Assembly (NCBI RefSeq): GCF_947495625.1
Contig: NZ_CANLZW010000017.1
Coordinates: 1 to 64,000, forward strand
DNA from: an uncultured Cocleimonas sp.
Lineage (GTDB): Bacteria > Pseudomonadota > Gammaproteobacteria > Thiotrichales > Thiotrichaceae
DNA: 64,000 nucleotides
Reading direction: 5' to 3'
Under the pieces are notes generated by a model, which searched no databases, had not been told where the DNA came from, and saw only the letters and a list, made by a program, of their open reading frames with translations. Each line of letters begins with the position of its first letter. Position 1 is the stretch's first letter. Made by a program: the position numbers and the translations under genes. Positions 1 to 64,000 of the stretch are shown here, in pieces.

Positions 1-76
1 TGACATACTCCTGATATAAAAATCAGGAATATCTCATAAGTTATTTGAAATTAACAATTTTTAATGCGTTTGCCCT

Positions 77-90
77 GGGGGGTGACCTTA
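77..90 (+). repeat. Partial copy of the G-rich dispersed motif
   Basis: GGGGGGTGACCTTA matches the right half of the family core, but the AAAGTR left half is replaced by GCCCT. It lies just downstream of the stop of the rhodanese gene. It is a probable decayed or truncated copy. Confidence 0.45.
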
Positions 91-99
91 ATTATAGAA

Positions 100-444
100 T
101 TAACCGTTCGCTTGCATCTCATCAGGACGGATAATTTCATTACCTGATTGGTACCAGGAAATAATACCACCACGAAGATTCAAAGCTTCGATGCCTGCAT
201 TTTCGGCAACATACATACATGCCTGAGCAGATCTTGCGCCACTGCGACAATAAAAAACGATTGTTTTATCTTTTGGTAAGTCGTGCATTTTTACTGGAAT
301 TGTATGAAGCGGAGTAAATTCGCCGCCTTTAATGATGCCTTGTGCATATTCAGCTTGTGAACGAATATCATAAAGACAAATGTCTTCACCATTATCCATC
401 ATTTCTTTTAGAGCAGTTGCGTCGATTTCTTTTATAGACATCAT
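100..444 (-). CDS. Single-domain rhodanese-like protein
   Basis: This small cytoplasmic protein of about 114 residues is a single rhodanese domain. The active-site loop CRSGARS carries the cysteine expected to take up a persulfide. The domain signature YDIRSQAEYAQG and the final NLRGGIISW segment are typical of GlpE/PspE-like one-domain sulfurtransferases. The frame is open back to a TTG at 457-459, but the two adjacent ATG codons at 439-444 are better starts because family members begin just before the ISP/KEID-type strand; I chose the first ATG. There is no signal peptide. It stands alone, with the M48 protease divergent upstream. The sulfane-sulfur substrate cannot be told from sequence. 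Family assignment is firm, physiological role is inference. Confidence 0.85.
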   Translation of the reverse strand: MMSIKEIDATALKEMMDNGEDICLYDIRSQAEYAQGIIKGGEFTPLHTIPVKMHDLPKDKTIVFYCRSGARSAQACMYVAENAGIEALNLRGGIISWYQSGNEIIRPDEMQANG

Positions 445-643
445 TATTGAAAATACCAATATAAGTTAATACTAATTTACTTATATTACAATTACCTCGT
501 ATATTAGTCAAGATCATTGTCTTTTTGGGGGTGTTTTTTAGAGCTTTTTCAGATATCAAATCGGTAATTAATCAAAATATTTAGTCGGGTTTTTTAATCA
601 AAGCCTTAACGGAACTAACTAACTGCGTTAATATCTTAAGAGT

Positions 644-2068
644 ATGAATAAAATAAATGCATTGTTATTTTGCTTGTTGTTAACTGCTCCCGCCTTGATG
701 AGCACATCAGTTAAGGCAGATTTAAACTTAGAGTTACCCGATTTTAATTTGCCTCAGCTTGGAGGGAATACAGGCGGTATCGCCGCGTCCATCAAGGAGC
801 GGGAAACGGGTCTTGATGTTTTACGTAATCTCAGGGCGCGTGGACTATTGATCGAAGATCCTGAAGTAAATTTATGGATTCGTTCCCTAGGAAACCGTTT
901 AACTGCACGCGCACCAACATCGCCCAACCCTTTCTATTTTGTTGCCGCAAGAAATTCTGACATCAATGCATTTGCTACTTTAGGTGGTGTGATCGTTATC
1001 AATTCCGGATTAATTTTAAGCACCAGTACGGAAAGTGAATTAGCTGCAGTTTTAGCGCACGAGATTGCACATGTTACGCAGCGACATATTCCTCGAATGA
1101 TAGCAAAAGCCGAGAGTAATAAATTTGCTACTGGTGCGGCTTTGTTGGCAGGTGTAATAGCGGCCACTAAGGATGCTGAAGCAGGTAGTGCGATTATTAA
1201 TGCAACCTTGGCGACGACTGCTCATCAGCAATTAGCATTTGGGCGTGAAGCGGAGTCTGAAGCAGATCGTGTAGGGCTTAGAATACTCGCAAGTTCGGGG
1301 TTAAACCCTCAAGGAATGCCACGATTTTTACAGAAACTAGAAGAGTATGGTGATAGTAAAACCGCAGAAATCAGAGAGTTTTTGCAAAACCATCCGCTTA
1401 CCATAAAGCGTGTCAGCGATACCTCTGTCAGGGCCAGTCAACTAGGTGTTTTTAGAGGCAAAGAAAATATCAGTTATCAGTACATGCGAGAAAAAGTAAG
1501 AGCGCTTATTAATTCTAATTCGCATGCACCGGTGTCAGTGCCACCACAGATTAAAAACTATTCGAAAATTCTTCAACTCAAAAAGCAAGGCGCTTTCCAG
1601 CAGGCTTACAATCTAGCTAGCAGTCAACTATCGAGTAATAAAATATCTGAAGCTATTTTACTGGCAGAATTAGCCATTAAACAAAGACAATTTAATAAAG
1701 CGATTTCAGTGCTCACTCCATTATCTAAAATATACCCAGGAAATGAATCAATAGCGATTCCCATGTCACAAGCCTATATATCTTTGGGACAGATTGAGCC
1801 TGCCTGGAAAATAATCAACGAAGTACATACCTCTGAACAAACCACTCTAGAGTTCTTTGAAGTACAGCAAGAGTTATCAAGGCTTCGTGGAAATACATCT
1901 TATGCCTATCGCGCAGTAGCAGAACGAAATATACGTACTGGTCATTATCAAGCGGCGAGAATTCAACTAGCTAAAGCGATGAAGTTACCTGGTTCAAACG
2001 TCAATGAACTGCAGGAAATGCGACAAATGCTTGATCAAATAAAGAATAAAAAAGTTAAGAAAGGTTAG
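644..2068 (+). CDS. bepA: Periplasmic M48 zinc metalloprotease with TPR domain (BepA/YfgC-like)
   Basis: This is a 474-residue exported protease/chaperone of the type that watches over outer-membrane protein and LptD assembly in Escherichia coli. Residues 1-25 form a signal peptide ending in SVKA. The zinc site is HEIAH at residues 139-143, and the third ligand is probably Glu204 in the motif ESEAD, followed by Asp208. A glycine-rich segment, FATLGGVIVINSG, precedes the zinc helix as in BepA. The C-terminal 150-200 residues are helical TPR-like repeats. Length and domain order match BepA. It is a single gene followed by a dispersed repeat rather than by a partner gene. LoiP/YcaL-type M48 proteins lack the TPR tail, so BepA is the better name. 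Confidence 0.85.
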   Translation: MNKINALLFCLLLTAPALMSTSVKADLNLELPDFNLPQLGGNTGGIAASIKERETGLDVLRNLRARGLLIEDPEVNLWIRSLGNRLTARAPTSPNPFYFVAARNSDINAFATLGGVIVINSGLILSTSTESELAAVLAHEIAHVTQRHIPRMIAKAESNKFATGAALLAGVIAATKDAEAGSAIINATLATTAHQQLAFGREAESEADRVGLRILASSGLNPQGMPRFLQKLEEYGDSKTAEIREFLQNHPLTIKRVSDTSVRASQLGVFRGKENISYQYMREKVRALINSNSHAPVSVPPQIKNYSKILQLKKQGAFQQAYNLASSQLSSNKISEAILLAELAIKQRQFNKAISVLTPLSKIYPGNESIAIPMSQAYISLGQIEPAWKIINEVHTSEQTTLEFFEVQQELSRLRGNTSYAYRAVAERNIRTGHYQAARIQLAKAMKLPGSNVNELQEMRQMLDQIKNKKVKKG

Positions 2069-2071
2069 TTT

Positions 2072-2141
2072 AAAAACGCATAGATCGGCATAAATTCTAT
2101 TTACGTTTTTAACAAACAAAAAAGATTCAAACAGAGTAAGA
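2072..2141 (+). repeat. Degenerate copy of the 85-bp dispersed repeat
   Basis: The central block GCATAAATTCTATTTACG is identical to the copies at 12.6, 36.1 and 56.7 kb and is followed by the same T-run and CAAACAAAAAAG-type stretch. The left end (AAAAACGCATAG) and the right end (ATTCAAACAGAGTAAG) are diverged, and no G-rich motif is left at its right edge; a canonical motif lies about 60 bp further on. It sits immediately 3' of the bepA-like gene. Confidence 0.65.
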
Positions 2142-2201
2142 CAACAATCTGGTTTTTTGAAGTTGATCCAAAGGGAAGGCAAAGCCGCATAAAAGTGACT
2201 T

Positions 2202-2220
2202 AAAGTAGGGGGGTGACTTA
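2202..2220 (+). repeat. G-rich dispersed motif, canonical copy
   Basis: The core AAAGTAGGGGGGTGAC is perfect and is preceded by AAAAGTGACTT, the A-tract block shared with other copies. It lies in the 282-bp gap between the protease and methyltransferase genes, which otherwise holds only the degenerate long repeat and the promoter region of the downstream gene. Confidence 0.85.
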
Positions 2221-2350
2221 AATGAATTGTTGTCTTGTATTTATTGGAAGGGCATTAGAGCTCTCGCTTCAATTTTAAATACTTGCAATTAATTTACCGT
2301 ACCTTAAGATAAATCCAGATTTTCTTATCTCTTAAACTTGGGGTACTACC

Positions 2351-3001
2351 ATGAATATGGAACAAGCACGTTTCAATATGATCGAGCAACAAATTCGTAC
2401 GTGGGAGGTTCTGGATGACACTGTCTTAAGAACCATGGGTAGCGTACCTCGTGATATTTTTGTTCCTGAATCATTAAGCACACTTGCTTACGCCGATATC
2501 GAAGTACCCTTGGGTCATGATGAAGCGATGATGTTTCCGCGTGTTGAGGGACGTATGCTTCAAGAACTTGAGATAGATATTGATGATAATTGCCTTGAGA
2601 TAGGTACCGGCAGTGGCTATGTCACAGCGTGTATGGCGAATATGTCTAATCATGTACATAGTATCGATATTTATGATGATTTTCTGGAAGCTGCCCACAA
2701 GAATCTGGCTGAAGTGAATGTGCCGAATGTTCAATTAGAAAAGAAAGATGCCTTCTCGAGTTGGGAAGAAAGTAAAAAGTATGATGTGATTGCCATTACC
2801 GGTTCTATTCCTGAATATCTACCGATGTTTGAAAACTTGCTAAAGCCAGATGGACGCCTATTTGTCGTCGTGGGGAGCAATCAAGTTGCGCATGCCATGA
2901 AGGTAGTCAGGGAGGATGACGAATTTATCCGCTCGAGCTTATTCGAAACGGAGCTCAAGCCTCTAGTAGGTAAAGAGGCTAAACCTACGTTTCATTTCTA
3001 A
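2351..3001 (+). CDS. Protein-L-isoaspartate O-methyltransferase-like protein, divergent
   Basis: This 216-residue cytosolic methyltransferase belongs to the PCMT family. The SAM-binding motif I reads EIGTGSGYVTA (about residues 83-93). The N-terminal family features VPRDIFVP and AYADIEVPLGHDEA are present. In true repair enzymes the next segment carries a conserved serine in a T-I-S-x-P context; here the corresponding stretch is AMMFPRVEGRML, without that serine. Similar serine-less paralogues are often found near tolC in gammaproteobacteria, from memory. It may therefore bind SAM without repairing isoaspartate. No tolC follows here; the next gene, hemY, is convergent. A weak purine-rich site GGGG lies 10 bases before the ATG. 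Confidence 0.8.
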   Translation: MNMEQARFNMIEQQIRTWEVLDDTVLRTMGSVPRDIFVPESLSTLAYADIEVPLGHDEAMMFPRVEGRMLQELEIDIDDNCLEIGTGSGYVTACMANMSNHVHSIDIYDDFLEAAHKNLAEVNVPNVQLEKKDAFSSWEESKKYDVIAITGSIPEYLPMFENLLKPDGRLFVVVGSNQVAHAMKVVREDDEFIRSSLFETELKPLVGKEAKPTFHF

Positions 3002-3030
3002 TATTTTCCTATTATTTTTAAATAAAAATA

Positions 3031-4344
3031 TTAAATAGGATAAGTATCGTTTTCGTCAGTTTCAGGGACAATTGATAATTTAGGATTATCTGCTGAACGC
3101 TGTCGTGATTGACTATGATTCATATGTTGCTTCAGGGTTAGTATTTCCCCTTTCTTATGAATGCTGTAGTTTAATCCCATTTTATAACAAGTCTGCGCGT
3201 TTTCATCTTCCTTAAGCTCTTCCAGAAGACCAGCCAGTTCCAGATAAACTGCGGCTGATGGCGAGAAGTTTAAACTCGTATTGTAGAAGGTTTTACTCTT
3301 GCCCCAAAGTTGGTATTTTCTATTTAAACGTGCCAAAGCTAATAACAGCATAGGGCTTCTTTCGTTGCTTACTAGCCACTTTTCAGCCTGTTTGATGGCA
3401 TCACCTATAACAGGGTGTTCAATTAGCCCGTAACGCTCTATCAGCTTTTCATCAAATTCTTTATTCAGATGCGAAATCAATAGTTTGTTGCTGGTATTCT
3501 CATCCCCAGCATCTGCAAGTGCTTCGCAATATAAAAGTACTGCTTGCGGGTTTTCTCGCAAATTTCCTGGTAATTTCTTCCATAAAGCGTTGAGACTTGA
3601 AATGTCTTTCTTGTGCGAAAGTGTATGAAAAATACCGGATAATGCGGTTGTTTGATATTTTTTCTGATCTTTCTCTTTAATTAATGAGAGTTTCTCAAGA
3701 TCAGGTAATAACTCGAATAAGTTAGCCCAGTCTTCTTGTTGATAATAAACCTTGGCTAATAATTTAATCGCATACGGATGCTTTGGTGAAACCTCGAGTA
3801 CATGAATTAAAGTAGCTCTACATTGTTCCAATTGATCACTGGTGAATTGCATTTCAGCTTGCGAAACGGATACCGCAATCTGTGCATCTTCGCCTTGCTC
3901 ACTAGCCACTTTTAAATAGCGATCTCTTCTGTCATAAGCACCCTGCATATGCGCCGCTCTTGCCGCAGCCAGGTAATTGATTAGTGGTGATTCAGAATGA
4001 TCAACATTATTCAATAAAGTGTCTTCAGACTCTGCCCAATGCCCCTCGGTAAAAGAGACAAGTCCTTTGGTGAGTTCTTGATTCGCTTTAGCCGCTAGTT
4101 TCGCTGCTTTTCTTTGTTTTAAACGCTTGCGTAATCCAAACAGGAATTTAGATACCGAAAATAGAATGTATAAACCAATCAAGCCAACAATACCCGCTAT
4201 AAGCAGAGTTGTGCTCGTCAAACTTACGCTAATCGGGTTTTTATCCCATTGGTAGTTTATGGTGACATCCGATGAATGTTGAACCGCGAAAATACCTAAC
4301 CAGAATGCAGCAACAACCATAAAGAAGAACAGTATATATTTCAT
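3031..4344 (-). CDS. hemY: HemY, inner-membrane TPR protein of the heme operon
   Basis: This 437-residue protein has two N-terminal hydrophobic helices (about residues 3-21 and 40-66) followed by cytoplasmic or periplasmic TPR-like helices to the end, the usual HemY_N plus TPR architecture. The linker after the second helix is strongly basic (RKRLKQRKAAK). Its biochemical role in late tetrapyrrole synthesis is not settled in the literature I know. It is the last gene of hemC-hemD-hemX-hemY. Its ATG overlaps the hemX stop codon by one base, so translation is probably coupled. It is not the oxygen-dependent protoporphyrinogen oxidase that is called HemY in Bacillus. Confidence 0.9.
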   Translation of the reverse strand: MKYILFFFMVVAAFWLGIFAVQHSSDVTINYQWDKNPISVSLTSTTLLIAGIVGLIGLYILFSVSKFLFGLRKRLKQRKAAKLAAKANQELTKGLVSFTEGHWAESEDTLLNNVDHSESPLINYLAAARAAHMQGAYDRRDRYLKVASEQGEDAQIAVSVSQAEMQFTSDQLEQCRATLIHVLEVSPKHPYAIKLLAKVYYQQEDWANLFELLPDLEKLSLIKEKDQKKYQTTALSGIFHTLSHKKDISSLNALWKKLPGNLRENPQAVLLYCEALADAGDENTSNKLLISHLNKEFDEKLIERYGLIEHPVIGDAIKQAEKWLVSNERSPMLLLALARLNRKYQLWGKSKTFYNTSLNFSPSAAVYLELAGLLEELKEDENAQTCYKMGLNYSIHKKGEILTLKQHMNHSQSRQRSADNPKLSIVPETDENDTYPI

Positions 4345-5507
4345 TATTCAGTGCCTTTTTTAACCGTTTCGGCTGGCTGATTGTTTTTCGTCGAATTTAC
4401 TTCGACCATCAGCTTTTCGAGTAATTTTAATGACGATGAGATATCCGGGACACTTGGTGCTAAATTCACATCTGCAAGCGCATCCAGTTGTTTGTTGTAT
4501 TCAAGTGCATCCGATTCAGAATAGTATTTTTCTAATAAGATTTTTATTCTATCAACTTGTTTATGGAAATTTTCATCGTCACCTTGAAGCAACATAATGC
4601 GTAATGTTTCAAGGCGTAAAGAAAATAGCTGGAATAAATTTTCTTTGGCTTCTGCGTTCATTTCTTCTTGCAGTGGTTTATCAAATTTCTTGATAATGAC
4701 TGCATTATTTATGCTGTTTTTAACTCTGGTAACGATTGAAGGTTTTTCTTTTTTCGTGACTGCGTTGGTGCCAGGTTGATCTTTGTCGTTTTCATTATTT
4801 GTATCAGTTGGAAGTAACTCAACCTTTTCGCCAGCCTCCACGATCTTATCTTCAACGGGTTTTAACTTTAGCATTAAGTCATCAATTTTTTGAGAGAGTA
4901 AACTCACATCAGCAATCTCGAATTGATTCACTGTAGCTATATCGTTACTTATTTGTTTACGCACAGGCAGCAGATCTATCGACCCTCTTTCCAGGAGTAA
5001 ATTATCTGCAAGTTTGAGTGCAGCAATTGCACCCGACTTATCTTTTTTCAATTCAAAGTTTTGTACAGCGGTTTGCAGAAGAAAGTGGACCTCGCCTAAT
5101 GACCAGTCATTTATCGTCGGTGTTTGTACTTTTAATGGGGCCTGTTGCTTAGTAAGTTGTTCAACTTGAACATAAACGGTTTCAGCGATGTGTTGTGTAC
5201 TGTCTTGAATGCTGCGTAGCTCATGTAACGCTTCATCAAGATGCGTTTTATTTTCTTTAATATTCTCGTTAATTTCTTTTTCGAGAAACTGGACCTTGGA
5301 TTTCTGAGCGAAATCAGGTATTTCACCTCTGATTTCTACGATCTGTTTCAAGCTTAATTTCGCTTTATCGTGAATACGAAGCCAGTTTTTATAACCCGCA
5401 GCAATACCTACAGCAGTAAAAAATAGCGCTAGCCATGCTAAAAATTGAGTAAATCGAGTTCGTCGATTGATCTTTTTCAGTAATTTTATTTGTTCTTCGT
5501 CGTTCAT
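4344..5507 (-). CDS. hemX: HemX, membrane-anchored uroporphyrinogen-operon protein
   Basis: The 387-residue protein has one transmembrane helix near the N-terminus (about residues 18-38), then a long predicted coiled coil. The family segment of the form WSLGEVHFLLQTAVQNFELK, containing the alternating pattern typical of HemX, follows at about residues 135-155. It lacks the SUMT methyltransferase fold despite the common database name uroporphyrin-III C-methyltransferase. A low-complexity acidic/asparagine-rich stretch interrupts the middle. It sits between hemD (2 bp gap) and hemY (1 bp overlap) in the classic order, so an accessory or scaffolding role for the heme pathway is the usual inference. 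Confidence 0.88.
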   Translation of the reverse strand: MNDEEQIKLLKKINRRTRFTQFLAWLALFFTAVGIAAGYKNWLRIHDKAKLSLKQIVEIRGEIPDFAQKSKVQFLEKEINENIKENKTHLDEALHELRSIQDSTQHIAETVYVQVEQLTKQQAPLKVQTPTINDWSLGEVHFLLQTAVQNFELKKDKSGAIAALKLADNLLLERGSIDLLPVRKQISNDIATVNQFEIADVSLLSQKIDDLMLKLKPVEDKIVEAGEKVELLPTDTNNENDKDQPGTNAVTKKEKPSIVTRVKNSINNAVIIKKFDKPLQEEMNAEAKENLFQLFSLRLETLRIMLLQGDDENFHKQVDRIKILLEKYYSESDALEYNKQLDALADVNLAPSVPDISSSLKLLEKLMVEVNSTKNNQPAETVKKGTE

Positions 5508-5509
5508 AG

Positions 5510-6295
5510 TTAATTATCAATCGTTAACTCTTTTAAGAGTGTGTCGTCATTCGGGTCTTCGGCAAATATTACTTTGCCTTTAAAATTATCGGGTATGTGT
5601 TTTTTCAATCTGTCACTACCCAGTAACACAGTGAGTGAATTCATCCAGCTATTTTTGGTAACAGCAGACTCAGAATTTTCATCGGCTAGTGTAAAAAAGT
5701 TATCAACACTAAAACCGCTCGTAAGAATGATTATATCAAGCTCTTGGTGTTGTTGGTGAGTTTTCAAAAGATCTAAATTATGTTGCGGGCAAGTTCTGCG
5801 ATAAACAGCAATACTACTAACCTCACCCCCCCACTTTTGAAGGCTTTTTTCGAGTAGATCTCTGCCACCTTCGCCTTTGATCAGTGCTATTTTTTTACCG
5901 GGTATAAATTGTTGGAATTCGTCTAATGCCAACAGTGCTTCACTGTTAAAAAAACGCTCAGGACAAAAATCAATATCAAGTCCAAATTGCTTTAGAGCGA
6001 GCCCCGTCTTTTTCCCCACACAAGCTAATTTGATATTTTTAAAAACACTCGGATCTATTTTATTAAATGTTTGCTCTACCGCATTGGTGCTAATAAAAAT
6101 AGCGAGATCATAATCTGCTAAAGAGGCCAATTGCTGCTCAACTTTCACTAAGTTCTCTGGTGCTTCAATATTCAGTAATGGAAAACGAATAACGTGAGCA
6201 CCAGCGGCAATCAGCTTTTCATTTAACGGCTGAGCTTGATGCTCAGCTCTGGTATTCACCACCCACTTATTTTGTAACGGCAGAGACTTTTCCAT
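5510..6295 (-). CDS. hemD: Uroporphyrinogen-III synthase
   Basis: The 261-residue enzyme closes hydroxymethylbilane to uroporphyrinogen III with inversion of ring D. The fold is recognised by the alternating HemD signatures FPLLNIEAPE, IFISTNAVE, ACVGKKTG, GEGGRDLLEKSL and IILTSGFSVDNFF. HemD sequences diverge greatly, so position in the operon supports the call: 7 bp after hemC and 2 bp before hemX. One copy of the G-rich dispersed motif (5822-5839) lies inside the gene and is read as part of KWGGEVSS, a position where other HemD proteins commonly have KGGxV-type residues, so the motif is tolerated without disruption. Confidence 0.92.
   Translation of the reverse strand: MEKSLPLQNKWVVNTRAEHQAQPLNEKLIAAGAHVIRFPLLNIEAPENLVKVEQQLASLADYDLAIFISTNAVEQTFNKIDPSVFKNIKLACVGKKTGLALKQFGLDIDFCPERFFNSEALLALDEFQQFIPGKKIALIKGEGGRDLLEKSLQKWGGEVSSIAVYRRTCPQHNLDLLKTHQQHQELDIIILTSGFSVDNFFTLADENSESAVTKNSWMNSLTVLLGSDRLKKHIPDNFKGKVIFAEDPNDDTLLKELTIDN
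5822..5839 (-). repeat. G-rich dispersed motif inside hemD
   Basis: On the minus strand this reads CAAAAGTGGGGGGGTGAG, with seven G. The upstream A-tract and GCCTTC block are both present (GAAAAAAGCCTT). It is in the same sense as hemD. Confidence 0.75.
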
Positions 6296-6302
6296 TTGAG
6301 GG

Positions 6303-7232
6303 CTAGGTATCTATTCCAAGCTGTTTCAAAATCTCATCACCACCTTGAGCCAGTAAGTCTTCAGCAACAGCAATTCCAAGGCTTTCAGGATCACTTTGTG
6401 GCCCTGTTTTTTCACAGCGATAAATTTTTGATCCATCCGGGAAGCCGATCAAGCCACTTAAGTGGATATTGTCATCTTGTAGGGTTGCAAAGCCCCCAAT
6501 CGGTGCCTGACAGCCTCCATTTAAACGAGTATTTAGTGCTCTTTCAGCATAGATTCGGGTAGCTGTTTCTTCATCATGGAGTGGTGCGAGCAGCGCATTC
6601 ACTTCATCATCATCGCTGCGGCACTCAATACCTACAGCGCCTTGTCCAGCGGCGGGTAAACTTTGTTCAACCGAAATTCCATGCTTGATGCGATCTTTAA
6701 AACCTAATCTGATCAATCCTGCTGAAGCGAGAATGATTGCATCGTAGTCGCCATTATCCAGCTTAGCCAAACGTGAATTCACATTGCCACGCAAGTTGAG
6801 AATTTTGATATCAGGTCTTTTTTCGACGAGTTGCGTTTGACGTCTTAGACTGCAAGTACCCACTTTTGCGTATTGTGGTAACTCATCTAAAGAAGCTACA
6901 GTATTGGAGACGAAAGCATCAGTAGGATCTTCACGTTGCATAATGACTGATAAGTGCAATCCATCTGGCAGTTGCATAGGTACATCTTTCATCGAATGCA
7001 CGGCGATATCTGCGCGACCTTCGAGCATGCCTGTTTCAAGCTCTTTTACGAATAGGCCTTTGCCACCAATTTTGGCTAAAGGTGTGTCTAAGATGATATC
7101 TCCCTGAGTAGTCATTGTGACTAATTCAACGTCAAGATCAGCGTGATGGAGTTTTAATTGTCGTGCAACTTCCTCTGCTTGCCATAGGGCGAGTGGGCTT
7201 TTTCTGGTTGCTATACGTATTGTTTTCGTCAT
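6303..7232 (-). CDS. hemC: Hydroxymethylbilane synthase (porphobilinogen deaminase)
   Basis: The 309-residue enzyme polymerises four porphobilinogen units. N-terminal [14 protein letters not shown], the catalytic aspartate in HSMKDVP (Asp83), the arginine-rich TCSLRRQ and the cofactor-binding cysteine Cys241 in [10 protein letters not shown] are all present, and length equals the family norm. It is the first gene of hemC-hemD-hemX-hemY, with the divergent thioredoxin-like gene upstream. The shared 211-bp region contains a group of GTTGC half-sites that could be a regulatory site. In Pseudomonas hemC directly follows algR; here a thioredoxin-like gene on the other strand separates them. Confidence 0.97.
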
Positions 7233-7301
7233 ATATTAATTCTGTAATTAGGCAATAATTTTTACTAGGTCATTGCTAGTTTAAGGCGAGATACGACTCA
7301 T

Positions 7302-7341
7302 GTTGCATCTGGCTCAAATTAAATAATGCAACTAAAGTTGC
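7302..7341. promoter_or_regulatory. Cluster of GTTGC half-sites between hemC and the thioredoxin-like gene
   Basis: GTTGCAT (7302-7308) is inverted relative to ATGCAAC (7326-7332). The latter overlaps a second inverted repeat, GCAACT-AA-AGTTGC (7328-7341). Three half-sites in 40 bp, centred between divergent genes, suggest a dimeric repressor or activator site. No specific regulator can be named and this is inference only. Confidence 0.3.
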
Positions 7342-7443
7342 GACATTCTACCCCCGAACTTTACGTCAATTAGACTGTATAGGCAAAACTAGAGAAATAA
7401 ATCTAGACAAATAAACAGGGGAAAACCGAGGAAAAAACAGTCG

Positions 7444-7947
7444 ATGAAATTCTTTATCTCTTTTTTACTTTTTTTTATATCCGTAAACAGTTTTGCAGAA
7501 AATGACAGCGTTGTCATAGAAGAAAACGATTTTCAAAAGCTTGCCCAACAAATGAAGCAAGAAAATCGCGGGTTAGTCTTGATGCTGCATGCGGAACATT
7601 GCCCCTATTGTAAGCAAATGGACGAAGAGATTTTGTCGCCGATGGTATTAAGTGGTGAATACGATAAACGTGTTTTTATCAGAAAGTTACAGATTGATGA
7701 AGCGAGGGATGTGATCAATTTTTCCGGTAAGGAAGTAGAACCTTCGGATATTTCAGACGAATACAATGCGATGTTGACGCCTACTTTGGTCTTTCTGGAT
7801 TATAACGGTAAGGAAATGGCAAAGCAGATGGTAGGCATTAATACTATCGAATTATTTGGTGCTTATCTGGATAATGAAATTGATGACATGATGAAGAATT
7901 TGCGTGGTGATGATTCTAAACAAGCCAAACAAGAAACGACCCAATAA
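7444..7947 (+). CDS. Periplasmic thioredoxin-like protein (SoxW/DsbE-like fold)
   Basis: This is a 167-residue secreted thioredoxin-fold protein. Residues 1-18 form a signal peptide ending in SFA. The redox motif is CPYC (Cys53 and Cys56) in HAEHCPYCKQMDEE, and the cis-proline strand is MLTPTLVFLDYNGKE. The family is the short thioredoxin-like group that includes SoxW, involved in periplasmic disulfide or sulfur-protein reduction. The partner is unknown; no sox or ccm genes are adjacent. The gene is between hemC and algR but on the opposite strand. A 9-bp hairpin overlaps its 3' end. A paralogue with two such domains occurs at 12.7-13.8 kb. Confidence 0.8.
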   Translation: MKFFISFLLFFISVNSFAENDSVVIEENDFQKLAQQMKQENRGLVLMLHAEHCPYCKQMDEEILSPMVLSGEYDKRVFIRKLQIDEARDVINFSGKEVEPSDISDEYNAMLTPTLVFLDYNGKEMAKQMVGINTIELFGAYLDNEIDDMMKNLRGDDSKQAKQETTQ

Positions 7948-7958
7948 TTTGGGTCGTT
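7935..7958. terminator. Hairpin between convergent thioredoxin-like and algR genes
   Basis: AACGACCCA and TGGGTCGTT form a perfect 9-bp stem around ATAATT. The hairpin begins inside the last codons of the thioredoxin-like gene and is 50 bp from the algR stop. There is no long T-run, so it may act as a weak bidirectional terminator or mRNA 3' end protector. Confidence 0.5.
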
Positions 7959-8007
7959 AGCGGATAAACAAATTTCGTTTTAACTAACGAAAATCCGTTT
8001 AACAGTT

Positions 8008-8751
8008 TTAACGATTTCGTACAAAGCGACGAATTTCCGCCACGTGACGACGACTTACTTCTAGTTGATCGTCAATCTTTTCGATTTTAACTTGTACTCG
8101 ACCGATATTATTCTTAGCTAAACCAGTAATACGGCTCTTAGCTACTAATGCATTTCTGTGAATGCGAATAAACTTATCCGCTAAATCCGTTTCCAAAGAT
8201 TTAAGTGATTCTTCAATGATCACCTCTCCCGACTTGTGTCTAACCGTTACATACTTCTGATCAGCCTGGAAATAGTAAACATCTTCAATCGGAATTAATT
8301 CCAGATTGCCGCGCATTCTTGCACAAATATGTTTACGTCCTGCGCCTGTTACTTCGTTATCATCCAGTACTTTCGATCGTTGTGCTCGGTTAAGTGAGCG
8401 GGCCGATTGCAGACTTTTTAATAGTTGTTCTTGTCTTATTGGTTTCATGAGGTACCCTGTTGCTTTGGTTGAAAAGGCTTCTAATGCATACTCCCCATAT
8501 GCAGTAGTAAAAATCACGGCTGGTGGATTTGGCATTCCTGATAGGTGTTTTGCCACTTCTAAGCCATCCATCACAGGCATAGAAATGTCCAGCAAAATTA
8601 AATCAGGTTGATGGCGCTCAACCATCATCAGTGCTTCAGCTCCGTTTTCTGCTTCGGCACAAATATTGTATTCAGAATTTTCCTGAAGTAAGCTTTGTAT
8701 TCTTTGTCGCGCAAGTTCTTCATCGTCAACGACTAGGATGTTCATTGTCAT
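8008..8751 (-). CDS. algR: LytTR-family response regulator (AlgR-like)
   Basis: The 247-residue regulator has an N-terminal receiver domain with acidic pocket VVDDEE and phospho-acceptor Asp55 in LILLDISMP, plus the conserved Thr in IFTTAYGEYA and Lys in LMKPI. The C-terminal LytTR DNA-binding domain spans about residues 140-245 (YFQADQKYVTVRH, SLKSLETDL, IRIHRNALV). It starts 2 bp after algZ, its presumed kinase. The position algZ-algR near hemC and argH matches Pseudomonas, where the pair controls type IV pili and exopolysaccharide. Pilus retraction genes are at 52-56 kb in this window, so a pilus link is plausible but not shown. Confidence 0.9.
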   Translation of the reverse strand: MTMNILVVDDEELARQRIQSLLQENSEYNICAEAENGAEALMMVERHQPDLILLDISMPVMDGLEVAKHLSGMPNPPAVIFTTAYGEYALEAFSTKATGYLMKPIRQEQLLKSLQSARSLNRAQRSKVLDDNEVTGAGRKHICARMRGNLELIPIEDVYYFQADQKYVTVRHKSGEVIIEESLKSLETDLADKFIRIHRNALVAKSRITGLAKNNIGRVQVKIEKIDDQLEVSRRHVAEIRRFVRNR

Positions 8752-8753
8752 TA

Positions 8754-9806
8754 TTATGTCTCCTTTGGTATAGAAAATGAGACTCGGTATTGGTGTTCGC
8801 TTTTTGTTATTTTTAGATTGGCGCGATCACCGTAAGCAAGTCTCAGACGATTCTTTAAATTTTCCTGGGCGATGTGATTGCCCTTTTGGTGTGAATTTGT
8901 TCCTACAGGTGGCACAGGATTCGTTACTACCACGTCTAAACGAGGTCCTGCGTCATATAAACTGATTCCTAATGTACCGCCATCTTTACAAGGTTGAATG
9001 CCGTGATAGATAGCATTTTCAACTAATGGTTGTAATAACAGTGGTGGTATTTCCATATTGAAAGGAAGTGTTTGACGATCCATATCCCAAACAATGTTTA
9101 ATCTGCGTTTTCCTAATCGTAAACCTTCCATACGTAAGTAACGCAATGTCACATCAAGCTCTTCGCCTAATGAAATACGGTTACGGGTATCAAGGGTCGA
9201 TCGGAAAATATCAGCGAGGTCTAACAAAGCATCTTCAGCTTTATTTTGGTCAACTTGAATCAGTTGAGCGATACTGTTTAAGCTATTAAAAAGAAAATGA
9301 GGACGCATTCTAGATTGAAGTGCATCGTATTTAGCGCCTGAATCAGCACTTAAAAGCTCAGCTCTTTGGCTATGCACATAAAAATAATGCAAGGTCATAA
9401 GAGTGATAACCAGAGCCACAAATACATTTCTAAAGATGAAAGGTGTATCCCAAAAGTACATCACGTTAACTTTCTGGTAACTATCCATCATAATGGCAAG
9501 AATAGAAGCACCAATCGTAAATATAACTACGATTCCACTTACCGCTGCTGCAAATTTAATAACAGGTAATTTTTTGATCTTATTAGATAAAAGACAAATA
9601 CTTAAGGTTGAGCTTAATGCAACCCATTGAACAAATAATGACGTTAAACCGAGACGTAATATTGACGCTTGATAAGTCGCCGAAGAACTCGTTAAAGCTA
9701 ACACTAATGCCAACACTTCAGCACCAACCATAACGCGAAGCACTGCCTGTGGCGTGCAAAGCTCTGGTAGGAAACCAATAGAGTTTTCAGTAGTGGTTAT
9801 ATTCAT
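8754..9806 (-). CDS. algZ: LytS/YehU-type sensor histidine kinase (AlgZ/FimS-like)
   Basis: The 350-residue membrane kinase has four predicted N-terminal transmembrane helices (about residues 22-42, 50-73, 83-107 and 125-145). The His_kinase domain follows, with the phospho-acceptor His170 in RMRPHFLFNSLNSI. The ATP-binding region has PPLLLQPLVENAIYHG and a degenerate G box (QKGNHIAQENLKNRL) characteristic of this subclass. It lies 2 bp upstream of algR in one operon, divergent from argH, as in pseudomonads. The signal it senses is unknown; the lack of a periplasmic domain suggests a membrane or intramembrane cue. Confidence 0.9.
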   Translation of the reverse strand: MNITTTENSIGFLPELCTPQAVLRVMVGAEVLALVLALTSSSATYQASILRLGLTSLFVQWVALSSTLSICLLSNKIKKLPVIKFAAAVSGIVVIFTIGASILAIMMDSYQKVNVMYFWDTPFIFRNVFVALVITLMTLHYFYVHSQRAELLSADSGAKYDALQSRMRPHFLFNSLNSIAQLIQVDQNKAEDALLDLADIFRSTLDTRNRISLGEELDVTLRYLRMEGLRLGKRRLNIVWDMDRQTLPFNMEIPPLLLQPLVENAIYHGIQPCKDGGTLGISLYDAGPRLDVVVTNPVPPVGTNSHQKGNHIAQENLKNRLRLAYGDRANLKITKSEHQYRVSFSIPKET

Positions 9807-9850
9807 TTATTATTATTAACTTATTTATTAGATCTAACGGCTACAGGCTT

Positions 9851-9859
9851 TGCTATAAT
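9851..9859 (+). promoter_or_regulatory. Candidate extended -10 promoter for argH
   Basis: TGCTATAAT is a perfect extended -10 element (TGN-TATAAT). No convincing -35 hexamer stands 17 bp upstream, which is tolerable for extended -10 promoters. It would give argH a leader of about 150 nt. Confidence 0.4.
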
Positions 9860-10018
9860 GCTGAGCTTGAAATAAACACCTTAAATCTTATTTTTATATT
9901 AAGTAGCTATTCAAAACTAAAGACGCTACGACTATCTTATTTTTTATTATTTTCGTCGCTATTTTTGTAGCGTTCGTCATATTGTATGTAAACCTTACTG
10001 ACTGGAAACTGAACAACC

Positions 10019-11443
10019 ATGCCTGATAGCAAAAATTCTTCAAATGATCCACAAAATGATGGAAACAAAGCCGCAGATAAACTCTGGGGCGGGCGCTTTA
10101 CCGAATCAACTGATGCGTTTGTAGAAGCATTTACGGCATCTATCAATTTTGATCAACGTTTATACAAGCACGATATCGCAGGATCAAAAGCACATTCTCA
10201 AATGCTGAATAAAGTCGGTATCCTGACTGATGAAGAGATGAATGATATCCATCAAGGTCTTGCAGAGATTCAGGCAGATATCGAATCAGGCAATCTAGAA
10301 TGGTCAATACAGTTAGAAGATATTCACATGAATATCGAAGCACGCCTCACTGATAAAATTGGTATTACGGGTAAAAAATTACATACTGGGCGTTCAAGAA
10401 ACGATCAAATCGCCACAGATATTCGTCTATGGTTGCGTGAAGAAATTGATGGAATCTCATCTGAATTAAAGCGATTACAAAACGGCTTACTGAAATTAGC
10501 AGAACAAGAAGCAGAAACAATCCTTCCAGGATTTACCCATTTACAAGTCGCACAGCCGATTACCTTTGGACATCACATGCTGGCTTGGTACGAGATGCTA
10601 GTAAGAGATTACGAGCGTCTACAGGATTGCCGTAAGCGCGTAAATATCATGCCACTAGGTTCAGCAGCATTGGCAGGTACAACGTATCCTATCGACAGAA
10701 ACTACACAGCTGAACTACTAGGTTTTGATAGACCGTGCAACAACTCACTAGATGGCGTGAGTGATCGTGACTTCGCGATAGAGTTTCTATCAGCGTCGTC
10801 ATTAATCATGATGCACCTGTCACGATTTTCAGAAGAATTAGTACTGTGGACATCGGCGCAGTTTAACTTTATCAATCTACCAGATCGTTTTTGTACCGGC
10901 TCATCCATCATGCCGCAAAAGAAAAATCCAGACGTACCAGAGCTGGTACGTGGCAAAAGTGGAAGAGTGTTCGGCAGCTTATTCTCACTACTCACATTAA
11001 TGAAAAGCCAGCCATTGGCTTATAACAAAGACAACCAAGAAGATAAAGAGCCACTGTTCGATACAGTAGATACCTTATTAGGCAGCTTGCGAGCATTTGC
11101 CGACATGATGCCAAACATCACCACCAACAAAGACGCAATGCGAGCAGCAGCGATGCAAGGCTTCTCAACAGCGACTGACCTGGCAGATTACCTCGTAGGC
11201 AAAGACATGCCATTCCGCGACGCACACGAAGTCGTAGGTAGTGCAGTAGCTTTTGGCGTAGAGCAAGGTAGAGACCTTAGCGAAATGAGTCTCGAAGAAT
11301 TACAAAAATTCTCAACAGTCATCAATCAAGACGTATTTGAAGTATTAACGCTAGAAGGTTCAGTCGCAGCGCGTAATCACTTAGGTGGGACTGCACCAGA
11401 GCAAGTTAAAGCGAGAGTGGCTGAAGCGAAAAAGAATGGATAA
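10019..11443 (+). CDS. argH: Argininosuccinate lyase
   Basis: The enzyme (474 residues) splits argininosuccinate into arginine and fumarate in the last step of arginine synthesis. The fumarase/aspartase-superfamily signature [12 protein letters not shown] occupies residues 294-305, with the catalytic serine in the flexible loop. The catalytic-histidine region [10 protein letters not shown] (171-180) and the N-terminal LWGGRF are intact. About 15 extra polar residues precede LWGGRF. The gene is divergent from algZ-algR, the Pseudomonas arrangement. A tiny membrane-protein ORF begins 8 nt before its stop codon, suggesting coupled translation. Confidence 0.97.
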
Positions 11444-11516
11444 CCTGAGCTATATCGTTGCAGCGATTATGTTAATTGCTACGTTTGCGATTAGTTATCT
11501 TTGGCTGTTTGATTAG
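11436..11516 (+). CDS. 26-residue single-helix membrane peptide overlapping argH
   Basis: The ATG at 11436-11438 lies in another frame over the last codons of argH, and the ORF ends at 11514-11516. The product starts [12 protein letters not shown] and then continues through [13 protein letters not shown], one clear hydrophobic helix with an acidic residue at each end. The 8-nt overlap is typical of translational coupling. I do not recognise a family. It may be a real small membrane protein or a chance ORF; the hydrophobic composition and the terminator immediately after it favour the former. Confidence 0.45.
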
Positions 11517-11520
11517 ATCA

Positions 11521-11547
11521 TTAGGCACTTTTAAAAAAAGTGCCTAA
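11521..11547. terminator. Terminator-like hairpin after argH and the small ORF
   Basis: TTAGGCACTTTT (11521-11532) and AAAAGTGCCTAA (11536-11547) form a perfect 12-bp stem with a three-base loop. The right arm runs straight into the canonical G-rich motif, whose A-tract and GTGCCT block are the hairpin's right arm. There is no separate T-run after it. Confidence 0.65.
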
Positions 11548-11566
11548 AAGTAGGGGGGTGACTTTT
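11546..11566 (+). repeat. G-rich dispersed motif, canonical copy, first of an inverted pair
   Basis: The perfect core is flanked by AAAAGT and ACTTTT, which are themselves inverted. It is preceded by A7, GTGCCT as in the fullest form of the family. A minus-strand copy follows 96 bp away. Confidence 0.9.
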
Positions 11567-11662
11567 AGTTATTTAATTAACACTTAATCTATTTTGACTA
11601 TTGTACATCGATGGTTACTTATGCAATCTACGATGGTCTTTTCTGGCTCTTGGTGAGCTTAG

Positions 11663-11682
11663 AAAAGTCACCCCCCTACTTA
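11663..11682 (-). repeat. G-rich dispersed motif, canonical copy, second of an inverted pair
   Basis: On the minus strand it reads TAAGTAGGGGGGTGACTTTT, preceded by an A-tract and CCTTCTA. Together with the copy at 11546 it frames about 96 bp of AT-rich DNA without a gene. Confidence 0.85.
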
Positions 11683-11756
11683 TAGAAGGTTTTTTGCCTA
11701 AATCTGTTTAAACATTTATAACAAACTCACCTAAATGTATTTAACAGGATAGTCCT

Positions 11757-12488
11757 TTGGAAGAGCCAACTAATTTTCTCATCGCTGGTGCTACAGGCGG
11801 AATCGGTAAAGCATTGTGTGAAGCAATCGCGATTCGTTATCCAGATGCGACCTTGATTAGAATGGCGCGTGACCCAGAAAAATTAATGGGGTTGAATTGT
11901 AAAACAATCGATTTTTCGTTTGATCTCGCTGATGCACATTCTTTACAGCAAGCAATGGAAAAAGTACCCACGGATATCAATATAGACTGGGCGTTTATCG
12001 CTACAGGTTGGTTGCACGATGAAACCACACAGCCAGAGAAAACCTATAAAAGCCTGTCGGCTGAGCAACTTGCTCAGTCATTTAACTTAAATACCATCGG
12101 CCCGTCACTACTCGTTAAACATTTATTAGAAAGAAACGATAGGAAACACCCGCTCAAAATAGGCGTGTTATCCGCACGAGTAGGCAGTATCAGTGATAAT
12201 CGTCTGGGTGGTTGGCATTCGTATCGCGCCAGTAAAGCGGCTTTGAATATGCTGATAAAAAATTACGCGATAGAACTTACTCGGATGAAAAGGCCAGTAG
12301 TGATTGTTGGCTTGCAACCCGGAACCACCGATACCTCGTTATCCGCGCCTTTCCAACAAGGTGTTCCAGAAGGGCATTTACAGACACCTGAATATACTGC
12401 CAATAAACTTGTCGATGTTCTTGGCGATTTACAGTTAGATGATAGCGGTTATCTTTTTGATTTTCTGGGTGAGAAATTCGAGCCTTGA
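11757..12488 (+). CDS. Short-chain dehydrogenase/reductase
   Basis: The 243-residue SDR has the NAD(P)-binding glycine motif AGATGGIGKAL near residues 9-19 and the catalytic pair in WHSYRASKAAL (Tyr and Lys of YxxxK), preceded by the serine strand IGVLSARVGSIS. It resembles the C-factor/cell-cell signalling SDR subgroup found widely in Proteobacteria. The substrate is unknown. The start is TTG at 11757, with AGGA eight bases upstream; there is no in-frame ATG near the Rossmann strand. It is monocistronic, with the G-rich motif both before and after it, and convergent with the double-thioredoxin gene. Confidence 0.82.
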   Translation: MEEPTNFLIAGATGGIGKALCEAIAIRYPDATLIRMARDPEKLMGLNCKTIDFSFDLADAHSLQQAMEKVPTDINIDWAFIATGWLHDETTQPEKTYKSLSAEQLAQSFNLNTIGPSLLVKHLLERNDRKHPLKIGVLSARVGSISDNRLGGWHSYRASKAALNMLIKNYAIELTRMKRPVVIVGLQPGTTDTSLSAPFQQGVPEGHLQTPEYTANKLVDVLGDLQLDDSGYLFDFLGEKFEP

Positions 12489-12546
12489 AGTTAGTGCACT
12501 CTTTTTATATATGTAAGTAGCGTAAATATAACTTTCAAAATTAGTT

Positions 12547-12566
12547 AGGTCACCCCCCTACTTTAA
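12547..12566 (-). repeat. G-rich dispersed motif, canonical copy
   Basis: On the minus strand the core TTAAAGTAGGGGGGTGACCT is preceded by a T-rich-free A-tract and CTGCCT. It lies between the convergent SDR and double-thioredoxin genes, 30 bp from a long repeat copy. Confidence 0.85.
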
Positions 12567-12595
12567 GGCAGTTTTTTAAACATCTGGGTTAATGC

Positions 12596-12678
12596 AAAAA
12601 GTACCTAGCTCTGCATAAATTCTATTTAGGCTTTTACAAAACAAAAACACAATATCATTCAAAAGTATGGGGTGTGTG
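12596..12678 (+). repeat. 85-bp dispersed repeat, second copy
   Basis: AAAAAGTACCT (12596-12606) is followed by a 54-bp insert starting AGCTCTGCATAAATTC and then a degenerate G-rich motif, AAAAGTATGGGGTGTGTG. The insert length is identical to the copies at 36.1 and 56.7 kb. It lies 3' of both convergent genes. Confidence 0.8.
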
Positions 12679-12685
12679 AATTCAT

Positions 12686-13750
12686 TTAATAAGCAAAGAT
12701 ATCGACATCCTTACCTTCTTCCCTAATTTTCTCCGCTCGGGCTGATATATATCGCTGAAAATTTTCTTCCGTTTTAAAAGCTCCAGAAATTACGTAATCA
12801 AAAACGGATTGAATATGAAAAGTTCGAAGTTGAGCATCAACCCGCATAACTTCTTGGCCTTTGTTATCAAAGAACAGAATAGATGGAAGATATGATATTC
12901 CTAACTGGTCTGCCCAGTCCTTCGATGAGAGTTTTACGTTTGAAGGCGTTGTTATTTTATCTTCAGAAAATCTATCTAATTGAATTGATGTGAATTTTTT
13001 AGCTAATTCTCGGGTTGCTTGATCTTTGAGTGTTTTGTTATGTAATAGATCGCAGTTGGGACAATTCGCTTTTTCAAAATATACCGCTAGATAGCTACCT
13101 TCCTTTGAAGTTTTCTGGCTTAAATCCATGCCTGTTTTATCAAAGAAGTCTTCTGCAATAAGTCCCCTGGAATGACCACTGTTTTCTGATTCTTCTTTAT
13201 CTGCATTCGCTGAAACATATTCACCAAATGTTTGTGAGGTTTCTTTTTTATCAGCCACGTAGCTCATGCTTTGCTGGAATTCTTTTGCAGGAATATAGCC
13301 ATTAAGTCGATGCACGAGTTTCTTGTTTTCATTAAAAAACAAGAGTGTTGGGGTATATTTAATTTTTAATGCAGAAGCAAATGACTTCTCGGTGTAATCC
13401 TTTCCAGCGACACTAATAACTTCTCTGTCTCCCCACATATTCATCGCAACAATGTCGAAGTTATCTCTAAATTCTTTAACAATTTCCTGTTTAGAAAAAT
13501 TTTCTTCCCAAAGTTGATTACAATAGGGGCATCCAGGTTGCCAAAAATATAGCACAAGGCGCTTATTGTTCTCTGTTGCGTCGTTTATATCTTCTTCAAA
13601 ATCAAGAAAACTTTCTTTAAACCATTCAGGGTGGGTTGCTGTTTTAGCGCCAAAATATTCACCTAGCTTCTTTTCTTCTGCGTGTATTGAAAACATAAGG
13701 AAAGTGCCACATAGCAGCAAATAACAGGTAATTTTACTCATTTTCATCAT
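12686..13750 (-). CDS. Exported protein with two thioredoxin-like domains
   Basis: This 354-residue protein has a signal peptide (SKITCYLLLCGTFLMFSIHA) and two thioredoxin-fold domains. The first carries CPYC (Cys74, Cys77) with cis-proline strand KYTPTLLFF, the second CPNC (Cys230, Cys233) with SYLPSILFFDN. A polar linker of about 45 residues separates them. An upstream in-frame extension of 19 residues exists, but the double ATG at 13745-13750 has a GGAA site 7-10 bases upstream and places the signal peptide at the N-terminus. Tandem SoxW-like domains suggest electron relay or twin substrates in the periplasm; no partner is adjacent. Function unknown beyond the fold. Confidence 0.8.
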   Translation of the reverse strand: MMKMSKITCYLLLCGTFLMFSIHAEEKKLGEYFGAKTATHPEWFKESFLDFEEDINDATENNKRLVLYFWQPGCPYCNQLWEENFSKQEIVKEFRDNFDIVAMNMWGDREVISVAGKDYTEKSFASALKIKYTPTLLFFNENKKLVHRLNGYIPAKEFQQSMSYVADKKETSQTFGEYVSANADKEESENSGHSRGLIAEDFFDKTGMDLSQKTSKEGSYLAVYFEKANCPNCDLLHNKTLKDQATRELAKKFTSIQLDRFSEDKITTPSNVKLSSKDWADQLGISYLPSILFFDNKGQEVMRVDAQLRTFHIQSVFDYVISGAFKTEENFQRYISARAEKIREEGKDVDIFAY

Positions 13751-13840
13751 AGTATTTTCCAACAAATAATTGTTCTTATTTGAAAAAGCACCAATTGCGT
13801 TCATCACTAAAATAGGTACACTGTATCGTTAAAGGAATTT

Positions 13841-13927
13841 ATGAACAATCTAGTAGATTTTAACAAGGTTATTCGAAACTTTCTGAAATGGGCCACTAAT
13901 CTAATAAAAACTATATTCAATGATTGA
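13841..13927 (+). CDS. 28-residue putative leader peptide coupled to ftsE
   Basis: The ATG at 13841 has an AAAGGA site 5 bases upstream, and the TGA stop (13925-13927) lies inside the first codons of ftsE, whose own ATG (13920) has no visible ribosome-binding site. The peptide (MNNLVDFNKVIRNF then LKWATNLIKTIFND) has hydrophobic residues spaced 3-4 apart and basic residues between them, an amphipathic-helix pattern. It is either a membrane-associating micro-protein or simply a device that feeds ribosomes to ftsE. No family recognised. Confidence 0.5.
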   Translation: MNNLVDFNKVIRNFLKWATNLIKTIFND

Positions 13928-14600
13928 ATTTAACGCGGTAAGTAAACAATACCCTACTGGGCAGTTGGCGCTTTATAACGTCAATTTGAAGCTGAATCAG
14001 GGAGAAATGGCATTTCTAACTGGGCATTCAGGTGCGGGAAAAAGTACCTTGTTAAAGCTAATTGCTTTGTTAGATGAGCCTTCGTCTGGTGAAGTTATTG
14101 TAGCAGGCCAGAATACTAAAACCATAAAGCATAGAAAGACGCCTGCCTTCAGACGTAATATTGGTATGATCTTTCAGGATCATCACTTGCTGCTCGATCG
14201 AAGTGTTTTCGACAATATTGCGCTTCCTCTAAAAATTGAAGGCATGCGCCATCAGGATATTAAGCGAAGAGTTAGAGCGGCTCTGGATAAAGTAAATCTA
14301 TTATCCAAAGAAGATCAATTTCCAATGATGCTGTCTGCCGGTGAAAAACAACGTGTCGGTATTGCGCGTGCGGTGGTAAATAAGCCAGCAATTATTCTGG
14401 CCGATGAACCAACGGGTAATTTAGACCCTGATTTGGCGAGTGATATCATGCACACGTTCAAGCAGTTTAATGAATATGGCTCTACGGTGTTAATAGCCAG
14501 CCATGATCATGCACTTATCAAAGAAATGAAAAAGCGAATCATTGTTTTACGTAAAGTGAAGACAACGAATACAACAGCTGGATTAAAAAATGGGCGCTAA
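13920..14600 (+). CDS. ftsE: Cell-division ATP-binding protein FtsE
   Basis: The 226-residue ABC ATPase works with FtsX to activate septal peptidoglycan amidases at the division site. Walker A is GHSGAGKST (residues 35-43), the signature is LSAGEKQRVGIARA (the usual second G replaced by A), and Walker B is IILADEPTGNLD. It overlaps ftsX by 11 nt. The usual neighbours ftsY upstream and rpoH downstream are absent; a small ORF precedes it and a TauE/SafE gene follows ftsX. The start is supported by translational coupling from the small ORF, since no Shine-Dalgarno is seen. Confidence 0.95.
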   Translation: MIEFNAVSKQYPTGQLALYNVNLKLNQGEMAFLTGHSGAGKSTLLKLIALLDEPSSGEVIVAGQNTKTIKHRKTPAFRRNIGMIFQDHHLLLDRSVFDNIALPLKIEGMRHQDIKRRVRAALDKVNLLSKEDQFPMMLSAGEKQRVGIARAVVNKPAIILADEPTGNLDPDLASDIMHTFKQFNEYGSTVLIASHDHALIKEMKKRIIVLRKVKTTNTTAGLKNGR

Positions 14601-15546
14601 ATACCACCATTCAGGCTCATTCTTAGGAAGCTTGATGGGTCATCATAAAGAGGCAATTGTATATAGCCTTGCGAAACTCTGGCAATCTAACTTATCTACC
14701 TGGATAACCTTGGCAGCGATTGCGATTGCTCTATGTTTGCCAGCGAGTCTGCATCTGTTACTACAAAATCTAAAATCATTGACTGACGATAAACGTGAAG
14801 TACCGACGATTTCGTTGTTTATCAAACAGGATATCTCAGAGCAGCGTGCGCGTGATCGTGGTGAACTTTTAGAAGAATTATCGCAAATTGATAAAGTCGT
14901 ATTAGTACCGCGTGATGAAGCGCTAAAAGATTTTCGCAAGATAACAGGCTTCGCTGAAACCTTAGAGACGCTCGACGAAAACCCTTTACCGCATGTGTTA
15001 GTAGTAACTCCTCATATTAATCTTATCGGCAATCCTGAAGAGGATATGGAAAAGCTCGCCGCTAAGCTCAACACCTATCCTGAAATCGATTTAGTCCAGA
15101 TGGATATAGAATGGGTAAGACGTTTGCGAAGTATTTTGCGCATTGCAGAAAGGGCTATATTTGTAATTTCGGCATTACTGGCATTAACCGTTCTGTTAGT
15201 TATTGGAAATACCATAAGACTGAATATTGAAAACCGAAAAGAAGAAATTAAGGTCTCTAAATTAATCGGTGCAACAGCAGCTTATATTCGACGGCCATTT
15301 TTGTATACGGGTGTTTGGTACGGCTTGTTTGGCGGAGTCATGAGTTTGGTTCTGGTTCATCTCGCACTTTTATGGTTTGTTGGGCCCGTGAATGAATTGG
15401 CTCGGTTATACGGAAGTACCTTTGTTATTAGTGGCTTAAGTGTCGCTACAACGTTCTTTATTTTATTCGCCAGTAGTTTACTCGGACTTGTTGGTGCCTG
15501 GATTGCTGTAGGTAGTCATCTTAGAAGTACTAAACTAGAAGAGTAA
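14590..15546 (+). CDS. ftsX: Cell-division protein FtsX
   Basis: The 318-residue permease-like partner of FtsE has four predicted transmembrane helices: one near residues 36-60, then a periplasmic domain of about 110 residues, and three in the C-terminal part (about 190-215, 240-262 and 285-310). The FtsX signatures WVRRLRSILRIAERA and NRKEEIKVSKLIGATAAYIRRPFLY are present. The protein couples cytoplasmic ATP hydrolysis to periplasmic amidase activators such as EnvC. Translation is coupled to ftsE by an 11-nt overlap. Confidence 0.93.
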   Translation: MGAKYHHSGSFLGSLMGHHKEAIVYSLAKLWQSNLSTWITLAAIAIALCLPASLHLLLQNLKSLTDDKREVPTISLFIKQDISEQRARDRGELLEELSQIDKVVLVPRDEALKDFRKITGFAETLETLDENPLPHVLVVTPHINLIGNPEEDMEKLAAKLNTYPEIDLVQMDIEWVRRLRSILRIAERAIFVISALLALTVLLVIGNTIRLNIENRKEEIKVSKLIGATAAYIRRPFLYTGVWYGLFGGVMSLVLVHLALLWFVGPVNELARLYGSTFVISGLSVATTFFILFASSLLGLVGAWIAVGSHLRSTKLEE

Positions 15547-15559
15547 AGCAGTTTTTCTG

Positions 15560-16312
15560 ATGATATTTTCTGATCCTGTAAGCTTTATTATTTTAGCTGT
15601 CGTAGGTGCCGTGGCTGGTTTTTTAAATGTACTGGCTGGTGGTGGTTCTGCGCTAACGATTCCTTTAATGATCTTTTTAGGATACGACGCAACCGTTGCG
15701 AATGGTTCTAATAGAATCGCGATTCAGGTAGAAGCTTTAACGGCAGTGGCTGCCTATAAAAAGAATAAGCATTCCGATTTCCCCCTAAGTTTAAAACTAT
15801 CGTTGATGACACTTCCCGGTGGCATTCTGGGTGCATTTTATGCGGTAAAAATTGATGATGCACTATTCACTAAAGTGCTCGGTGTAGTGATGGTGCTAAT
15901 CATTTTCACCTTAATGTTTCCCAAATCAGAAGTCATAGCACACGCTAAAAATCATAAGTGGAAAAAATGGCTCGCATGGCCAGTGATGTTCGCCGTAGGC
16001 TTTTATGGAGGATTTATTCAGGCTGGCGTGGGCTTCATCATTATGTCGGCTTTATTGCACTTGTATGGCATGGACCTAATAAAGGTCAATATGCACAAAG
16101 TATTTATCGTGATGGTTTTTACTGTGCCAGCAGTCATTGTTTTTATTGTAACGGGTAATGTTGATTGGTTTGCTGCGGTGGCGCTATCTGTGGGAATGGT
16201 TCTGGGTACTTTTATTGCGGTGAAAGTTTCTTTGAAAAAAGGCGAGAAATTTGTTCGTCTTATTTTGGGTATTTCACTATTGATTATCGCGACAAAACTA
16301 TTTTTGATTTAG
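15560..16312 (+). CDS. TauE/SafE-family membrane transporter
   Basis: The 250-residue integral membrane protein has about seven or eight hydrophobic helices and the two family half-repeats: N-terminal GAVAGFLNVLAGGGSALTIP and C-terminal GFYGGFIQAGVGFIIMSALL. Members export sulfite, sulfoacetate or other small organic anions; the substrate cannot be told from sequence. It begins 13 bp after ftsX and could be co-transcribed, although the functional link is not obvious. In a sulfide oxidiser sulfite export is plausible. An 11-bp hairpin follows the gene. Confidence 0.82.
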   Translation: MIFSDPVSFIILAVVGAVAGFLNVLAGGGSALTIPLMIFLGYDATVANGSNRIAIQVEALTAVAAYKKNKHSDFPLSLKLSLMTLPGGILGAFYAVKIDDALFTKVLGVVMVLIIFTLMFPKSEVIAHAKNHKWKKWLAWPVMFAVGFYGGFIQAGVGFIIMSALLHLYGMDLIKVNMHKVFIVMVFTVPAVIVFIVTGNVDWFAAVALSVGMVLGTFIAVKVSLKKGEKFVRLILGISLLIIATKLFLI

Positions 16313-16361
16313 TGCAAAATGGCTTTATAGATAAAAGCTTCATGCAAAAAATCAAATAAAA

Positions 16362-16394
16362 ACCCAAGCATTCGAATCAATCAAATGCTTGGGT
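16362..16394. terminator. Hairpin downstream of the ftsEX-TauE unit
   Basis: ACCCAAGCATT (16362-16372) and AATGCTTGGGT (16384-16394) make a perfect 11-bp stem around 11 bases. It is not followed by a T-run on the plus strand, so the terminator call rests on the stem and the position 50 bp after the last gene. Confidence 0.55.
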
Positions 16395-16512
16395 ATATGA
16401 CGACCTGCAGACATCTAATTATCAACTACGTGAGGTTAAAATAAACGGATGCTATTTATCTGCTTTTTCTGATTATTTCCTCAAATTATTTCTTCAAAGC
16501 CAATCAGGCTTT

Positions 16513-16529
16513 ACACCCCCCTACTTTAA
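16513..16529 (-). repeat. G-rich dispersed motif, near-canonical copy
   Basis: On the minus strand it reads CTTAAAGTAGGGGGGTGT, preceded by A5, GTCA. It is in the 402-bp gap before clpB, which also holds the hairpin at 16.37 kb and the heat-shock promoter; I see no further gene there. Confidence 0.8.
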
Positions 16530-16620
16530 GTGACTTTTTATTTTGTTGTTTATAATGAGCCAAGTCTTTTTTTAAGAGTTATATCCTGACTTGATATATG
16601 TCACTAACTAGTATAAGAAT

Positions 16621-16650
16621 CTTGAATATAACTAATGTAGTCCACATGAT
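16621..16650 (+). promoter_or_regulatory. Sigma-32 type heat-shock promoter of clpB
   Basis: CTTGAAT (16621-16627), a 14-bp spacer and CCACATGA (16642-16649) fit the sigma-32 consensus CTTGAAA-N13/14-CCCCATNT with one mismatch in the -35 and two in the -10. It lies 65 bp upstream of the clpB ATG, exactly where heat-shock control of this gene is expected. Confidence 0.7.
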
Positions 16651-16714
16651 GTTTGCATCAAGTGAGTAATTTAAAGAAATTAATGCCCACATAAATTTAA
16701 AAGTAGGTACGACT

Positions 16715-19318
16715 ATGAGAACAGATAAATTAACCAGTAAATTTCAACTGGCACTACAAGATGCTCAGTCTCTAGCATTAGGGCGTGATCATCAGTTTAT
16801 AGAACCCAATCATTTAATGCTGGCATTGCTCGACCAGGAAGGCGGCAGTGCACGCGGATTATTAATGCAAGCAGGAGTGAATGTAAATTTACTTCGATCA
16901 CAATTAGGCGAAGCGATTGATCGCATGCCGAGTGTGTCTGGCGGTGACGCTGGAGATGTGCATATATCAAATGATCTTTCGCGCGTATTAAATGTGACGG
17001 ACAAGCTGGCGCAGAAGAGAAATGATCAATACATTTCGTCTGAGCTTTTTATTCTAGCGGCGTTAGAAGATAAGGGTGAGCTTGGCACAATATTAAAGAA
17101 CAATGGCGCAACCAAAGCCGCCATAGAGCAAGCCATTGATGCAATGCGTGGTGGTCAATCTGTGGACGATCCAAATGCAGAAGATCAGCGTGAAGCTTTG
17201 AAAAAATACACAATCGATCTAACCGAACGTGCGGAACAAGGCAAGATAGATCCAATTATTGGTCGCGATGAAGAAATTCGCCGCATGGTGCAAATATTAC
17301 AGCGCCGAACTAAAAACAACCCCGTAATAATCGGTGAGCCAGGTGTAGGTAAAACTGCATTGGTAGAGGGTTTAGCTCAGCGTATCGTAAATGGTGAAGT
17401 GCCTGATAGCGTTAAGAATAAGCGCCTATTATCTTTGGATTTGGCTGCGTTATTAGCGGGTGCAAAATTCCGAGGTGATTTCGAAGAGCGTTTGAAAGCC
17501 GTGCTTAGCGATATCGCAAAATCAGAAGGCAATGTCATTCTGTTTATCGATGAGCTTCATACTATGGTTGGCGCAGGTGCGTCGGAAGGCTCTATGGATG
17601 CCGGTAATATGTTGAAGCCTGCTCTAGCACGTGGGGAACTTCACTGTGTGGGTGCTACAACGCTGGATGAGTACCGTAAATACATTGAAAAAGATGCGGC
17701 CCTCGAGCGTCGTTTCCAGAAAATTATTGTTGATGAACCAACCGTTGAAGACACGATTGCAATTCTTCGTGGTTTGAAAGAAAAGTACGAAGCGCATCAT
17801 GGTGTAGAAATTACCGACCCTGCGATTGTGAGTGCTGCGGTACTGTCACATCGTTATATTGCGGATCGTCAACTACCGGATAAGGCAATCGACTTGATTG
17901 ATGAAGCTGCATCACGTATTCGTCTTGAAATTGACTCTAAACCAGAGGCAATGGATAAGCTTGAACGTAAGCTGATTCAATACAAAATCGAAAGAGAAGC
18001 GTTGAAGAAAGAATCTGACGATGCATCGAAAAAACGCCTCGATGAGTTACAAGAAAAAATCGATGATCAGGAAAAAGAATTTTCTGATCTGGAAGAAATC
18101 TGGAAGTCTGAAAAGGCAGCCGTTCAGGGAACCGCGCACATCAAAGAAGCACTCGATCAAGCGCGTATTGAGCTTGAAACAGCACATCGTGCGGGTGATC
18201 TACAGCGTATGTCTGAGTTGCAATATGGACGTATTCCTGAGTTAGAAAAGCAGATTCAAGAAGCCGGCGATGCGGATGTCACAAAAGAATTCCAGTTACT
18301 TCGAAATAAAGTAACGGAAGAAGAAATTGCTGAAATCGTGGCACATTGGACAGGAATTCCTGTGTCTAAAATGCTCGAAGGTGAACGCGATAAATTGCTC
18401 CGTATGGAAGATGAGTTGCGCAAACAGGTTATCGGGCAGGAAGAAGCAGTGATTGCGGTATCGAATGCAATAAGACGTTCACGTGCCGGACTTTCAGATC
18501 CTAATCGTCCGAATGGTTCTTTCTTATTCCTCGGCCCAACAGGTGTCGGTAAGACAGAGTTAACCAAGGCATTGGCAACATTCTTGTTTGATACGCCAGA
18601 TGCGATGGTTCGTATTGATATGTCTGAGTTCATGGAGAAGCATTCTGTGGCTCGTTTGATCGGTGCGCCTCCAGGTTACGTTGGCTATGAAGAAGGTGGT
18701 TACTTAACGGAGCTCGTTCGTCGCAAGCCATACTCAGTTGTATTGCTGGATGAGGTTGAGAAGGCGCATCCTGATGTGTTCAATATCCTGCTTCAAGTGT
18801 TGGATGATGGTCGATTGACGGATGGTCAAGGTCGTACTGTAGACTTTAAAAATACTGTTATTGTCATGACTTCAAACATGGGTTCTGATGTAATCCAGAG
18901 AATGGCGGGTGAAGAAGGTTACGCTGAAAATTACGACGAGATGAAAAATGCCGTAATGGAAGTCGTTGGAACACACTTCCGTCCTGAGTTCATCAACCGT
19001 ATCGATGATAGCGTAGTATTCAGACCATTAGGCAAAGCTGAGATTCGTCAAATAGCAACGCTACAACTTGGTATTTTGAACAAGCGTTTGGAAGAGAACG
19101 AATTGCATATTGAGTTTACTGATAGCGCGCTTGATTTACTCGGCGAAGAAGGATTTGATCCAGTTTATGGTGCTCGTCCTCTTAAACGTGCGATTCAAAG
19201 TGAACTTGAAAATCCATTGGCGCAAAAATTATTGGCAGGCGAGTTTGTTGCTGGAGATACAATTTATGTAGATACCAAGGATGGCAAGCTAGTGTTTGGA
19301 AATCAAACGCTGCACTAA
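16715..19318 (+). CDS. clpB: Disaggregase chaperone ClpB
   Basis: The 867-residue Hsp100 ring ATPase pulls proteins out of aggregates together with DnaK. The order is N-domain (residues 1-145), first AAA domain with Walker A GEPGVGKT (207-214) and Walker [11 protein letters not shown], a coiled-coil middle domain (about 410-525, rich in E and K), a second AAA domain with Walker A GPTGVGKT (607-614) and Walker [12 protein letters not shown], and the C-terminal D2-small domain. All are intact and length is standard. It is monocistronic, preceded by a sigma-32 promoter and followed by a strong terminator. Confidence 0.98.
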
Positions 19319-19362
19319 GTTTGATTGATAAGCAATTTAGTCACTTTGTAAAAAAAAGCCCT

Positions 19363-19382
19363 ATAAGTAGGGGGGTGACTTT
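19363..19382 (+). repeat. G-rich dispersed motif, canonical copy
   Basis: ATAAGTAGGGGGGTGACTTT is preceded by A8, GCCCT, the complete extended form. It stands between the clpB stop and its terminator. Confidence 0.9.
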
Positions 19383-19390
19383 AATAAAAA

Positions 19391-19426
19391 AAAGGCCGGT
19401 TTAGTTTTCTAAATCGGCCTTTTTTT
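19391..19426. terminator. Bidirectional rho-independent terminator between clpB and zapD
   Basis: AAAGGCCGGTTTAG (19391-19404) pairs with CTAAATCGGCCTTT (19409-19422) with a single G-T wobble and a 4-base loop, followed by T-rich sequence on the plus strand and, on the minus strand, by an A-run complement that also gives a T-run. It serves the convergent clpB and zapD. Confidence 0.9.
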
Positions 19427-19462
19427 ATCTTTAATGTAAGCAATAAGAGATCTATAAAGTCT

Positions 19463-20224
19463 TTAGAAGCTATATAGCTTTAATTTGAAGTTCACATCTT
19501 CAATGATTTGTTTGCCTTTTTCTTCAAGGGTACTGGCATCAACAAATCGAACGGAAAAACGTTGTTTGCCTGCACTGATTTCTGGATAAATTTCGGCACT
19601 TTCATCTAGTTCGATGCTGAGTATTTGATAGTCAGTGTTTGGGCTTAGCGTTGCCTGAAAGAAGCCACCTTTTGCAACAGCTTCGCTTTCTTCTTTGCCT
19701 TGATAGATTAAGTCCATCAATAGTTCGATTGCTTCAAATGCAATCTCATAGGGTCTGCCCCAACCTTTTAAATCTCTAACTCTTTCTTCTTCGCCTTTGT
19801 TAAGCCAGTAATTAAACAGCGGAACGTCAATATCATTGATGCCGCCGGCGATAGAGGCGCGCTGTTTTAAAATATTGAGAAAGTTGTGTGATTTAAGTTG
19901 CTGACCGAGTTGTCCACGAAAGCTATATAGGCGTTTGCTTTTTTCATCGAGTTTCTCGAGTATTCTTTGTGCGCGGGAACTATCCACGCCTTGCATGCCT
20001 TCAACCTGTCTGACAGCCTGTGTTTGAATATCTAATACATGAAGCGCCGCATTTTTTACATCTAAGCGAGATGACAAGTTATAGAGTTCTAGCAGCACCA
20101 TGATGGCTGCCTGACAATTTGCAGGTGTTGGGTCTTCTAAATGTGTATTAAACCGCTCGATAAGATAACTTAACCTCATAAACAGGCGAATTTTTTCATT
20201 TAAAGGTTGTTGATAAACGGCCAT
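19463..20224 (-). CDS. zapD: Cell-division protein ZapD
   Basis: This 253-residue FtsZ-bundling protein (YacF/DUF1342) is recognised by the N-terminal YQQPLNEKIRLFMRL segment and the basic patch RASIAGGINDIDVPLFNYW. It stabilises the Z ring by cross-linking FtsZ filaments. It lies downstream of coaE on the same strand, as in E. coli; the usual third gene yacG is not present here, and 113 bp with no ORF separates coaE and zapD. Normal length. Confidence 0.92.
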   Translation of the reverse strand: MAVYQQPLNEKIRLFMRLSYLIERFNTHLEDPTPANCQAAIMVLLELYNLSSRLDVKNAALHVLDIQTQAVRQVEGMQGVDSSRAQRILEKLDEKSKRLYSFRGQLGQQLKSHNFLNILKQRASIAGGINDIDVPLFNYWLNKGEEERVRDLKGWGRPYEIAFEAIELLMDLIYQGKEESEAVAKGGFFQATLSPNTDYQILSIELDESAEIYPEISAGKQRFSVRFVDASTLEEKGKQIIEDVNFKLKLYSF

Positions 20225-20337
20225 AGTTGTTAGTAATTAAAACCCACTCGATTTAATTTTAGAATTGTTGCAATAGGACATCTCTGTTTTGATTTAGTTG
20301 TTTAAAGTTTCCTAAATCAAGTAACTTTTTTAGTATA

Positions 20338-20952
20338 TCAGAGCTGAGGTTTGGATAAACCGAGAAAATTTTTATGCAGTGATTTTATTTGTTCTTGTAA
20401 AAAGTCGGGTGATTCAGAATTATCCAGTATATGCGTTGCATGTTTGATGCGTTCTTCTCGACTGGCTTGTGCTTTTATGATGTTTTTTATCTGTTCATTG
20501 CTGAGATTGTCGCGTTTACTCACTCTTTTTATTTGTTGCTCTGGCAAAATATCTACAACAATGACTTTATCGAACATTTCCTGATAGTTTTTTTCAACGA
20601 GTAATGGAATGTCTACGATTACATAAGCAGCTTCAGAGGTTTCTGTCGCTTCGACAATTTGTTTCTGGATTTCTTGTTTAATGCGTGGGTGAAGAATATC
20701 TTCTACTTTTTGCAACGCAGTTTCATCTTCAAAGATTATATTTTTTAGTTGTTGCCGATCTAGTGCACCCAGATCAGTCAGTACTTTGTCGCCAAAATGT
20801 TCTGCCAACTCGTCAAGAGCTTTACTGCCAACTTCTACCATGTCTTTAGCGATTTTATCGGCATCGATAATGGGAATGCCCAAAACGCAAAAGGCATCGA
20901 CAGCTGTACTTTTGCCACTGCCGATGCCTCCTGTAAGACCTACTATTAGCAT
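20338..20952 (-). CDS. coaE: Dephospho-CoA kinase
   Basis: The 204-residue kinase phosphorylates dephospho-CoA in the last step of coenzyme A synthesis. The P-loop is GLTGGIGSGKST near residues 6-17, the lid and CoA-binding features DADKIAKDMV and VDIPLLVEKNYQEMFD are present. Length is typical. It is upstream of zapD and 30 bp downstream of the DUF2853 gene, all on the minus strand, so a three-gene transcript is possible. Confidence 0.95.
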   Translation of the reverse strand: MLIVGLTGGIGSGKSTAVDAFCVLGIPIIDADKIAKDMVEVGSKALDELAEHFGDKVLTDLGALDRQQLKNIIFEDETALQKVEDILHPRIKQEIQKQIVEATETSEAAYVIVDIPLLVEKNYQEMFDKVIVVDILPEQQIKRVSKRDNLSNEQIKNIIKAQASREERIKHATHILDNSESPDFLQEQIKSLHKNFLGLSKPQL

Positions 20953-20982
20953 TTTAAAAACTAAGCGTTAACAACGTTAGGT

Positions 20983-21306
20983 TTATGCATATACAGATTC
21001 TTTTTTAAACTTTTTACAAAGAAGGTAATAGAAAGTTACACGCGACTTGATGCGGTCCTCTTTCATCGTCTCACAGACTTCTTTGATTGCTGCATCTAGC
21101 TCTGGTCCGTCTTTAAGACCTAGCTTTTTCATTAAGTAATTCTTTTTAACTGTTGCTAATTCTTTAGGGTCCGAACAAGCTACTGAGCTTGAGTCTCTAT
21201 TGTGAACAGATGGGCCTAAGCCCTTAAATACTGCAGTTATTAATTTATCATCAGCACCTTTGTCGAATTTTTTTACGTTTTCGATAGCGCTTTCTACATC
21301 TGCCAT
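20983..21306 (-). CDS. DUF2853 family protein
   Basis: The 107-residue cytoplasmic helical protein matches the DUF2853 family through SVACSDPKELATVKKNYLMK, the segment KLGLKDGPELDAAI, and the C-terminal RVTFYYLLCKKF. No function is known for the family as far as I recall. A clear AAGGAG site precedes the ATG. It stands at the head of a possible transcript with coaE and zapD, though a separate transcript is equally likely. Confidence 0.85.
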   Translation of the reverse strand: MADVESAIENVKKFDKGADDKLITAVFKGLGPSVHNRDSSSVACSDPKELATVKKNYLMKKLGLKDGPELDAAIKEVCETMKEDRIKSRVTFYYLLCKKFKKESVYA

Positions 21307-21400
21307 TTTGTATCTCCTTAGATATACCCGGAAAATCCGAGCGAATAAAATCCAAACAACACCTTGATTTTAAATGGGTGATAATTATTAATCAAGGCAC

Positions 21401-23368
21401 TTAGCTTTGCAGCTCTTCCCTTGATTTGTAGAGCTCAAGCGCTTCTGGGTTCGCTAAAGATTCAATATTTTTTACACTATCTCCATGGACGATATTGCGT
21501 ACTGCCAATTCTACAATTTTTCCACTTTTGGTGCGCGGAATATCTGTCACTTGAAGGACTTTTGCAGGTACGTGACGAGGCGTGGTGTTACTTCGGATTT
21601 GCTTTTTGATCTTGTCGATTAACTCGTCGTCTAAGCTTAAGTCGCCCGTAAGTTTTACAAACAATACAACACGAACATCATCTTGCCAGTTTTGTCCTAT
21701 AACAATAGATTCCTGAACTTCATCCAGTTTTTCAACTTGACGATAGATTTCAGCCGTTCCTATTCTGACACCGCCCGGGTTTAATACCGTATCTGAGCGA
21801 CCGTAGAAAATTAATCCGCCGTTTTCGGTCTCGGTTACATAATCGCCATGACACCAGGTGTTTTCATAAGTAGCAAAATAAGCATCGAAATATTTTTTAC
21901 CATCGGTATCATTCCAGAAGCCAATAGGCATACAAGGGAAAGGCTTGGCACAAACCAGCTCGCCTTTTTCATTGATGACGGGTTGGCCTTTGTCATCCCA
22001 GATTTCTACCTGCATGCCGAGACCCTTGCACTGAAGTTCTCCGCGGTAAACAGGTAACACAGCGCAACCGAGTGCAAAACAGGACACAATGTCAGTGCCA
22101 CCTGATATGGATGATAAGCATACGTCAGTTTTCACTTTTTCATAAATATAGTCATAACTTTCAGGGGCTAATACAGAGCCCGTCGATAAAATGCTATTCA
22201 GGCTTTTAAGTGAATGAGAGCTTTTTAAATCGACATCATCTTTGCGCAATACATCGATATATTTTGCAGATGTGCCAAATACATTGATCTCTTCCTGATC
22301 GACATAATCCCATAGAATATTTTCATCAGGATAGAATGGTGAACCGTCATAAAGCATGAGAGTCGCACCTGTAGATAAAGCGCTAACTAGCCAGTTCCAC
22401 ATCATCCAGCCACAAGTAGTGAAGTAGAAGATCTTATCTTTTGGCTTCAGGTTAACGTGCAATAAATGTTCTTTTAAATGCTGGAGTAAAGTTCCGCCAA
22501 CGCCATGTACAATACATTTTGGAACACCTGTCGTGCCTGAAGAGTACATAATGTAAAGGGGTTCGTTAAAACCAACGCGAGTGTATTCAAGCTCTGCATT
22601 CGCATGTGTTTCTAGAATATCAGGGTAATTAACAGCATTTTCTAATGTTGTTGAATCCGCATAGGGAATCGTGATTAACTGTTCAACAGAGGTTAGCTTT
22701 TCTGAAATCTCTTTCACCTTGTCCAGGCAGTTATGCGTTTTCCCATTATAGAAATAAGCATTAGCGGCAATAAATATCTTAGGTTCTACTTGTCCGAAGC
22801 GGTCTACTACACCTTGAACGCCAAAATCAGGTGAGCAAGACGTCCACACTCCACCTATGCTGGTTGTCGCCAGCATGCAAATCACCGTTTCTGGTACGTT
22901 TGGCATAAAGCCTGCGACCACATCACCTTGTTTAAGACCGATGCTTTTCAGGTATGCTGCCATGCTGGCAACTTGAGATTTTAGATTAGCGAAACTTAAG
23001 CTTCTTTTGACTTGATCTTCGCCCCAGAAAACAATCGCGGTTTGATCAGGGTCGTTGTTATTGCTTCGTTCAAAATTATTAAGAAGATTTTCAGCAAAAT
23101 TTAACGAAGAATCAGAGAACCAGACAGCACCTGGCATTTTGTCTTTATTTTCAAGTACAAATTCGCCACGGTCTGCGATGACATGTGAGTAATCCCAAAT
23201 TTGTGACCAGAAATTTTCCGGGTGTTGTATAGACCAGGCATGCAACTCTGCAAAATTTGTAACGGATGCCAGATAGTTTTTATTCACTAGCCCGATGAAT
23301 TCTGTCACATTAGCGGAATCTACTGTGTCTTGACTAGGTGTCCATAGTGCTTTTTTACTTGTTGTCAT
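21401..23368 (-). CDS. Acetoacetate-CoA ligase
   Basis: The 655-residue AMP-forming synthetase converts acetoacetate, ATP and CoA to acetoacetyl-CoA. The nucleotide-binding loop is YSSGTTGVPKCIVHG, the hinge region is GRSDTVLNPGGVRIGTAEIY, and the catalytic lysine is in PRTKSGKIVE. The N-terminal part (FWSQIWDYSHVIADRGE) and the segment GWMMWNWLVSALSTGATLML are diagnostic of acetoacetyl-CoA synthetase rather than acetyl-CoA synthetase. The start is the ATG that overlaps the stop codon of the upstream cleavage-enzyme gene by one base (TAATG), implying coupled translation. The ligase would activate exactly the acetoacetate made by that enzyme. Confidence 0.92.
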   Translation of the reverse strand: MTTSKKALWTPSQDTVDSANVTEFIGLVNKNYLASVTNFAELHAWSIQHPENFWSQIWDYSHVIADRGEFVLENKDKMPGAVWFSDSSLNFAENLLNNFERSNNNDPDQTAIVFWGEDQVKRSLSFANLKSQVASMAAYLKSIGLKQGDVVAGFMPNVPETVICMLATTSIGGVWTSCSPDFGVQGVVDRFGQVEPKIFIAANAYFYNGKTHNCLDKVKEISEKLTSVEQLITIPYADSTTLENAVNYPDILETHANAELEYTRVGFNEPLYIMYSSGTTGVPKCIVHGVGGTLLQHLKEHLLHVNLKPKDKIFYFTTCGWMMWNWLVSALSTGATLMLYDGSPFYPDENILWDYVDQEEINVFGTSAKYIDVLRKDDVDLKSSHSLKSLNSILSTGSVLAPESYDYIYEKVKTDVCLSSISGGTDIVSCFALGCAVLPVYRGELQCKGLGMQVEIWDDKGQPVINEKGELVCAKPFPCMPIGFWNDTDGKKYFDAYFATYENTWCHGDYVTETENGGLIFYGRSDTVLNPGGVRIGTAEIYRQVEKLDEVQESIVIGQNWQDDVRVVLFVKLTGDLSLDDELIDKIKKQIRSNTTPRHVPAKVLQVTDIPRTKSGKIVELAVRNIVHGDSVKNIESLANPEALELYKSREELQS

Positions 23369-24183
23369 TACCAATCTGGCCTCATTATTTCTATCGCTTG
23401 TTGATAGTTGGCAACAGCGATGTTTTCAGAAGCCAAGTAATTTACCATTTGTGAGATCAGTTCTGCATTGTTTTTTGCAATACTTCCGTTAGCTAGTTCA
23501 CAATTGTTCTCAAAACCGAGTCTTATGTGGCCCCCTAATTTAGTCGCTAATTGTCCTGCAGGGTATTCATTAGGACCAAATGCACAAATCATCCAGCTTG
23601 ATGCAGGTAGCTTGTCAGTAATTTCAGCGCTAAGTACGCCGTTGTCAAAAGACCCTTCAGGGGTTTCTTTACCGATGACTAAAAGAATAGGGTAAGCCTT
23701 TCCAGGAATGACTTTTCTTTTTACCCAATCGTAATACATGTTTAAATCATGGTCGTTATAGAGAATCAACTGGGGAAATGTGTCAGCTTCTCGCATTTTA
23801 TGAAAATGATCGGTAATGATGTGTTCGTCTAAATCTCGTATCTCCCTGAGCCCAATCGATACCGCATTAGGTTTGAGTACGTGAATCATTTCAAATTGAT
23901 GTTCGGCAGAGTAAATGCCAACGGCTTCAGAAGTAACTTGTATGAAGATATCAGGTTCTGCTTTTTGGATTTCTTGTATCGCTTCTTTGTAGGCACCGAC
24001 AGATAGGCTGTGTCGATTGTTTTCATCTCTTACGTGTAAATGAATCATCGAAGCGCCAACCGCAGCACAATTTAGTGCTGTTTCAGATAGCTCTTCTGCA
24101 TTTAACGGAATCTGCGGATGATCTGTTTTTAGTTTTCTTGCGCCATTCGGAGCAACCGCTATAAGTAGGGGGGTGTCTTTCAT
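23368..24183 (-). CDS. Beta-keto acid cleavage enzyme (BKACE, DUF849)
   Basis: The 271-residue zinc enzyme of the family of 3-keto-5-aminohexanoate cleavage enzyme (Kce) transfers the acyl part of a beta-keto acid to acetyl-CoA, releasing acetoacetate and a new acyl-CoA. The N-terminal strand VAPNGARK, zinc ligands in MIHLHVRD (His48, His50), the GLREIRDLDEH segment and the glycine-rich HIRLGFENN loop near the C-terminus mark the family. The substrate class cannot be fixed; dehydrocarnitine or an amino-keto acid would be candidates. It follows an aminotransferase and is coupled to acetoacetate-CoA ligase. The first codons (KDTPLLI) are encoded by a copy of the G-rich dispersed motif on the other strand. 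Confidence 0.88.
   Translation of the reverse strand: MKDTPLLIAVAPNGARKLKTDHPQIPLNAEELSETALNCAAVGASMIHLHVRDENNRHSLSVGAYKEAIQEIQKAEPDIFIQVTSEAVGIYSAEHQFEMIHVLKPNAVSIGLREIRDLDEHIITDHFHKMREADTFPQLILYNDHDLNMYYDWVKRKVIPGKAYPILLVIGKETPEGSFDNGVLSAEITDKLPASSWMICAFGPNEYPAGQLATKLGGHIRLGFENNCELANGSIAKNNAELISQMVNYLASENIAVANYQQAIEIMRPDW
24161..24180 (+). repeat. G-rich dispersed motif inside the BKACE start region
   Basis: ATAAGTAGGGGGGTGTCTTT is antisense to the gene and covers codons 2-8. The upstream block is partly kept (GCAACCGCT) but the A-tract is missing. Confidence 0.75.
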
Positions 24184-24236
24184 TTTATTGGTTCTAATTA
24201 TTGAGATGTTTTGTCCGTTATGGGCTTAAGTTTAGG

Positions 24237-25589
24237 TTATTTCACAGAGAGAATCGCTTCTCTAACAGCCTTATTTAAGCGTTCGGCAATTTGAGCCACG
24301 TTTTCTTCATCGATAATAAAAGGAGGTGCGATGAGGATATGGTCCCCATTGACGCCATCTAGTGTTCCGCCCATTGGATAAACCATTAATAAATTTTCCA
24401 TGGCTTTCTTTTTGATGTGTTTATGTAGCTTAAGTGCCGGGTCAAAAGGTTGTTTCGAAGCTTTGTCAGCAACTAATTCAACGCCTAAAAAGAGCCCTCG
24501 ACCACGGATATCACCAATATGTTCACTCACTAAGGCATCTGTATCAAAGCTTTCTTTAAGGGCTTTTTTGAGATTAGACCCTTGTCGTTTGACATTATCC
24601 AGTAAATTTTGCTCTTGAATTTCTAATTGCGTGGCGTAGCCTGCGGCACACCCTGTAGGATGCCCAATATAAGTGTGACCATGCTGGAAGAAGCCAGTAC
24701 CATTATCAATTGCATCAACAATTTTTTTGCTGATGAGCACAGCGCCAAGTGCCTGATAACCTGCCGCTATACCTTTTGCAATCGTTTGTAAGTCACCTTG
24801 CACGCCTTCTTGTTCACACGCATGCAATGTGCCTGTTCTGCCCATTCCGCACATAACTTCATCAAGAATTAAAAGCACATCATATTGATCGCAGATTTCC
24901 CGGATACGTTTAAAGTAACCTTCGGGTGGAGTTAATGCCCCAGCTGTTGCTCCTACGACTGTCTCTGCCACAAAGGCGGCTACATTCTCTTCGCCAAGGT
25001 CCAGGATCATGGTTTCTAATTCATTGGCAATACGTTGGCCATATTCGAAATTCGTTTCTGATTCTCGTTGCTCTCGATATTCATAACAGGCTGAAATATG
25101 ATGGCCTTCAGCAAGTAGTGGATCAAAAGGTTTACGTCTCCATAGATTGCCGCCAATTGCTAATGCGCCTAGCGTATTACCATGATAGCTTTGCTTTCTG
25201 GCTATAAAATATTTTTTATCGGTTTTTCCTTTTTCCAGAAAATATTGTCTGGCGAGCTTCAATGAGGTTTCCACAGCTTCAGACCCACCAGAAACAAAAT
25301 ACACCTGAGAAAAATCACCTTCAGAATGTGCAATCAAGTGTTCGGCGAGTAATTCTTGAGAATCATTGGTGAAAAAACTGGTGTGTGCATAAGGCACAGC
25401 ATTAATCTGATCGATTATTGCTTGTTTGACACGTTGATTGGAGTGTCCTAGGCAAGAAACTGCAGCACCACCGCAAGCATCAAGGTAGCGATTATTTTGC
25501 TTGTCTATTAAATAAACCCCTTCACCCTTTGCAATCGTCGACAGTTGGGGGTTGCTGGTTCGTTGCATGATGTTGGAATGCTTGTTCAT
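24237..25589 (-). CDS. Class III PLP-dependent aminotransferase
   Basis: The 450-residue aminotransferase has the PLP lysine at Lys272 in QTIAKGIAAGYQALGAV, the cofactor aspartate Asp243 in LLILDEVMCGMGRTG, and the substrate-pocket segment VYFVSGGSEAVETSLKLARQ. The family acts on omega-amino groups, beta-amino acids and diamines. Because the next genes cleave a beta-keto acid and activate acetoacetate, the substrate is likely a beta-amino acid converted to a beta-keto acid. It lies 53 bp upstream of the cleavage-enzyme gene and is divergent from a LysR-type regulator across 156 bp. Confidence 0.88.
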   Translation of the reverse strand: MNKHSNIMQRTSNPQLSTIAKGEGVYLIDKQNNRYLDACGGAAVSCLGHSNQRVKQAIIDQINAVPYAHTSFFTNDSQELLAEHLIAHSEGDFSQVYFVSGGSEAVETSLKLARQYFLEKGKTDKKYFIARKQSYHGNTLGALAIGGNLWRRKPFDPLLAEGHHISACYEYREQRESETNFEYGQRIANELETMILDLGEENVAAFVAETVVGATAGALTPPEGYFKRIREICDQYDVLLILDEVMCGMGRTGTLHACEQEGVQGDLQTIAKGIAAGYQALGAVLISKKIVDAIDNGTGFFQHGHTYIGHPTGCAAGYATQLEIQEQNLLDNVKRQGSNLKKALKESFDTDALVSEHIGDIRGRGLFLGVELVADKASKQPFDPALKLHKHIKKKAMENLLMVYPMGGTLDGVNGDHILIAPPFIIDEENVAQIAERLNKAVREAILSVK

Positions 25590-25745
25590 GGTGATTTCCT
25601 GGTTAATACATCAGTTATTATCAGTAGAGAGTTTTTGACTATTACATTGTTTTTGCATTGATGAATTTGTCTAGATTAAATTTACACCGATTCCTATTGG
25701 GTGGATAATATAATTTTCTACGCTATCCATGCCTAAAAGTCATAT

Positions 25746-26648
25746 ATGATTTATCACCAATTGCCGCCATTAAATTCTGTCAAAGCCTTTGAGGCAGTCG
25801 TAAGAGAAGGTTCTATCAGTGAAGCGGCTAGAGTGTTGTTCGTTAGTCAGAGCGCCGTGAGTCGCCATATCGCCAAGCTGGAAGCCTTTTTGGATTGCAG
25901 GTTGTTTAAACGAGGTAAGTCAGGAAGCGTGCCTACTGAAGCGGGCAAAGAGTTTTATATTCACATTAGCCCTGCGTTGAATAGTATTCTGGAAGCGACT
26001 AATAAAATCCGTGCTACACAATCGGGTGTCAATATTATAAAAGTAAGTTCTCTATCGAGCTTTGCGTTGAAGTGGTTAGTGCCTCGTTTGAAACAGTTTC
26101 AAGAGGCTCATCCAGGCATTATTCTGGATTTGTCCATATCCGACGATCGTCCGGACTTTGAATATACCCAAATTGATTGTGCAATTGTTTCTGAAGTATC
26201 GCCTTTATTTGAAGAAGGTGACGATATGCTTTTTTCGGAACAGCTTATTGTAGTGGCTTCGCCGAGTATTCTGAGTGGGCAAACATTCAAAGACCCGACT
26301 GATATCAAAGCTTTCCCCTTAATTCACACCAAAACTCGAATAGAGTTATGGAAAGAGTGGTGCACTGAATTTGAGGTAGACAATACTCATGGATTATTTG
26401 CCGGATTAAATTTTCAGGATTTTTATATCTCGATCGCTGCTTGTATATCAGGTAACGGAATAGCGCTTGTTCCCTCATTTCTAGTTAGACAAGAGCTGGC
26501 AGATGGGAGTTTAGTGCAACCTGTTCCTCAAACTTTACTATCCGGGAAAAAATATAGATTCGTTACGCCGCAACTTAAGAGGCAAAATAAATCAGTGATA
26601 GCGCTCAGAGATTGGCTGATGCATGAAACAAAAAATGAAAATCTGTAA
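25746..26648 (+). CDS. LysR-type transcriptional regulator (GcvA-like)
   Basis: The 300-residue regulator has an N-terminal winged helix-turn-helix (LNSVKAFEAVVREGSISEAARVL, then VSQSAVSRHIAKLEAFL; shown in two parts) and a periplasmic-binding-like effector domain. The C-terminal DFYISIAACISGNGIALVPS segment is typical of the GcvA subgroup. It is divergent from the aminotransferase operon, the usual arrangement for a LysR regulator and its target. The intergenic 156 bp probably carries its binding site; I could not identify a convincing T-N11-A dyad by eye. It probably senses a substrate or intermediate of the neighbouring pathway. Confidence 0.9.
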   Translation: MIYHQLPPLNSVKAFEAVVREGSISEAARVLFVSQSAVSRHIAKLEAFLDCRLFKRGKSGSVPTEAGKEFYIHISPALNSILEATNKIRATQSGVNIIKVSSLSSFALKWLVPRLKQFQEAHPGIILDLSISDDRPDFEYTQIDCAIVSEVSPLFEEGDDMLFSEQLIVVASPSILSGQTFKDPTDIKAFPLIHTKTRIELWKEWCTEFEVDNTHGLFAGLNFQDFYISIAACISGNGIALVPSFLVRQELADGSLVQPVPQTLLSGKKYRFVTPQLKRQNKSVIALRDWLMHETKNENL

Positions 26649-26783
26649 AAATTGATTAGCCTGCTCTGAAATACCAGGCTGGAATTATTTTTAGAAACAT
26701 ACTGACGGTTTAATATCGAATCAAATTTTTTTTCTCAGCTTTATTCATTGATATGTACTAAGTTTTTAGCTGAGGAGTGATTG

Positions 26784-27218
26784 ATGTCTAAAACCAAAGT
26801 AAAGAAAACTAAGGGTAGTTGTCTGTGTGGGGAAGTGAAATATGAAATCGCCGGAAGTTTAGGTGTATTTCAATATTGTCACTGCTCGCGTTGCAGAAAA
26901 TTCACTGGCAGTGCTTATGCAGCCAATATCATCGTTGCACCAGACCAGTTTAAGTGGATATCTGGTGAAGAGTTATTAGGCCGTTTTGAATTTCCCGAAG
27001 CAAGACATTTTGCCACATCCTTTTGTAGAAGCTGCGGCTCATCGTTACCGTGGAAGACAAATAGTGAGAAAGCAGTAGTGATACCCGCAGGTACCTTAGA
27101 CGGTGATCCTGAATTGAGACCATTTCAAAATATTTATTATGGATCTAGAGCAGACTGGTACGAAGATGCCAGTGATCTCATTCGCTATGATGAGCTGCCC
27201 TTAAAGAAAAAGGGCTAG
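26784..27218 (+). CDS. GFA-family (CENP-V/Gfa domain) zinc protein
   Basis: The 144-residue protein has the three GFA cysteine motifs: GSCLCGEVKYEI, YCHCSRCRKFTGSAYA and SFCRSCGSSLPW. These bind structural and catalytic zinc. The name glutathione-dependent formaldehyde-activating enzyme is historical; for most members the activity is unproven. The frame opens one codon earlier at a TTG, but the ATG at 26784 has a GAGGAG site 7 bases upstream. It is a single gene between the LysR regulator and convergent folE2. Confidence 0.88.
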   Translation: MSKTKVKKTKGSCLCGEVKYEIAGSLGVFQYCHCSRCRKFTGSAYAANIIVAPDQFKWISGEELLGRFEFPEARHFATSFCRSCGSSLPWKTNSEKAVVIPAGTLDGDPELRPFQNIYYGSRADWYEDASDLIRYDELPLKKKG

Positions 27219-27242
27219 CTTAGTTTCATCTTTGCAAAAAAT

Positions 27243-28217
27243 TTAATGCGGAAACTCTCGCGGATCATCGCGGTAACCATCTTTCAGTCCTTTAGTCACA
27301 ATTGCAACCGCATCGTGTGGGTGTAAGCTTTCCATGTGATTCACGCGAATCCAGAAGTCTTCGAGGGTATTGTCAGATTCTAATGCTGCCTGGACACGTC
27401 TTGCCGCATCTTCACAAAACATCAGATTAGCCGCATTTAAGCGTGCAAATTCCTGCTCATCTTCACGTTTTACTGCTGCTTGCACAGGTGTTGATAGCGC
27501 ATCTTCAATCTGATCAATCAAACGCGAGATTGGCATGTCTTTAACTTGATCTGTCAGTTTTACTCTGACTTGAGCAATGCTTCTTTGGCTATGTGGGGTC
27601 GCTGAAATGCCTTCTGTCGTGCCTAACCACTGGTGAACCTGACTGGCATCAATTTGACCGTTATTCCCAAACTTGGTTTGGAAACCTTGCTGAATAATAT
27701 CGCGTGCTAGTGCCGCTGAGCATGGGCAGGTAGATGAATAAGGGACTTCAATGCTTAATTCGGTGGTTAATTCACCTTGGCGAAGTGAAGAAATTGCCCT
27801 TACCGGGTAACTTTTCCAGCCAGTATTATCGCTTTTTAGGGAGTCTCTGCGCTCAAAGAAGTTAAAGCGACACTCAAGATAAGCACTGTCACTCTTGCCA
27901 TCTTGAGAGTTAGCAAACTGCTCTACAACGGTGTGTAGAAGATCTGGAGTGATTGTGTGGTCACTTAGGATCTGGTCAACCGCTAAATATAAGCGCGACA
28001 TATGAATGCCTTTGCTCTCTGGGTCGATCAAATTCACATACGCCTGTACACTGGCAACTGTCTGAATTTCTTTGCCTTTTCCGGTTAACATGTGCACGGG
28101 CAATTCTATCTCACTCATGCCCACCCAATTTAATGTGGCATTAGGTCCAGAATGTGGTTCATTCGTAACATCCGGTAAATTGCAGCTGTTGTCGTTACAG
28201 CCTTCGCTTGCACTCAT
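27243..28217 (-). CDS. folE2: GTP cyclohydrolase FolE2 (type IB)
   Basis: The 324-residue enzyme makes dihydroneopterin triphosphate from GTP for folate or queuosine synthesis, and as type IB it can work with metals other than zinc. Diagnostic segments are LNWVGMSEIELPV, the metal-ligand cysteine in STCPCSAALARDI, and LMFCEDAARRVQ. The frame is open for 35 more codons upstream, but those encode a hydrophobic stretch absent from the family; the ATG at 28215-28217 begins just before the conserved LPDVTN segment. FolE2 genes are often zinc-starvation (Zur) controlled, but I could not see a Zur box in the 238 bp shared with the divergent moxR gene. Confidence 0.9.
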   Translation of the reverse strand: MSASEGCNDNSCNLPDVTNEPHSGPNATLNWVGMSEIELPVHMLTGKGKEIQTVASVQAYVNLIDPESKGIHMSRLYLAVDQILSDHTITPDLLHTVVEQFANSQDGKSDSAYLECRFNFFERRDSLKSDNTGWKSYPVRAISSLRQGELTTELSIEVPYSSTCPCSAALARDIIQQGFQTKFGNNGQIDASQVHQWLGTTEGISATPHSQRSIAQVRVKLTDQVKDMPISRLIDQIEDALSTPVQAAVKREDEQEFARLNAANLMFCEDAARRVQAALESDNTLEDFWIRVNHMESLHPHDAVAIVTKGLKDGYRDDPREFPH

Positions 28218-28455
28218 GGCAAATCCATATATATGATAAAACAGACGCGCGATTATACAGAAACCTACGCACAATAGAATAGATACCCTATTACTGTTGT
28301 TAGAATGCAATAATCCCTGCATACATAGCTATATATAGCCATGCACAGTGAGTTGGGGTGTTTAGATTAACTATAATTAATTTTTTCCTGGGTGCTTATA
28401 GGTGTAATATATTCATCAATCATTATTAAAAAACAATTCAAAATAGAACACAGAT

Positions 28456-29460
28456 ATGAGCGTAGATACCCTTCCAGAAGAAGTTCAAAGTGTAAGTTGT
28501 TACGATGCTTTTAGTAAAGTGCGTAAGCATCTGCAAACCAAAATAATTGGGCAGACTTTATTAGTGGATCGATTGTTGATTGCACTATTGGCCGATGGGC
28601 ACTTACTCGTTGAAGGGGCTCCGGGCTTAGCTAAAACAACAGCAATCAAAGAGCTATCTGCTGTATTAGAGGGGGATTTCCATCGTTTGCAGTTTACCCC
28701 TGACCTTTTGCCCGGTGACTTGACAGGTAGTGATGTCTATCGACCAGAAACAGGCGAATTCGTGTTCCAGAAAGGCCCTTTATTTCATAATCTGGTTTTA
28801 GCCGATGAAATCAATCGTGCGCCTGCAAAAGTACAGTCAGCATTATTAGAAGCGATGGGTGAGCATCAGATTACAGTGGGTGGAACAACCTATAAATTAC
28901 CTAGACCTTTTCTGGTGATGGCAACTCAAAACCCGATTGAGCAAGAAGGAACTTATCCTTTACCAGAAGCACAATTAGACCGCTTCCTGATGCATGTTTT
29001 CATCGATTACCCCGATGCTAAATCAGAAAAATTAATACTCGAACTGGCGCGTCAACAAGCACGACAAGAATATAAAAAAGTCGCTAAAACCTCATTCAAT
29101 TTGAGTAAGGCGGATGTTGAGGAAGCTCAACAAGCTGTGTTATCTATTCACATGGCAGAGCCTGTTCAAGAGTATCTGGTTCAGTTGATTCTTGCGAGTC
29201 GCAAACCAGCGGCTTATAGTCAGGAATTAGCACGCTGGATTAGTTACGGTGGAAGTCCACGTGCGACTATCTCCTTAGATCGATGTGCGCGTGCGCATGC
29301 GTGGCTACAAGGTCGTGATTATGTTTCACCTGAAGATGTTCAGGCAGTGGCTTATGATGTATTACGTCATCGCTTACTTATTTCATACGAAGCCGAAGCC
29401 GAGGGTATTACTGCTGATAACGTTATTGAGGAACTGATTCAGCAAGTACCGGTCTCATAA
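28456..29460 (+). CDS. MoxR-family AAA+ ATPase
   Basis: The 334-residue ATPase has the MoxR Walker A variant EGAPGLAKTT, Walker B NLVLADEINRAPAKVQ, the sensor 1 region MATQNPIEQEGTYPLPEAQLD (given here only as a family segment) and a C-terminal lid domain. It is the first gene of a six-gene set MoxR-DUF58-DUF4381-VWA-VWA/TPR-BatD. MoxR ATPases with VWA partners act as chaperone-like systems for assembly or metal insertion of cell-envelope or redox proteins. The 2-bp spacing to DUF58 indicates one operon. Confidence 0.92.
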   Translation: MSVDTLPEEVQSVSCYDAFSKVRKHLQTKIIGQTLLVDRLLIALLADGHLLVEGAPGLAKTTAIKELSAVLEGDFHRLQFTPDLLPGDLTGSDVYRPETGEFVFQKGPLFHNLVLADEINRAPAKVQSALLEAMGEHQITVGGTTYKLPRPFLVMATQNPIEQEGTYPLPEAQLDRFLMHVFIDYPDAKSEKLILELARQQARQEYKKVAKTSFNLSKADVEEAQQAVLSIHMAEPVQEYLVQLILASRKPAAYSQELARWISYGGSPRATISLDRCARAHAWLQGRDYVSPEDVQAVAYDVLRHRLLISYEAEAEGITADNVIEELIQQVPVS

Positions 29461-29462
29461 CT

Positions 29463-30575
29463 ATGAGTATGCTTAAGCGCTGGTTTCAAGGTCTGAAACG
29501 TTCTGAAACAGAGCCCGTTGAGATCGCGCCTGTAGGCACAGGAACGCATATTACTGCCAAAGAACTGATTAGTTTACAGCAACAGGCACATAAACTGGAC
29601 ATGAGTCGTCGAAGTTTCGCGCGATCATCAACCACCGGAACACATCACTCTTCATTTCGCGGTCGTGGAATGGATTATCAAGAATCCAGAATCTATCAGG
29701 CGGGAGATGATATCCGCAATATGGATTGGCGTGTGACTGCGCGTGCTGGTCAGCCACATACAAAGTTGTACCAAGAAGAACGAGAACGTCCAGTAGTGCT
29801 GTTGGTAGATTTTAATCCCGGCATGTTTTTTGGCTCGATCAAATCTTTAAAGTCGGTAGTTGCTGCTAAAGCAGCGACCCTGATTGCCTGGTCTGTCGCT
29901 TCTCGTGGAGATAGAATTGGTGCATTAATCATCAATTCCAGTCATCACGAATTACCGCCAAAAACAGGTAAGCGCGGTGTTTTGCAGCTCATTCGTGAAT
30001 TGGTAATACATAGCGATCCAGTGCAAGGTTTGGCAACAGAGCAAAGTCACACCAGTTTGAATGACGAACTTAAACGCTTAAGGCGAATTGCTCGTCCCGG
30101 TTCGCTGGTTTTTTTGATCAGTGACTTTTACGATATCGATCAGGATACTGCGAATCATATTCAGTTTATTTCGCGCCATAGCGATATTCAGGTGATCCAG
30201 ATTGTAGATCCTTTGGAAATGGTTCCACCGCCACCCGCTCGTTATGTAATGACTAACGGAGAAGACACGGGAGTGTTAAACACTCGAACGAAAAAAGGCA
30301 GAGATGATTTTCGTGAATTTATCAATCAGCACCATCAGGATATTCAGCAGCTCACGCGCAAATATAATATTCCACTGATTCAGCTATCAACTGCGGATGA
30401 TGTGTTACTGGAACTACAGCGCAATTTTGGCAACAGCAAAAGAAGATCGCCGATAAGCACATCTATTAATACACAAAATGATTCGCAGAATAAGACAGCA
30501 GAAAAACCGCCTAAAAGTAGGGGGGTGACCTCCACTAAATCCTCCAACGCATCAATTAGTAATAAGGTTGCGTAA
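29463..30575 (+). CDS. DUF58 domain protein of the MoxR/Bat operon
   Basis: The 370-residue soluble protein has the DUF58 core motif RGRGMDYQESRIYQAGDDIRNMDW-type segment (about residues 62-85) and a degenerate VWA fold (PVVLLVDFNPGMFFG, LVFLISDFYDID). The partner role with MoxR is known in general but not the client. The C-terminal 40 residues are polar and low in complexity (NDSQNKTAEKPPKS and after) and contain a copy of the G-rich motif, read as KSRGVTS; such tails are not part of the conserved domain, so the insert is probably tolerated. It ends directly at the ATG of the next gene. Confidence 0.88.
   Translation: MSMLKRWFQGLKRSETEPVEIAPVGTGTHITAKELISLQQQAHKLDMSRRSFARSSTTGTHHSSFRGRGMDYQESRIYQAGDDIRNMDWRVTARAGQPHTKLYQEERERPVVLLVDFNPGMFFGSIKSLKSVVAAKAATLIAWSVASRGDRIGALIINSSHHELPPKTGKRGVLQLIRELVIHSDPVQGLATEQSHTSLNDELKRLRRIARPGSLVFLISDFYDIDQDTANHIQFISRHSDIQVIQIVDPLEMVPPPPARYVMTNGEDTGVLNTRTKKGRDDFREFINQHHQDIQQLTRKYNIPLIQLSTADDVLLELQRNFGNSKRRSPISTSINTQNDSQNKTAEKPPKSRGVTSTKSSNASISNKVA
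30513..30533 (+). repeat. G-rich dispersed motif inside the DUF58 gene
   Basis: AAAAGTAGGGGGGTGACC is preceded by A5, CCGCCT, the full extended form. It is in sense orientation and falls in the variable polar tail of the protein. Confidence 0.9.
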
Positions 30576-31073
30576 ATGGATCCTCAAGAAGCTTTACAAC
30601 TGAAAGATATTCATCTTCCTGGGAGTCCAGATTTCTGGCCTCCGGCAATCGGTTGGTGGTTATTATTAACGATTATCTTTTTAGCGTTATTCTGGATATT
30701 TACGGTTTTAAAAAAACGAAAACGTTTAAGAAAAAGACGAAGAGAATTACTTGAAACGTTAAGAGATCTGGAAGACAAGTTGAGAAAAGATCCAAGCAGC
30801 GAAGCACTGGCTGAGGTGAATATTTTATTGCGCCAACTAGCCGTTAATTATTATCCTCGTTCAGAGATAGCGAGTCTTACGGGTGGCGATTGGCTGCATT
30901 TTCTGGATCAGTCTGGGGAAACGCATGGATTCAGTCGAGGGGCAGGTCGAGTATTGATCGAAGCGCCTTATCAAACAGGCAAAGTCCAAAATTTCAATAT
31001 CGATGAATTTATTCCTCTGGTAAGACATTGGGTCAAAAAAACGGCTCAAAGTGGGGGGGTGTCATTTGATTAA
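30576..31073 (+). CDS. DUF4381 membrane protein of the MoxR/Bat operon
   Basis: The 165-residue protein begins with the family signature LKDIHLPGSPDFWPPAIGWW, then one transmembrane helix (about residues 25-46) followed by a strongly basic segment (KKRKRLRKRRRE) and a helical cytoplasmic domain. The last codons (QSGGVSFD) are encoded by the G-rich dispersed motif. It starts on the base after the DUF58 stop and its 3' end lies beside the start of the first VWA gene. Confidence 0.85.
   Translation: MDPQEALQLKDIHLPGSPDFWPPAIGWWLLLTIIFLALFWIFTVLKKRKRLRKRRRELLETLRDLEDKLRKDPSSEALAEVNILLRQLAVNYYPRSEIASLTGGDWLHFLDQSGETHGFSRGAGRVLIEAPYQTGKVQNFNIDEFIPLVRHWVKKTAQSGGVSFD
31047..31067 (+). repeat. G-rich dispersed motif at the DUF4381/VWA gene junction
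   Basis: CAAAGTGGGGGGGTGTCATTT (seven G) is preceded by A6, CGGCT. It encodes the last residues of the DUF4381 protein and sits where the ribosome-binding region of the following gene would be; the G-run could serve as the Shine-Dalgarno-like region. Confidence 0.8.
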
Positions 31074-31074
31074 T

Positions 31075-32112
31075 ATGTTATCAAATATTGAATTCGCATC
31101 ATTGTGGGTTTTCTGGTTATTACCATTGCCTTTAATCGCGCGATTTCTATTGCCGGCGGCACCGGTAAATAGCACTGCTGCTCTCAGGGTTCCGTTTTAT
31201 AAGCATTTATCACCCAATCTACAAGCGAGTAAAAAAGGGCCGTCATGGTTGCGAGTGTTTCTGGCTGTTATTTGCTGGATACTTTTAGTCACCGCAGCTG
31301 CGAGACCACAGTTAGTTGGCGATACAGTACGTCAGCCTGTAACAGGACGCAGTTTGATGATGTCTGTAGATATTTCGATGTCGATGGATGAACCAGATAT
31401 GATTATTTCTGGCAGACGAATGACGCGAATTTCTGCCGTAAAAGCGGTGGCCAGCGACTTTATTCAGAATCGTGAAGGTGACCGAATTGGTCTCATTTTG
31501 TTTGGCAGTCAGGCATATTTACAAGCGCCATTAACTTTTGATCGAAAGACCGTTTCAACACTACTCGAAGAATCCTTTCTGGGTTTGGCAGGAAGAGCTA
31601 CTGCGATTGGCGATGCGATCGGTCTTGCGGTTAAACGATTAAGAAATGAAGATGAAAAAAATCGAGTACTTATTCTTCTTACGGATGGTGCAAACACCGC
31701 AGGAAATGTAGAACCACTTAAAGCTGCTGATTTGGCAGCTCAGGAAAAAGTGAAAATTTACACCATCGGTGTAGGTTCAATGAGAAGTCGAGATCTGGAT
31801 GAGCCAACGCTTCAAGCCATAGCAGAAAAGACGGGTGGCAAATATTTTAGAGCGCATGATGTTGAAGGTTTACTGAAAATCTACAAGGCATTAGACGAGA
31901 TAGAGCCAGTATCAAAAGATGAATTGAGTTACCGTCCAGTGGAAGAGCTTTTTTACTATCCTCTGGCAATCGCATTAGGATTAAGCAGTTTAATTGTCTT
32001 GTTTAGTAGCAGTTTTATGGGTGGTTTAATCGCACCATTGCTGGCTTTATTACCCGGGTTTAGAAAGAGAAAATCTGTGCAATCTTCTGTGAAGCGAAGG
32101 GAAGTGAGCTGA
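31075..32112 (+). CDS. VWA-domain membrane protein BatA-like
   Basis: This 345-residue protein has N-terminal hydrophobic helices (FWLLPLPLIARFLLPA and a second near residue 65), a VWA domain with the MIDAS sequence SVDISMSMD (DxSxS) and a C-terminal transmembrane helix (about residues 295-315). It is BatA-like and probably binds a divalent cation and partner proteins at the periplasmic face. The frame is open to a GTG at 31051 inside the G-rich motif, but the ATG at 31075 puts the membrane helix at the normal place. The stop TGA overlaps the next ATG by one base. Confidence 0.88.
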   Translation: MLSNIEFASLWVFWLLPLPLIARFLLPAAPVNSTAALRVPFYKHLSPNLQASKKGPSWLRVFLAVICWILLVTAAARPQLVGDTVRQPVTGRSLMMSVDISMSMDEPDMIISGRRMTRISAVKAVASDFIQNREGDRIGLILFGSQAYLQAPLTFDRKTVSTLLEESFLGLAGRATAIGDAIGLAVKRLRNEDEKNRVLILLTDGANTAGNVEPLKAADLAAQEKVKIYTIGVGSMRSRDLDEPTLQAIAEKTGGKYFRAHDVEGLLKIYKALDEIEPVSKDELSYRPVEELFYYPLAIALGLSSLIVLFSSSFMGGLIAPLLALLPGFRKRKSVQSSVKRREVS

Positions 32113-34184
32113 TGCTAGAACAGTTCCATTTTACTCAACCACTTTGGCTATTCGCACTGATTCCACTATTGCTTTTATTGCGACTATGTTTTAACGCTGC
32201 CTCGTCCTCAAAGACCTGGGATAAAATTATTGATCCCAATCTGCTGCCGGTTTTACTCCAAGGTAAGCAATCGGGGTCTGGAAGATTTGCCAAATCATTG
32301 CTCGCCCTAGGCTGGATGATTGCTGTCGTTGCACTCGCCGATCCGGTTTGGGAGAAAATACCCCGTCCTATTTTTCAAACCAATGCTGCCAGAGTCATAG
32401 TGCTGGATTTATCAAACTCGATGTTGGTCGATGACCTCAAACCCAATCGTTTAGCTAGAGCAAAATTTAAAATAGAAGACATTCTTTCTATGGATGAAGA
32501 AGGCCAGACAGGGCTGGTACTTTTTGCTGGTGATGCGTTTACAGCGTCGCCACTTACACGTGATGTTGAAACGATTCGTTCTTTGTTAAAAATATTAACG
32601 CCGCAGTTAATGCCAGCACAGGGTAGTCGTGCTGATTTAGGTTTGGTAAAGGCTCACGAACTGTTCAAGCAATCGGGAATCGCAAATGGTCACGTGTTGT
32701 TGATTGCTGATGGTGTAAGTAAAAGCGCGGCTGCGATAGATGCTGTAAAAGATCTTAAAAAGGATGGCCACACAATCTCTGTATTAGGCGTTGGGACTGA
32801 GGCAGGCGGTGAATTGAGATTTAGAAATAATCAGAATGTATCAGTAAAGCTGGAAGCGGATAAACTCGCTGAAATAGCTAAACAAGGTGGCGGCAAGTAC
32901 CATTTGATAAGCACTAGTAGTGCTGATTTGTCTCAAGTCTTAATCGCACATGAAGCAGGCAATGACGCCACAGAAAATACTTTACAAGAACAAGATATTA
33001 ACAATGAGGAATGGTATTCAACCGGTCCGTTAATAATATTGTTATTGCTACCTTTAGCGGCATTAGCCTTTCGACGTGGTTGGTTACTGAATATTGCATT
33101 TGTGGCGATAAGTGGGGGGGTGTTATTACAACCTCAGCCAGTCATGGCTTTCAGTCTGGATGACCTGTGGACGACCTTGTCTCAGAATAAAGAGCAACAG
33201 GCAGATGCTGCGCTTCGAACTCAGCAATATGAAAAAGCAAGCAAACTGAGTCAGGAGCCATTGCGCCGAGGAACGGCCGATTACAAGCAAGGTAAGTTTG
33301 AAGATGCGCTAAAGAGCTTTAAAAAAGCAGAGGGTGCTGATGCGCGTTATAACGAAGGTAATTCACTCGCTAAGTTAAAAAAGTATGAAGAGGCGATTAA
33401 ATCCTACGAACAAGCACTCTCGTTAAATCCAGATATGGAAGATGCAAAGGAAAATAAAAAAGCCATTGAAGACTTATTGAAAAAGCAAAAAGAGCAGAAC
33501 CACTCTGAAAATGAATCTAAGCAGGATTCAAAAGAGAATCAGCAAGAAAATTCTGACAGCGATTCTAAGTCTAAAGATAAAAAAGATCAGCAGAACTCAG
33601 AGGGTAAAGAAGGCGAGAACAAAGGTGAGCAAGGCGAAGAATCATCGGACAAAAGCCAGAGTGGTGAAGATCAACAGGAAAGCAAACAAAAGTCGGATAA
33701 ACCGAGCGAAGATGGCAAACAAAAAGGGAATGAAAAAAATCAGTTCTCAGATGCCAATAAAGCGTTAGACGAAAAACAAGATAAAGAGGAACAAACTCCA
33801 GATTCGGAAAGTAAGCAACAAGACAATGCTGACAATGAGAAAAAATCCGAGCAAGAAGGCAATCAATCAGGCGAGAAAAAAGATGAGCAAATGAGCGCTG
33901 ATCAGGACGCTAAAAAAGATGGAGAGCAATCCACTCCAGAGGAAGCTGAATCACTTGCAGAACAAGAAAAGGCTCAAAAAGAACTCGGTGAAGAAGCTAA
34001 GCAAGCTGTTTTAAAACAAACAGGTGAGAAAAAAGCGGATGACCTCACAGAAGAAGAAAAAATGGCGGCGGAGCAATGGTTAAGGCGTATCCCCGATGAT
34101 CCCGGTGGATTGTTAAGAAGAAAGTTTAGAAGTCAGTATCAACAGCGTAGAGGAAACGCCGATAATTCGGAGCAACCTTGGTAA
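32112..34184 (+). CDS. VWA plus TPR protein, BatB-BatC fusion
   Basis: The 690-residue protein joins a BatB-like N-terminal half (two transmembrane helices, VWA with MIDAS in VLDLSNSMLVDD, another pair of helices near residues 305-345) to a BatC-like half with TPR motifs (YNEGNSLAKLKKYEEAIKSY and the repeat after it). A long hydrophilic, very charged segment of about 190 residues (rich in K, E, D, Q, S) follows, then a conserved C-terminal end LRRIPDDPGGLLRRKFRSQY. The second helix pair is encoded across a copy of the G-rich motif (ISGGVLLQP). It overlaps both neighbours by single bases. Confidence 0.88.
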   Translation: MLEQFHFTQPLWLFALIPLLLLLRLCFNAASSSKTWDKIIDPNLLPVLLQGKQSGSGRFAKSLLALGWMIAVVALADPVWEKIPRPIFQTNAARVIVLDLSNSMLVDDLKPNRLARAKFKIEDILSMDEEGQTGLVLFAGDAFTASPLTRDVETIRSLLKILTPQLMPAQGSRADLGLVKAHELFKQSGIANGHVLLIADGVSKSAAAIDAVKDLKKDGHTISVLGVGTEAGGELRFRNNQNVSVKLEADKLAEIAKQGGGKYHLISTSSADLSQVLIAHEAGNDATENTLQEQDINNEEWYSTGPLIILLLLPLAALAFRRGWLLNIAFVAISGGVLLQPQPVMAFSLDDLWTTLSQNKEQQADAALRTQQYEKASKLSQEPLRRGTADYKQGKFEDALKSFKKAEGADARYNEGNSLAKLKKYEEAIKSYEQALSLNPDMEDAKENKKAIEDLLKKQKEQNHSENESKQDSKENQQENSDSDSKSKDKKDQQNSEGKEGENKGEQGEESSDKSQSGEDQQESKQKSDKPSEDGKQKGNEKNQFSDANKALDEKQDKEEQTPDSESKQQDNADNEKKSEQEGNQSGEKKDEQMSADQDAKKDGEQSTPEEAESLAEQEKAQKELGEEAKQAVLKQTGEKKADDLTEEEKMAAEQWLRRIPDDPGGLLRRKFRSQYQQRRGNADNSEQPW
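33108..33128 (+). repeat. G-rich dispersed motif inside the BatB/BatC gene
   Basis: ATAAGTGGGGGGGTGTTATT, seven G, in sense orientation, encoding ISGGVLL in a hydrophobic segment. It lacks the upstream A-tract, so it is one of the weaker matches. Confidence 0.6.
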
Positions 34185-36010
34185 TGAACTTGGCCATGAA
34201 ATTTAGAATATTCATAAAATCACTTTTACTAGCTTTAGTGGTGGTAGTTTTAATTCCTGCTCATGCAGCGGTAAAAGCCACTTTGAATCAGTCTACAGTA
34301 TTTGAGGGTGATCCGATCACCCTGATTATTCAGAGTGACCAGAATGATAATGCTCAGCCTGATTTAAGCTCGCTTCAACAAGATTTTGAGGTGCAAGGCA
34401 GCAGTACCAGTTCTCAGATCAATATTCTCAATGGCACTCGTAGTTTCAAGAAAACCTGGACCATTGAGTTGATGCCAAAGTCTGTGGGTAAGCTGGAGAT
34501 TCCAGAGATTACCGTTGGCAATGAAAAAACCAATTCCCTGACTGTCACCATTGCTAATCTACCACCAGAAGTTGCGGCAGAAACCAGTAAACATATTTTT
34601 GTAGAATCTTCAGTTGATCTGGATAATGAAGAGACCTATGTCCAACAGCAGATTCCCTACACGGTAAAGCTTTATTATGATTCTGCGATGCAGACCGGTG
34701 AAGTCTTTTCGCCGCAAATCAAAAATGCCAATATCAGGGCATTAGGCAATGATAAAAAATATCAGGTGGTGCGTGCGGGTAAGAAGTATGTCGTCGTAGA
34801 AAAGCGCTTTGTAATATCGCCAGAAAAAAGTGGCGTGTTGCATATTCCACCAACCATTGTTAGAGGCCGCATCGCGCTCTCAGGCGGAGACTCTCCAAAC
34901 CTCAGAAAACGCATGGATGAGACTGATATGCTCAATCAGTTTTTTGGTGGGCAAAACAAGAATCCATTCTTTAATACGCCATTTGATGAGTTTTTTGGGC
35001 GTCGTTCAATAGGCCCGAGTCGTCCGTTTAGTATTAGCGGCGAAGCAATGGATGTAAACGTATTACCCGTTCCGGAAAGCTTTAAAGGTGCCGCGTGGTT
35101 ACCTGCTGAAGAATTGATCATGACTGATAGCTGGACCGAAGCTCCTCCTGAACTAAAAGTAGGCGAACCCGTTACCAGAAAATTAATACTGCAAGCGAAA
35201 GGTCTTGCAAGTTCGCAGATACCGGATATCAATATCTCAAAGCCTGAGGGGATGAAGGTTTATACCGATCAAGCTAAATCTGAAACGCCCAACGACGGTA
35301 GTACGATTTATGGTATTCGCCAAATTGATATCAATTACATTCCCAGCAAAGCAGGCAAAGTGATTATTCCGGAGATTAATGTCGATTGGTGGGATGTGAA
35401 TAACAAAGAGCAGAAGACGTTTACTCTGCCAGAATGGAATTTAAACGTCACTGGAAATCCGATAGCTGCGATTGAAAATAATAACCCACTACCAGCTGTA
35501 ACTAAAAACACCGATACAACGAATAGCATTTCTGATCAGATCGAAACGATTAAGATGCCGATGTCCTGGGGCTGGAAAACGCTGGTATTATTATTCCTTG
35601 GCATTGGGGTAATACTGTTTGTCATGTTTGGTTTTAAACAGCGTAGAAAAAAGACTAAAAATTCAGCCGTGAAGCCTCAAAAAGCAGTTCAATTAGTCGA
35701 TATGGAAGCGTTAAAAAATGCGCTTGCAGAAGCTTGCAAATCGAATGATAAACATATGGCTGCAAGGACATTGCTTAAGTTAGTTAGGGCGCAATGGAAT
35801 GATCAATTAATACAGAACCTGGGTATTCTTGCGCAAGAATTAGGTAATGGAAGTGAAGTGATAGAAGAGTTAGAAAAAAGCTTGTATTCGGCGGATTCGA
35901 GCGACTGGGATGGAAATGAGTTGGAAAAATTAGTTACTCAGGGATTCTATAGAAAGTCTGTGCCTTTACCTCAAAAACAAAATGGTTTGGAGCCTTTGTA
36001 TCCTGTTTAG
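34184..36010 (+). CDS. BatD-family protein (oxygen-tolerance, Bat operon)
   Basis: The 608-residue exported protein has a signal peptide ending in PAHA, then beta-rich Ig-like domains (starting VKATLNQSTVFEGDPITLII) and a C-terminal transmembrane helix (about residues 462-482) followed by a cytoplasmic tail rich in basic residues and helices. The BatD name comes from the Bacteroides aerotolerance operon; its action is unknown. The start is the ATG overlapping the preceding stop (TAATG). It is the last gene of the operon, followed by the dispersed long repeat. Confidence 0.88.
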   Translation: MNLAMKFRIFIKSLLLALVVVVLIPAHAAVKATLNQSTVFEGDPITLIIQSDQNDNAQPDLSSLQQDFEVQGSSTSSQINILNGTRSFKKTWTIELMPKSVGKLEIPEITVGNEKTNSLTVTIANLPPEVAAETSKHIFVESSVDLDNEETYVQQQIPYTVKLYYDSAMQTGEVFSPQIKNANIRALGNDKKYQVVRAGKKYVVVEKRFVISPEKSGVLHIPPTIVRGRIALSGGDSPNLRKRMDETDMLNQFFGGQNKNPFFNTPFDEFFGRRSIGPSRPFSISGEAMDVNVLPVPESFKGAAWLPAEELIMTDSWTEAPPELKVGEPVTRKLILQAKGLASSQIPDINISKPEGMKVYTDQAKSETPNDGSTIYGIRQIDINYIPSKAGKVIIPEINVDWWDVNNKEQKTFTLPEWNLNVTGNPIAAIENNNPLPAVTKNTDTTNSISDQIETIKMPMSWGWKTLVLLFLGIGVILFVMFGFKQRRKKTKNSAVKPQKAVQLVDMEALKNALAEACKSNDKHMAARTLLKLVRAQWNDQLIQNLGILAQELGNGSEVIEELEKSLYSADSSDWDGNELEKLVTQGFYRKSVPLPQKQNGLEPLYPV

Positions 36011-36049
36011 TTTTTTGTTTAATCTAATTCAATTAGGTGATGTTTTAAT

Positions 36050-36136
36050 AAAAAGTGCCTAGCTCTGCATAAATTCTATTTACGTTTTTTAAAAACAAAA
36101 ACGGAATATCATTTAAAAGTAGGGGGGTGACCTTTT
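36050..36136 (+). repeat. 85-bp dispersed repeat, best preserved copy
   Basis: AAAAAGTGCCT (36050-36060), a 54-bp insert (36061-36114) beginning AGCTCTGCATAAATTC and containing CGTTTTT and AAAAACG inverted arms, then a canonical G-rich motif AAAAGTAGGGGGGTGACC. It lies 3' of batD, between convergent genes. Confidence 0.85.
36115..36136 (+). repeat. G-rich dispersed motif as right end of a long repeat
   Basis: AAAAGTAGGGGGGTGACCTT is a perfect core forming the right end of the 85-bp repeat, separated from its usual upstream AAAAAGTGCCT block by 54 bp. Confidence 0.9.
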
Positions 36137-36155
36137 AGATATAACGTTTTACATT

Positions 36156-36851
36156 TTAAAAGATTAAAGCTCTTTGCAATGTATAAAGGCCCATCGCGAT
36201 AACTAATAAGCCCGCACCTATTCTAACGGCGGGTAGTTTTACCCATCTGGATAATCGAGCGGCAATAACACCCATCGCGAGTAAATTAGGTAATGTGCCT
36301 AAGCCAAAAAACAACATGATTAAAGCGCCCTCTAATGCGCTACCTGCTGATAATGTCCAGATCAGTGCCGTGTACACTAAGCCACAGGGTAACCATCCCC
36401 AGATAAAGCCTAACGGCACTGCTTGCCTAAAATTGGTGACAGGGATAAACCGTTTACCAATCGGTTGCAGATGCTTCCAGAATTTTTGGCCGATGATTTC
36501 AATTTTGGCGAGGCCGCTCCAGAATCCTGCCAGATATAAACCTAAAGCCACCATAAACACAGCGGCGATGGTTGCGAGTACTTTTTGAGCTGTTTGTAAG
36601 CCGGTTAATTCAATAAGAGATGAGCCGATAAAAGCAACGATTGCCCCGGCAAGGGTGTAACTGGTGATGCGGCCAAAGTTGTAGCCGAGTGAAATGATAA
36701 ATGCAGATTTTTGTGAGGCGTTATTATTGCCTACATTGCCTAAGCTGAGGGCTCCGACAATACCCCCACACATGCCAAAACAGTGAACGCCACCCAGCAA
36801 CCCAGTAATAAAAGCAACCAGGTACTGGGAGTGGTTTAGCCATTCTGGCAT
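36156..36851 (-). CDS. COG2836-type membrane protein (TauE/SafE-like, HCxGMCGG motif)
   Basis: The 231-residue protein has about six hydrophobic helices and the signature GGVHCFGMCGG near the N-terminus, with the histidine and cysteines that suggest metal contact. Members are often named sulfite exporter TauE/SafE or found with cytochrome cbb3 assembly (ccoS/fixI) genes, where copper handling is suspected. Neither ccoN nor fixI is adjacent, so the role is open. hspQ starts 12 bp upstream on the same strand. Confidence 0.82.
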   Translation of the reverse strand: MPEWLNHSQYLVAFITGLLGGVHCFGMCGGIVGALSLGNVGNNNASQKSAFIISLGYNFGRITSYTLAGAIVAFIGSSLIELTGLQTAQKVLATIAAVFMVALGLYLAGFWSGLAKIEIIGQKFWKHLQPIGKRFIPVTNFRQAVPLGFIWGWLPCGLVYTALIWTLSAGSALEGALIMLFFGLGTLPNLLAMGVIAARLSRWVKLPAVRIGAGLLVIAMGLYTLQRALIF

Positions 36852-36863
36852 GTATGGCTAGGA

Positions 36864-37184
36864 TTAATTGATGGTTTGGCGTGGCATGTAATGCCCAGCT
36901 TCATAGTCTTCGAAGATGTCATCCACCATAGGGTGCTCAACTTCCATATTCGAAGAATCTGTATAAATATTCTGTTCTGAAACGTAAGCCATGGAGCCTT
37001 CTTCGTCGACAAGAATATGGTACCAAGGTGCATCTTTTGAAGGTTGGTTGGTTGTGTATTGATCGTACCAATCATCAGAACCCTGGAAATCGGCATCGAC
37101 GTCTACGATGACCCCACGGAATTTCTGATTTCTATGAATGATTACATCACCAATATTGAATCCTGCTGTTGTTAATATGCTCAT
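36864..37184 (-). CDS. hspQ: Heat-shock protein HspQ
   Basis: The 106-residue protein belongs to the YccV/HspQ family (hemimethylated-DNA-binding-like fold). Diagnostic parts are FNIGDVIIHRNQKFRGVI, WYDQYTT and APWYHILVDEEGSMAYVSEQN. In E. coli it modulates Lon and stability of DnaA. Length is standard. A CTTGAAA heptamer on its strand 110-130 bp upstream suggests sigma-32 control, consistent with the name. Confidence 0.9.
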   Translation of the reverse strand: MSILTTAGFNIGDVIIHRNQKFRGVIVDVDADFQGSDDWYDQYTTNQPSKDAPWYHILVDEEGSMAYVSEQNIYTDSSNMEVEHPMVDDIFEDYEAGHYMPRQTIN

Positions 37185-37293
37185 GTCATGCCCCTGTTGT
37201 TGATGTGTTATTAATCTACCGTTATGTGTACAGTTTTTTTGTTGGTTTAATCTAATCTCACAACTACTTACACAGTTAGTTATTAATACTAAC

Positions 37294-37319
37294 GTATGGT
37301 TCTTTTATTTGGTTTCAAG
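37294..37319 (-). promoter_or_regulatory. Possible sigma-32 promoter of hspQ
   Basis: On the minus strand an exact CTTGAAA (37319-37313) is followed after 11 bp by AACCATAC, a partial match to CCCCATNT. The spacing is shorter than the usual 13-14, so the call is tentative, but the exact -35 upstream of a heat-shock gene is notable. Confidence 0.4.
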
Positions 37320-37418
37320 TAGGCCTTATGTAAATGCCTAAGGAACCTTTTCTTATAAATTGATTATCAACTAATTGTAATTATTTTTAGAGAGATCATT
37401 GTTTGCATAATTCTAGCG

Positions 37419-38651
37419 TTATGTCTGTTCGACACTCTCTCTTAAGCATTTTAACGCATTTAGCCTGCGTTTATAAAGCTCTTCCTTGATTTTTTCTCCA
37501 CTATAGCCTTCTTTGATTATTTCTTGTACGTCCACATCAGCGGCAGTTTTGCGGGCTAAACTAAAAAAAGGAGCTTGTTGATAGTCATAGTCTTCATAGC
37601 CTGGGCGGCCATGACTATCTGCAGTACAGGCGAGTAAAAATTGTTCGAAGCGCTCTGGTCTGCGAAATGCATCCGTGTTATTCAGCACTTTCAGTAATGT
37701 TTTAGCTTTTACTTCAAAGGCTCTATGTACATGTGTGTGATAGCGTGATGTTATCTCTGCTAACTGCCTGAACTCATTTGGTATGCGGTAACGCTCACAA
37801 AGTTCTTTAACTAAGTAAAAGCCTCTTTCTTCATGATCATAGTGATGTGGCAATATATCTTTGGGTGTTGTGCCTTTGCCTAAGTCGTGTGTCAATGCAG
37901 CAAACCGAACCACGGGATCATCACTAAGAATGCATGATTGTTGCAGAACCATCATCGTATGAACCCCAGTGTCAATTTCTGGATGATGCTCCACAGGTTG
38001 AGGCACACCAAAAAGTCGGTCAATTTCCGGGAATAAAACCTTAAGTGCGCCACATTCTCTCAAGACTTCAATAAAAACGTCTGGGGAAGGTTCGGCTAAT
38101 GCCCTCACAGTTTCTTGCCAGACACGCTCGGCAACCAAAGAATCTACTTCGCCTTCTTTTACCATTTCACTCATGAGTTTCATGGTTTCGTCAGCAACGG
38201 TGAATCCCAGTGTTGAAAAGCGTGCAGCAAAGCGAGCTATTCTGAGTATTCTTACAGGATCTTCCTTAAAAGCGGGAGAAACATGCCGAAGTATTTTATT
38301 TTCAATGTCAGCCAAACCATTTACATAATCAATGACTTTGCCGTTTTCATCTTCAACCAAGGCATTGATGGTTAAGTCTCGTCTTAAAATATCATCTTCT
38401 AGGGTGACGTTTTTATCAGCGTGGAATTGAAAGCCAGTATAACCGGCTGCTGTTTTTCTTTCGGTACGTGCAAGGGCGTATTCTTCAGCTGTTTTGGGGT
38501 GCAAAAAAACAGGGAAGTCTTTGCCTACAGGAGTAAAATTTTGCTCTATCATTTCTTCTGGGCTCGAGCCGACAACAACCCAGTCACGATCTTTGACGGG
38601 AAGTCCTAATAATTTGTCTCTTACGGCGCCGCCGACTAAATAGGTGTTCAT
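37419..38651 (-). CDS. cca: Multifunctional CCA tRNA nucleotidyltransferase
   Basis: The 410-residue enzyme adds or repairs the CCA end of tRNAs. The N-terminal MNTYLVGGAVRDKLLGLPVKDRDWVVVG is the poly(A)-polymerase-head nucleotidyltransferase core with catalytic acidic pair in KDRDW. RRDLTINAL and RILRIARFAARF (the nucleotide-recognition segment) are typical, and a C-terminal HD domain (VRFAALTHDLGKGTTP, HDLGK) gives phosphatase/phosphodiesterase activity. The frame extends 12 codons upstream, but the ATG at 38649-38651 starts exactly at the conserved block. Confidence 0.95.
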   Translation of the reverse strand: MNTYLVGGAVRDKLLGLPVKDRDWVVVGSSPEEMIEQNFTPVGKDFPVFLHPKTAEEYALARTERKTAAGYTGFQFHADKNVTLEDDILRRDLTINALVEDENGKVIDYVNGLADIENKILRHVSPAFKEDPVRILRIARFAARFSTLGFTVADETMKLMSEMVKEGEVDSLVAERVWQETVRALAEPSPDVFIEVLRECGALKVLFPEIDRLFGVPQPVEHHPEIDTGVHTMMVLQQSCILSDDPVVRFAALTHDLGKGTTPKDILPHHYDHEERGFYLVKELCERYRIPNEFRQLAEITSRYHTHVHRAFEVKAKTLLKVLNNTDAFRRPERFEQFLLACTADSHGRPGYEDYDYQQAPFFSLARKTAADVDVQEIIKEGYSGEKIKEELYKRRLNALKCLRESVEQT

Positions 38652-38764
38652 AACGAAATTATACCCGAAAAAATTAACTCGCCTCACGATGTTTATTTAG
38701 GGTGATTTTTTAATTGCCTAAGTACTAATACCTATTAAGTAATTCTCACGTTGTTTTAAATTGA

Positions 38765-40195
<1,431 letters not shown>

Positions 40196-40271
40196 CTAAT
40201 TCAAACAACGAAAAGTTGTTAAATGTACAAAACTTATCCTAGTTTATAGGAAAAGTAATTTGGTAGAATAG

Positions 40272-40297
40272 ACGGGGAGCTTTGCTTCCCGTTTTTT
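40272..40297 (+). terminator. Rho-independent terminator after sqr
   Basis: ACGGGGAGC and GCTTCCCGT pair with one G-T wobble around a TTT loop (40272-40292), and the stem runs directly into T6. It is a textbook terminator 77 bp after the sqr stop. Confidence 0.92.
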
Positions 40298-40338
40298 GTG
40301 GAACAAAACAGATATTCTGATTAACAAAAAGGATCTTA

Positions 40339-41169
40339 ATGAAACTTCCTGAAAATATTTCTTCTCATGTAAATCTCGCATTGCAAGAAGATATTGGTAG
40401 TGGCGATGTGACTGCTGACTTAATTCCCAGAGAAAACCAATCCAAAGCCAATGTTGTTTGCCGTGATGATGCGACACTTTCGGGAATTCCCTGGTTTAAC
40501 GAAGTATTTCATCAGATCGATCCTGATGTGGAAATCACATGGAATTATAAGGATGGTGAAAAAGTTGATGCTAATGAGATCATTTGCTCACTATCAGGCA
40601 ATTCCAGATCAATCCTTAGCGGTGAGCGTGCAGCATTAAATTTTCTGCAAACTCTATCTGCTACAGCAACGCAAACACAAAAATTTGTATCGGCAGTAAA
40701 GGGTACGAATGCTCGAATATTAGATACTCGCAAAACTATACCAAATCTGCGTGATGCTCAGAAATATGCGGTACTTTGTGGTGGTGGTAAAAATCACCGT
40801 ATAGGTTTATACGACATGATTCTGATTAAAGAGAATCATATTATGGCTGCAGGTTCGATTACAGAAGCAGTAAAGCAGGCGAAACAGTTACATCCAGATA
40901 TCAAAATTGAAGTCGAAACTGAAAATTTTGAAGAATTCAGAGAAGCAACTAAAGCAGGCGCAGATGTCATAATGCTAGATAATTTTGATTTGAAAACGAT
41001 GCGAGAAGCAGTACTGGAGAATGACGGGCGAATCTCTCTAGAGGCTTCTGGTGGAGTTAATCTGGACACTGTAAGGGGAATCGCCGAGACAGGCGTAGAC
41101 TTTATTTCCGTTGGTCAGATTACAAAGGATATCGCAGCCGTTGATCTTTCAATGAGATTTGAATTGTAA
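40339..41169 (+). CDS. nadC: Nicotinate-nucleotide pyrophosphorylase (quinolinate phosphoribosyltransferase)
   Basis: The 276-residue enzyme converts quinolinate and PRPP to nicotinate mononucleotide in de novo NAD synthesis. Family segments are LQEDIGSGDVTADL, the loop ARILDTRKTIPNLR that binds phosphate, GGGKNHRIGLYD, IKENHI and the C-terminal SGGVNLDTVRGIAETGVDFIS. Length is typical. It is not adjacent to nadA or nadB. The helicase gene is convergent 78 bp downstream. An AAAGGA ribosome site is 5-10 bases before the ATG. Confidence 0.96.
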   Translation: MKLPENISSHVNLALQEDIGSGDVTADLIPRENQSKANVVCRDDATLSGIPWFNEVFHQIDPDVEITWNYKDGEKVDANEIICSLSGNSRSILSGERAALNFLQTLSATATQTQKFVSAVKGTNARILDTRKTIPNLRDAQKYAVLCGGGKNHRIGLYDMILIKENHIMAAGSITEAVKQAKQLHPDIKIEVETENFEEFREATKAGADVIMLDNFDLKTMREAVLENDGRISLEASGGVNLDTVRGIAETGVDFISVGQITKDIAAVDLSMRFEL

Positions 41170-41247
41170 TATAGGTAGGCAATTCAATGAAAAAGTAAAA
41201 TTCATTTTCCAGAGAAAAACACTTCATTCTGATTGCTCTAAAAACTG

Positions 41248-44200
41248 TCAATTAGCTATTTTGAAGTTTGATGTAGCTTCCGGAACTCCATTTGTAAATG
41301 ATATTTTGCTTAGTGGTGTCACTGGAATTTTATCCCCAGGTAGAAGAATGCCGACCAGATTTAACGGGTCCGCCGAAGAAATCGTAATCGATTGATCTGT
41401 TTTATTCTTTTTGCGGGATTTTCGCAGTACATTGAGCGCTTCGGGTAAAGCGAACTGCTCGCCACTGACACCGTTTACAAAACGTCCGCCACGAATTTCA
41501 CCGCGCGCTTCCATACGCCAGTAAACGCGTAATAAATCACGCCATTGCGGTAGGTTATTTTCGCGTTCTAACACTTTGCGGAAGATGACGCCGTAACGAT
41601 TCAGTAGCGTCCATGCGATGAATTCTATTTCATCCTGATTCAGTGAGGCTTGAGTTGTTTCTGTGTTGTTGATTTGTCTGATCAAACTCCAGCGGCCGGC
41701 ATTATCGAAAGGTGACACTTTGGCGGTGCTTCTTCCACGCCGTGCGTGAAACTTAGGACGTTTGGCTGAAGGCGTAATCAATGCGCGCAAACCTACGTAG
41801 GCGTCTGACGTGACTAATCCCCAGTTGACTAATTCACCCAAAGCATCTTCGACTTGAGTGCGCAAAATACCTGTGTGTTGAACAATGTCGAAGAAGAATA
41901 ACGCACCATGATTGCTTAACGCTTCAGCGACTTTTTCTGCATAGGGGCTGAGTTTGTATTCGTCGGGTTTTCCTGCGAGTTGCTTCCATTGGGGAAGATG
42001 GCTTCGTTGCAATAAGGCAATGGGAGTATTCTTCACGGGTGATTTCTTCTTGGTAAGTTTTTTACTTGAAGAGGCGACATTCAAGCGTAGCCAGTTAATT
42101 CTTCCAGAAATACACAGGCTATCTAACATATCGATACTGAAATTTTTGATGCGCGCTGGCAATACGCCTTCTTGCCACGCAGCCGCGGAAAGCGAAATAC
42201 CCTCCAGCTGTTCGAGTACATGAGCAAGGGATTCAGTACCTTCGCCTTTATCCACCAAGCCCTGCCATTCAAATAAGAATGACATATAGTTGGCCAGCGA
42301 AACGGGTTCAATTTCACGGCGTAGTCGAGAAATAGTGTAGCGATGGATGCGTGCGAGCAGTCTGCGCTCACACCATTCAACTTCGCTATTTTGTCGGGTG
42401 AAGTGACCTTGAATAACGAAGCCTTCCTGTTCAAGCGCGAGTAAAACCTGATTGGTTTTATTTGCATCGATTCCTAATGGTTGACCTAGTTGCTCGGCAG
42501 TGACAGGACCGAGCCCTTCCAGCCTACTGCGTAAAATTTCCAGTAATGGGTTCTCTGTAGAAAAAGTGCCTGTAAGTGGGGGGGTGACATTTTGTTTGTT
42601 ATTAGTAGATTCGAGGCTAGTTATTTCGCGGTTTGATTCAGGAATAACCGCCAGAAACTCGTGTAACCGTTCTGCAGCAACCCATAATATATCTGCATTA
42701 CTATCAGAGTGGATTATCTTAATTTTATGCGCACGACTTTCATTGGCGAGCTCATCAAACATGTGTTGCCAGCCACAATTGCTAATCACATCGACAGCGC
42801 TATTCGATAATACTTTGCCTTGCTCAGTTTCGAGAATAAAACCCAATACCATCAGTGCATCGTGTAATTCATCGGCAGTGCGCACAATCGGCCAGGCTTC
42901 TTCGCGTACTTTCTCTATCGCTGCATTATCTAATTTGCGTAATGAGGCGGCATCCTCAGTGCTCATAAATGGCTGAGATTTAATCGCCATGGTGCGGCGT
43001 TCTTCAGCCTCGCCATCGTCGAGGAATGCGTAAGGTTTTGCGGTAATCACTTCTTGAGAAAGCGGTGATGGTGAAGTTAAATCACAACAGGTGATATTGA
43101 TTTTGCCCGTTTCGATCTTCTGTAAGACTTCGATTAAACCATCGATATCCATGGTTTCATTCAGGCAGTCTTTGATGGTTTGTTCTACCAAAGGATGATC
43201 AGGAATTTCGCGTTCGCCAGCGATATTCTCCAGACAGGCAATCTGATCGGGAAACACCACGGCCATTAAATCTTCGGCATCAGAGCGCTGAAAGTAGGGG
43301 GGTGACCTACGGCCAAAACGATTGCGCAAAACGGCCAGTGAAATCGTCGCATTCCAGCGCCAGCGTGTCGGGAATACAGGAGCATCTAACATCGCCTGAA
43401 TTAACACTTCACGCACCGTTTTCGAATTTAGGTAGCGGGCGACTTCCTCCATGGGAAAACTATGGGTGGATGACAATGACAGCACAATACTGTCTTCCAG
43501 CGCGGCTGCTTGTAATTCGAAATTAAACTTACGGCAAAAGCGTTTTCGTAAAGCCAGACCCCACGCTTTGTTGATGCGTGATCCAAAAGTGGAGTGAATC
43601 ACGAAATGCATATCGCCCACTTCATCAAAGAAGCGTTCGAAAAGAACATTGCTTTGTGTCGGCAGTAAACCTAACGCCGCTTTGGCAGCAGCCAGATAAG
43701 CAACCAATTGTTCGGCAGCACTTCGTGATAAGTGATATTCAGCACGCAAAAAAGCAATTGCGCATTCTTCGCTTTCGTCGAGTAATTCATCGACCGTTTC
43801 ACGTAGGGCGGATACGGTTCCTGATAATTCATCGGTACGCCCCAATGCATCACCCACCCAGAAAGGAATGTTAGGTGGTTGACCATCCGCGTCTTCGACA
43901 AACACTTTGCCGATTTCTGATTTTAATATTCGATAAGAGCGATTACCCAATTGGAAAATATCTCCGGGCAGGCTTTCAAAGGCAAAATCTTCGCCCACGC
44001 TTCCAATACGATAACCCTCAGGTTGCAATACCACATCGCAATCGAATTGATCGGGAATTGCACCGCCATTGGTTAGCGAAATAATGCGCGCGCTTTTGCG
44101 GGGACGAGCAAGACGGTTGATACCATCATAATGTATGTAGGCACCGCGTCTTCCGCGTCGTGTAGAAAAACCATCCGCTAGCATCTTTATAATGTCATCG

Positions 44201-45549
44201 AAGGTTTTTTGCGTAAGCTCAGCGTAGGGTAATGCTTTTTTAAATGTCTGATAGAGTTCATCGACGTTCCATTCGCGCGCACTAACTTCAGCAACGATTT
44301 GTTGTGAGAGAACATCCAGCGGTTGTTTGGGAATAATAACCCGATCTAAATCATCCTGATTTGCGGCATGTAATAATGCCGTGGTTTCAACTAGCTCATC
44401 GCGACTTAATGGGAAAATGCGCCCCTTAGGCGTTGCCCCAACAGCATGACCTGAACGTCCAACGCGTTGTAAAAATGCGGCAATCGACCGAGGTGAACCG
44501 AGTTGCACAACCAGATCAATATCACCAATATCGATACCTAATTCTAATGACGCTGTGGCGACTAAGCATTTAAGATTACCTGCTTTCAGGCGTTGCTCAG
44601 CTTCGAGTCGTTTTTCTTTTGCCATACTGCCATGGTGCGCCATGACGTTTTCTTCGCCAATTCGATCAGCCATGCTTTTGGCAACGCGTTCGGCTAAGCG
44701 TCGAGTATTTACAAAGATCAGCACCGATTTATGCGTATTGGAAAAGTATTCAAGGCGCGCGTAAATCTCTTCCCAGATCTCATTCGACATGATTGCGCTA
44801 AGTGGTGAGGCAGGCATTTCAATGGCAAGATCGCGCTCGCGAGAATGACCTGTGTCGATAATCGCACACTCCTCATCACGATCACCGACTAGAAACTTAG
44901 CCATGGTCTCGATGGGTTTTTGTGTAGCGGATAAACCGATGCGTTGCAGATGAGATTCTGGATTGTGTTCCTTGGTGAGCGCTTCCAGTCTTTCTAATGA
45001 GAGCGTTAGGTGGGAACCACGTTTACTCCCTGCGATGGCGTGAATTTCATCGATGATGACGGTTTGCACGGTGCTTAACATCTTTCTGCCAGACTCAGAA
45101 GTCAGCAGAATGTAGATCGACTCTGGGGTGGTGACAAGGATATGCGGCGGTGTGCGAATTGCTTTGGCGCGCTCTGCTTGAGGTGTGTCACCGGTTCTCA
45201 CCCAGGCGCGCGCATCGACATCGTGCAAACCTAATTCTAATAGTGAATCACGGACGCCTTGCAACGGTTGTTGTAAGTTGATTTGAATATCATTGGAAAG
45301 GGCTTTTAATGGTGAGATGTAAAGTACGCGGGTTTCATTTTCCAGCCCGCGTTCGAGCCCTTCTTTTATTAGCTGATCAATCGCAGATAAAAATGCGGCG
45401 AGCGTTTTACCCGAACCTGTTGGCGCTGCGAGTAATGTGTGTTTTCCCTGATTTATTGCAGACCACGATTGCTCCTGAACATCCGTTGCTGCTTTAAAGT
45501 TAGAATTAAACCAGCGGGTGATGGCCGGATGGAAACTAGGAGAACTCAT
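41248..45549 (-). CDS. lhr: Lhr-type large DEAD/H helicase
   Basis: The 1433-residue protein has an N-terminal helicase core: Walker A APTGSGKT near residue 42-49, motif II IDEIHAI, motif Ib TPESIYILL and the second RecA domain with VGRSGHAVGATP. It is followed by a winged-helix/Lhr-core region and a long C-terminal extension found in Lhr, including late winged-helix-like segments (GPVTAEQLGQPL, IVQHTGILRTQVEDAL). Lhr is a 3'-5' DNA/RNA helicase with DNA-repair links. The frame extends 18 codons upstream of the ATG at 45549; family proteins begin close to FHPAITRWF. Two copies of the G-rich motif lie inside, antisense to the gene. Confidence 0.9.
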   Translation of the reverse strand: MSSPSFHPAITRWFNSNFKAATDVQEQSWSAINQGKHTLLAAPTGSGKTLAAFLSAIDQLIKEGLERGLENETRVLYISPLKALSNDIQINLQQPLQGVRDSLLELGLHDVDARAWVRTGDTPQAERAKAIRTPPHILVTTPESIYILLTSESGRKMLSTVQTVIIDEIHAIAGSKRGSHLTLSLERLEALTKEHNPESHLQRIGLSATQKPIETMAKFLVGDRDEECAIIDTGHSRERDLAIEMPASPLSAIMSNEIWEEIYARLEYFSNTHKSVLIFVNTRRLAERVAKSMADRIGEENVMAHHGSMAKEKRLEAEQRLKAGNLKCLVATASLELGIDIGDIDLVVQLGSPRSIAAFLQRVGRSGHAVGATPKGRIFPLSRDELVETTALLHAANQDDLDRVIIPKQPLDVLSQQIVAEVSAREWNVDELYQTFKKALPYAELTQKTFDDIIKMLADGFSTRRGRRGAYIHYDGINRLARPRKSARIISLTNGGAIPDQFDCDVVLQPEGYRIGSVGEDFAFESLPGDIFQLGNRSYRILKSEIGKVFVEDADGQPPNIPFWVGDALGRTDELSGTVSALRETVDELLDESEECAIAFLRAEYHLSRSAAEQLVAYLAAAKAALGLLPTQSNVLFERFFDEVGDMHFVIHSTFGSRINKAWGLALRKRFCRKFNFELQAAALEDSIVLSLSSTHSFPMEEVARYLNSKTVREVLIQAMLDAPVFPTRWRWNATISLAVLRNRFGRRSPPYFQRSDAEDLMAVVFPDQIACLENIAGEREIPDHPLVEQTIKDCLNETMDIDGLIEVLQKIETGKINITCCDLTSPSPLSQEVITAKPYAFLDDGEAEERRTMAIKSQPFMSTEDAASLRKLDNAAIEKVREEAWPIVRTADELHDALMVLGFILETEQGKVLSNSAVDVISNCGWQHMFDELANESRAHKIKIIHSDSNADILWVAAERLHEFLAVIPESNREITSLESTNNKQNVTPPLTGTFSTENPLLEILRSRLEGLGPVTAEQLGQPLGIDANKTNQVLLALEQEGFVIQGHFTRQNSEVEWCERRLLARIHRYTISRLRREIEPVSLANYMSFLFEWQGLVDKGEGTESLAHVLEQLEGISLSAAAWQEGVLPARIKNFSIDMLDSLCISGRINWLRLNVASSSKKLTKKKSPVKNTPIALLQRSHLPQWKQLAGKPDEYKLSPYAEKVAEALSNHGALFFFDIVQHTGILRTQVEDALGELVNWGLVTSDAYVGLRALITPSAKRPKFHARRGRSTAKVSPFDNAGRWSLIRQINNTETTQASLNQDEIEFIAWTLLNRYGVIFRKVLERENNLPQWRDLLRVYWRMEARGEIRGGRFVNGVSGEQFALPEALNVLRKSRKKNKTDQSITISSADPLNLVGILLPGDKIPVTPLSKISFTNGVPEATSNFKIAN
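42571..42592 (+). repeat. G-rich dispersed motif inside the helicase gene, copy 1
   Basis: GTAAGTGGGGGGGTGACATT (seven G) is preceded by A5, GTGCCT: the extended block as in intergenic copies. It is antisense to lhr and encodes NVTPPLTGTF, a stretch between domains. Confidence 0.85.
43291..43310 (+). repeat. G-rich dispersed motif inside the helicase gene, copy 2
   Basis: AAAGTAGGGGGGTGACCTAC has a perfect core but no upstream A-tract. Antisense to lhr it encodes GRRSPPYFQRS, a segment that is probably conserved, so this copy may be partly forced by protein sequence. Confidence 0.7.
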
Positions 45550-45648
45550 CTTATGATAATACGCTTTTTGTTCGCTTTTCTCCAGTCTGTAATTAGTTAA
45601 CACTTCTAAGAGGTATTTAGCTGATCTATGTTTTGAAAAAAACTCGCT

Positions 45649-45668
45649 AAAAGTGGGGGGGTGTATTG
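45649..45668 (+). repeat. G-rich dispersed motif upstream of the K+ channel gene
   Basis: AAAAGTGGGGGGGTGTATTG with seven G, preceded by A7, CTCGCT. It ends 12 bp before the ATG of the channel gene, so it also overlaps the 5' untranslated region. Confidence 0.85.
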
Positions 45669-45680
45669 TAGAATAAAGAT

Positions 45681-46697
45681 ATGAGCGAACCCCGTCGAAA
45701 ATGGCTGTATCAAGTATTAGAACAAAATCATAAAGGCGCTTATGGTAATGTCATAAATATTGGCTTGATGGTGTTGATTTTTTTGAATGTGTTCAGCATT
45801 GTTGCGGCGTCTGAGCAGAGTATCCATGATAAGTACACTGTATTTTTTCGCTGGATGGATCTGTTTACATTGGTGGTTTTTACCGTTGAATACTTTATGC
45901 GTGTCTGGGTTTCTATTGAAAGAGAAACGCACGAAGAACGTCATCCGTTTATGACTCGTTTACGCTATATGTTTACCCCAATGGCAATGGTGGATTTATT
46001 GGCGATATTACCTTCTTATTTACTTTTCCTCGGTCATGATTTTCTTATTTTAAGAGCATTGCGTTTAATTAGAATATTTAAATTGACGCGTTATTCCCGC
46101 TCGATGGAGTTACTCACAACGGTTTTTAAGCAAGAAGCTGAGACAATTCTCTCGGCAATATTTGTTTTGATGATTCTTATTGTTATTTCAGCTGCGGGTA
46201 TTCATATTGTTGAAGGAAAAATTCAACCTGAAGAATTTGGGAGTATTCCCAGAGCCTTGTGGTGGGCTACGGTTACTTTGACGACTGTAGGTTATGGTGA
46301 TGTCGTCCCGGTTACCGGAATAGGGCGTGCGCTTGGAATTGTAATAGTGATCACGGGTATTGGTATGGCGGCGTTACCAGCTGGTATATTGGCTTCTGGT
46401 TTTACATCAGAAGTGACGCGTAGGAGAGAGCATTTTAAGACCGCGCTGATGGTTTGGGTAGAAGACGGCACTTTTAGTAAACATGAAAATTCCGAATTTA
46501 TTGAGTTGAGATTGAATCTCGGCATATCTAGAACAGACGCAGCCATCATGCTGCGTGAAGCCAGAGCAATAAATAAACGGAATAAAGTTAAAAAAAATAA
46601 CACCAGTGTCAACGTCTGCCCCAATTGCGGATTTGACCTCAATGAGCATGCTGCTGAAGCAGCTAAAGAAAATGCGTTTAGTAAAGATAGAGAATAA
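45681..46697 (+). CDS. Voltage-gated potassium channel (Kv type)
   Basis: The 338-residue channel has six transmembrane helices (S1-S6), an S4 with regularly spaced arginines (ILRALRLIRIFKLTRYSRS), and the selectivity filter TVGYGD at residues 202-207. The cytoplasmic C-terminal tail contains a CPNCGFDL motif, a single zinc-ribbon-like CxxC with a partner cysteine not apparent. It resembles other bacterial Kv channels such as KvAP-type rather than KtrB. It is 5 bp upstream of the hemerythrin gene, so the two are likely co-transcribed. Confidence 0.9.
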   Translation: MSEPRRKWLYQVLEQNHKGAYGNVINIGLMVLIFLNVFSIVAASEQSIHDKYTVFFRWMDLFTLVVFTVEYFMRVWVSIERETHEERHPFMTRLRYMFTPMAMVDLLAILPSYLLFLGHDFLILRALRLIRIFKLTRYSRSMELLTTVFKQEAETILSAIFVLMILIVISAAGIHIVEGKIQPEEFGSIPRALWWATVTLTTVGYGDVVPVTGIGRALGIVIVITGIGMAALPAGILASGFTSEVTRRREHFKTALMVWVEDGTFSKHENSEFIELRLNLGISRTDAAIMLREARAINKRNKVKKNNTSVNVCPNCGFDLNEHAAEAAKENAFSKDRE

Positions 46698-46701
46698 TCA
46701 A

Positions 46702-47136
46702 ATGAAAAGAGCGGAACAATTACAAGACTTGTCGAGAGAGCATCATGGGTCATTGGTGATGGCTAAACGTATTGCTGAAATTGCCGAATCTGGAGATGAG
46801 AGCGCCATTACGGAGGCAATCGAAACGGTTAAAGATTACTATGAAAATGAGCTAGAGGTGCATTTTCAGCACGAAGAGCGAACCATTTTCGCTCCGATCT
46901 TTAAAGAATATAGAGAGCATATTGGCATCGCTACACAGCTATTAAAAGAGCATGGTGCAATGCGAATGTTAATGCCAAAACTTCATGTGGCCAGTGCAAG
47001 AGAAGACCTGGCTGAGTTTGCAAGCATGCTAAAAAATCACACGCGTATTGAAGAAAGAGAGTTGTTCCCGATTGTGGAATCAACCTTTAGTGATGAGCAG
47101 CTGGATGCAATCCTGAATTTTGTGCCTTTAGAATAA
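46702..47136 (+). CDS. Hemerythrin-like HHE-domain protein
   Basis: The 144-residue four-helix protein has the hemerythrin HHE ligand pattern: His14/His15, His54 with Glu58 (HFQHEE), His84 (LLKEHG) and His113 with Glu117/118 (NHTRIEERE). It probably binds a diiron or mononuclear iron centre, for oxygen or nitric-oxide sensing or iron-sulfur repair. The frame extends upstream into the channel gene; the ATG at 46702 has AGAGAA 8 bases before it and starts the conserved SREHHG region. The coupling with the K+ channel is odd and may be coincidental. Confidence 0.82.
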   Translation: MKRAEQLQDLSREHHGSLVMAKRIAEIAESGDESAITEAIETVKDYYENELEVHFQHEERTIFAPIFKEYREHIGIATQLLKEHGAMRMLMPKLHVASAREDLAEFASMLKNHTRIEERELFPIVESTFSDEQLDAILNFVPLE

Positions 47137-47261
47137 TTAACTTGAATAGATAATTTCAGTTAATTATAAACTAATTAAGAATTGTCACATCTTCTAATCT
47201 TTTTCTAAATTATATTCAAACCTGAAGGAGAGGTATCCACAGTATATAGAGGAGAATAGTT

Positions 47262-47684
47262 ATGTTTTCAAAGAAAAAAATTACTGCTTTAGCATTACTT
47301 CTAACTACATTGTCTATAAGTAGTTTAGCAAGTGCAGAAGAAGAGTTGATTGGTTCTAATGAATATCGGGTTTCCTGTGCTTCTTGCCATGGTATCGGTG
47401 GAAAAGGAGACGGGCAGATGGCCAAGTTTCTAACGGTGAAGCCTTCGAATCTGACCATGCTAGCGAAGAATGCAGGAAATAGTGTTTACCCGTTTTTAAA
47501 AGTTTTTCAGGTTATTGATGGTCGTACTGAAGTTTCAGGGCATGGTGATCGTGCGATGCCAGTTTGGGGTGATCGATACAATAAAGAGGCGATCAAGAAA
47601 TACGGGTCTTTTGGTGGAGAAACAGCAACACGCGCTCGGGTTCTAGAGCTTGTTTATTATCTTCAGTCTATACAGGAAAAATAG
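47262..47684 (+). CDS. Periplasmic monoheme cytochrome c
   Basis: The 140-residue class I cytochrome has a signal peptide (to SLASA), the heme-binding motif CASCH (Cys39, Cys42, His43) and a likely axial methionine Met99 in GDRAMPVWGDRYN. It resembles the small SoxX/diheme-type c553-like electron carriers. It may feed electrons to a terminal oxidase. The gene has AGAGGAG about 8 bases before the ATG and is followed by a terminator-like hairpin. No sox or cox gene is adjacent. Confidence 0.88.
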   Translation: MFSKKKITALALLLTTLSISSLASAEEELIGSNEYRVSCASCHGIGGKGDGQMAKFLTVKPSNLTMLAKNAGNSVYPFLKVFQVIDGRTEVSGHGDRAMPVWGDRYNKEAIKKYGSFGGETATRARVLELVYYLQSIQEK

Positions 47685-47725
47685 TAATTATTCAGCTATT
47701 GTCTGTGTAAGTAATGTCATACCCT

Positions 47726-47766
47726 ACGTTTAGAGCTTTATTTCAGTTAACCAAAGCTCTAAATGT
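47726..47766. terminator. Hairpin between cytochrome c and YjdM/PhnA genes
   Basis: ACGTTTAGAGCTTT (47726-47739) pairs with AAAGCTCTAAATGT (47753-47766), 14 bp with one G-T wobble and a 13-base loop. A G-rich run follows (TGGGGGGCGGG) that resembles a decayed copy of the dispersed motif. No T-run. Confidence 0.6.
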
Positions 47767-47796
47767 TGGGGGGCGGGTTACTCTATTTTAATCTTA

Positions 47797-48369
47797 TTAT
47801 GCTTTCTTCATATAAGCCGCGCGAAGCACGATACGAGTGCCATTGATACGCCCTTCGATTTGTGAGGTGTCATCAGTAAGTGATATGCCTTTTACTAAGG
47901 TGCCGCGTTTTGCGGTGAAGTTTGCGCCTTGAATCACTAAATCTTTAACCAACGTGACAGAGTCGCCATTATTTAATGCTGTTCCGTTAACATCTAGGGT
48001 TGGCTCATCATTATCTGCGCCTGGACCAACACCTGCCATTGCCCACTTTTTTGTCTCGTCTTCTAAATACATCATATCTAAAAGATCTTGCGGCCAACCT
48101 TCACTTTTCAGGCTATTAAGCAGTCTCCATGCCATCACTTGAACGGCTGGTATCTGACTCCACATGCTGTCATTCAAACAACGCCAGTGATTTGCATCCA
48201 TGCTGGATGGGTCTTCAATTTGGGATTTACAGGTTTCGCAAATTAAGATGCTGGTATCAACTGTCGGGTTGGTTTCCGGTGGTACTACAAAAACACTCAG
48301 ATCATTTTCTGCCGAGCATAGTTCGCATTTGCTTTCACTTCGGTCTTTTAGGGATTGTTCTAGGCTCAT
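47797..48369 (-). CDS. yjdM: PhnA/YjdM-family zinc-ribbon protein
   Basis: The 190-residue protein has an N-terminal zinc ribbon (CELCSAE and CETCKSQ) and the C-terminal PhnA domain (VNGTALNNGDSVTLVKDL). In E. coli YjdM is linked to phosphonate use by name only. Length is greater than the 111-residue E. coli YjdM because a helical segment (SSMDANHWRCLNDSMWSQIP and after) lies between the zinc ribbon and the PhnA domain. That longer type is common in other Proteobacteria. The function is unknown. Confidence 0.85.
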   Translation of the reverse strand: MSLEQSLKDRSESKCELCSAENDLSVFVVPPETNPTVDTSILICETCKSQIEDPSSMDANHWRCLNDSMWSQIPAVQVMAWRLLNSLKSEGWPQDLLDMMYLEDETKKWAMAGVGPGADNDEPTLDVNGTALNNGDSVTLVKDLVIQGANFTAKRGTLVKGISLTDDTSQIEGRINGTRIVLRAAYMKKA

Positions 48370-48449
48370 CTCTCACTTCTCGCAATAGTAATCTGTTTTT
48401 AGGTGATGCTAAAAAAACGGGATTATGCCATAGATGAAGAATCTGGTGT

Positions 48450-49064
48450 TTAGGATTTTGGGCGCCAGATAATGGATTCAAGAGACCAGCCTTGTAAAAC
48501 ATCTGCAGGAGGAATTTTGCCCGTAACTGGGTTATCCCACTTGCCATTAAATACATATAAAATATTTGGCGTATTCGGAGCGTAGCACAGTACTTTTCCA
48601 GACATATCAGAATAGCCTGCCTGACATTGCTCATTTTGACCGTAGGTATACACTTTATTGTAGAGTGTCCCAAGATGATGACCCAGACTGTTCTGGATAA
48701 TGTTGTCCTCAATGATGACTGAGTAGATATTTTTATGTGCCGCATCTGGGATGATATTTAATATGGTTTTTACGCCTTCTGAAATGCGTATTGCTGGAAA
48801 TGGATTACCATCCTGGAAGTTGACTTCTTCAACAACACTATAATCACTAAATGCCAAGGTCATCTGGTGCATATTGAATGATGTGGTGGCATTGATGGGT
48901 CCGATACCATCTGCAGATAAGATTATGGTTTTATCTTCCACTGCTGCTGTTGTGTCTTTTATAGCATCATCATTATCACAAGCTGTTAAGCCTAAAGATA
49001 AAATAAGGGTGAATAAGAACACTGTTAACGTATTTTTAGATACGTTTAGGACTGCATTTTCCAT
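48450..49064 (-). CDS. Outer-membrane lipoprotein, DUF1131-like
   Basis: The 204-residue protein has a lipobox: a hydrophobic stretch (LTVFLFTLILSLGLTAC) with the cysteine at about residue 29 followed by DNDD, which signals outer-membrane sorting (no Asp at +2 in the Lol-avoidance sense applies only if Asp follows; here Asp is at +2, so inner-membrane retention is also possible). The body includes DGIGPINATTSFNMHQMTLAF, resembling DUF1131 proteins such as the sigma-E regulated YfeY. Family match is from memory and tentative. It stands alone with 329 bp upstream. Confidence 0.6.
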   Translation of the reverse strand: MENAVLNVSKNTLTVFLFTLILSLGLTACDNDDAIKDTTAAVEDKTIILSADGIGPINATTSFNMHQMTLAFSDYSVVEEVNFQDGNPFPAIRISEGVKTILNIIPDAAHKNIYSVIIEDNIIQNSLGHHLGTLYNKVYTYGQNEQCQAGYSDMSGKVLCYAPNTPNILYVFNGKWDNPVTGKIPPADVLQGWSLESIIWRPKS

Positions 49065-49162
49065 AATAAATTTCTATCCATATATAATTGCCTAACTATT
49101 GAGCATTCTCTCATAAAGCAATTAGGAGAACAATCAGGCGGGAGTGTATAAGGAGGACTTGA

Positions 49163-49282
49163 GTGAGGATAAGTTCGATAATTTTGAACTTTATTCGATG
49201 TCTGCAAACTAAACTGTTTGTTGTTATTTACACAATTGTTATTTTTTATTCTTTCTTTTTGTTAGAAATGCATAAAAAATAA
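49163..49282 (+). CDS. Candidate 39-residue hydrophobic peptide
   Basis: A GTG start at 49163 has an AAGGAGG sequence 6 bases upstream, one of the strongest ribosome-binding sites in the window, and the frame stays open for 39 codons. The product is mostly hydrophobic (for example LFVVIYTIVIFYSFFLL) with basic residues near both ends, so it could span the membrane once. No family recognised. The region is AT-rich, where hydrophobic frames arise by chance, so this is a weak call that rests on the ribosome-binding site. Confidence 0.3.
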   Translation: MRISSIILNFIRCLQTKLFVVIYTIVIFYSFFLLEMHKK

Positions 49283-49345
49283 GCGAGAGAAAGTTTAAAT
49301 TAAGCTTTATTAGTAAATCATCTTTTGCTAATATGCGCTGAAATT

Positions 49346-49373
49346 GGCACTTATCCCCCCTTTTTGGAGTGCC
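49346..49373. other. Hairpin with a C6 run ahead of the 3D-domain gene
   Basis: GGCACT (49346-49351) pairs with AGTGCC (49368-49373), with internal CC...GG pairing around a C6-T5 stretch. It is 20 bp before the ATG of the next gene, in its probable leader. The loop CCCCCC and the flanking GTGCCTAAA recall the GTGCCT block of the dispersed motif family, in the reverse sense. Confidence 0.4.
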
Positions 49374-49393
49374 TAAATTAGGAAGAAATTAAG

Positions 49394-49996
49394 ATGTTTA
49401 CTAATAAACCCCTTAGCGTTTATGGATTAACGCTAGCTGTGCTATTGAGTTTTATATTCTCAATGTCAGCAAATGCGAGCCCACGGAATAAGAACAGCGT
49501 TATCACTAAAACGAAAACTGCTGAAGAAACCAAGCAATTACAACTAGCTTATAAAGCGTTGATTGCAGAGTTTGATAAAAAAGCAGCTTCTGTCAAAGCT
49601 AAATATTCATCAGAAAAGAGCAGCGGAAAAGCCAAGTTAGTTAAAGCGTCTTTAACGGCTGCTAGCTACTCTGATTATGACAAAAGCCTACATGTGACTG
49701 CTACGGCCTACACTTCTCATGCTGATCAAACAGATAGCACCCCTAATATTGCTGCATGGGGAGATAGACTGAAGCCCGGTATGAAAGCAATTGCGGTATC
49801 TCGTGATCTTTTGAAAGTATACGGTTTAAAGCATAAGCAAAAAGTTAGAATCAAAGGCCTAGAAGGCGAATATGTTGTGCTGGATAAAATGAACAAGCGC
49901 TGGCGCAAGAAAATAGATATATATATGGGAATGAACAAGCGTAAGGCATTTAAATGGGGTCGTCGAAAAGTAGAAATACTTTGGAACCAAATCTAA
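49394..49996 (+). CDS. Exported 3D-domain (double-psi beta-barrel) protein
   Basis: The 200-residue secreted protein has a signal peptide ending in SANA, a polar helical linker and the 3D domain at about residues 95-200, shown by TATAYTSHADQTDSTPNIAAWG and the short signature VLDKMNKRWRKKIDIYMG. The conserved aspartates are those of MltA/YorM-type domains that act on peptidoglycan. Whether it is an active lytic enzyme or a binding module is unclear. A good terminator follows it. Confidence 0.82.
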   Translation: MFTNKPLSVYGLTLAVLLSFIFSMSANASPRNKNSVITKTKTAEETKQLQLAYKALIAEFDKKAASVKAKYSSEKSSGKAKLVKASLTAASYSDYDKSLHVTATAYTSHADQTDSTPNIAAWGDRLKPGMKAIAVSRDLLKVYGLKHKQKVRIKGLEGEYVVLDKMNKRWRKKIDIYMGMNKRKAFKWGRRKVEILWNQI

Positions 49997-50032
49997 TTTA
50001 TACCCTCTAACGTTTAAAGAACATCCCCTTTG

Positions 50033-50057
50033 GCCTGCAACTTAGCAGGCTTTTTTT
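50033..50057 (+). terminator. Rho-independent terminator after the 3D-domain gene
   Basis: GCCTGC (50033-50038) and GCAGGC (50045-50050) form a six-base-pair stem around a six-base loop, followed directly by T7. It would stop transcription 37 bp after the stop codon. Confidence 0.88.
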
Positions 50058-50113
50058 ATGCCTGTAAATTTTGTAGTATTTAGGTATTCTGGTATTTGCC
50101 CATCATTCTCAAG

Positions 50114-50686
50114 TTAATGGAATAGATTGTTGGCAATTATTAGCAAAATATTCAATCCTAGAATCGCAACTAACGGCGATAAATCCATCATACCTACAAG
50201 TGGAACAACTTTACGAATAGGTCTTAAAATAGGGTTGGTCAGGCTATTAATTAATGGCACCAATGGATTGCCTTGAGTGTTTCCTACCCAGCTCATAATT
50301 GCTTGAATAATCAAAGCGATGATATAAATCCAGATAATGGTTTTTACCAATTCACCTAAGGCAAAGAGCAATGTTTCAGGAAACATAATTGCACCTTTAC
50401 TAATAAGGAACAGCAAACTTAGCTTTACCAAGGTTAAAGTGTAAGCCAAAACAACCGCAGATGTATCGACACTCCCGAAAGACGGAATGAAACGTCTCAG
50501 TGGTACTAACACAGGGTTTGTTATTTTTACCAAAAACTGTGAGAAAGGATTATGAAAGCTCGCGCGTGCAAAGCCAAGTAGTAGACGAATCACCACCGCA
50601 CCGATATATAAAGAAAATACGGTTTCTATTAAAAAGATAACGATTTGAGAGACGACTGAGAGTCCTAATATTGATAAACCTAACAC
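50114..50686 (-). CDS. yggT: YggT-family membrane protein
   Basis: The 190-residue protein is built from two YggT repeats, each with hydrophobic helices and the conserved sequence NPFSQFLVKITNPVLVPLRR, repeated in the second half as NPLVPLINSLTNPILRPIRKV. The family is linked to membrane homeostasis, osmotic shock tolerance and, in cyanobacteria and plants, thylakoid nucleoid distribution. It starts with GTG at 50684-50686, with GGAGAAG upstream. It lies downstream of proC and yggS on the same strand, the standard order yggS-proC-yggT. Confidence 0.92.
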   Translation of the reverse strand: MLGLSILGLSVVSQIVIFLIETVFSLYIGAVVIRLLLGFARASFHNPFSQFLVKITNPVLVPLRRFIPSFGSVDTSAVVLAYTLTLVKLSLLFLISKGAIMFPETLLFALGELVKTIIWIYIIALIIQAIMSWVGNTQGNPLVPLINSLTNPILRPIRKVVPLVGMMDLSPLVAILGLNILLIIANNLFH

Positions 50687-50741
50687 TGATAACTTCTCCA
50701 GTTATTATTGGGTGATAATGTCAAAAGGGAAAAAGCCCTCT

Positions 50742-50762
50742 AAAGTAGGGGGGTGACTTTTT
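50742..50762 (+). repeat. G-rich dispersed motif between yggT and proC
   Basis: AAAGTAGGGGGGTGACTTTT is a perfect core preceded by A5, GCCCT. It is antisense to the operon and its last two bases overlap the proC stop codon, leaving the yggT upstream region only partly affected. Confidence 0.9.
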
Positions 50763-51576
50763 ATATTTTACTTAATTCTTTCGAGCGAATTGCAGCTGCA
50801 ACCAATGCTTCTTCAAAGATACTGGGTAAGCCGCCATCTACAAGCTTTTTTAGAGCTGCTTCTGTAGTTCCACCTTTGGATGTAACTCTTTGACGTAAAA
50901 TAGATGCATCATCGCTACTTTCTAAGGCTAGTTTAGCTGCCCCAAACGCAGTTTGTAAGACCAGTAAGCGGGCGTCTTCAGCGCTTAATCCCATTTTTTG
51001 TGCGGCATCCTGCATTGCTTCCATAACCAGGAAAAAATAAGCGGGACCGCTGCCAGATACAGCGGTAACGGTATCCATTAAACCTTCATCATCTAACCAA
51101 AGTGTACTTCCAACTGCGCGCATTATGCTTTCAGCCAGATTCTTTTGTTCTTCTGAAACTTGTTTATTCGCAAAAAGCCCTGTCATTCCAGACTGCACCA
51201 GCGAAGGTGTATTCGGCATACAGCGAACAACGGCGGGAGAATAATCTCCTAACCACTTTTCAAGATTTTCTAAATTAATACCTGCGGCTATAGAAATAAC
51301 TAAGGGATTTTGAGCTTCAAAGACTTCTGCGAGTGGTTCACACACCATCTGCATGATCTGAGGTTTAACTGCAAGTACAACAACATCCGCACCATCAATG
51401 GCTTCGGCATTATTTACATAAGAATTTATTGCCGCCCAGTTTGCAGTAATCCCCGTCAATTGTTCTTCATTAGGGTCTGAAATACGAATGTTATGCGTAC
51501 TGCCGTCTTGAAGTAATCCTGCTATTAGGCTGCGAGACATGTTTCCTGCGCCAATAAAAGTAATCGTTTTTCCCAT
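50761..51576 (-). CDS. proC: Pyrroline-5-carboxylate reductase
   Basis: The 271-residue NADPH enzyme makes proline from pyrroline-5-carboxylate. The nucleotide-binding N-terminus ITFIGAGNMSRSLIAGL, the segment VVRCMPNTPSLVQSGMTGL and the active-site helix VTAVSGSGPAYFFLVMEAM are typical, and the C-terminal RVTSKGGTTEAAL is the P5CR signature. Normal length. Located between yggS and yggT. Confidence 0.96.
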   Translation of the reverse strand: MGKTITFIGAGNMSRSLIAGLLQDGSTHNIRISDPNEEQLTGITANWAAINSYVNNAEAIDGADVVVLAVKPQIMQMVCEPLAEVFEAQNPLVISIAAGINLENLEKWLGDYSPAVVRCMPNTPSLVQSGMTGLFANKQVSEEQKNLAESIMRAVGSTLWLDDEGLMDTVTAVSGSGPAYFFLVMEAMQDAAQKMGLSAEDARLLVLQTAFGAAKLALESSDDASILRQRVTSKGGTTEAALKKLVDGGLPSIFEEALVAAAIRSKELSKI

Positions 51577-51606
51577 GCTATTAAGTAATCCCTGTGTGAA
51601 TGTAAT

Positions 51607-52296
51607 TTAGTATTCGCGTTGACCAAAAATGGCTGTGCCTATTCTAACCATGGTCGAGCCACCTGCAATAGCAGCTTCTATATCATTGCTCATACCCATT
51701 GAAAGTGTATCAAGCTCTATCCCTAGTTCAAGGCTTAGTGACTCTTTTATGGCGCTGACTTTAGCAAATACCTCCAGTTGTTTGTCGAAGTTATCTTCAG
51801 GAGCGGGAATAACCATCAAGCCTCTCAATGTTAAATGAGGCAGTTTGATAATTTCTTTCGCTACATCTGTTACTTCATCTATTGAAATACCAGATTTACT
51901 TTCTTCACCGCTGATATTTAATTGAATGCAAACAGAGAGTGGCTCTAGATTTTCTGGGCGTTGATCATTCAGTCTTTGCGCTATTTTTAGGCGATCAATA
52001 GTATGAACCCAGTCTGCAATTTCAGCTATTTTTTTGGTCTTATTGGATTGTAGTGGTCCGATAAAGTGCCATTCGATATCTAAGTCAGATAACTCCTGAT
52101 ATTTGTCCCATAGTTCTTGTACGTAATTCTCGCCGAATGCTCTTTGGCCGCATTCATAGGCTTCTCGTATTTTGGTGCTGTCGTGCTTTTTACTCACGGC
52201 GAGTAGTTTGACTGAATTCTCAGTACGATTATATTGCAGTGAATACTTTTTTAGTTTTGCACCGATTATCTGGAGATTGTCACTTATTTGAGTCAT
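51607..52296 (-). CDS. yggS: PLP homeostasis protein YggS
   Basis: The 229-residue PLP-binding protein (PLPBP family) buffers pyridoxal phosphate. The lysine that binds PLP is in KLLAVSKKH, and the phosphate-binding region is MSNDIEAAIAGGSTMVRIGTAIFG. The frame runs 16 codons further upstream, but the ATG at 52294-52296 starts the usual N-terminal helix. It begins 31 bp upstream of proC. Its divergent neighbour across about 160 bp is pilT, as in many pseudomonads. Confidence 0.93.
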   Translation of the reverse strand: MTQISDNLQIIGAKLKKYSLQYNRTENSVKLLAVSKKHDSTKIREAYECGQRAFGENYVQELWDKYQELSDLDIEWHFIGPLQSNKTKKIAEIADWVHTIDRLKIAQRLNDQRPENLEPLSVCIQLNISGEESKSGISIDEVTDVAKEIIKLPHLTLRGLMVIPAPEDNFDKQLEVFAKVSAIKESLSLELGIELDTLSMGMSNDIEAAIAGGSTMVRIGTAIFGQREY

Positions 52297-52457
52297 ATAT
52301 GATAAATTTGTGGCGTAAATGTCAGTAGGAATAGTTTTTGGCACTGGGGATAGTGCCCTAACTAGCGTCTAAATAACAATGGAAACGATGTTATTAGAAT
52401 AAAAGAATTTAAATACTGACTCCAATAATTAATAACAATAAATAAAAGTAGTCATTT

Positions 52458-53504
52458 ATGGATATTACACAGTTACTTGCTTTCTCGGTAAAAAACAAAG
52501 CATCAGATTTACATATTTCAGCAGGGGAACCACCGATTATTCGTGTCGATGGCGATATGCGTCGAGTCAATATGCCTGAGCTAGAGCACAAAGAAGTGCA
52601 TAGTATGGTGTACGACATCATGAATGATAAACAGCGTAAAGCTTACGAGGAAAATTGGGAAACTGACTTCTCGTTTGAAATTCCCGGTGTGGCTCGTTTT
52701 CGTGTAAACGCATTTAATCAGAATCGTGGTGCAGCAGCGGTATTTCGTACCATCCCCAGTAAAGTACTTTCGTTAGAAGACCTAGATGCTCCGGCAATAT
52801 TCAAGAAGATTTCTGATAAGCCTCGTGGTTTAGTTCTGGTAACAGGTCCTACGGGTTCTGGTAAATCCACAACCTTGGCAGCGATGATTGATTATAAGAA
52901 TGAAACCGATCATGGGCATATTTTAACGATTGAAGATCCGATAGAATTTGTACACCAGAGTAAGAAAAGTTTGGTAAACCAGCGTGAAGTTCATCGTGAT
53001 ACGCAAAGTTTTGATGCATCACTTAGATCTGCACTTCGTGAAGATCCAGATACGATTCTGGTTGGTGAGATGCGTGACCTTGAAACCATTCGTTTGGCGC
53101 TAACAGCGGCAGAAACAGGTCACTTGGTATTCGGAACACTACATACAACCAGTGCGCCTAAAACCATCGACCGTATTGTTGATGTTTTCCCAGCGGCAGA
53201 AAAGGACATGGTGAGATCAATGATTTCTTCATCGTTGCAGGCAATCATTTCTCAAACACTACTAAAACGTGTTCAGGGTGGTCGAGTAGCAGCTCATGAG
53301 ATACTGATTGGTACAAACGCTATTCGTAGCATGATTAAAGAAAACAAGCTGGCACAAATGCGTTCTGCGCTTCAAACAGGTGCAGCAGACGGTATGCAGA
53401 CCTTGGATCAAAGTCTACAGAAGCTAATGACCTTGGGTCATATCTCTCGTGATGTTGCTATGAAGAAGGCAGATAATCCACAAGCGATTATGGACAGAAG
53501 CTAA
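52458..53504 (+). CDS. pilT: Type IV pilus retraction ATPase PilT
   Basis: The 348-residue hexameric ATPase drives pilus retraction and is needed for twitching and natural DNA uptake. Features are the N-terminal PAS-like domain (ASDLHISAGEPPIIRVDGD), Walker A GPTGSGKST near residues 130-138, Asp box (LTIEDPIEF), Walker B DTILVGEMRD and His box TGHLVFGTLHTTSA. Length and sequence are typical of PilT. It is the first of three PilT/PilU-type genes in a row and divergent from yggS. Confidence 0.95.
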   Translation: MDITQLLAFSVKNKASDLHISAGEPPIIRVDGDMRRVNMPELEHKEVHSMVYDIMNDKQRKAYEENWETDFSFEIPGVARFRVNAFNQNRGAAAVFRTIPSKVLSLEDLDAPAIFKKISDKPRGLVLVTGPTGSGKSTTLAAMIDYKNETDHGHILTIEDPIEFVHQSKKSLVNQREVHRDTQSFDASLRSALREDPDTILVGEMRDLETIRLALTAAETGHLVFGTLHTTSAPKTIDRIVDVFPAAEKDMVRSMISSSLQAIISQTLLKRVQGGRVAAHEILIGTNAIRSMIKENKLAQMRSALQTGAADGMQTLDQSLQKLMTLGHISRDVAMKKADNPQAIMDRS

Positions 53505-53505
53505 T

Positions 53506-53538
53506 TTATTAGCAAAGTACATTATTAGCAAAGTGCAT
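53506..53538 (+). repeat. Two-copy 16-bp tandem repeat after pilT
   Basis: ATTAGCAAAGTACATT is followed by ATTAGCAAAGTGCATC, period 16, starting immediately after the pilT stop. A third partial unit (CAAAGTACTGCAT) follows. Probably slippage in the pilT-pilU gap. Confidence 0.6.
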
Positions 53539-53620
53539 CAAAGTACTGCATAAGAATCGCTTGTTGACACAAAAGCAATCACATTAAGAATAATAACGAT
53601 TATAAAAGTGAAGAATAAAA

Positions 53621-54784
53621 ATGGATAAAGAAAGCGCGATAAGTTACGTCCACCAGTTGTTAGATTCAACCTTGGAAAAGAATGCATCTGACTTGTTTAT
53701 TACTTCGATGGCTGCTCCATCAATTAAAGTTGATGGTCAAATGAAGCCTCTGTCGAACCAGAAGCTGAATGCGGAGCAGGCAGGGTTTATCGTTCGTTCG
53801 ATCTTAAATGATAAGCAAATGAAAGAATTTGAAGAGCACATGGAGTGTAACTTCGCAATTAGTTTGCCAGGAAAAGCCCGTTTTCGTGTAAATACTTTTA
53901 CACAACGTGGTGCGCCAGGTATGGTTTTACGACATATTCCTGATTATATTCCTTCGTTTAAAGAGTTAGTGTTACCTCCCGTTTTGAAAGATATTGCGAT
54001 GACAAAACGTGGTTTGGTTATCATGGTAGGTGCGACAGGTTCTGGTAAATCTACCAGTTTGGCTTCAATGATCGATTACAGAAATAAAAACTCAATGGGG
54101 CACATTGTTACGATTGAAGACCCGATTGAATTCACCCATGATCATCATCAGTGTTTAGTGACACAACGTGAAGTGGGGGTTGATACAGATAGCTATGAAA
54201 TAGCGATGAAAAACACCTTAAGACAAGCGCCAGACGTTATTTTGCTTGGTGAGGTTCGAGATAGAGAAACTATGGAGTATGCGATTGCTTATGCAGAAAC
54301 GGGTCATTTATGTTTGACCACGCTACATGCGAACAGTACCAACCAGGCACTGGATAGAATTATCAACTTCTTCCCAGAAGAACGTCGTGATCAATTGCTA
54401 ATGGATTTATCTTTAAACTTGAAAGGTGTAGTTTCGCAACGCTTAGTTCGTAAAATAAAAGATGATGGTCGTTTACCAGCAGTAGAAGTTATGTTGAATA
54501 CACCGATGATGGCTGACTTGATTTACAAAGGGGATATCCCAGCAATAAAAGAGTTAATTTCTAAATCTAACCAATTGGGTATGTGCACATTTGATCAGGC
54601 AATTTTCCGCCTTATTGATGCGGGTATGATTTCGGTGAAAGAAGGTTTACGCAATGCCGATTCGGTTAATGATTTGCGTCTGCAATTGAAGTTGAATAGC
54701 CGTCAAGCTCAAAAGGGTGACTTCTTTAAAGGTACTGAGTCACTTGCGATGGAAACACTTGATGATTACACACCTAAGCTTTAA
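53621..54784 (+). CDS. pilU: Type IV pilus retraction ATPase PilU
   Basis: The 387-residue ATPase assists PilT in retraction. The N-terminal ASDLFITSMAAPSIKVDGQ, Walker A GATGSGKST, Walker B DVILLGEVRD and the His box TGHLCLTTLHANST match the PilU subfamily, and the C-terminal tail (about 30 residues longer than PilT) is normal for PilU. It follows pilT after 116 bp that contain a small tandem repeat. The next gene encodes a third related ATPase. Confidence 0.92.
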   Translation: MDKESAISYVHQLLDSTLEKNASDLFITSMAAPSIKVDGQMKPLSNQKLNAEQAGFIVRSILNDKQMKEFEEHMECNFAISLPGKARFRVNTFTQRGAPGMVLRHIPDYIPSFKELVLPPVLKDIAMTKRGLVIMVGATGSGKSTSLASMIDYRNKNSMGHIVTIEDPIEFTHDHHQCLVTQREVGVDTDSYEIAMKNTLRQAPDVILLGEVRDRETMEYAIAYAETGHLCLTTLHANSTNQALDRIINFFPEERRDQLLMDLSLNLKGVVSQRLVRKIKDDGRLPAVEVMLNTPMMADLIYKGDIPAIKELISKSNQLGMCTFDQAIFRLIDAGMISVKEGLRNADSVNDLRLQLKLNSRQAQKGDFFKGTESLAMETLDDYTPKL

Positions 54785-54849
54785 GTATTAACGTTAGTAA
54801 AAACAAATAAAAATAATAAATTGATTGATCTTTCAAGGCTGAAAACATT

Positions 54850-55980
54850 ATGAAACTAATCCCTTATTTGGAGCTTATGGTAAAAAGAGAAGCTTCTGAC
54901 TTGTACTTAACTACAGGTGCTTTCGCTTCTATAAAGGTCATGGGTAGCCTTGAGAGCATCTCAAAAAACAAATTAATGCCAGGTGTTATTGCAGCATTTG
55001 CCAAAGAGTTGTTATCCGATAAAGAGTGGGCCGTTTTTCATCGTACCAAAGAGATGAATAAAGGTGTTTCGGTCAGAGATCTTGGTCGTTTCCGAGTTAA
55101 TGTCTACTTTCAGCGTGGCGAAGTATCGATGGTTATTCGTTATGTAAGATCAGATATTTTGGCTCCTGAAGCCTTGGGATTGCCGGAAGTATTAAAAGAT
55201 TTGGTGATGAAAAAAGAAGGTTTATTCTTGTTCGTAGGTTCTACCGGTGCGGGTAAATCAACGTCGATGTCATCATTGATTCAATACAGGAATCAACGTG
55301 CTTCGGGGCATATTCTAACGATTGAAGATCCTATCGAATTTACTTACCGTCATGATAAATCCATTATCGGGCAGCGCGAAGTAGGATTTGATACGCACTC
55401 TTACGAAAATGCAATGCGAGAAGCCATGCGTGAAGCACCTGATGTCATCATGGTAGGTGAGATTAGAAGTACTGCAACTGTAGAAGCAGCAATGGGTTTT
55501 GCCGATACAGGTCACCTCGTTATCAGTACACTGCATGCAACAAACTCGATTCAGGCATTGGAACGTTTGATTTACTTACTGCCTGCTGATCAAAAGGACC
55601 GTGTGTTAATGGATCTATCTTTGAACCTGAATGCGATCATTGCGCAGCGTCTTATTCCAAGTCTGGATGGTCGTTATGCGCTTGCTACTGAAGTGTTGGT
55701 GAATTCACCGTTTTCAGCAGAAGTTATTCGAAAAGGACGTATGCAAGAGCTTAAAGATATCATCGAGAAAGGTGGCGCGGATGGTATGCACACCTTCGAC
55801 CAGTCACTTGCTGAGTTATTTAAAGCGGGTAAAATCTCTCGTGAAAATGCACTTGAACATGCGAGTTCTAAAAACAACCTTGAATGGATGCTTAGCTTTG
55901 ACGGTAAAGCAGAAGAACAGAATGAGCGTTCTATCAATAGTAAACCTGTATTATCTGGCGCCTTACCAGAGATTTCTTAA
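54850..55980 (+). CDS. Additional PilT/PilU-family ATPase
   Basis: This is a third 376-residue ATPase of the same family in tandem. Walker A is GSTGAGKST, the Asp box is LTIEDPIEF, Walker B is DVIMVGEIRS where the family usually has an aspartate after Arg (MRD), and the His box is TGHLVISTLHATNS. It is more PilU-like than PilT-like by its long C-terminal tail (KAEEQNERSIN and after). It could be a duplicated PilU that modulates PilT hexamers, or be devoted to a special pilus function such as DNA uptake. Catalytic residues for ATP binding and hydrolysis look intact except the changed Walker B neighbour. Confidence 0.85.
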   Translation: MKLIPYLELMVKREASDLYLTTGAFASIKVMGSLESISKNKLMPGVIAAFAKELLSDKEWAVFHRTKEMNKGVSVRDLGRFRVNVYFQRGEVSMVIRYVRSDILAPEALGLPEVLKDLVMKKEGLFLFVGSTGAGKSTSMSSLIQYRNQRASGHILTIEDPIEFTYRHDKSIIGQREVGFDTHSYENAMREAMREAPDVIMVGEIRSTATVEAAMGFADTGHLVISTLHATNSIQALERLIYLLPADQKDRVLMDLSLNLNAIIAQRLIPSLDGRYALATEVLVNSPFSAEVIRKGRMQELKDIIEKGGADGMHTFDQSLAELFKAGKISRENALEHASSKNNLEWMLSFDGKAEEQNERSINSKPVLSGALPEIS

Positions 55981-55993
55981 ACCATTCTTCACT

Positions 55994-56040
55994 GAGCCTT
56001 ATTTGGGTGTACTCTGTGTACTCTCAAGAAGGCTCTTTTC
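55994..56040 (+). terminator. Possible terminator after the pil ATPase genes
   Basis: GAGCCTT (55994-56000) can pair with AAGGCTC (56029-56035), followed by TTTTCTTTTTTTC. The loop of 28 bases includes short repeats, so the stem is weak, but the T-rich tail and position 14 bp after the stop support it. Confidence 0.5.
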
Positions 56041-56186
56041 TTTTTTTCTTAAGAAATATCACTTACTCAAAAAACACCACTCACTCAAGAAATACCATTA
56101 AAGAAACTTTTATTGAGAAATAAAGGTTTACTATCTATAGTAATAGCTCGCTTAAATTCTTTAATACAAAGTACTAGGAGCCTTAC

Positions 56187-56732
56187 TTGAATATCAATGA
56201 CTTGCTTTTTGATAAAAATAATACAGATGCCATTTCTGAATTTGCCAATAATTTTGGTGTTAATGAATCTGAAGCTAAAGATGCAATCTCATCTTTAGCA
56301 GACTCTCTTTCCCGTGGTCTTGGAGCTAATGCACAAGAGATGAAAGGCCTTGATAGCTTGATGGAGGCTCTAGAGAAAGGAAACCATTCCCGTTATCTCG
56401 ATGATCCCTCTTTGTTAGGTAAGAAAGAGACCACTCAAGAAGGTAATGATATACTCGGTCATATTTTTGGTAATAAAGATGTTAGTCGTCATGTGGCGAA
56501 ACGTTCATCAAAAGAAACAGGTCTAGGAAGTAGTTTATTGAAGAAGATGTTACCTGTAGTCGCAACAATGGTAATGGCTTCTTTAGGCAAGAAGATGCTG
56601 GGTGGTAGTAAAACTGCGCCATCCAGGCAGGAATCTTCGGGCTTTCTGACCAATTTACTCGATGCCGATAAAGACGGTTCTATGATAGATGATGTATTAG
56701 GTATGGCGTTTAAAGCATTTATGGCACGTTAA
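56187..56732 (+). CDS. DUF937 family protein
   Basis: The 181-residue protein matches the DUF937/YidB family: an N-terminal helical part (ISEFANNFGVNESEAKDAIS), the central GNDILGHIFGNKDVSRHVA and the C-terminal SLLKKMLPVVATMVMASLGK and LDADKDGSMIDDVLGMAF. The TTG start at 56187 has an AGGAG site 6 bases upstream. The family function is unknown; the last segment with DADKDGS resembles a calcium-loop-like motif. It is monocistronic with the long repeat at its 3' end. Confidence 0.82.
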   Translation: MNINDLLFDKNNTDAISEFANNFGVNESEAKDAISSLADSLSRGLGANAQEMKGLDSLMEALEKGNHSRYLDDPSLLGKKETTQEGNDILGHIFGNKDVSRHVAKRSSKETGLGSSLLKKMLPVVATMVMASLGKKMLGGSKTAPSRQESSGFLTNLLDADKDGSMIDDVLGMAFKAFMAR

Positions 56733-56816
56733 AAAAGTACCTAGCTCTGCATAAATTCTATTTACGTTTTCAAATAACAAAAACGTAATAACATTCATAA
56801 GTGGGGAGGTGGTTTT
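56732..56816 (+). repeat. 85-bp dispersed repeat, fourth copy
   Basis: It starts A5, GTACCT, overlapping the stop of the DUF937 gene by one base, then has a 54-bp insert (56743-56796) with AGCTCTGCATAAATTC and perfect ACGTTTT and AAAACGT arms, and ends in a degenerate motif, ATAAGTGGGGAGGTGGTTTT. The insert length is identical to the copies at 12.6 and 36.1 kb. Confidence 0.85.
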
Positions 56817-56845
56817 TTCTGGCGATAAAGGCTTTGAAAATAACG

Positions 56846-56866
56846 AAAGCCACCCCCCTACTTTGG
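56846..56866 (-). repeat. G-rich dispersed motif facing the long repeat
   Basis: On the minus strand it reads CCAAAGTAGGGGGGTGGCTTT, preceded by A8, CAGCCC. With the degenerate copy at 56797 it makes an inverted pair 29 bp apart between convergent DUF937 and hemW genes; the C-run and GGGGCT may also form a hairpin ahead of a T8 run. Confidence 0.85.
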
Positions 56867-56921
56867 GGCTGTTTTTTTTGTTAAGCCTTGTGTAGCGACA
56901 AATGGCTGGATGATTTAATCG

Positions 56922-58061
56922 TTAAATAAAGCTATTGACGATGTCATTAACGAAATGCCAACCTTTATCTGTTGGTTTATATTTTTCATTGTCGTATTCG
57001 ATCAATTCTTTTTCTATTAATGTATTTAATTTCTCTTCAACATTGGAAAAAGAAAGCAGCGTTCTGGCCTCAAACAGCTCTTTAGTGAAGCCTTCTTTTA
57101 ATCGCGCAGCATTCAACATAAATTCAAAATCAAGGTCTTCTGTAGCCAGTTTTTTCTCGCTGGAACGTGCTTTACCATTAATACCTTCATCCATATATTT
57201 CTCCGGATGACGATATTTTGTGTGACGTTTAATCTCGCCATCAGGCATGCTGATTTTTCCATGAGCACCAGCGCCAATCCCTAAGTAATCCCCAAACTGC
57301 CAATAATTTAGATTGTGTCGACACTGCTTGCCTTCTTTGGCATAAGCGGATACTTCATACTGATAATAACCAGCATCCGCTAGAAGTTTTTGACCTTGTT
57401 GTTGCATTTCCCAGAGTATTTCATCGTTTGGAGTAACCGGTGGAGAATGATGAAATAGAGTGTTCTCTTCGATAGTTAATTGATACCACGAGATATGAGT
57501 GGGATTGGCATCTATTGCTTGTTTAAGGTCTGCAATGGCTTGATCTATTGTTTGTTCAGGCAAGCCATACATAATATCCAGATTGAAATTATCAAATCCC
57601 GCTTGTTTAGCAATTTTAGTCGACTTTTGTGCTTCATCAGCGCCATGAATTCTGCCTAAAGCTTTCAGATGTTTATCATTAAAACTCTGGATGCCAATAG
57701 AAAGGCGGTTGATCCCTGTTTCTCGATAAGCACTAAAACGCTCCTGTTCGAAAGTCCCGGGATTGGCTTCCATGGTAATTTCCGTATTAGGTCGAATAGT
57801 CAGCCTTTCTCTCATGCTGGATAAGAGTCGATCCATAGCATTGGCCGAATACAAGCTTGGTGTTCCACCTCCAATGAAAATTGACTCAATTGATCTTCCC
57901 CATATCTCAGGTAGCTCTGCTTCTAGATCGCTTATGAGAGATTGCGTGTATTGCTCTTCAGGGATTTCTCCTTTCGCTTGATGTGAGTTGAAATCACAGT
58001 AAGGGCATTTTTTTACGCACCAAGGGATGTGAATATAGAGGCTTAATGGAATAGGTATCAT
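56922..58061 (-). CDS. hemW: Heme chaperone HemW (radical SAM)
   Basis: The 379-residue protein is the HemN-like heme chaperone. The radical SAM motif is WCVKKCPYCDF (CxxxCxxC), followed by IFIGGGTPSLY and LSIGIQSFNDKHLKALGR. It lacks the N-terminal extension and catalytic features of coproporphyrinogen dehydrogenase HemN, in line with HemW, which carries heme to membrane proteins. It ends one base before the rsmA gene in the same operon, an unusual neighbour; hemW normally follows rdgB/yggW. Confidence 0.92.
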   Translation of the reverse strand: MIPIPLSLYIHIPWCVKKCPYCDFNSHQAKGEIPEEQYTQSLISDLEAELPEIWGRSIESIFIGGGTPSLYSANAMDRLLSSMRERLTIRPNTEITMEANPGTFEQERFSAYRETGINRLSIGIQSFNDKHLKALGRIHGADEAQKSTKIAKQAGFDNFNLDIMYGLPEQTIDQAIADLKQAIDANPTHISWYQLTIEENTLFHHSPPVTPNDEILWEMQQQGQKLLADAGYYQYEVSAYAKEGKQCRHNLNYWQFGDYLGIGAGAHGKISMPDGEIKRHTKYRHPEKYMDEGINGKARSSEKKLATEDLDFEFMLNAARLKEGFTKELFEARTLLSFSNVEEKLNTLIEKELIEYDNEKYKPTDKGWHFVNDIVNSFI

Positions 58062-58892
58062 TTATGTTTTGATATCATGTTCTGTATTGCTGTCTAAGTT
58101 ACTTTCTAGGCTACTTGATAAGTTACTAAGAGTAACAAAGTCTTTCACACTTAAGCTTTCCGCCCTTAAAGAAGGGTCAATTCCAGCAGTTTCAATTTGC
58201 TCAGCAGTTAATATTTTCTTTAGATTGTTTCGAAGTGTTTTACGTCTCATGGAAAATGCTTGCGCGACTAAGCGAGATAAATGATCTTCGTCATTCGCTA
58301 GAAAAGGTAGCTCACTCCACGGAGTGAGTTTCAAAATAGCGGAATCAACTTTAGGGGGAGGCGAGAAAGATTCAGGTCCTACAAAAAACAGATACTCACA
58401 ATTACAAAAATATTGAACCATAACAGACAAGCGCCCAAAGGTTTTTGAGCCAGGCTCGGCTGTTATACGGTTTACCACTTCATTTTGTAACATAAAGTGC
58501 ATATCGGAGATTTGATGTCTGTATTCAAGTAAATGAAAGATGAGTGGCGTGGAAATATTGTAAGGGAGATTACCTACTACTCTTAACTTTGTGTCACTGC
58601 TTTCATCTTGAAGCAATGTTCTAAAATCGAACTTCAAAGCATCGACGCCATGAATATTGAGTTTAGGATTATTCTTTTGCTGGAGTCGAGCAATAACATC
58701 TCTGTCTATTTCCACTACGTTAAGCGAATCTATTTTATCTAGAAGTGGAAATGTTAATGCGCCAAGACCTGGGCCGATTTCAACAATTTTTTCATTTGGT
58801 TTAGGGTTTATCTCATAGATCAATTTTTCGATAACAGAGTGATCATTCAGAAAATGCTGTCCGAAGCGTTTTTTTGTTTTGTAGTCTTGCAT
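58062..58892 (-). CDS. rsmA: 16S rRNA dimethyladenosine transferase
   Basis: The 276-residue KsgA/RsmA enzyme dimethylates adenosines 1518 and 1519 of 16S rRNA. The segments RFGQHFLNDHSVI, EIGPGLGALT (SAM binding), VVGNLPYNIST (catalytic N-x-P-Y) and QNEVVNRITAEPGSKTFGRL are present. The protein has an extra 25-residue polar tail (SNLSSSLESNLDSNTEHD and after). The ATG is preceded by GGAG. It is directly upstream of hemW, with a 12-bp hairpin 17 bp upstream. The usual partner genes pdxA and apaG are absent. Confidence 0.95.
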   Translation of the reverse strand: MQDYKTKKRFGQHFLNDHSVIEKLIYEINPKPNEKIVEIGPGLGALTFPLLDKIDSLNVVEIDRDVIARLQQKNNPKLNIHGVDALKFDFRTLLQDESSDTKLRVVGNLPYNISTPLIFHLLEYRHQISDMHFMLQNEVVNRITAEPGSKTFGRLSVMVQYFCNCEYLFFVGPESFSPPPKVDSAILKLTPWSELPFLANDEDHLSRLVAQAFSMRRKTLRNNLKKILTAEQIETAGIDPSLRAESLSVKDFVTLSNLSSSLESNLDSNTEHDIKT

Positions 58893-58908
58893 TTTTTACT
58901 CCGGAAAT

Positions 58909-58937
58909 AATCAGACCCCCAAATAGGGGGTCTGATT
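58909..58937. terminator. Strong 12-bp hairpin between OmpA-family and rsmA genes
   Basis: AATCAGACCCCC (58909-58920) and GGGGGTCTGATT (58926-58937) are perfect complements around AAATA. It lies 55 bp after the OmpA-family stop and 17 bp before rsmA. With no T-run it may be a rho-independent-like stop or a leader hairpin of rsmA. Confidence 0.6.
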
Positions 58938-58992
58938 ATAACCTGTTGTCTTGCCGTTTACTTTTTCTTTATACCGTTCTATTTAGAAGGTT

Positions 58993-61743
58993 CTAATTTT
59001 TGATTTTTAACTCAACACGACGATTGTCTGCTCGTCCTGTTTCAGTTTTATTGTCAGCAATAGGATCTTGTTCACCATAACCATTAGAAGTTAAACGATT
59101 GGCATCGACTCCTTGTTTGATTAGTTCGATCATAACTGCGTTGGCTCTGCGCTTTGATAGTTTTTTATTAACATAAGCTAAACCTTGGTTGTCGGTGAAG
59201 CCTGCTATTTCAATATTAAAGTTTGGATTTTGTTTGATGGTTGAAGCTGCTGCATTAATTATTGGCAGTGAGTTGATGGTGAGTTTTGCTGAACCTGTAG
59301 CAAAATTGACGCCTTTAAGGGTGATATTTTCCGTCTTTGTACAACCAAATCCATTAACTTCTGAACCTGCTTCAGATGCTGGGCAAAGGTCATTGGCATC
59401 TGCTATGCCGTCTTTATCTGCGTCAGCGATATTTGGGCATCCTTCAATATTAACTTCCTGTCCAGCAGGTGAGCTTGGGCACTGATCTTTACTATCGATA
59501 ACACCATCACCATCACCATCAGCAGTCGCTTCTTTAAGTTTTGTAGTTAGCTCATCTTCTTTTGAGCTAAGGTCCTTATATGCATTTTTAAGTGCATCGA
59601 GTTCGCTAGTCGTTACCATTAAAGCTTTTATTTTATTGGCTTGTGAAGATGTGGTGCTTTCTAAAGTCGCCAGTTTGCCTGCAAGAGTACTTTTCTCTAC
59701 TTCAGATTTAGCAAATTTATCTTGAATGTTTTCTAAAGCAGCTTTACAAGCATTTGCTGATTCTTGTGTGGAAGCTTCTAATGATGAAAGAGTTTCAATT
59801 TTAGATTTCAGTATTGCATTCTCATCATTACGTTGTTTGTAAGCACTTTTTAAAGCAGTTAACTCTTTAGAGGCCTGATTTAAGACGGTTATCTTTCTAG
59901 CTTGTTCACCAGCATTATTACTAGCTAGATCAAGTTGACCTTTTAAGGTTTTACTTGCGTCTAGAGCTTCTTTTAGTTTTTTCTTCAATCCCTCAGTTGC
60001 AAGGTTATCTTGCTTCGCTTTCAACGAAATAGCATTTTGACGAGTGTCGAAAAGGGTTTGAATGCTTGATTTCTCTTTATCTAGATTTGTTAGCTGCTGT
60101 TTGAGTAATGTGTTTTCATCATTACGTGCTTTATAGGCACTTTTAAGTGCGTCTAGTTCCTTTGTGCTTTGACTTAATACAGTAATTTTTCTAGTTTGGT
60201 CACTAGAATTATTGTTTGCAATCTCAAGTTGCCCTTGTAGGCTTTTATTGGCATCTTCAGCTTCTTTAAGCTTCTGTTTTAAGCCTTCAATAATTTCACT
60301 ATCTTGTGTTGCTTTCAAATTTACAGCAGTTTGATTGGAGTCGAATAGAGATTGGATATTAGACTTTTCTTTATCGAGATTTGTGAGTTGTTGCTTGAGT
60401 AAAACATTCTCATCATTTCTTTCTTTGTAAACACTTTTTAATGCTGTTAATTCAGCTGTTGATTGACTAAGAACATTGAGCTTTCTTAAAATCCCCGCAG
60501 ACTCGTTTTGCGCTTGTGTGAGCTGAGTTGCCAATGTTTTGTTTTCATTATCAAGTTTAGCTAAGTCTTCTTTGAGCTTAGTATTTTCTTCAAGGCGTTT
60601 TTCATACTCACTTTTTAATGACTTAAGCTCAGTGTCAGTTTGCTCAAGAGCCGTTAATTTAATAACCTGATTGCTTGTCTCTTTTGTAAGAGTAGTGTGC
60701 TCAGTTTGTAAAGCTTTGTATTGATTACTCAGTTCTTCAAACTGAGTTTTTAAACTACTAGCTTCATCATTGCGCTCTTTATAAGCACTTTTCAAAGCTG
60801 CGAGTTCGACGTCTGATTGACCTAACGCAGTTAATTTTCTTGCTTGGTTACTTGTTTTATTTTCTAGGGCGGCAAGTTTAGCTTGAAGAGATTTATATTC
60901 ACTGTTGAGCTCTTCAAGCTGTGCCTTCAACGTACTTGTTTCATCGTTTCGTTCGTTATAAGTGTTTTTTAAAGCCGCTAGTTCTTCCTCATTCTGTTTT
61001 AAAGAGGTGATCATGAGCGCTTGTGATCCTGCCTTTGTCTCCATCGATGACAAGCGATTTTTTAAATCAATATTTGTTAGATCTAGGTCAGCTAAATTTT
61101 GCTTTAGAGTTTCTAACTCTTGTTTTTCTTTTTCTAACTGTGAATTTGTTTTAGCCTGAGAAGTTTTGAAAACACCTAATTGTTGTTCTAAATCCGTGAT
61201 TTTTTCTTTTAGAGAAATATTTTCATTGGTGCCGTTACTTATTATTTTTTGGCTGTTAGAAATCTGGTTCTGAGTATCTTCAAGGGCCTGTCTCAATTCT
61301 GCAATTTTTTGCTTAGATGCGGATGAGGCTAAATCATATCTTTGTTGTAAAGCTTGAAGTTTTTCATCACTTTCACAATTAGCCTGAAGTTGAGGTACTA
61401 AAGTTTGCGGTTGATTCGTTGGTGCAGTATTAAAAAATGGGCTAGGAGGTGGCAATAAACCAAGAGGCTCGTTTTGAGTAGGATAAGGAATAATCTCTGG
61501 CATAGGTATTGGTTGAGAAAAATCCATATTGTTCCCAAAATTACCCATAGGATAGTTCATTGGGTGTGTGTTCATTGGAGACACAGGAACTGGTACGCAA
61601 TCTCCCCACGCTACAAGCGCTTGATTGCCTCCCCAAATTGGCACAGGTATTTCATAATTTGGTGGGAAAACTTCAGCATGACTTTGTTGAATTGTTAAGC
61701 TAAGAAAGCTACCTATTAACAATGTTTTGATTGTTGCGTGCAT
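58993..61743 (-). CDS. Secreted coiled-coil protein with TSP3 repeats and OmpA domain
   Basis: The 916-residue protein has a signal peptide (ending SHA), a proline-rich region of about 90 residues, and a long coiled coil from about 120 to 720. In that coil a cassette LKSAYKERNDE (variants LKNTYNERNDE, LKSEYEKRLEE, LKNAYKDLSSK) occurs seven times, at about 261, 320, 378, 438, 538, 638 and 721, spaced 58-60 residues first and 100 later. Then come calcium-type TSP3 motifs (DGDGDGVIDSKDQCP, DADKDGIADANDLCP) and a C-terminal OmpA peptidoglycan-binding domain (IEIAGFTDNQG, RANAVMIELIKQGV, RADNRRVELKI). It probably reaches across the periplasm from outer membrane or pole. Start ATG has GGAGG upstream. 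Confidence 0.88.
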   Translation of the reverse strand: MHATIKTLLIGSFLSLTIQQSHAEVFPPNYEIPVPIWGGNQALVAWGDCVPVPVSPMNTHPMNYPMGNFGNNMDFSQPIPMPEIIPYPTQNEPLGLLPPPSPFFNTAPTNQPQTLVPQLQANCESDEKLQALQQRYDLASSASKQKIAELRQALEDTQNQISNSQKIISNGTNENISLKEKITDLEQQLGVFKTSQAKTNSQLEKEKQELETLKQNLADLDLTNIDLKNRLSSMETKAGSQALMITSLKQNEEELAALKNTYNERNDETSTLKAQLEELNSEYKSLQAKLAALENKTSNQARKLTALGQSDVELAALKSAYKERNDEASSLKTQFEELSNQYKALQTEHTTLTKETSNQVIKLTALEQTDTELKSLKSEYEKRLEENTKLKEDLAKLDNENKTLATQLTQAQNESAGILRKLNVLSQSTAELTALKSVYKERNDENVLLKQQLTNLDKEKSNIQSLFDSNQTAVNLKATQDSEIIEGLKQKLKEAEDANKSLQGQLEIANNNSSDQTRKITVLSQSTKELDALKSAYKARNDENTLLKQQLTNLDKEKSSIQTLFDTRQNAISLKAKQDNLATEGLKKKLKEALDASKTLKGQLDLASNNAGEQARKITVLNQASKELTALKSAYKQRNDENAILKSKIETLSSLEASTQESANACKAALENIQDKFAKSEVEKSTLAGKLATLESTTSSQANKIKALMVTTSELDALKNAYKDLSSKEDELTTKLKEATADGDGDGVIDSKDQCPSSPAGQEVNIEGCPNIADADKDGIADANDLCPASEAGSEVNGFGCTKTENITLKGVNFATGSAKLTINSLPIINAAASTIKQNPNFNIEIAGFTDNQGLAYVNKKLSKRRANAVMIELIKQGVDANRLTSNGYGEQDPIADNKTETGRADNRRVELKIKN

Positions 61744-61769
61744 TAAATGCCTCCAAAAAAATTATTTAA

Positions 61770-62192
61770 TTATTCTCTGCCGCCTAAAGCAAAATCACGA
61801 CGGGCCGCGGCGATTGTAATTGTGAAACCAGCTATAACATCAATGAATGACATTATGGTCAAAAATAAAAAAGTAGAATCTCCCTTGTCACCTATAGACC
61901 AGGGAAACACTATCCAGGAAACAAGAAATGCAACGAATACAAAGGTAGATAAAGTGTGATCTACAATTGAAATACTGGACGTTCGGGTCGATTTAAATAT
62001 CTCTATATAAAGCGTAATCAAACCTGCCAAGATTACTACATCGCTCCAGGTCGGTTTCCAAACGGCCCCTGAAGGTAATCCAACATGAAATAAAACATGA
62101 TTTAGCCGGTCAGGGAAATACCCTATTTGGTGTAGTCCCCAGAATGCTATTAGTAAAAACGCAAAAAGCGGAAAAAATTTAAAAATAAACAT
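61770..62192 (-). CDS. Small membrane protein of unknown function
   Basis: The 140-residue protein has four predicted transmembrane helices (about residues 1-21, 48-68, 80-103 and 108-130) with a soluble segment near residue 30 (GYFPDRLNHVL). I do not recognise the family. A start at 62192 has GGAAGGG 7 bases upstream; the 19-codon extension before it has no ribosome site and would begin with a non-membrane stretch. It is 27 bp upstream of the long OmpA-family gene, so the two may form an operon. A palindrome lies just upstream of its start. Confidence 0.7.
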   Translation of the reverse strand: MFIFKFFPLFAFLLIAFWGLHQIGYFPDRLNHVLFHVGLPSGAVWKPTWSDVVILAGLITLYIEIFKSTRTSSISIVDHTLSTFVFVAFLVSWIVFPWSIGDKGDSTFLFLTIMSFIDVIAGFTITIAAARRDFALGGRE

Positions 62193-62213
62193 GCTAGCAC
62201 CCTTCCTATAAAG

Positions 62214-62247
62214 GATTGTAATTTCAAGCGTGAAATTGTTCACAATC
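62214..62247. promoter_or_regulatory. Nested inverted repeat upstream of the small membrane protein
   Basis: GATTGT and ACAATC form outer arms, and AATTTCA (62220-62226) and TGAAATT (62231-62237) form inner arms of a hairpin with an AGCG tip. It lies 22 bp before the ATG of the small membrane protein on its strand. It may be an operator or 5' leader hairpin; no regulator is identified. The rest of the 400-bp gap before the next gene (62193-62594) is AT-rich and shows no ORF that I would trust. Confidence 0.4.
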
Positions 62248-62594
62248 AAATATATACGAGAACTAAAGTGGATTCTCTTTTTTCTTATAACTCGCCTTAA
62301 AACGCAGTCATATATATACGTGTCGCAAGTATACCTAAAGTTCAGATTGCTTATCCAAATTGGGTCAATAAATAAGCTGATTTGAGCTTGCTTGTAAAAA
62401 TACTGGCATTAATTCGCTGATGAAAGGCATAAATCGACTATTTGCTCTGACAGGTGGAATTCATTCGCTTTACAACTCATTAGATAATTCTTACATGCTA
62501 AATGCGTATTGGACGTAAGCGGTAGATAGCCATCGACCCAATGTATGCAGCGATGATTATTTACACCTATTAACTTTGTATAGAGAGAAAAGTA

Positions 62595-64000
62595 ATGAGA
62601 AATAAAACCACAACATACAAATGGGCATATTTACCGTTTGTTTTCAGTTCGGCAGCTATATTAGCAACTCAGGCGACAGCCGGACCAGTAGCTGGCAGTC
62701 AGCAGTACCAAGATGCTAGACAAGTAAATAGAGCTACCCACGAATACGTAGGTGGCAATACACAGATTGGCTTTGGTATTACCGATGATGGCGATACAGA
62801 TGTTGAATTCAATCAAGTGCTTTCAGAAGGCGATAACCACAGCACAAGCGCTGGTTTATGGGCTGGATATGATTTACAAGGAGATGAGAAAGGTCTTCTT
62901 GGTCGTGGCGCACAAATCAACCATAACTGGGTGTCACGTGACGCGTCAGGTCGTGCTACTCGAGTTAATAAAGTATTTGCAGCTTATGATCGCAATGAAG
63001 CTGATCATGAAAAAGCGACAGTCGGTTACGGCCAGGAAAATGAGCATCTATTTTGGGAAGGTCATGTAAGTAAAGGGCTTTCAGGAAGAAAAGATGTTAG
63101 AGAAGTAGGAACTAATGGACAGAAAGTGTCTGATAGAGCATATGCATGGGGAGCTGGTGGTAGTGTTGGTAAGTTCTTGCCAGATGCTAACATGCGTATT
63201 CGCGCTGGTTTAGATCATGAGTGGAGTGATAAAGTTGGGGCAGGTGAAAAAGATGCTCGAAATACAACACTTTCTGCTGGTATTGAAAAGTTCTTTCAGG
63301 GAACAGGTCATAGTCTATCTCTAGATGTTGCGGGTTCTAAGCAGTCTGGTGGTTACCTGGATGGTGGAACAGACGATACTGATGTAACTGGTAGACTTGG
63401 TTATAAGTATGACTTCGGTGGTGCAAGTATTTATCAACCTGATAGACGTTACCGTCGTGTTCGTGTGGAAGTTCCTGGAAAAGCGACTCCTCCACGTTAT
63501 GTACAGAAGCAACAATTTAAGCGTGTTCCTACGTATAAGACTGTTCCTGTATATGGTAAGAAAACAGTTAAGAAGCCTTACAAGCAATTAGTCAAGAGTA
63601 CTATGGAGCTTGAAGGTCAAACATTCTTTAAATTGAATAGCTCTAAGCTTATTCCATCTGCACAAACACGTTTGAAGCAGATTGCGGCTCAAATTCGTAA
63701 GAGTGGATACAAAGGTTCAATTAGAATTACAGGTAATACATGTGGTTTAGGTGATCCAGTATATGACCAAATCCTATCTGAGAAACGTGCGAAAGCGGTT
63801 AAAAACTTCTTAATCAAGAACGGATTTAACCCTGATCATTTAGTGGCACGTGGTTTAGGTAAAGGACATCCAAAGTACCCACGTACTCCTGATCAAGACT
63901 TCAAAAACCGTCGTGTTGATATAGAGTATGTTTCTGAGAAGCAAATTTACAAAACAGGATATAGAACAGAAACACAAAATGTTCAAACAGGTACACGTCA
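62595..64000 (+). CDS. OmpA-family outer-membrane barrel protein, 3' end beyond the window
   Basis: The open frame from ATG 62595 runs to the end of the window (468 codons, no stop), so the protein is incomplete. A signal peptide ends at Ala29 (QATA). Residues about 30-290 look like a beta-barrel (alternating segments GYDLQGDEKG, TVGYGQENEHLFW, NTTLSAGIEKFF, GRLGYKYDFGG). A basic linker rich in K, R, Y and P (about 298-335: KRVPTYKTVPVYGKKTVKK) follows, then an OmpA domain (FFKLNSSKLIPSAQTRLKQI, SEKRAKAVKNFLIKNGFNP, FKNRRVDIEYV) at about 336-446. It is divergent from the other OmpA-family unit across 400 bp. Confidence 0.85.
   Translation, partial: MRNKTTTYKWAYLPFVFSSAAILATQATAGPVAGSQQYQDARQVNRATHEYVGGNTQIGFGITDDGDTDVEFNQVLSEGDNHSTSAGLWAGYDLQGDEKGLLGRGAQINHNWVSRDASGRATRVNKVFAAYDRNEADHEKATVGYGQENEHLFWEGHVSKGLSGRKDVREVGTNGQKVSDRAYAWGAGGSVGKFLPDANMRIRAGLDHEWSDKVGAGEKDARNTTLSAGIEKFFQGTGHSLSLDVAGSKQSGGYLDGGTDDTDVTGRLGYKYDFGGASIYQPDRRYRRVRVEVPGKATPPRYVQKQQFKRVPTYKTVPVYGKKTVKKPYKQLVKSTMELEGQTFFKLNSSKLIPSAQTRLKQIAAQIRKSGYKGSIRITGNTCGLGDPVYDQILSEKRAKAVKNFLIKNGFNPDHLVARGLGKGHPKYPRTPDQDFKNRRVDIEYVSEKQIYKTGYRTETQNVQTGTR

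Follow-up and report, generated by a model that had tools for sequence, protein, structure and literature searches.

A unit of about 54 nt splits a motif of about 26 bp in the genome of an uncultured Cocleimonas, and at orthologous sites it is often present in one species where a related species has the motif unsplit. We think that the unit is a very small non-autonomous mobile element of the PATE-like kind that targets the motif and probably breaks it, and we give this reading a probability of roughly 60%. The unit would insert, with no target duplication, directly 5' of (n)AAGTRGGGGGGTG, and insertion would move the A-tract of the motif away from its core, probably inactivating that copy. 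Movement may take place as single-stranded DNA with an HUH/Y1-type enzyme supplied in trans, a step to which we give slightly less than even odds. The element would be a variant of a known PATE-like kind, and the function of the motif is the more interesting question.

Genomes and sequence sets

The window is the whole 64,000-nt stretch of DNA that was analysed, positions 1 to 64,000 of contig C17. It belongs to a 4.60 Mb genome in 89 contigs from an uncultured Cocleimonas, which we call the own genome (G000), and our detailed scans of this genome cover 635 kb. The closest named relative is Cocleimonas flava (G003), whose genome is listed as 100% complete, with parts of it reading N. For example, the DsbD_2 family protein at 36156-36851 is 94% identical to a protein of C. 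flava DSM 24830, and its next-best matches are in Thiotrichaceae MAGs at 54-72% identity. The core of the motif was searched for in 57 genomes: the own genome, 11 congeners (G001-G011), 24 from other genera of the family and 21 others of the class. Three of the five motif-rich congeners are 80-89% complete.

The motif

The layout of the motif is A5-nn-SCCT-nn-core. The profile of 160 own copies shows A5 at -13..-9; S-C-C-T predominates in the spacer at -6..-3, and after two loose positions come the core and a T-rich stretch. A genome-wide count of motifs and units, suggested by the sequence-only reading of the window, gave 913 copies of the core AAGTRGGGGGGTG in the own genome (1 for the reversed control) and about 114 unit left ends. 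The motif-rich congeners have 879 (C. flava), 651 (G004), 620 (G011), 289 (G008) and 237 (G007) cores, and the motif-poor ones (G001, G002, G005, G006, G009 and G010) have 0-4 each, as do the genomes of other genera of the family; the others of the class have 0-1. The window holds 14 matches to AAAAGTAGGGGGG at ≤1 mismatch, with 0.04 expected. These window and genome counts exclude a chance origin of the motif copies. Near-copies are scarce: the 635 kb contain 161 exact cores, 16 with one mismatch and 26 with two, and one shuffle of the same sequence gave 0, 1 and 11. Most cores lie outside ORFs of at least 100 aa (53/59 on C2, 38/44 on part of C1 and 10/17 in the window), in stretches that are 86-89% ORF.

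The form of the core varies among genomes. In G007 it is followed by TAC. A second form, AAGTGGGGAGGTG, is frequent on C. flava C1, and the stretches of the own genome have only a few copies of a GGGGAGG or GGGAGG type. Congener locus L062 has, beside the DsbD_2 gene, two opposed copies in a related but distinct form, AAAAGTGGCAAAA-GGTNGGGGGTGTACTTT. In the motif-poor congeners we saw no comparable repeated 10-mer in 15-32 kb from each of five, which is too little sequence to exclude another form of the motif there. No Rfam family reached its gathering score in the window (the best match for 36000-36200 had E 0.93), and a known RNA family was dropped as an identity for the repeat.

Cores are well kept between the two species. 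Of 67 syntenic own motifs, 60 could be mapped to C. flava and 51 of those are exact there; in the other direction 56 of 64 could be mapped and 51 are exact, so that these counts omit 7 own and 8 C. flava motifs that were unmappable. The 60 own copies come from the loci listed first. At the 51 conserved own sites the A-tract, which was not a selection criterion, is 0.90-1.00 identical in C. flava. Most flanking positions are 0.42-0.75 identical, with +14 to +24 at 0.65-0.84; these identities are ungapped and hence lowered by indels. Besides the 13-nt core, conservation extends over the A-tract at -13..-9. In the block of the window common to C. flava, 7 of 7 cores are present; two of them have one letter changed or a G added. 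The copies in coding regions (24163, 31049 and 33110) align with ordinary homologous coding sequence. From this conservation, with 51 exact copies among the 60 and an A-tract identity of 90-100%, we take it as shown that selection maintains the motif in our Cocleimonas.

Strand bias

The G-rich strand of the core follows GC skew in the own genome and in C. flava. Forward and reverse cores number 7 and 52 on own contig C2 (negative skew), 32 and 3 on C3 (positive), 17 and 6 on C17 (positive) and 18 and 26 on C1 (weakly negative). On C. flava C1, single cores in four segments from the left are 13/36, 15/25, 31/39 and 40/22, and the skew minimum near 950 kb, to the left of the fourth segment, is taken for the presumed origin. 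Twenty sampled stretches of other C. flava contigs gave 7/2 in the first two, which have positive skew, and 7/60 in the other 18. Composition outside ORFs accounts for part of the bias: it predicts forward/reverse ratios of 0.32 (C2), 0.54 (C1), 1.38 (C17) and 2.80 (C3), and we observed 0.13, 0.69, 2.8 and 10.7, so that the bias on C1 is weaker than composition predicts. The bias is weak beside the skew minimum. Core orientation on C2 does not track gene direction.

The unit

The left end of the unit is 16 nt long and reads AGCTCTGCATAARTTC, or CGCAAAGCATAARTTC where units are stacked; after it come a hairpin and then CATTC (class A) or CACTT (class B). The unit sits just 5' of the core. The left ends counted above for the own genome are at ≤2 mismatches, with 0 in the control. 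At ≤1 mismatch there are 13 in C. flava, 20 in G004, 12 in G008, 3 in G011 and 1 in G009, the last with no core beside it; there are none in the other six congeners, including motif-rich G007 with its 237 cores.

The sequence-only reading had described an insert of exactly 54 bp at three places in the window. Its start, AGCTCTGCATAAATTC, is indeed present at 12607, 36061 and 56743, with the motif halves 54 bp apart in all three. This length turned out not to be fixed: 87 distinct copies, measured from the start of the left end up to AAGT, span 31-175 nt, with 66 at 53-58 nt, 17 at 108-175 nt and 4 at 31-49 nt (own and related genomes, left end ≤3 and core ≤2 mismatches, among the copies listed first). 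In stacked units the second unit sits between the CATTC of the first and the core. The second unit would enter between the first unit and the core, and the junction is therefore set by the core side. Some long units (L002, L057, L191 and window 2082-2202) contain a REP-like block with GAGACAACAGCATTG and TTTAATGCTGACCCGAAGGGAAGGC.

The arms CGTTTT/AAAACG proposed for the insert are present, and the nine proposed pairs of the hairpin are paired in 86.4% of cells over 24 copies picked by the analyst for diversity (73.8% in shuffles; 0 of 500 shuffles reach this). Slid partners are paired in only 41-56%. Double changes (23 cells vs 6.3 shuffled) and the covariation score (0.318 vs 0.112) also exceed all 500 shuffles. 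The two covariation measures least inflated by relatedness are not above shuffles: 5 pairs have a double change vs 3.6 (67/500), and there are 10 further pair types vs 9.7 (263/500). Selection on the hairpin is thus likely but not proven. In single-copy folding the energy z of the three window copies is -0.58, -0.21 and -2.24, unremarkable for two of three.

The sites in the window are as follows.

36050..36060 (+): A-tract half of split motif, AAAAAGTGCCT; orthologous C. flava spot unsplit
36061..36114 (+): 54-bp unit, class A, left end AGCTCTGCATAAATTC, right end CATTT
36080..36106 (+): unit hairpin, arms ~36080-36088 and 36098-36106; pair counts over 24 copies, weak in single-sequence folding
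36117..36129 (+): core AAGTAGGGGGGTG, intact
12551..12563 (-): core of second, opposed motif adjoining the split one
12596..12606 (+): A-tract half AAAAAGTACCT
12607..12660 (+): 54-bp unit, class A; orthologous C. flava site possibly a decayed long form
12661..12674 (+): damaged core AAAAGTATGGGGTG
56732..56742 (+): A-tract half AAAAAGTACCT
56743..56796 (+): 54-bp unit, class A; unit at the C. flava site too
56797..56811 (+): damaged core ATAAGTGGGGAGGTG; C. flava core damaged too
56851..56863 (-): core of opposed motif, downstream
2071..2215 (+): degenerate long form, half TAAAAACGCAT, unit from 2082, core AAGTAGGGGGGTG at 2203-2215; C. flava unsplit
11535..11560 (+): unsplit motif AAAAAGTGCCTAAAAGTAGGGGGGTG
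42561..42586 (+): unsplit motif AAAAAGTGCCTGTAAGTGGGGGGGTG
16514..16526 (-): core kept in C. flava despite long indels in neighbouring DNA
33110..33122 (+): core within coding region, exact in C. flava
19365..19377 (+): unsplit core, exact in C. flava
30515..30527 (+): unsplit core; C. flava form is AAGTGGGGGGGTG

The claim that the insert separates two halves of the usual form is right for 36050 only. The other two sites, 12596 and 56732, have AAAAAGTACCT on the left and, on the right, the degenerate halves AAAAGTATGGGG and ATAAGTGGGGAGG. Unsplit motifs are present as described, at 11535-11560 and 42561-42586, the latter reading AAAAAGTGCCTGTAAGTGGGGGGG, and the degenerate copy reported at 2072 has a left end with two mismatches at 2082.

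Filled and empty sites

Most units are preceded by the A-tract half with AAAA in place: 47 of 50 own copies (5.5 in control windows), 8/11 in C. flava, 6/9 in G004, 3/8 in G008 and 1/3 in G011. Among the 50 own units, 39 have a core at ≤2 mismatches, 28 at short and 10 at long distance.

We could assess 12 orthologous sites between the own genome and C. flava. Eight have the unit only in the own genome (C1:7115, C1:44021, C1:101045, C1:106914, C1:110912, C17:2082, C17:36061 and C17:67425), two only in C. flava (G3->own 13128 and 97646) and two in both species (C1:109093 and C17:56743). So at 10 of 12 sites one species has the unit and the other has the unsplit motif, which supports the proposal of an insertion at a fixed point in the motif. 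Flanks are near-identical at three of the sites (own C1:101045, own C1:106914 and the C. flava case G3->own 97646) and match poorly at C1:7115 and C1:110912. Own units C1:74807 and C1:79691 were unmapped, and 12607 was left out as a block border cuts its flank. Chance left-end rows were dropped by eye (C1:114177, C1:136361, C17 45724 and its counterpart, and C. flava 157630 and 56465).

By eye, there is no target duplication at the filled and empty junctions of the 12 sites and there are no terminal inverted repeats at the unit ends. The right junction is not exact to the letter, because filled sites and empty ones differ in the 1-2 nt that precede AAGT. PATEs also have extra bases at element-free sites, which their description attributes to annotation of the target as belonging to the element (PMC3119063). 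These comparisons support a unit that appears to insert at a fixed point of the motif. That the direction is insertion rather than loss is something we infer. The sequence-only reading had named two observations that together would refute its proposal, an insert that varies in length genome-wide and homologous loci in relatives with neither motif nor insert. The first was observed, since length does vary; the second was not, as C. flava carries the motif at the corresponding place.

Damage to cores is more frequent behind units (7/20) than in unsplit motifs (7/129; Fisher p 0.0005) in the 635 kb of the own genome. C. flava shows no difference (1/4 vs 45/247). Cores of either class were counted only with an intact AAGT, and decay is therefore understated for each. 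At 56743, split in both species, the core is damaged in both. In G004 and G008 an exact core follows most units (7 of 9 and 5 of 8, respectively), which does not point to decay there. We conclude that insertion of the unit probably breaks or inactivates the motif copy.

Mobilization

The own genome has 4 matches to Y1_Tnp (PF01797), and every motif-poor congener (six in all) has 1-4. There are none in motif-rich C. flava, G004, G007, G008 and G011, four of which have units, although three of the five genomes are 80-89% complete and C. flava is partly N. On this result, with those limits of completeness, we rejected a motif that is a REP made by a RAYT, and the link to a RAYT/TnpA-like gene that the sequence-only reading wanted checked is not shown. 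C. flava has its 13 unit left ends despite lacking a Y1_Tnp match. Two of the own matches are RAYT-like genes (L157 1357-1893 on the minus strand and L161 1432-1986 on the plus strand), and both are flanked by ordinary-REP-like hairpins that begin with GTAGG, unlike the unit. In the stretches examined we found no gene for moving the unit and no Y1 element with the ends of the unit.

An IS200-like element has 41 partial matches in the own genome, many at contig ends as if collapsed by the assembly (loci L163/L194 on G000:C26, L047 and L195-L215). It always starts after TTCTATT and ends at ATTTTTACTT, at some sites without a unit; its left end reads ACACATAAGAACCACG from the junction after TTCTATT and its right end reads GGATTTTTACTT up to the junction. 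Among the junctions listed, 6 of 12 left and 6 of 12 right ones are in units, which contain 15 of the 220 TTCTATT sites in 635 kb. The IS200-like element uses units as landing sites and is a later arrival, not their parent.

Alternative explanations

The long form could be ancestral, with about 54 bp lost from most copies by precise excision or hairpin-mediated deletion. Loss would give both states at the same loci, including the 36050 site that is unsplit in C. flava, and IS200/IS605-type elements do excise precisely. But it needs many independent and nearly precise deletions, cores outnumber unit left ends about eightfold, G007 has many cores and no left end at ≤1 mismatch, and stacked units are simpler as successive insertions. 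We consider loss unlikely, and less likely than insertion. Less probable again is that motif and unit are a single REP- or MITE-like mobile repeat whose motif has no function of its own. The high copy number, the intergenic preference, the strand bias and the patchy occurrence in the genus would all fit, as would the low share of G008 units with an A-tract half. Such a repeat does not explain why cores are kept at orthologous sites while flanks diverge, why near-copies are so few or why copies in coding regions align with ordinary homologous coding sequence.

Close pairs of cores suggest another possibility, that the motif, split or not, acts as a transcription terminator or RNA element and the unit as a regulatory stem-loop. 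Within 200 bp, in all stretches scanned, there are 21 head-to-head pairs, 16 of them 40-44 bp apart, which could form G/C stems, and 5 tail-to-tail pairs. With 26 close pairs of either kind in total, cores are mostly single; their orientation on C2 does not track genes, and the window has no Rfam family at gathering score. We think this very improbable. Hardly credible is a unit that arose by fusion of the two ends of the own genome's IS200-like element. In favour, at L163/L194 there is an internally deleted copy of that element between unit ends and motif halves; against it, the element also occurs without units, its ends differ from those of the unit, and its junctions at TTCTATT and ATTTTTACTT contradict the idea.

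Comparison with known systems

The preferred reading, a small PATE-like element inserted into the motif, can be compared with several systems, as the accessible parts of the cited papers describe them. Like the PATEs of Haloquadratum, the unit has no transposase, no terminal inverted repeats and no target duplication, has a palindrome near its ends, is present at orthologous sites in a species-specific way and is a target of other elements (PMC3119063). Unlike PATEs it is only ~54 nt, has one hairpin and one ~26-bp genome-wide target motif, and the stretches examined yielded no IS605-type parent that shares its ends (PMC3119063). REPs mobilized by TnpA-REP are also short intergenic hairpin DNA in high copy number (PMC8266576). 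The cleavage site of TnpA-REP is a CT beside the hairpin; the left junction of the unit is usually ..CCT or ..CTT (PMC8266576). REPs have GTAG 5' of the hairpin, whereas here GTAG/GTRG is 3' of it, as part of the core, and unlike REP/RAYT systems there are motif-rich congeners without a RAYT-like Y1_Tnp match, some of these genomes being incomplete (PMC8266576). ISPpu9, ISPpu10 and ISPa11 share the strong preference for one repeated intergenic sequence, but they are full insertion sequences with a palindromic REP target, and here a tiny unit goes to a non-palindromic conserved motif (PMC1525189).

The motif itself is like USS/DUS in its hundreds of copies, its sharp core with A/T-tracts, its head-to-head pairs, its mostly intergenic location (in Neisseria), its lineage-specific forms and its conservation at homologous sites (PMC7811141, PMC2397512). 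It differs in its replication-linked strand bias and its restriction to part of one genus (PMC7811141, PMC2397512). Uptake sequences in many copies are known from the naturally competent Pasteurellaceae and Neisseriaceae (PMC7811141), and in Neisseria paired ones act as terminators (PMC2397512). As in AIMS, the G-rich strand of the motif is on the G-excess strand and the bias weakens around the presumed origin, although AIMS are 8-mers and the motif spans about 26 positions and is mostly intergenic (PMC5993296). Overall the motif looks like an uptake sequence, with a strand bias like that of AIMS.

Function of the motif

We know of no description of replication-strand bias for uptake sequences, and KOPS are strand-polar sequences of the AIMS type. 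Between a self-recognition (uptake-type) sequence, a chromosome-polarity mark and something else, we lean to the first, though at well below even odds. ComEC-type PF03772 was dropped as a discriminator of motif-rich genomes: it is in 11 of the 12 genomes of the genus, including motif-poor ones. A wider scenario is a three-level nest, in which part of Cocleimonas would have evolved independent uptake-type self-recognition sequences with replication-strand bias, parasitised by a specialised ~54-nt hairpin element that switches copies off one by one and is itself a landing site for the IS200-like element. We regard this whole scenario as doubtful, a little more so than the self-recognition role by itself.

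We found no uptake-sequence report for Thiotrichales in the open-licence literature and, in its accessible parts, no description of the motif or the unit, with the letters AAGTAGGGGGG and Cocleimonas papers included. If our reading is true, a kept motif of ~900 copies in Thiotrichaceae would be a further independent case of uptake sequences or a new kind of polarity mark. The unit would exemplify very small mobile DNA with an unusually exact target. It would also be a natural mutagen of the motif, and the split and unsplit alleles in two species would be a natural experiment on motif function.

Other observations

A viral collection has 13 stretches with the unit left end and 4 with the motif, counts from which we conclude nothing about a phage origin. 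Two repeats of other kinds are present in the window. Three consecutive ORFs at 52458-55980 have a 125-nt stretch in common (70-73% alike) and are probably tandem duplicates, and at 59806-60840 there are diverged tandem repeats of ~294 bp inside the ORF at 58993-61743 (-).
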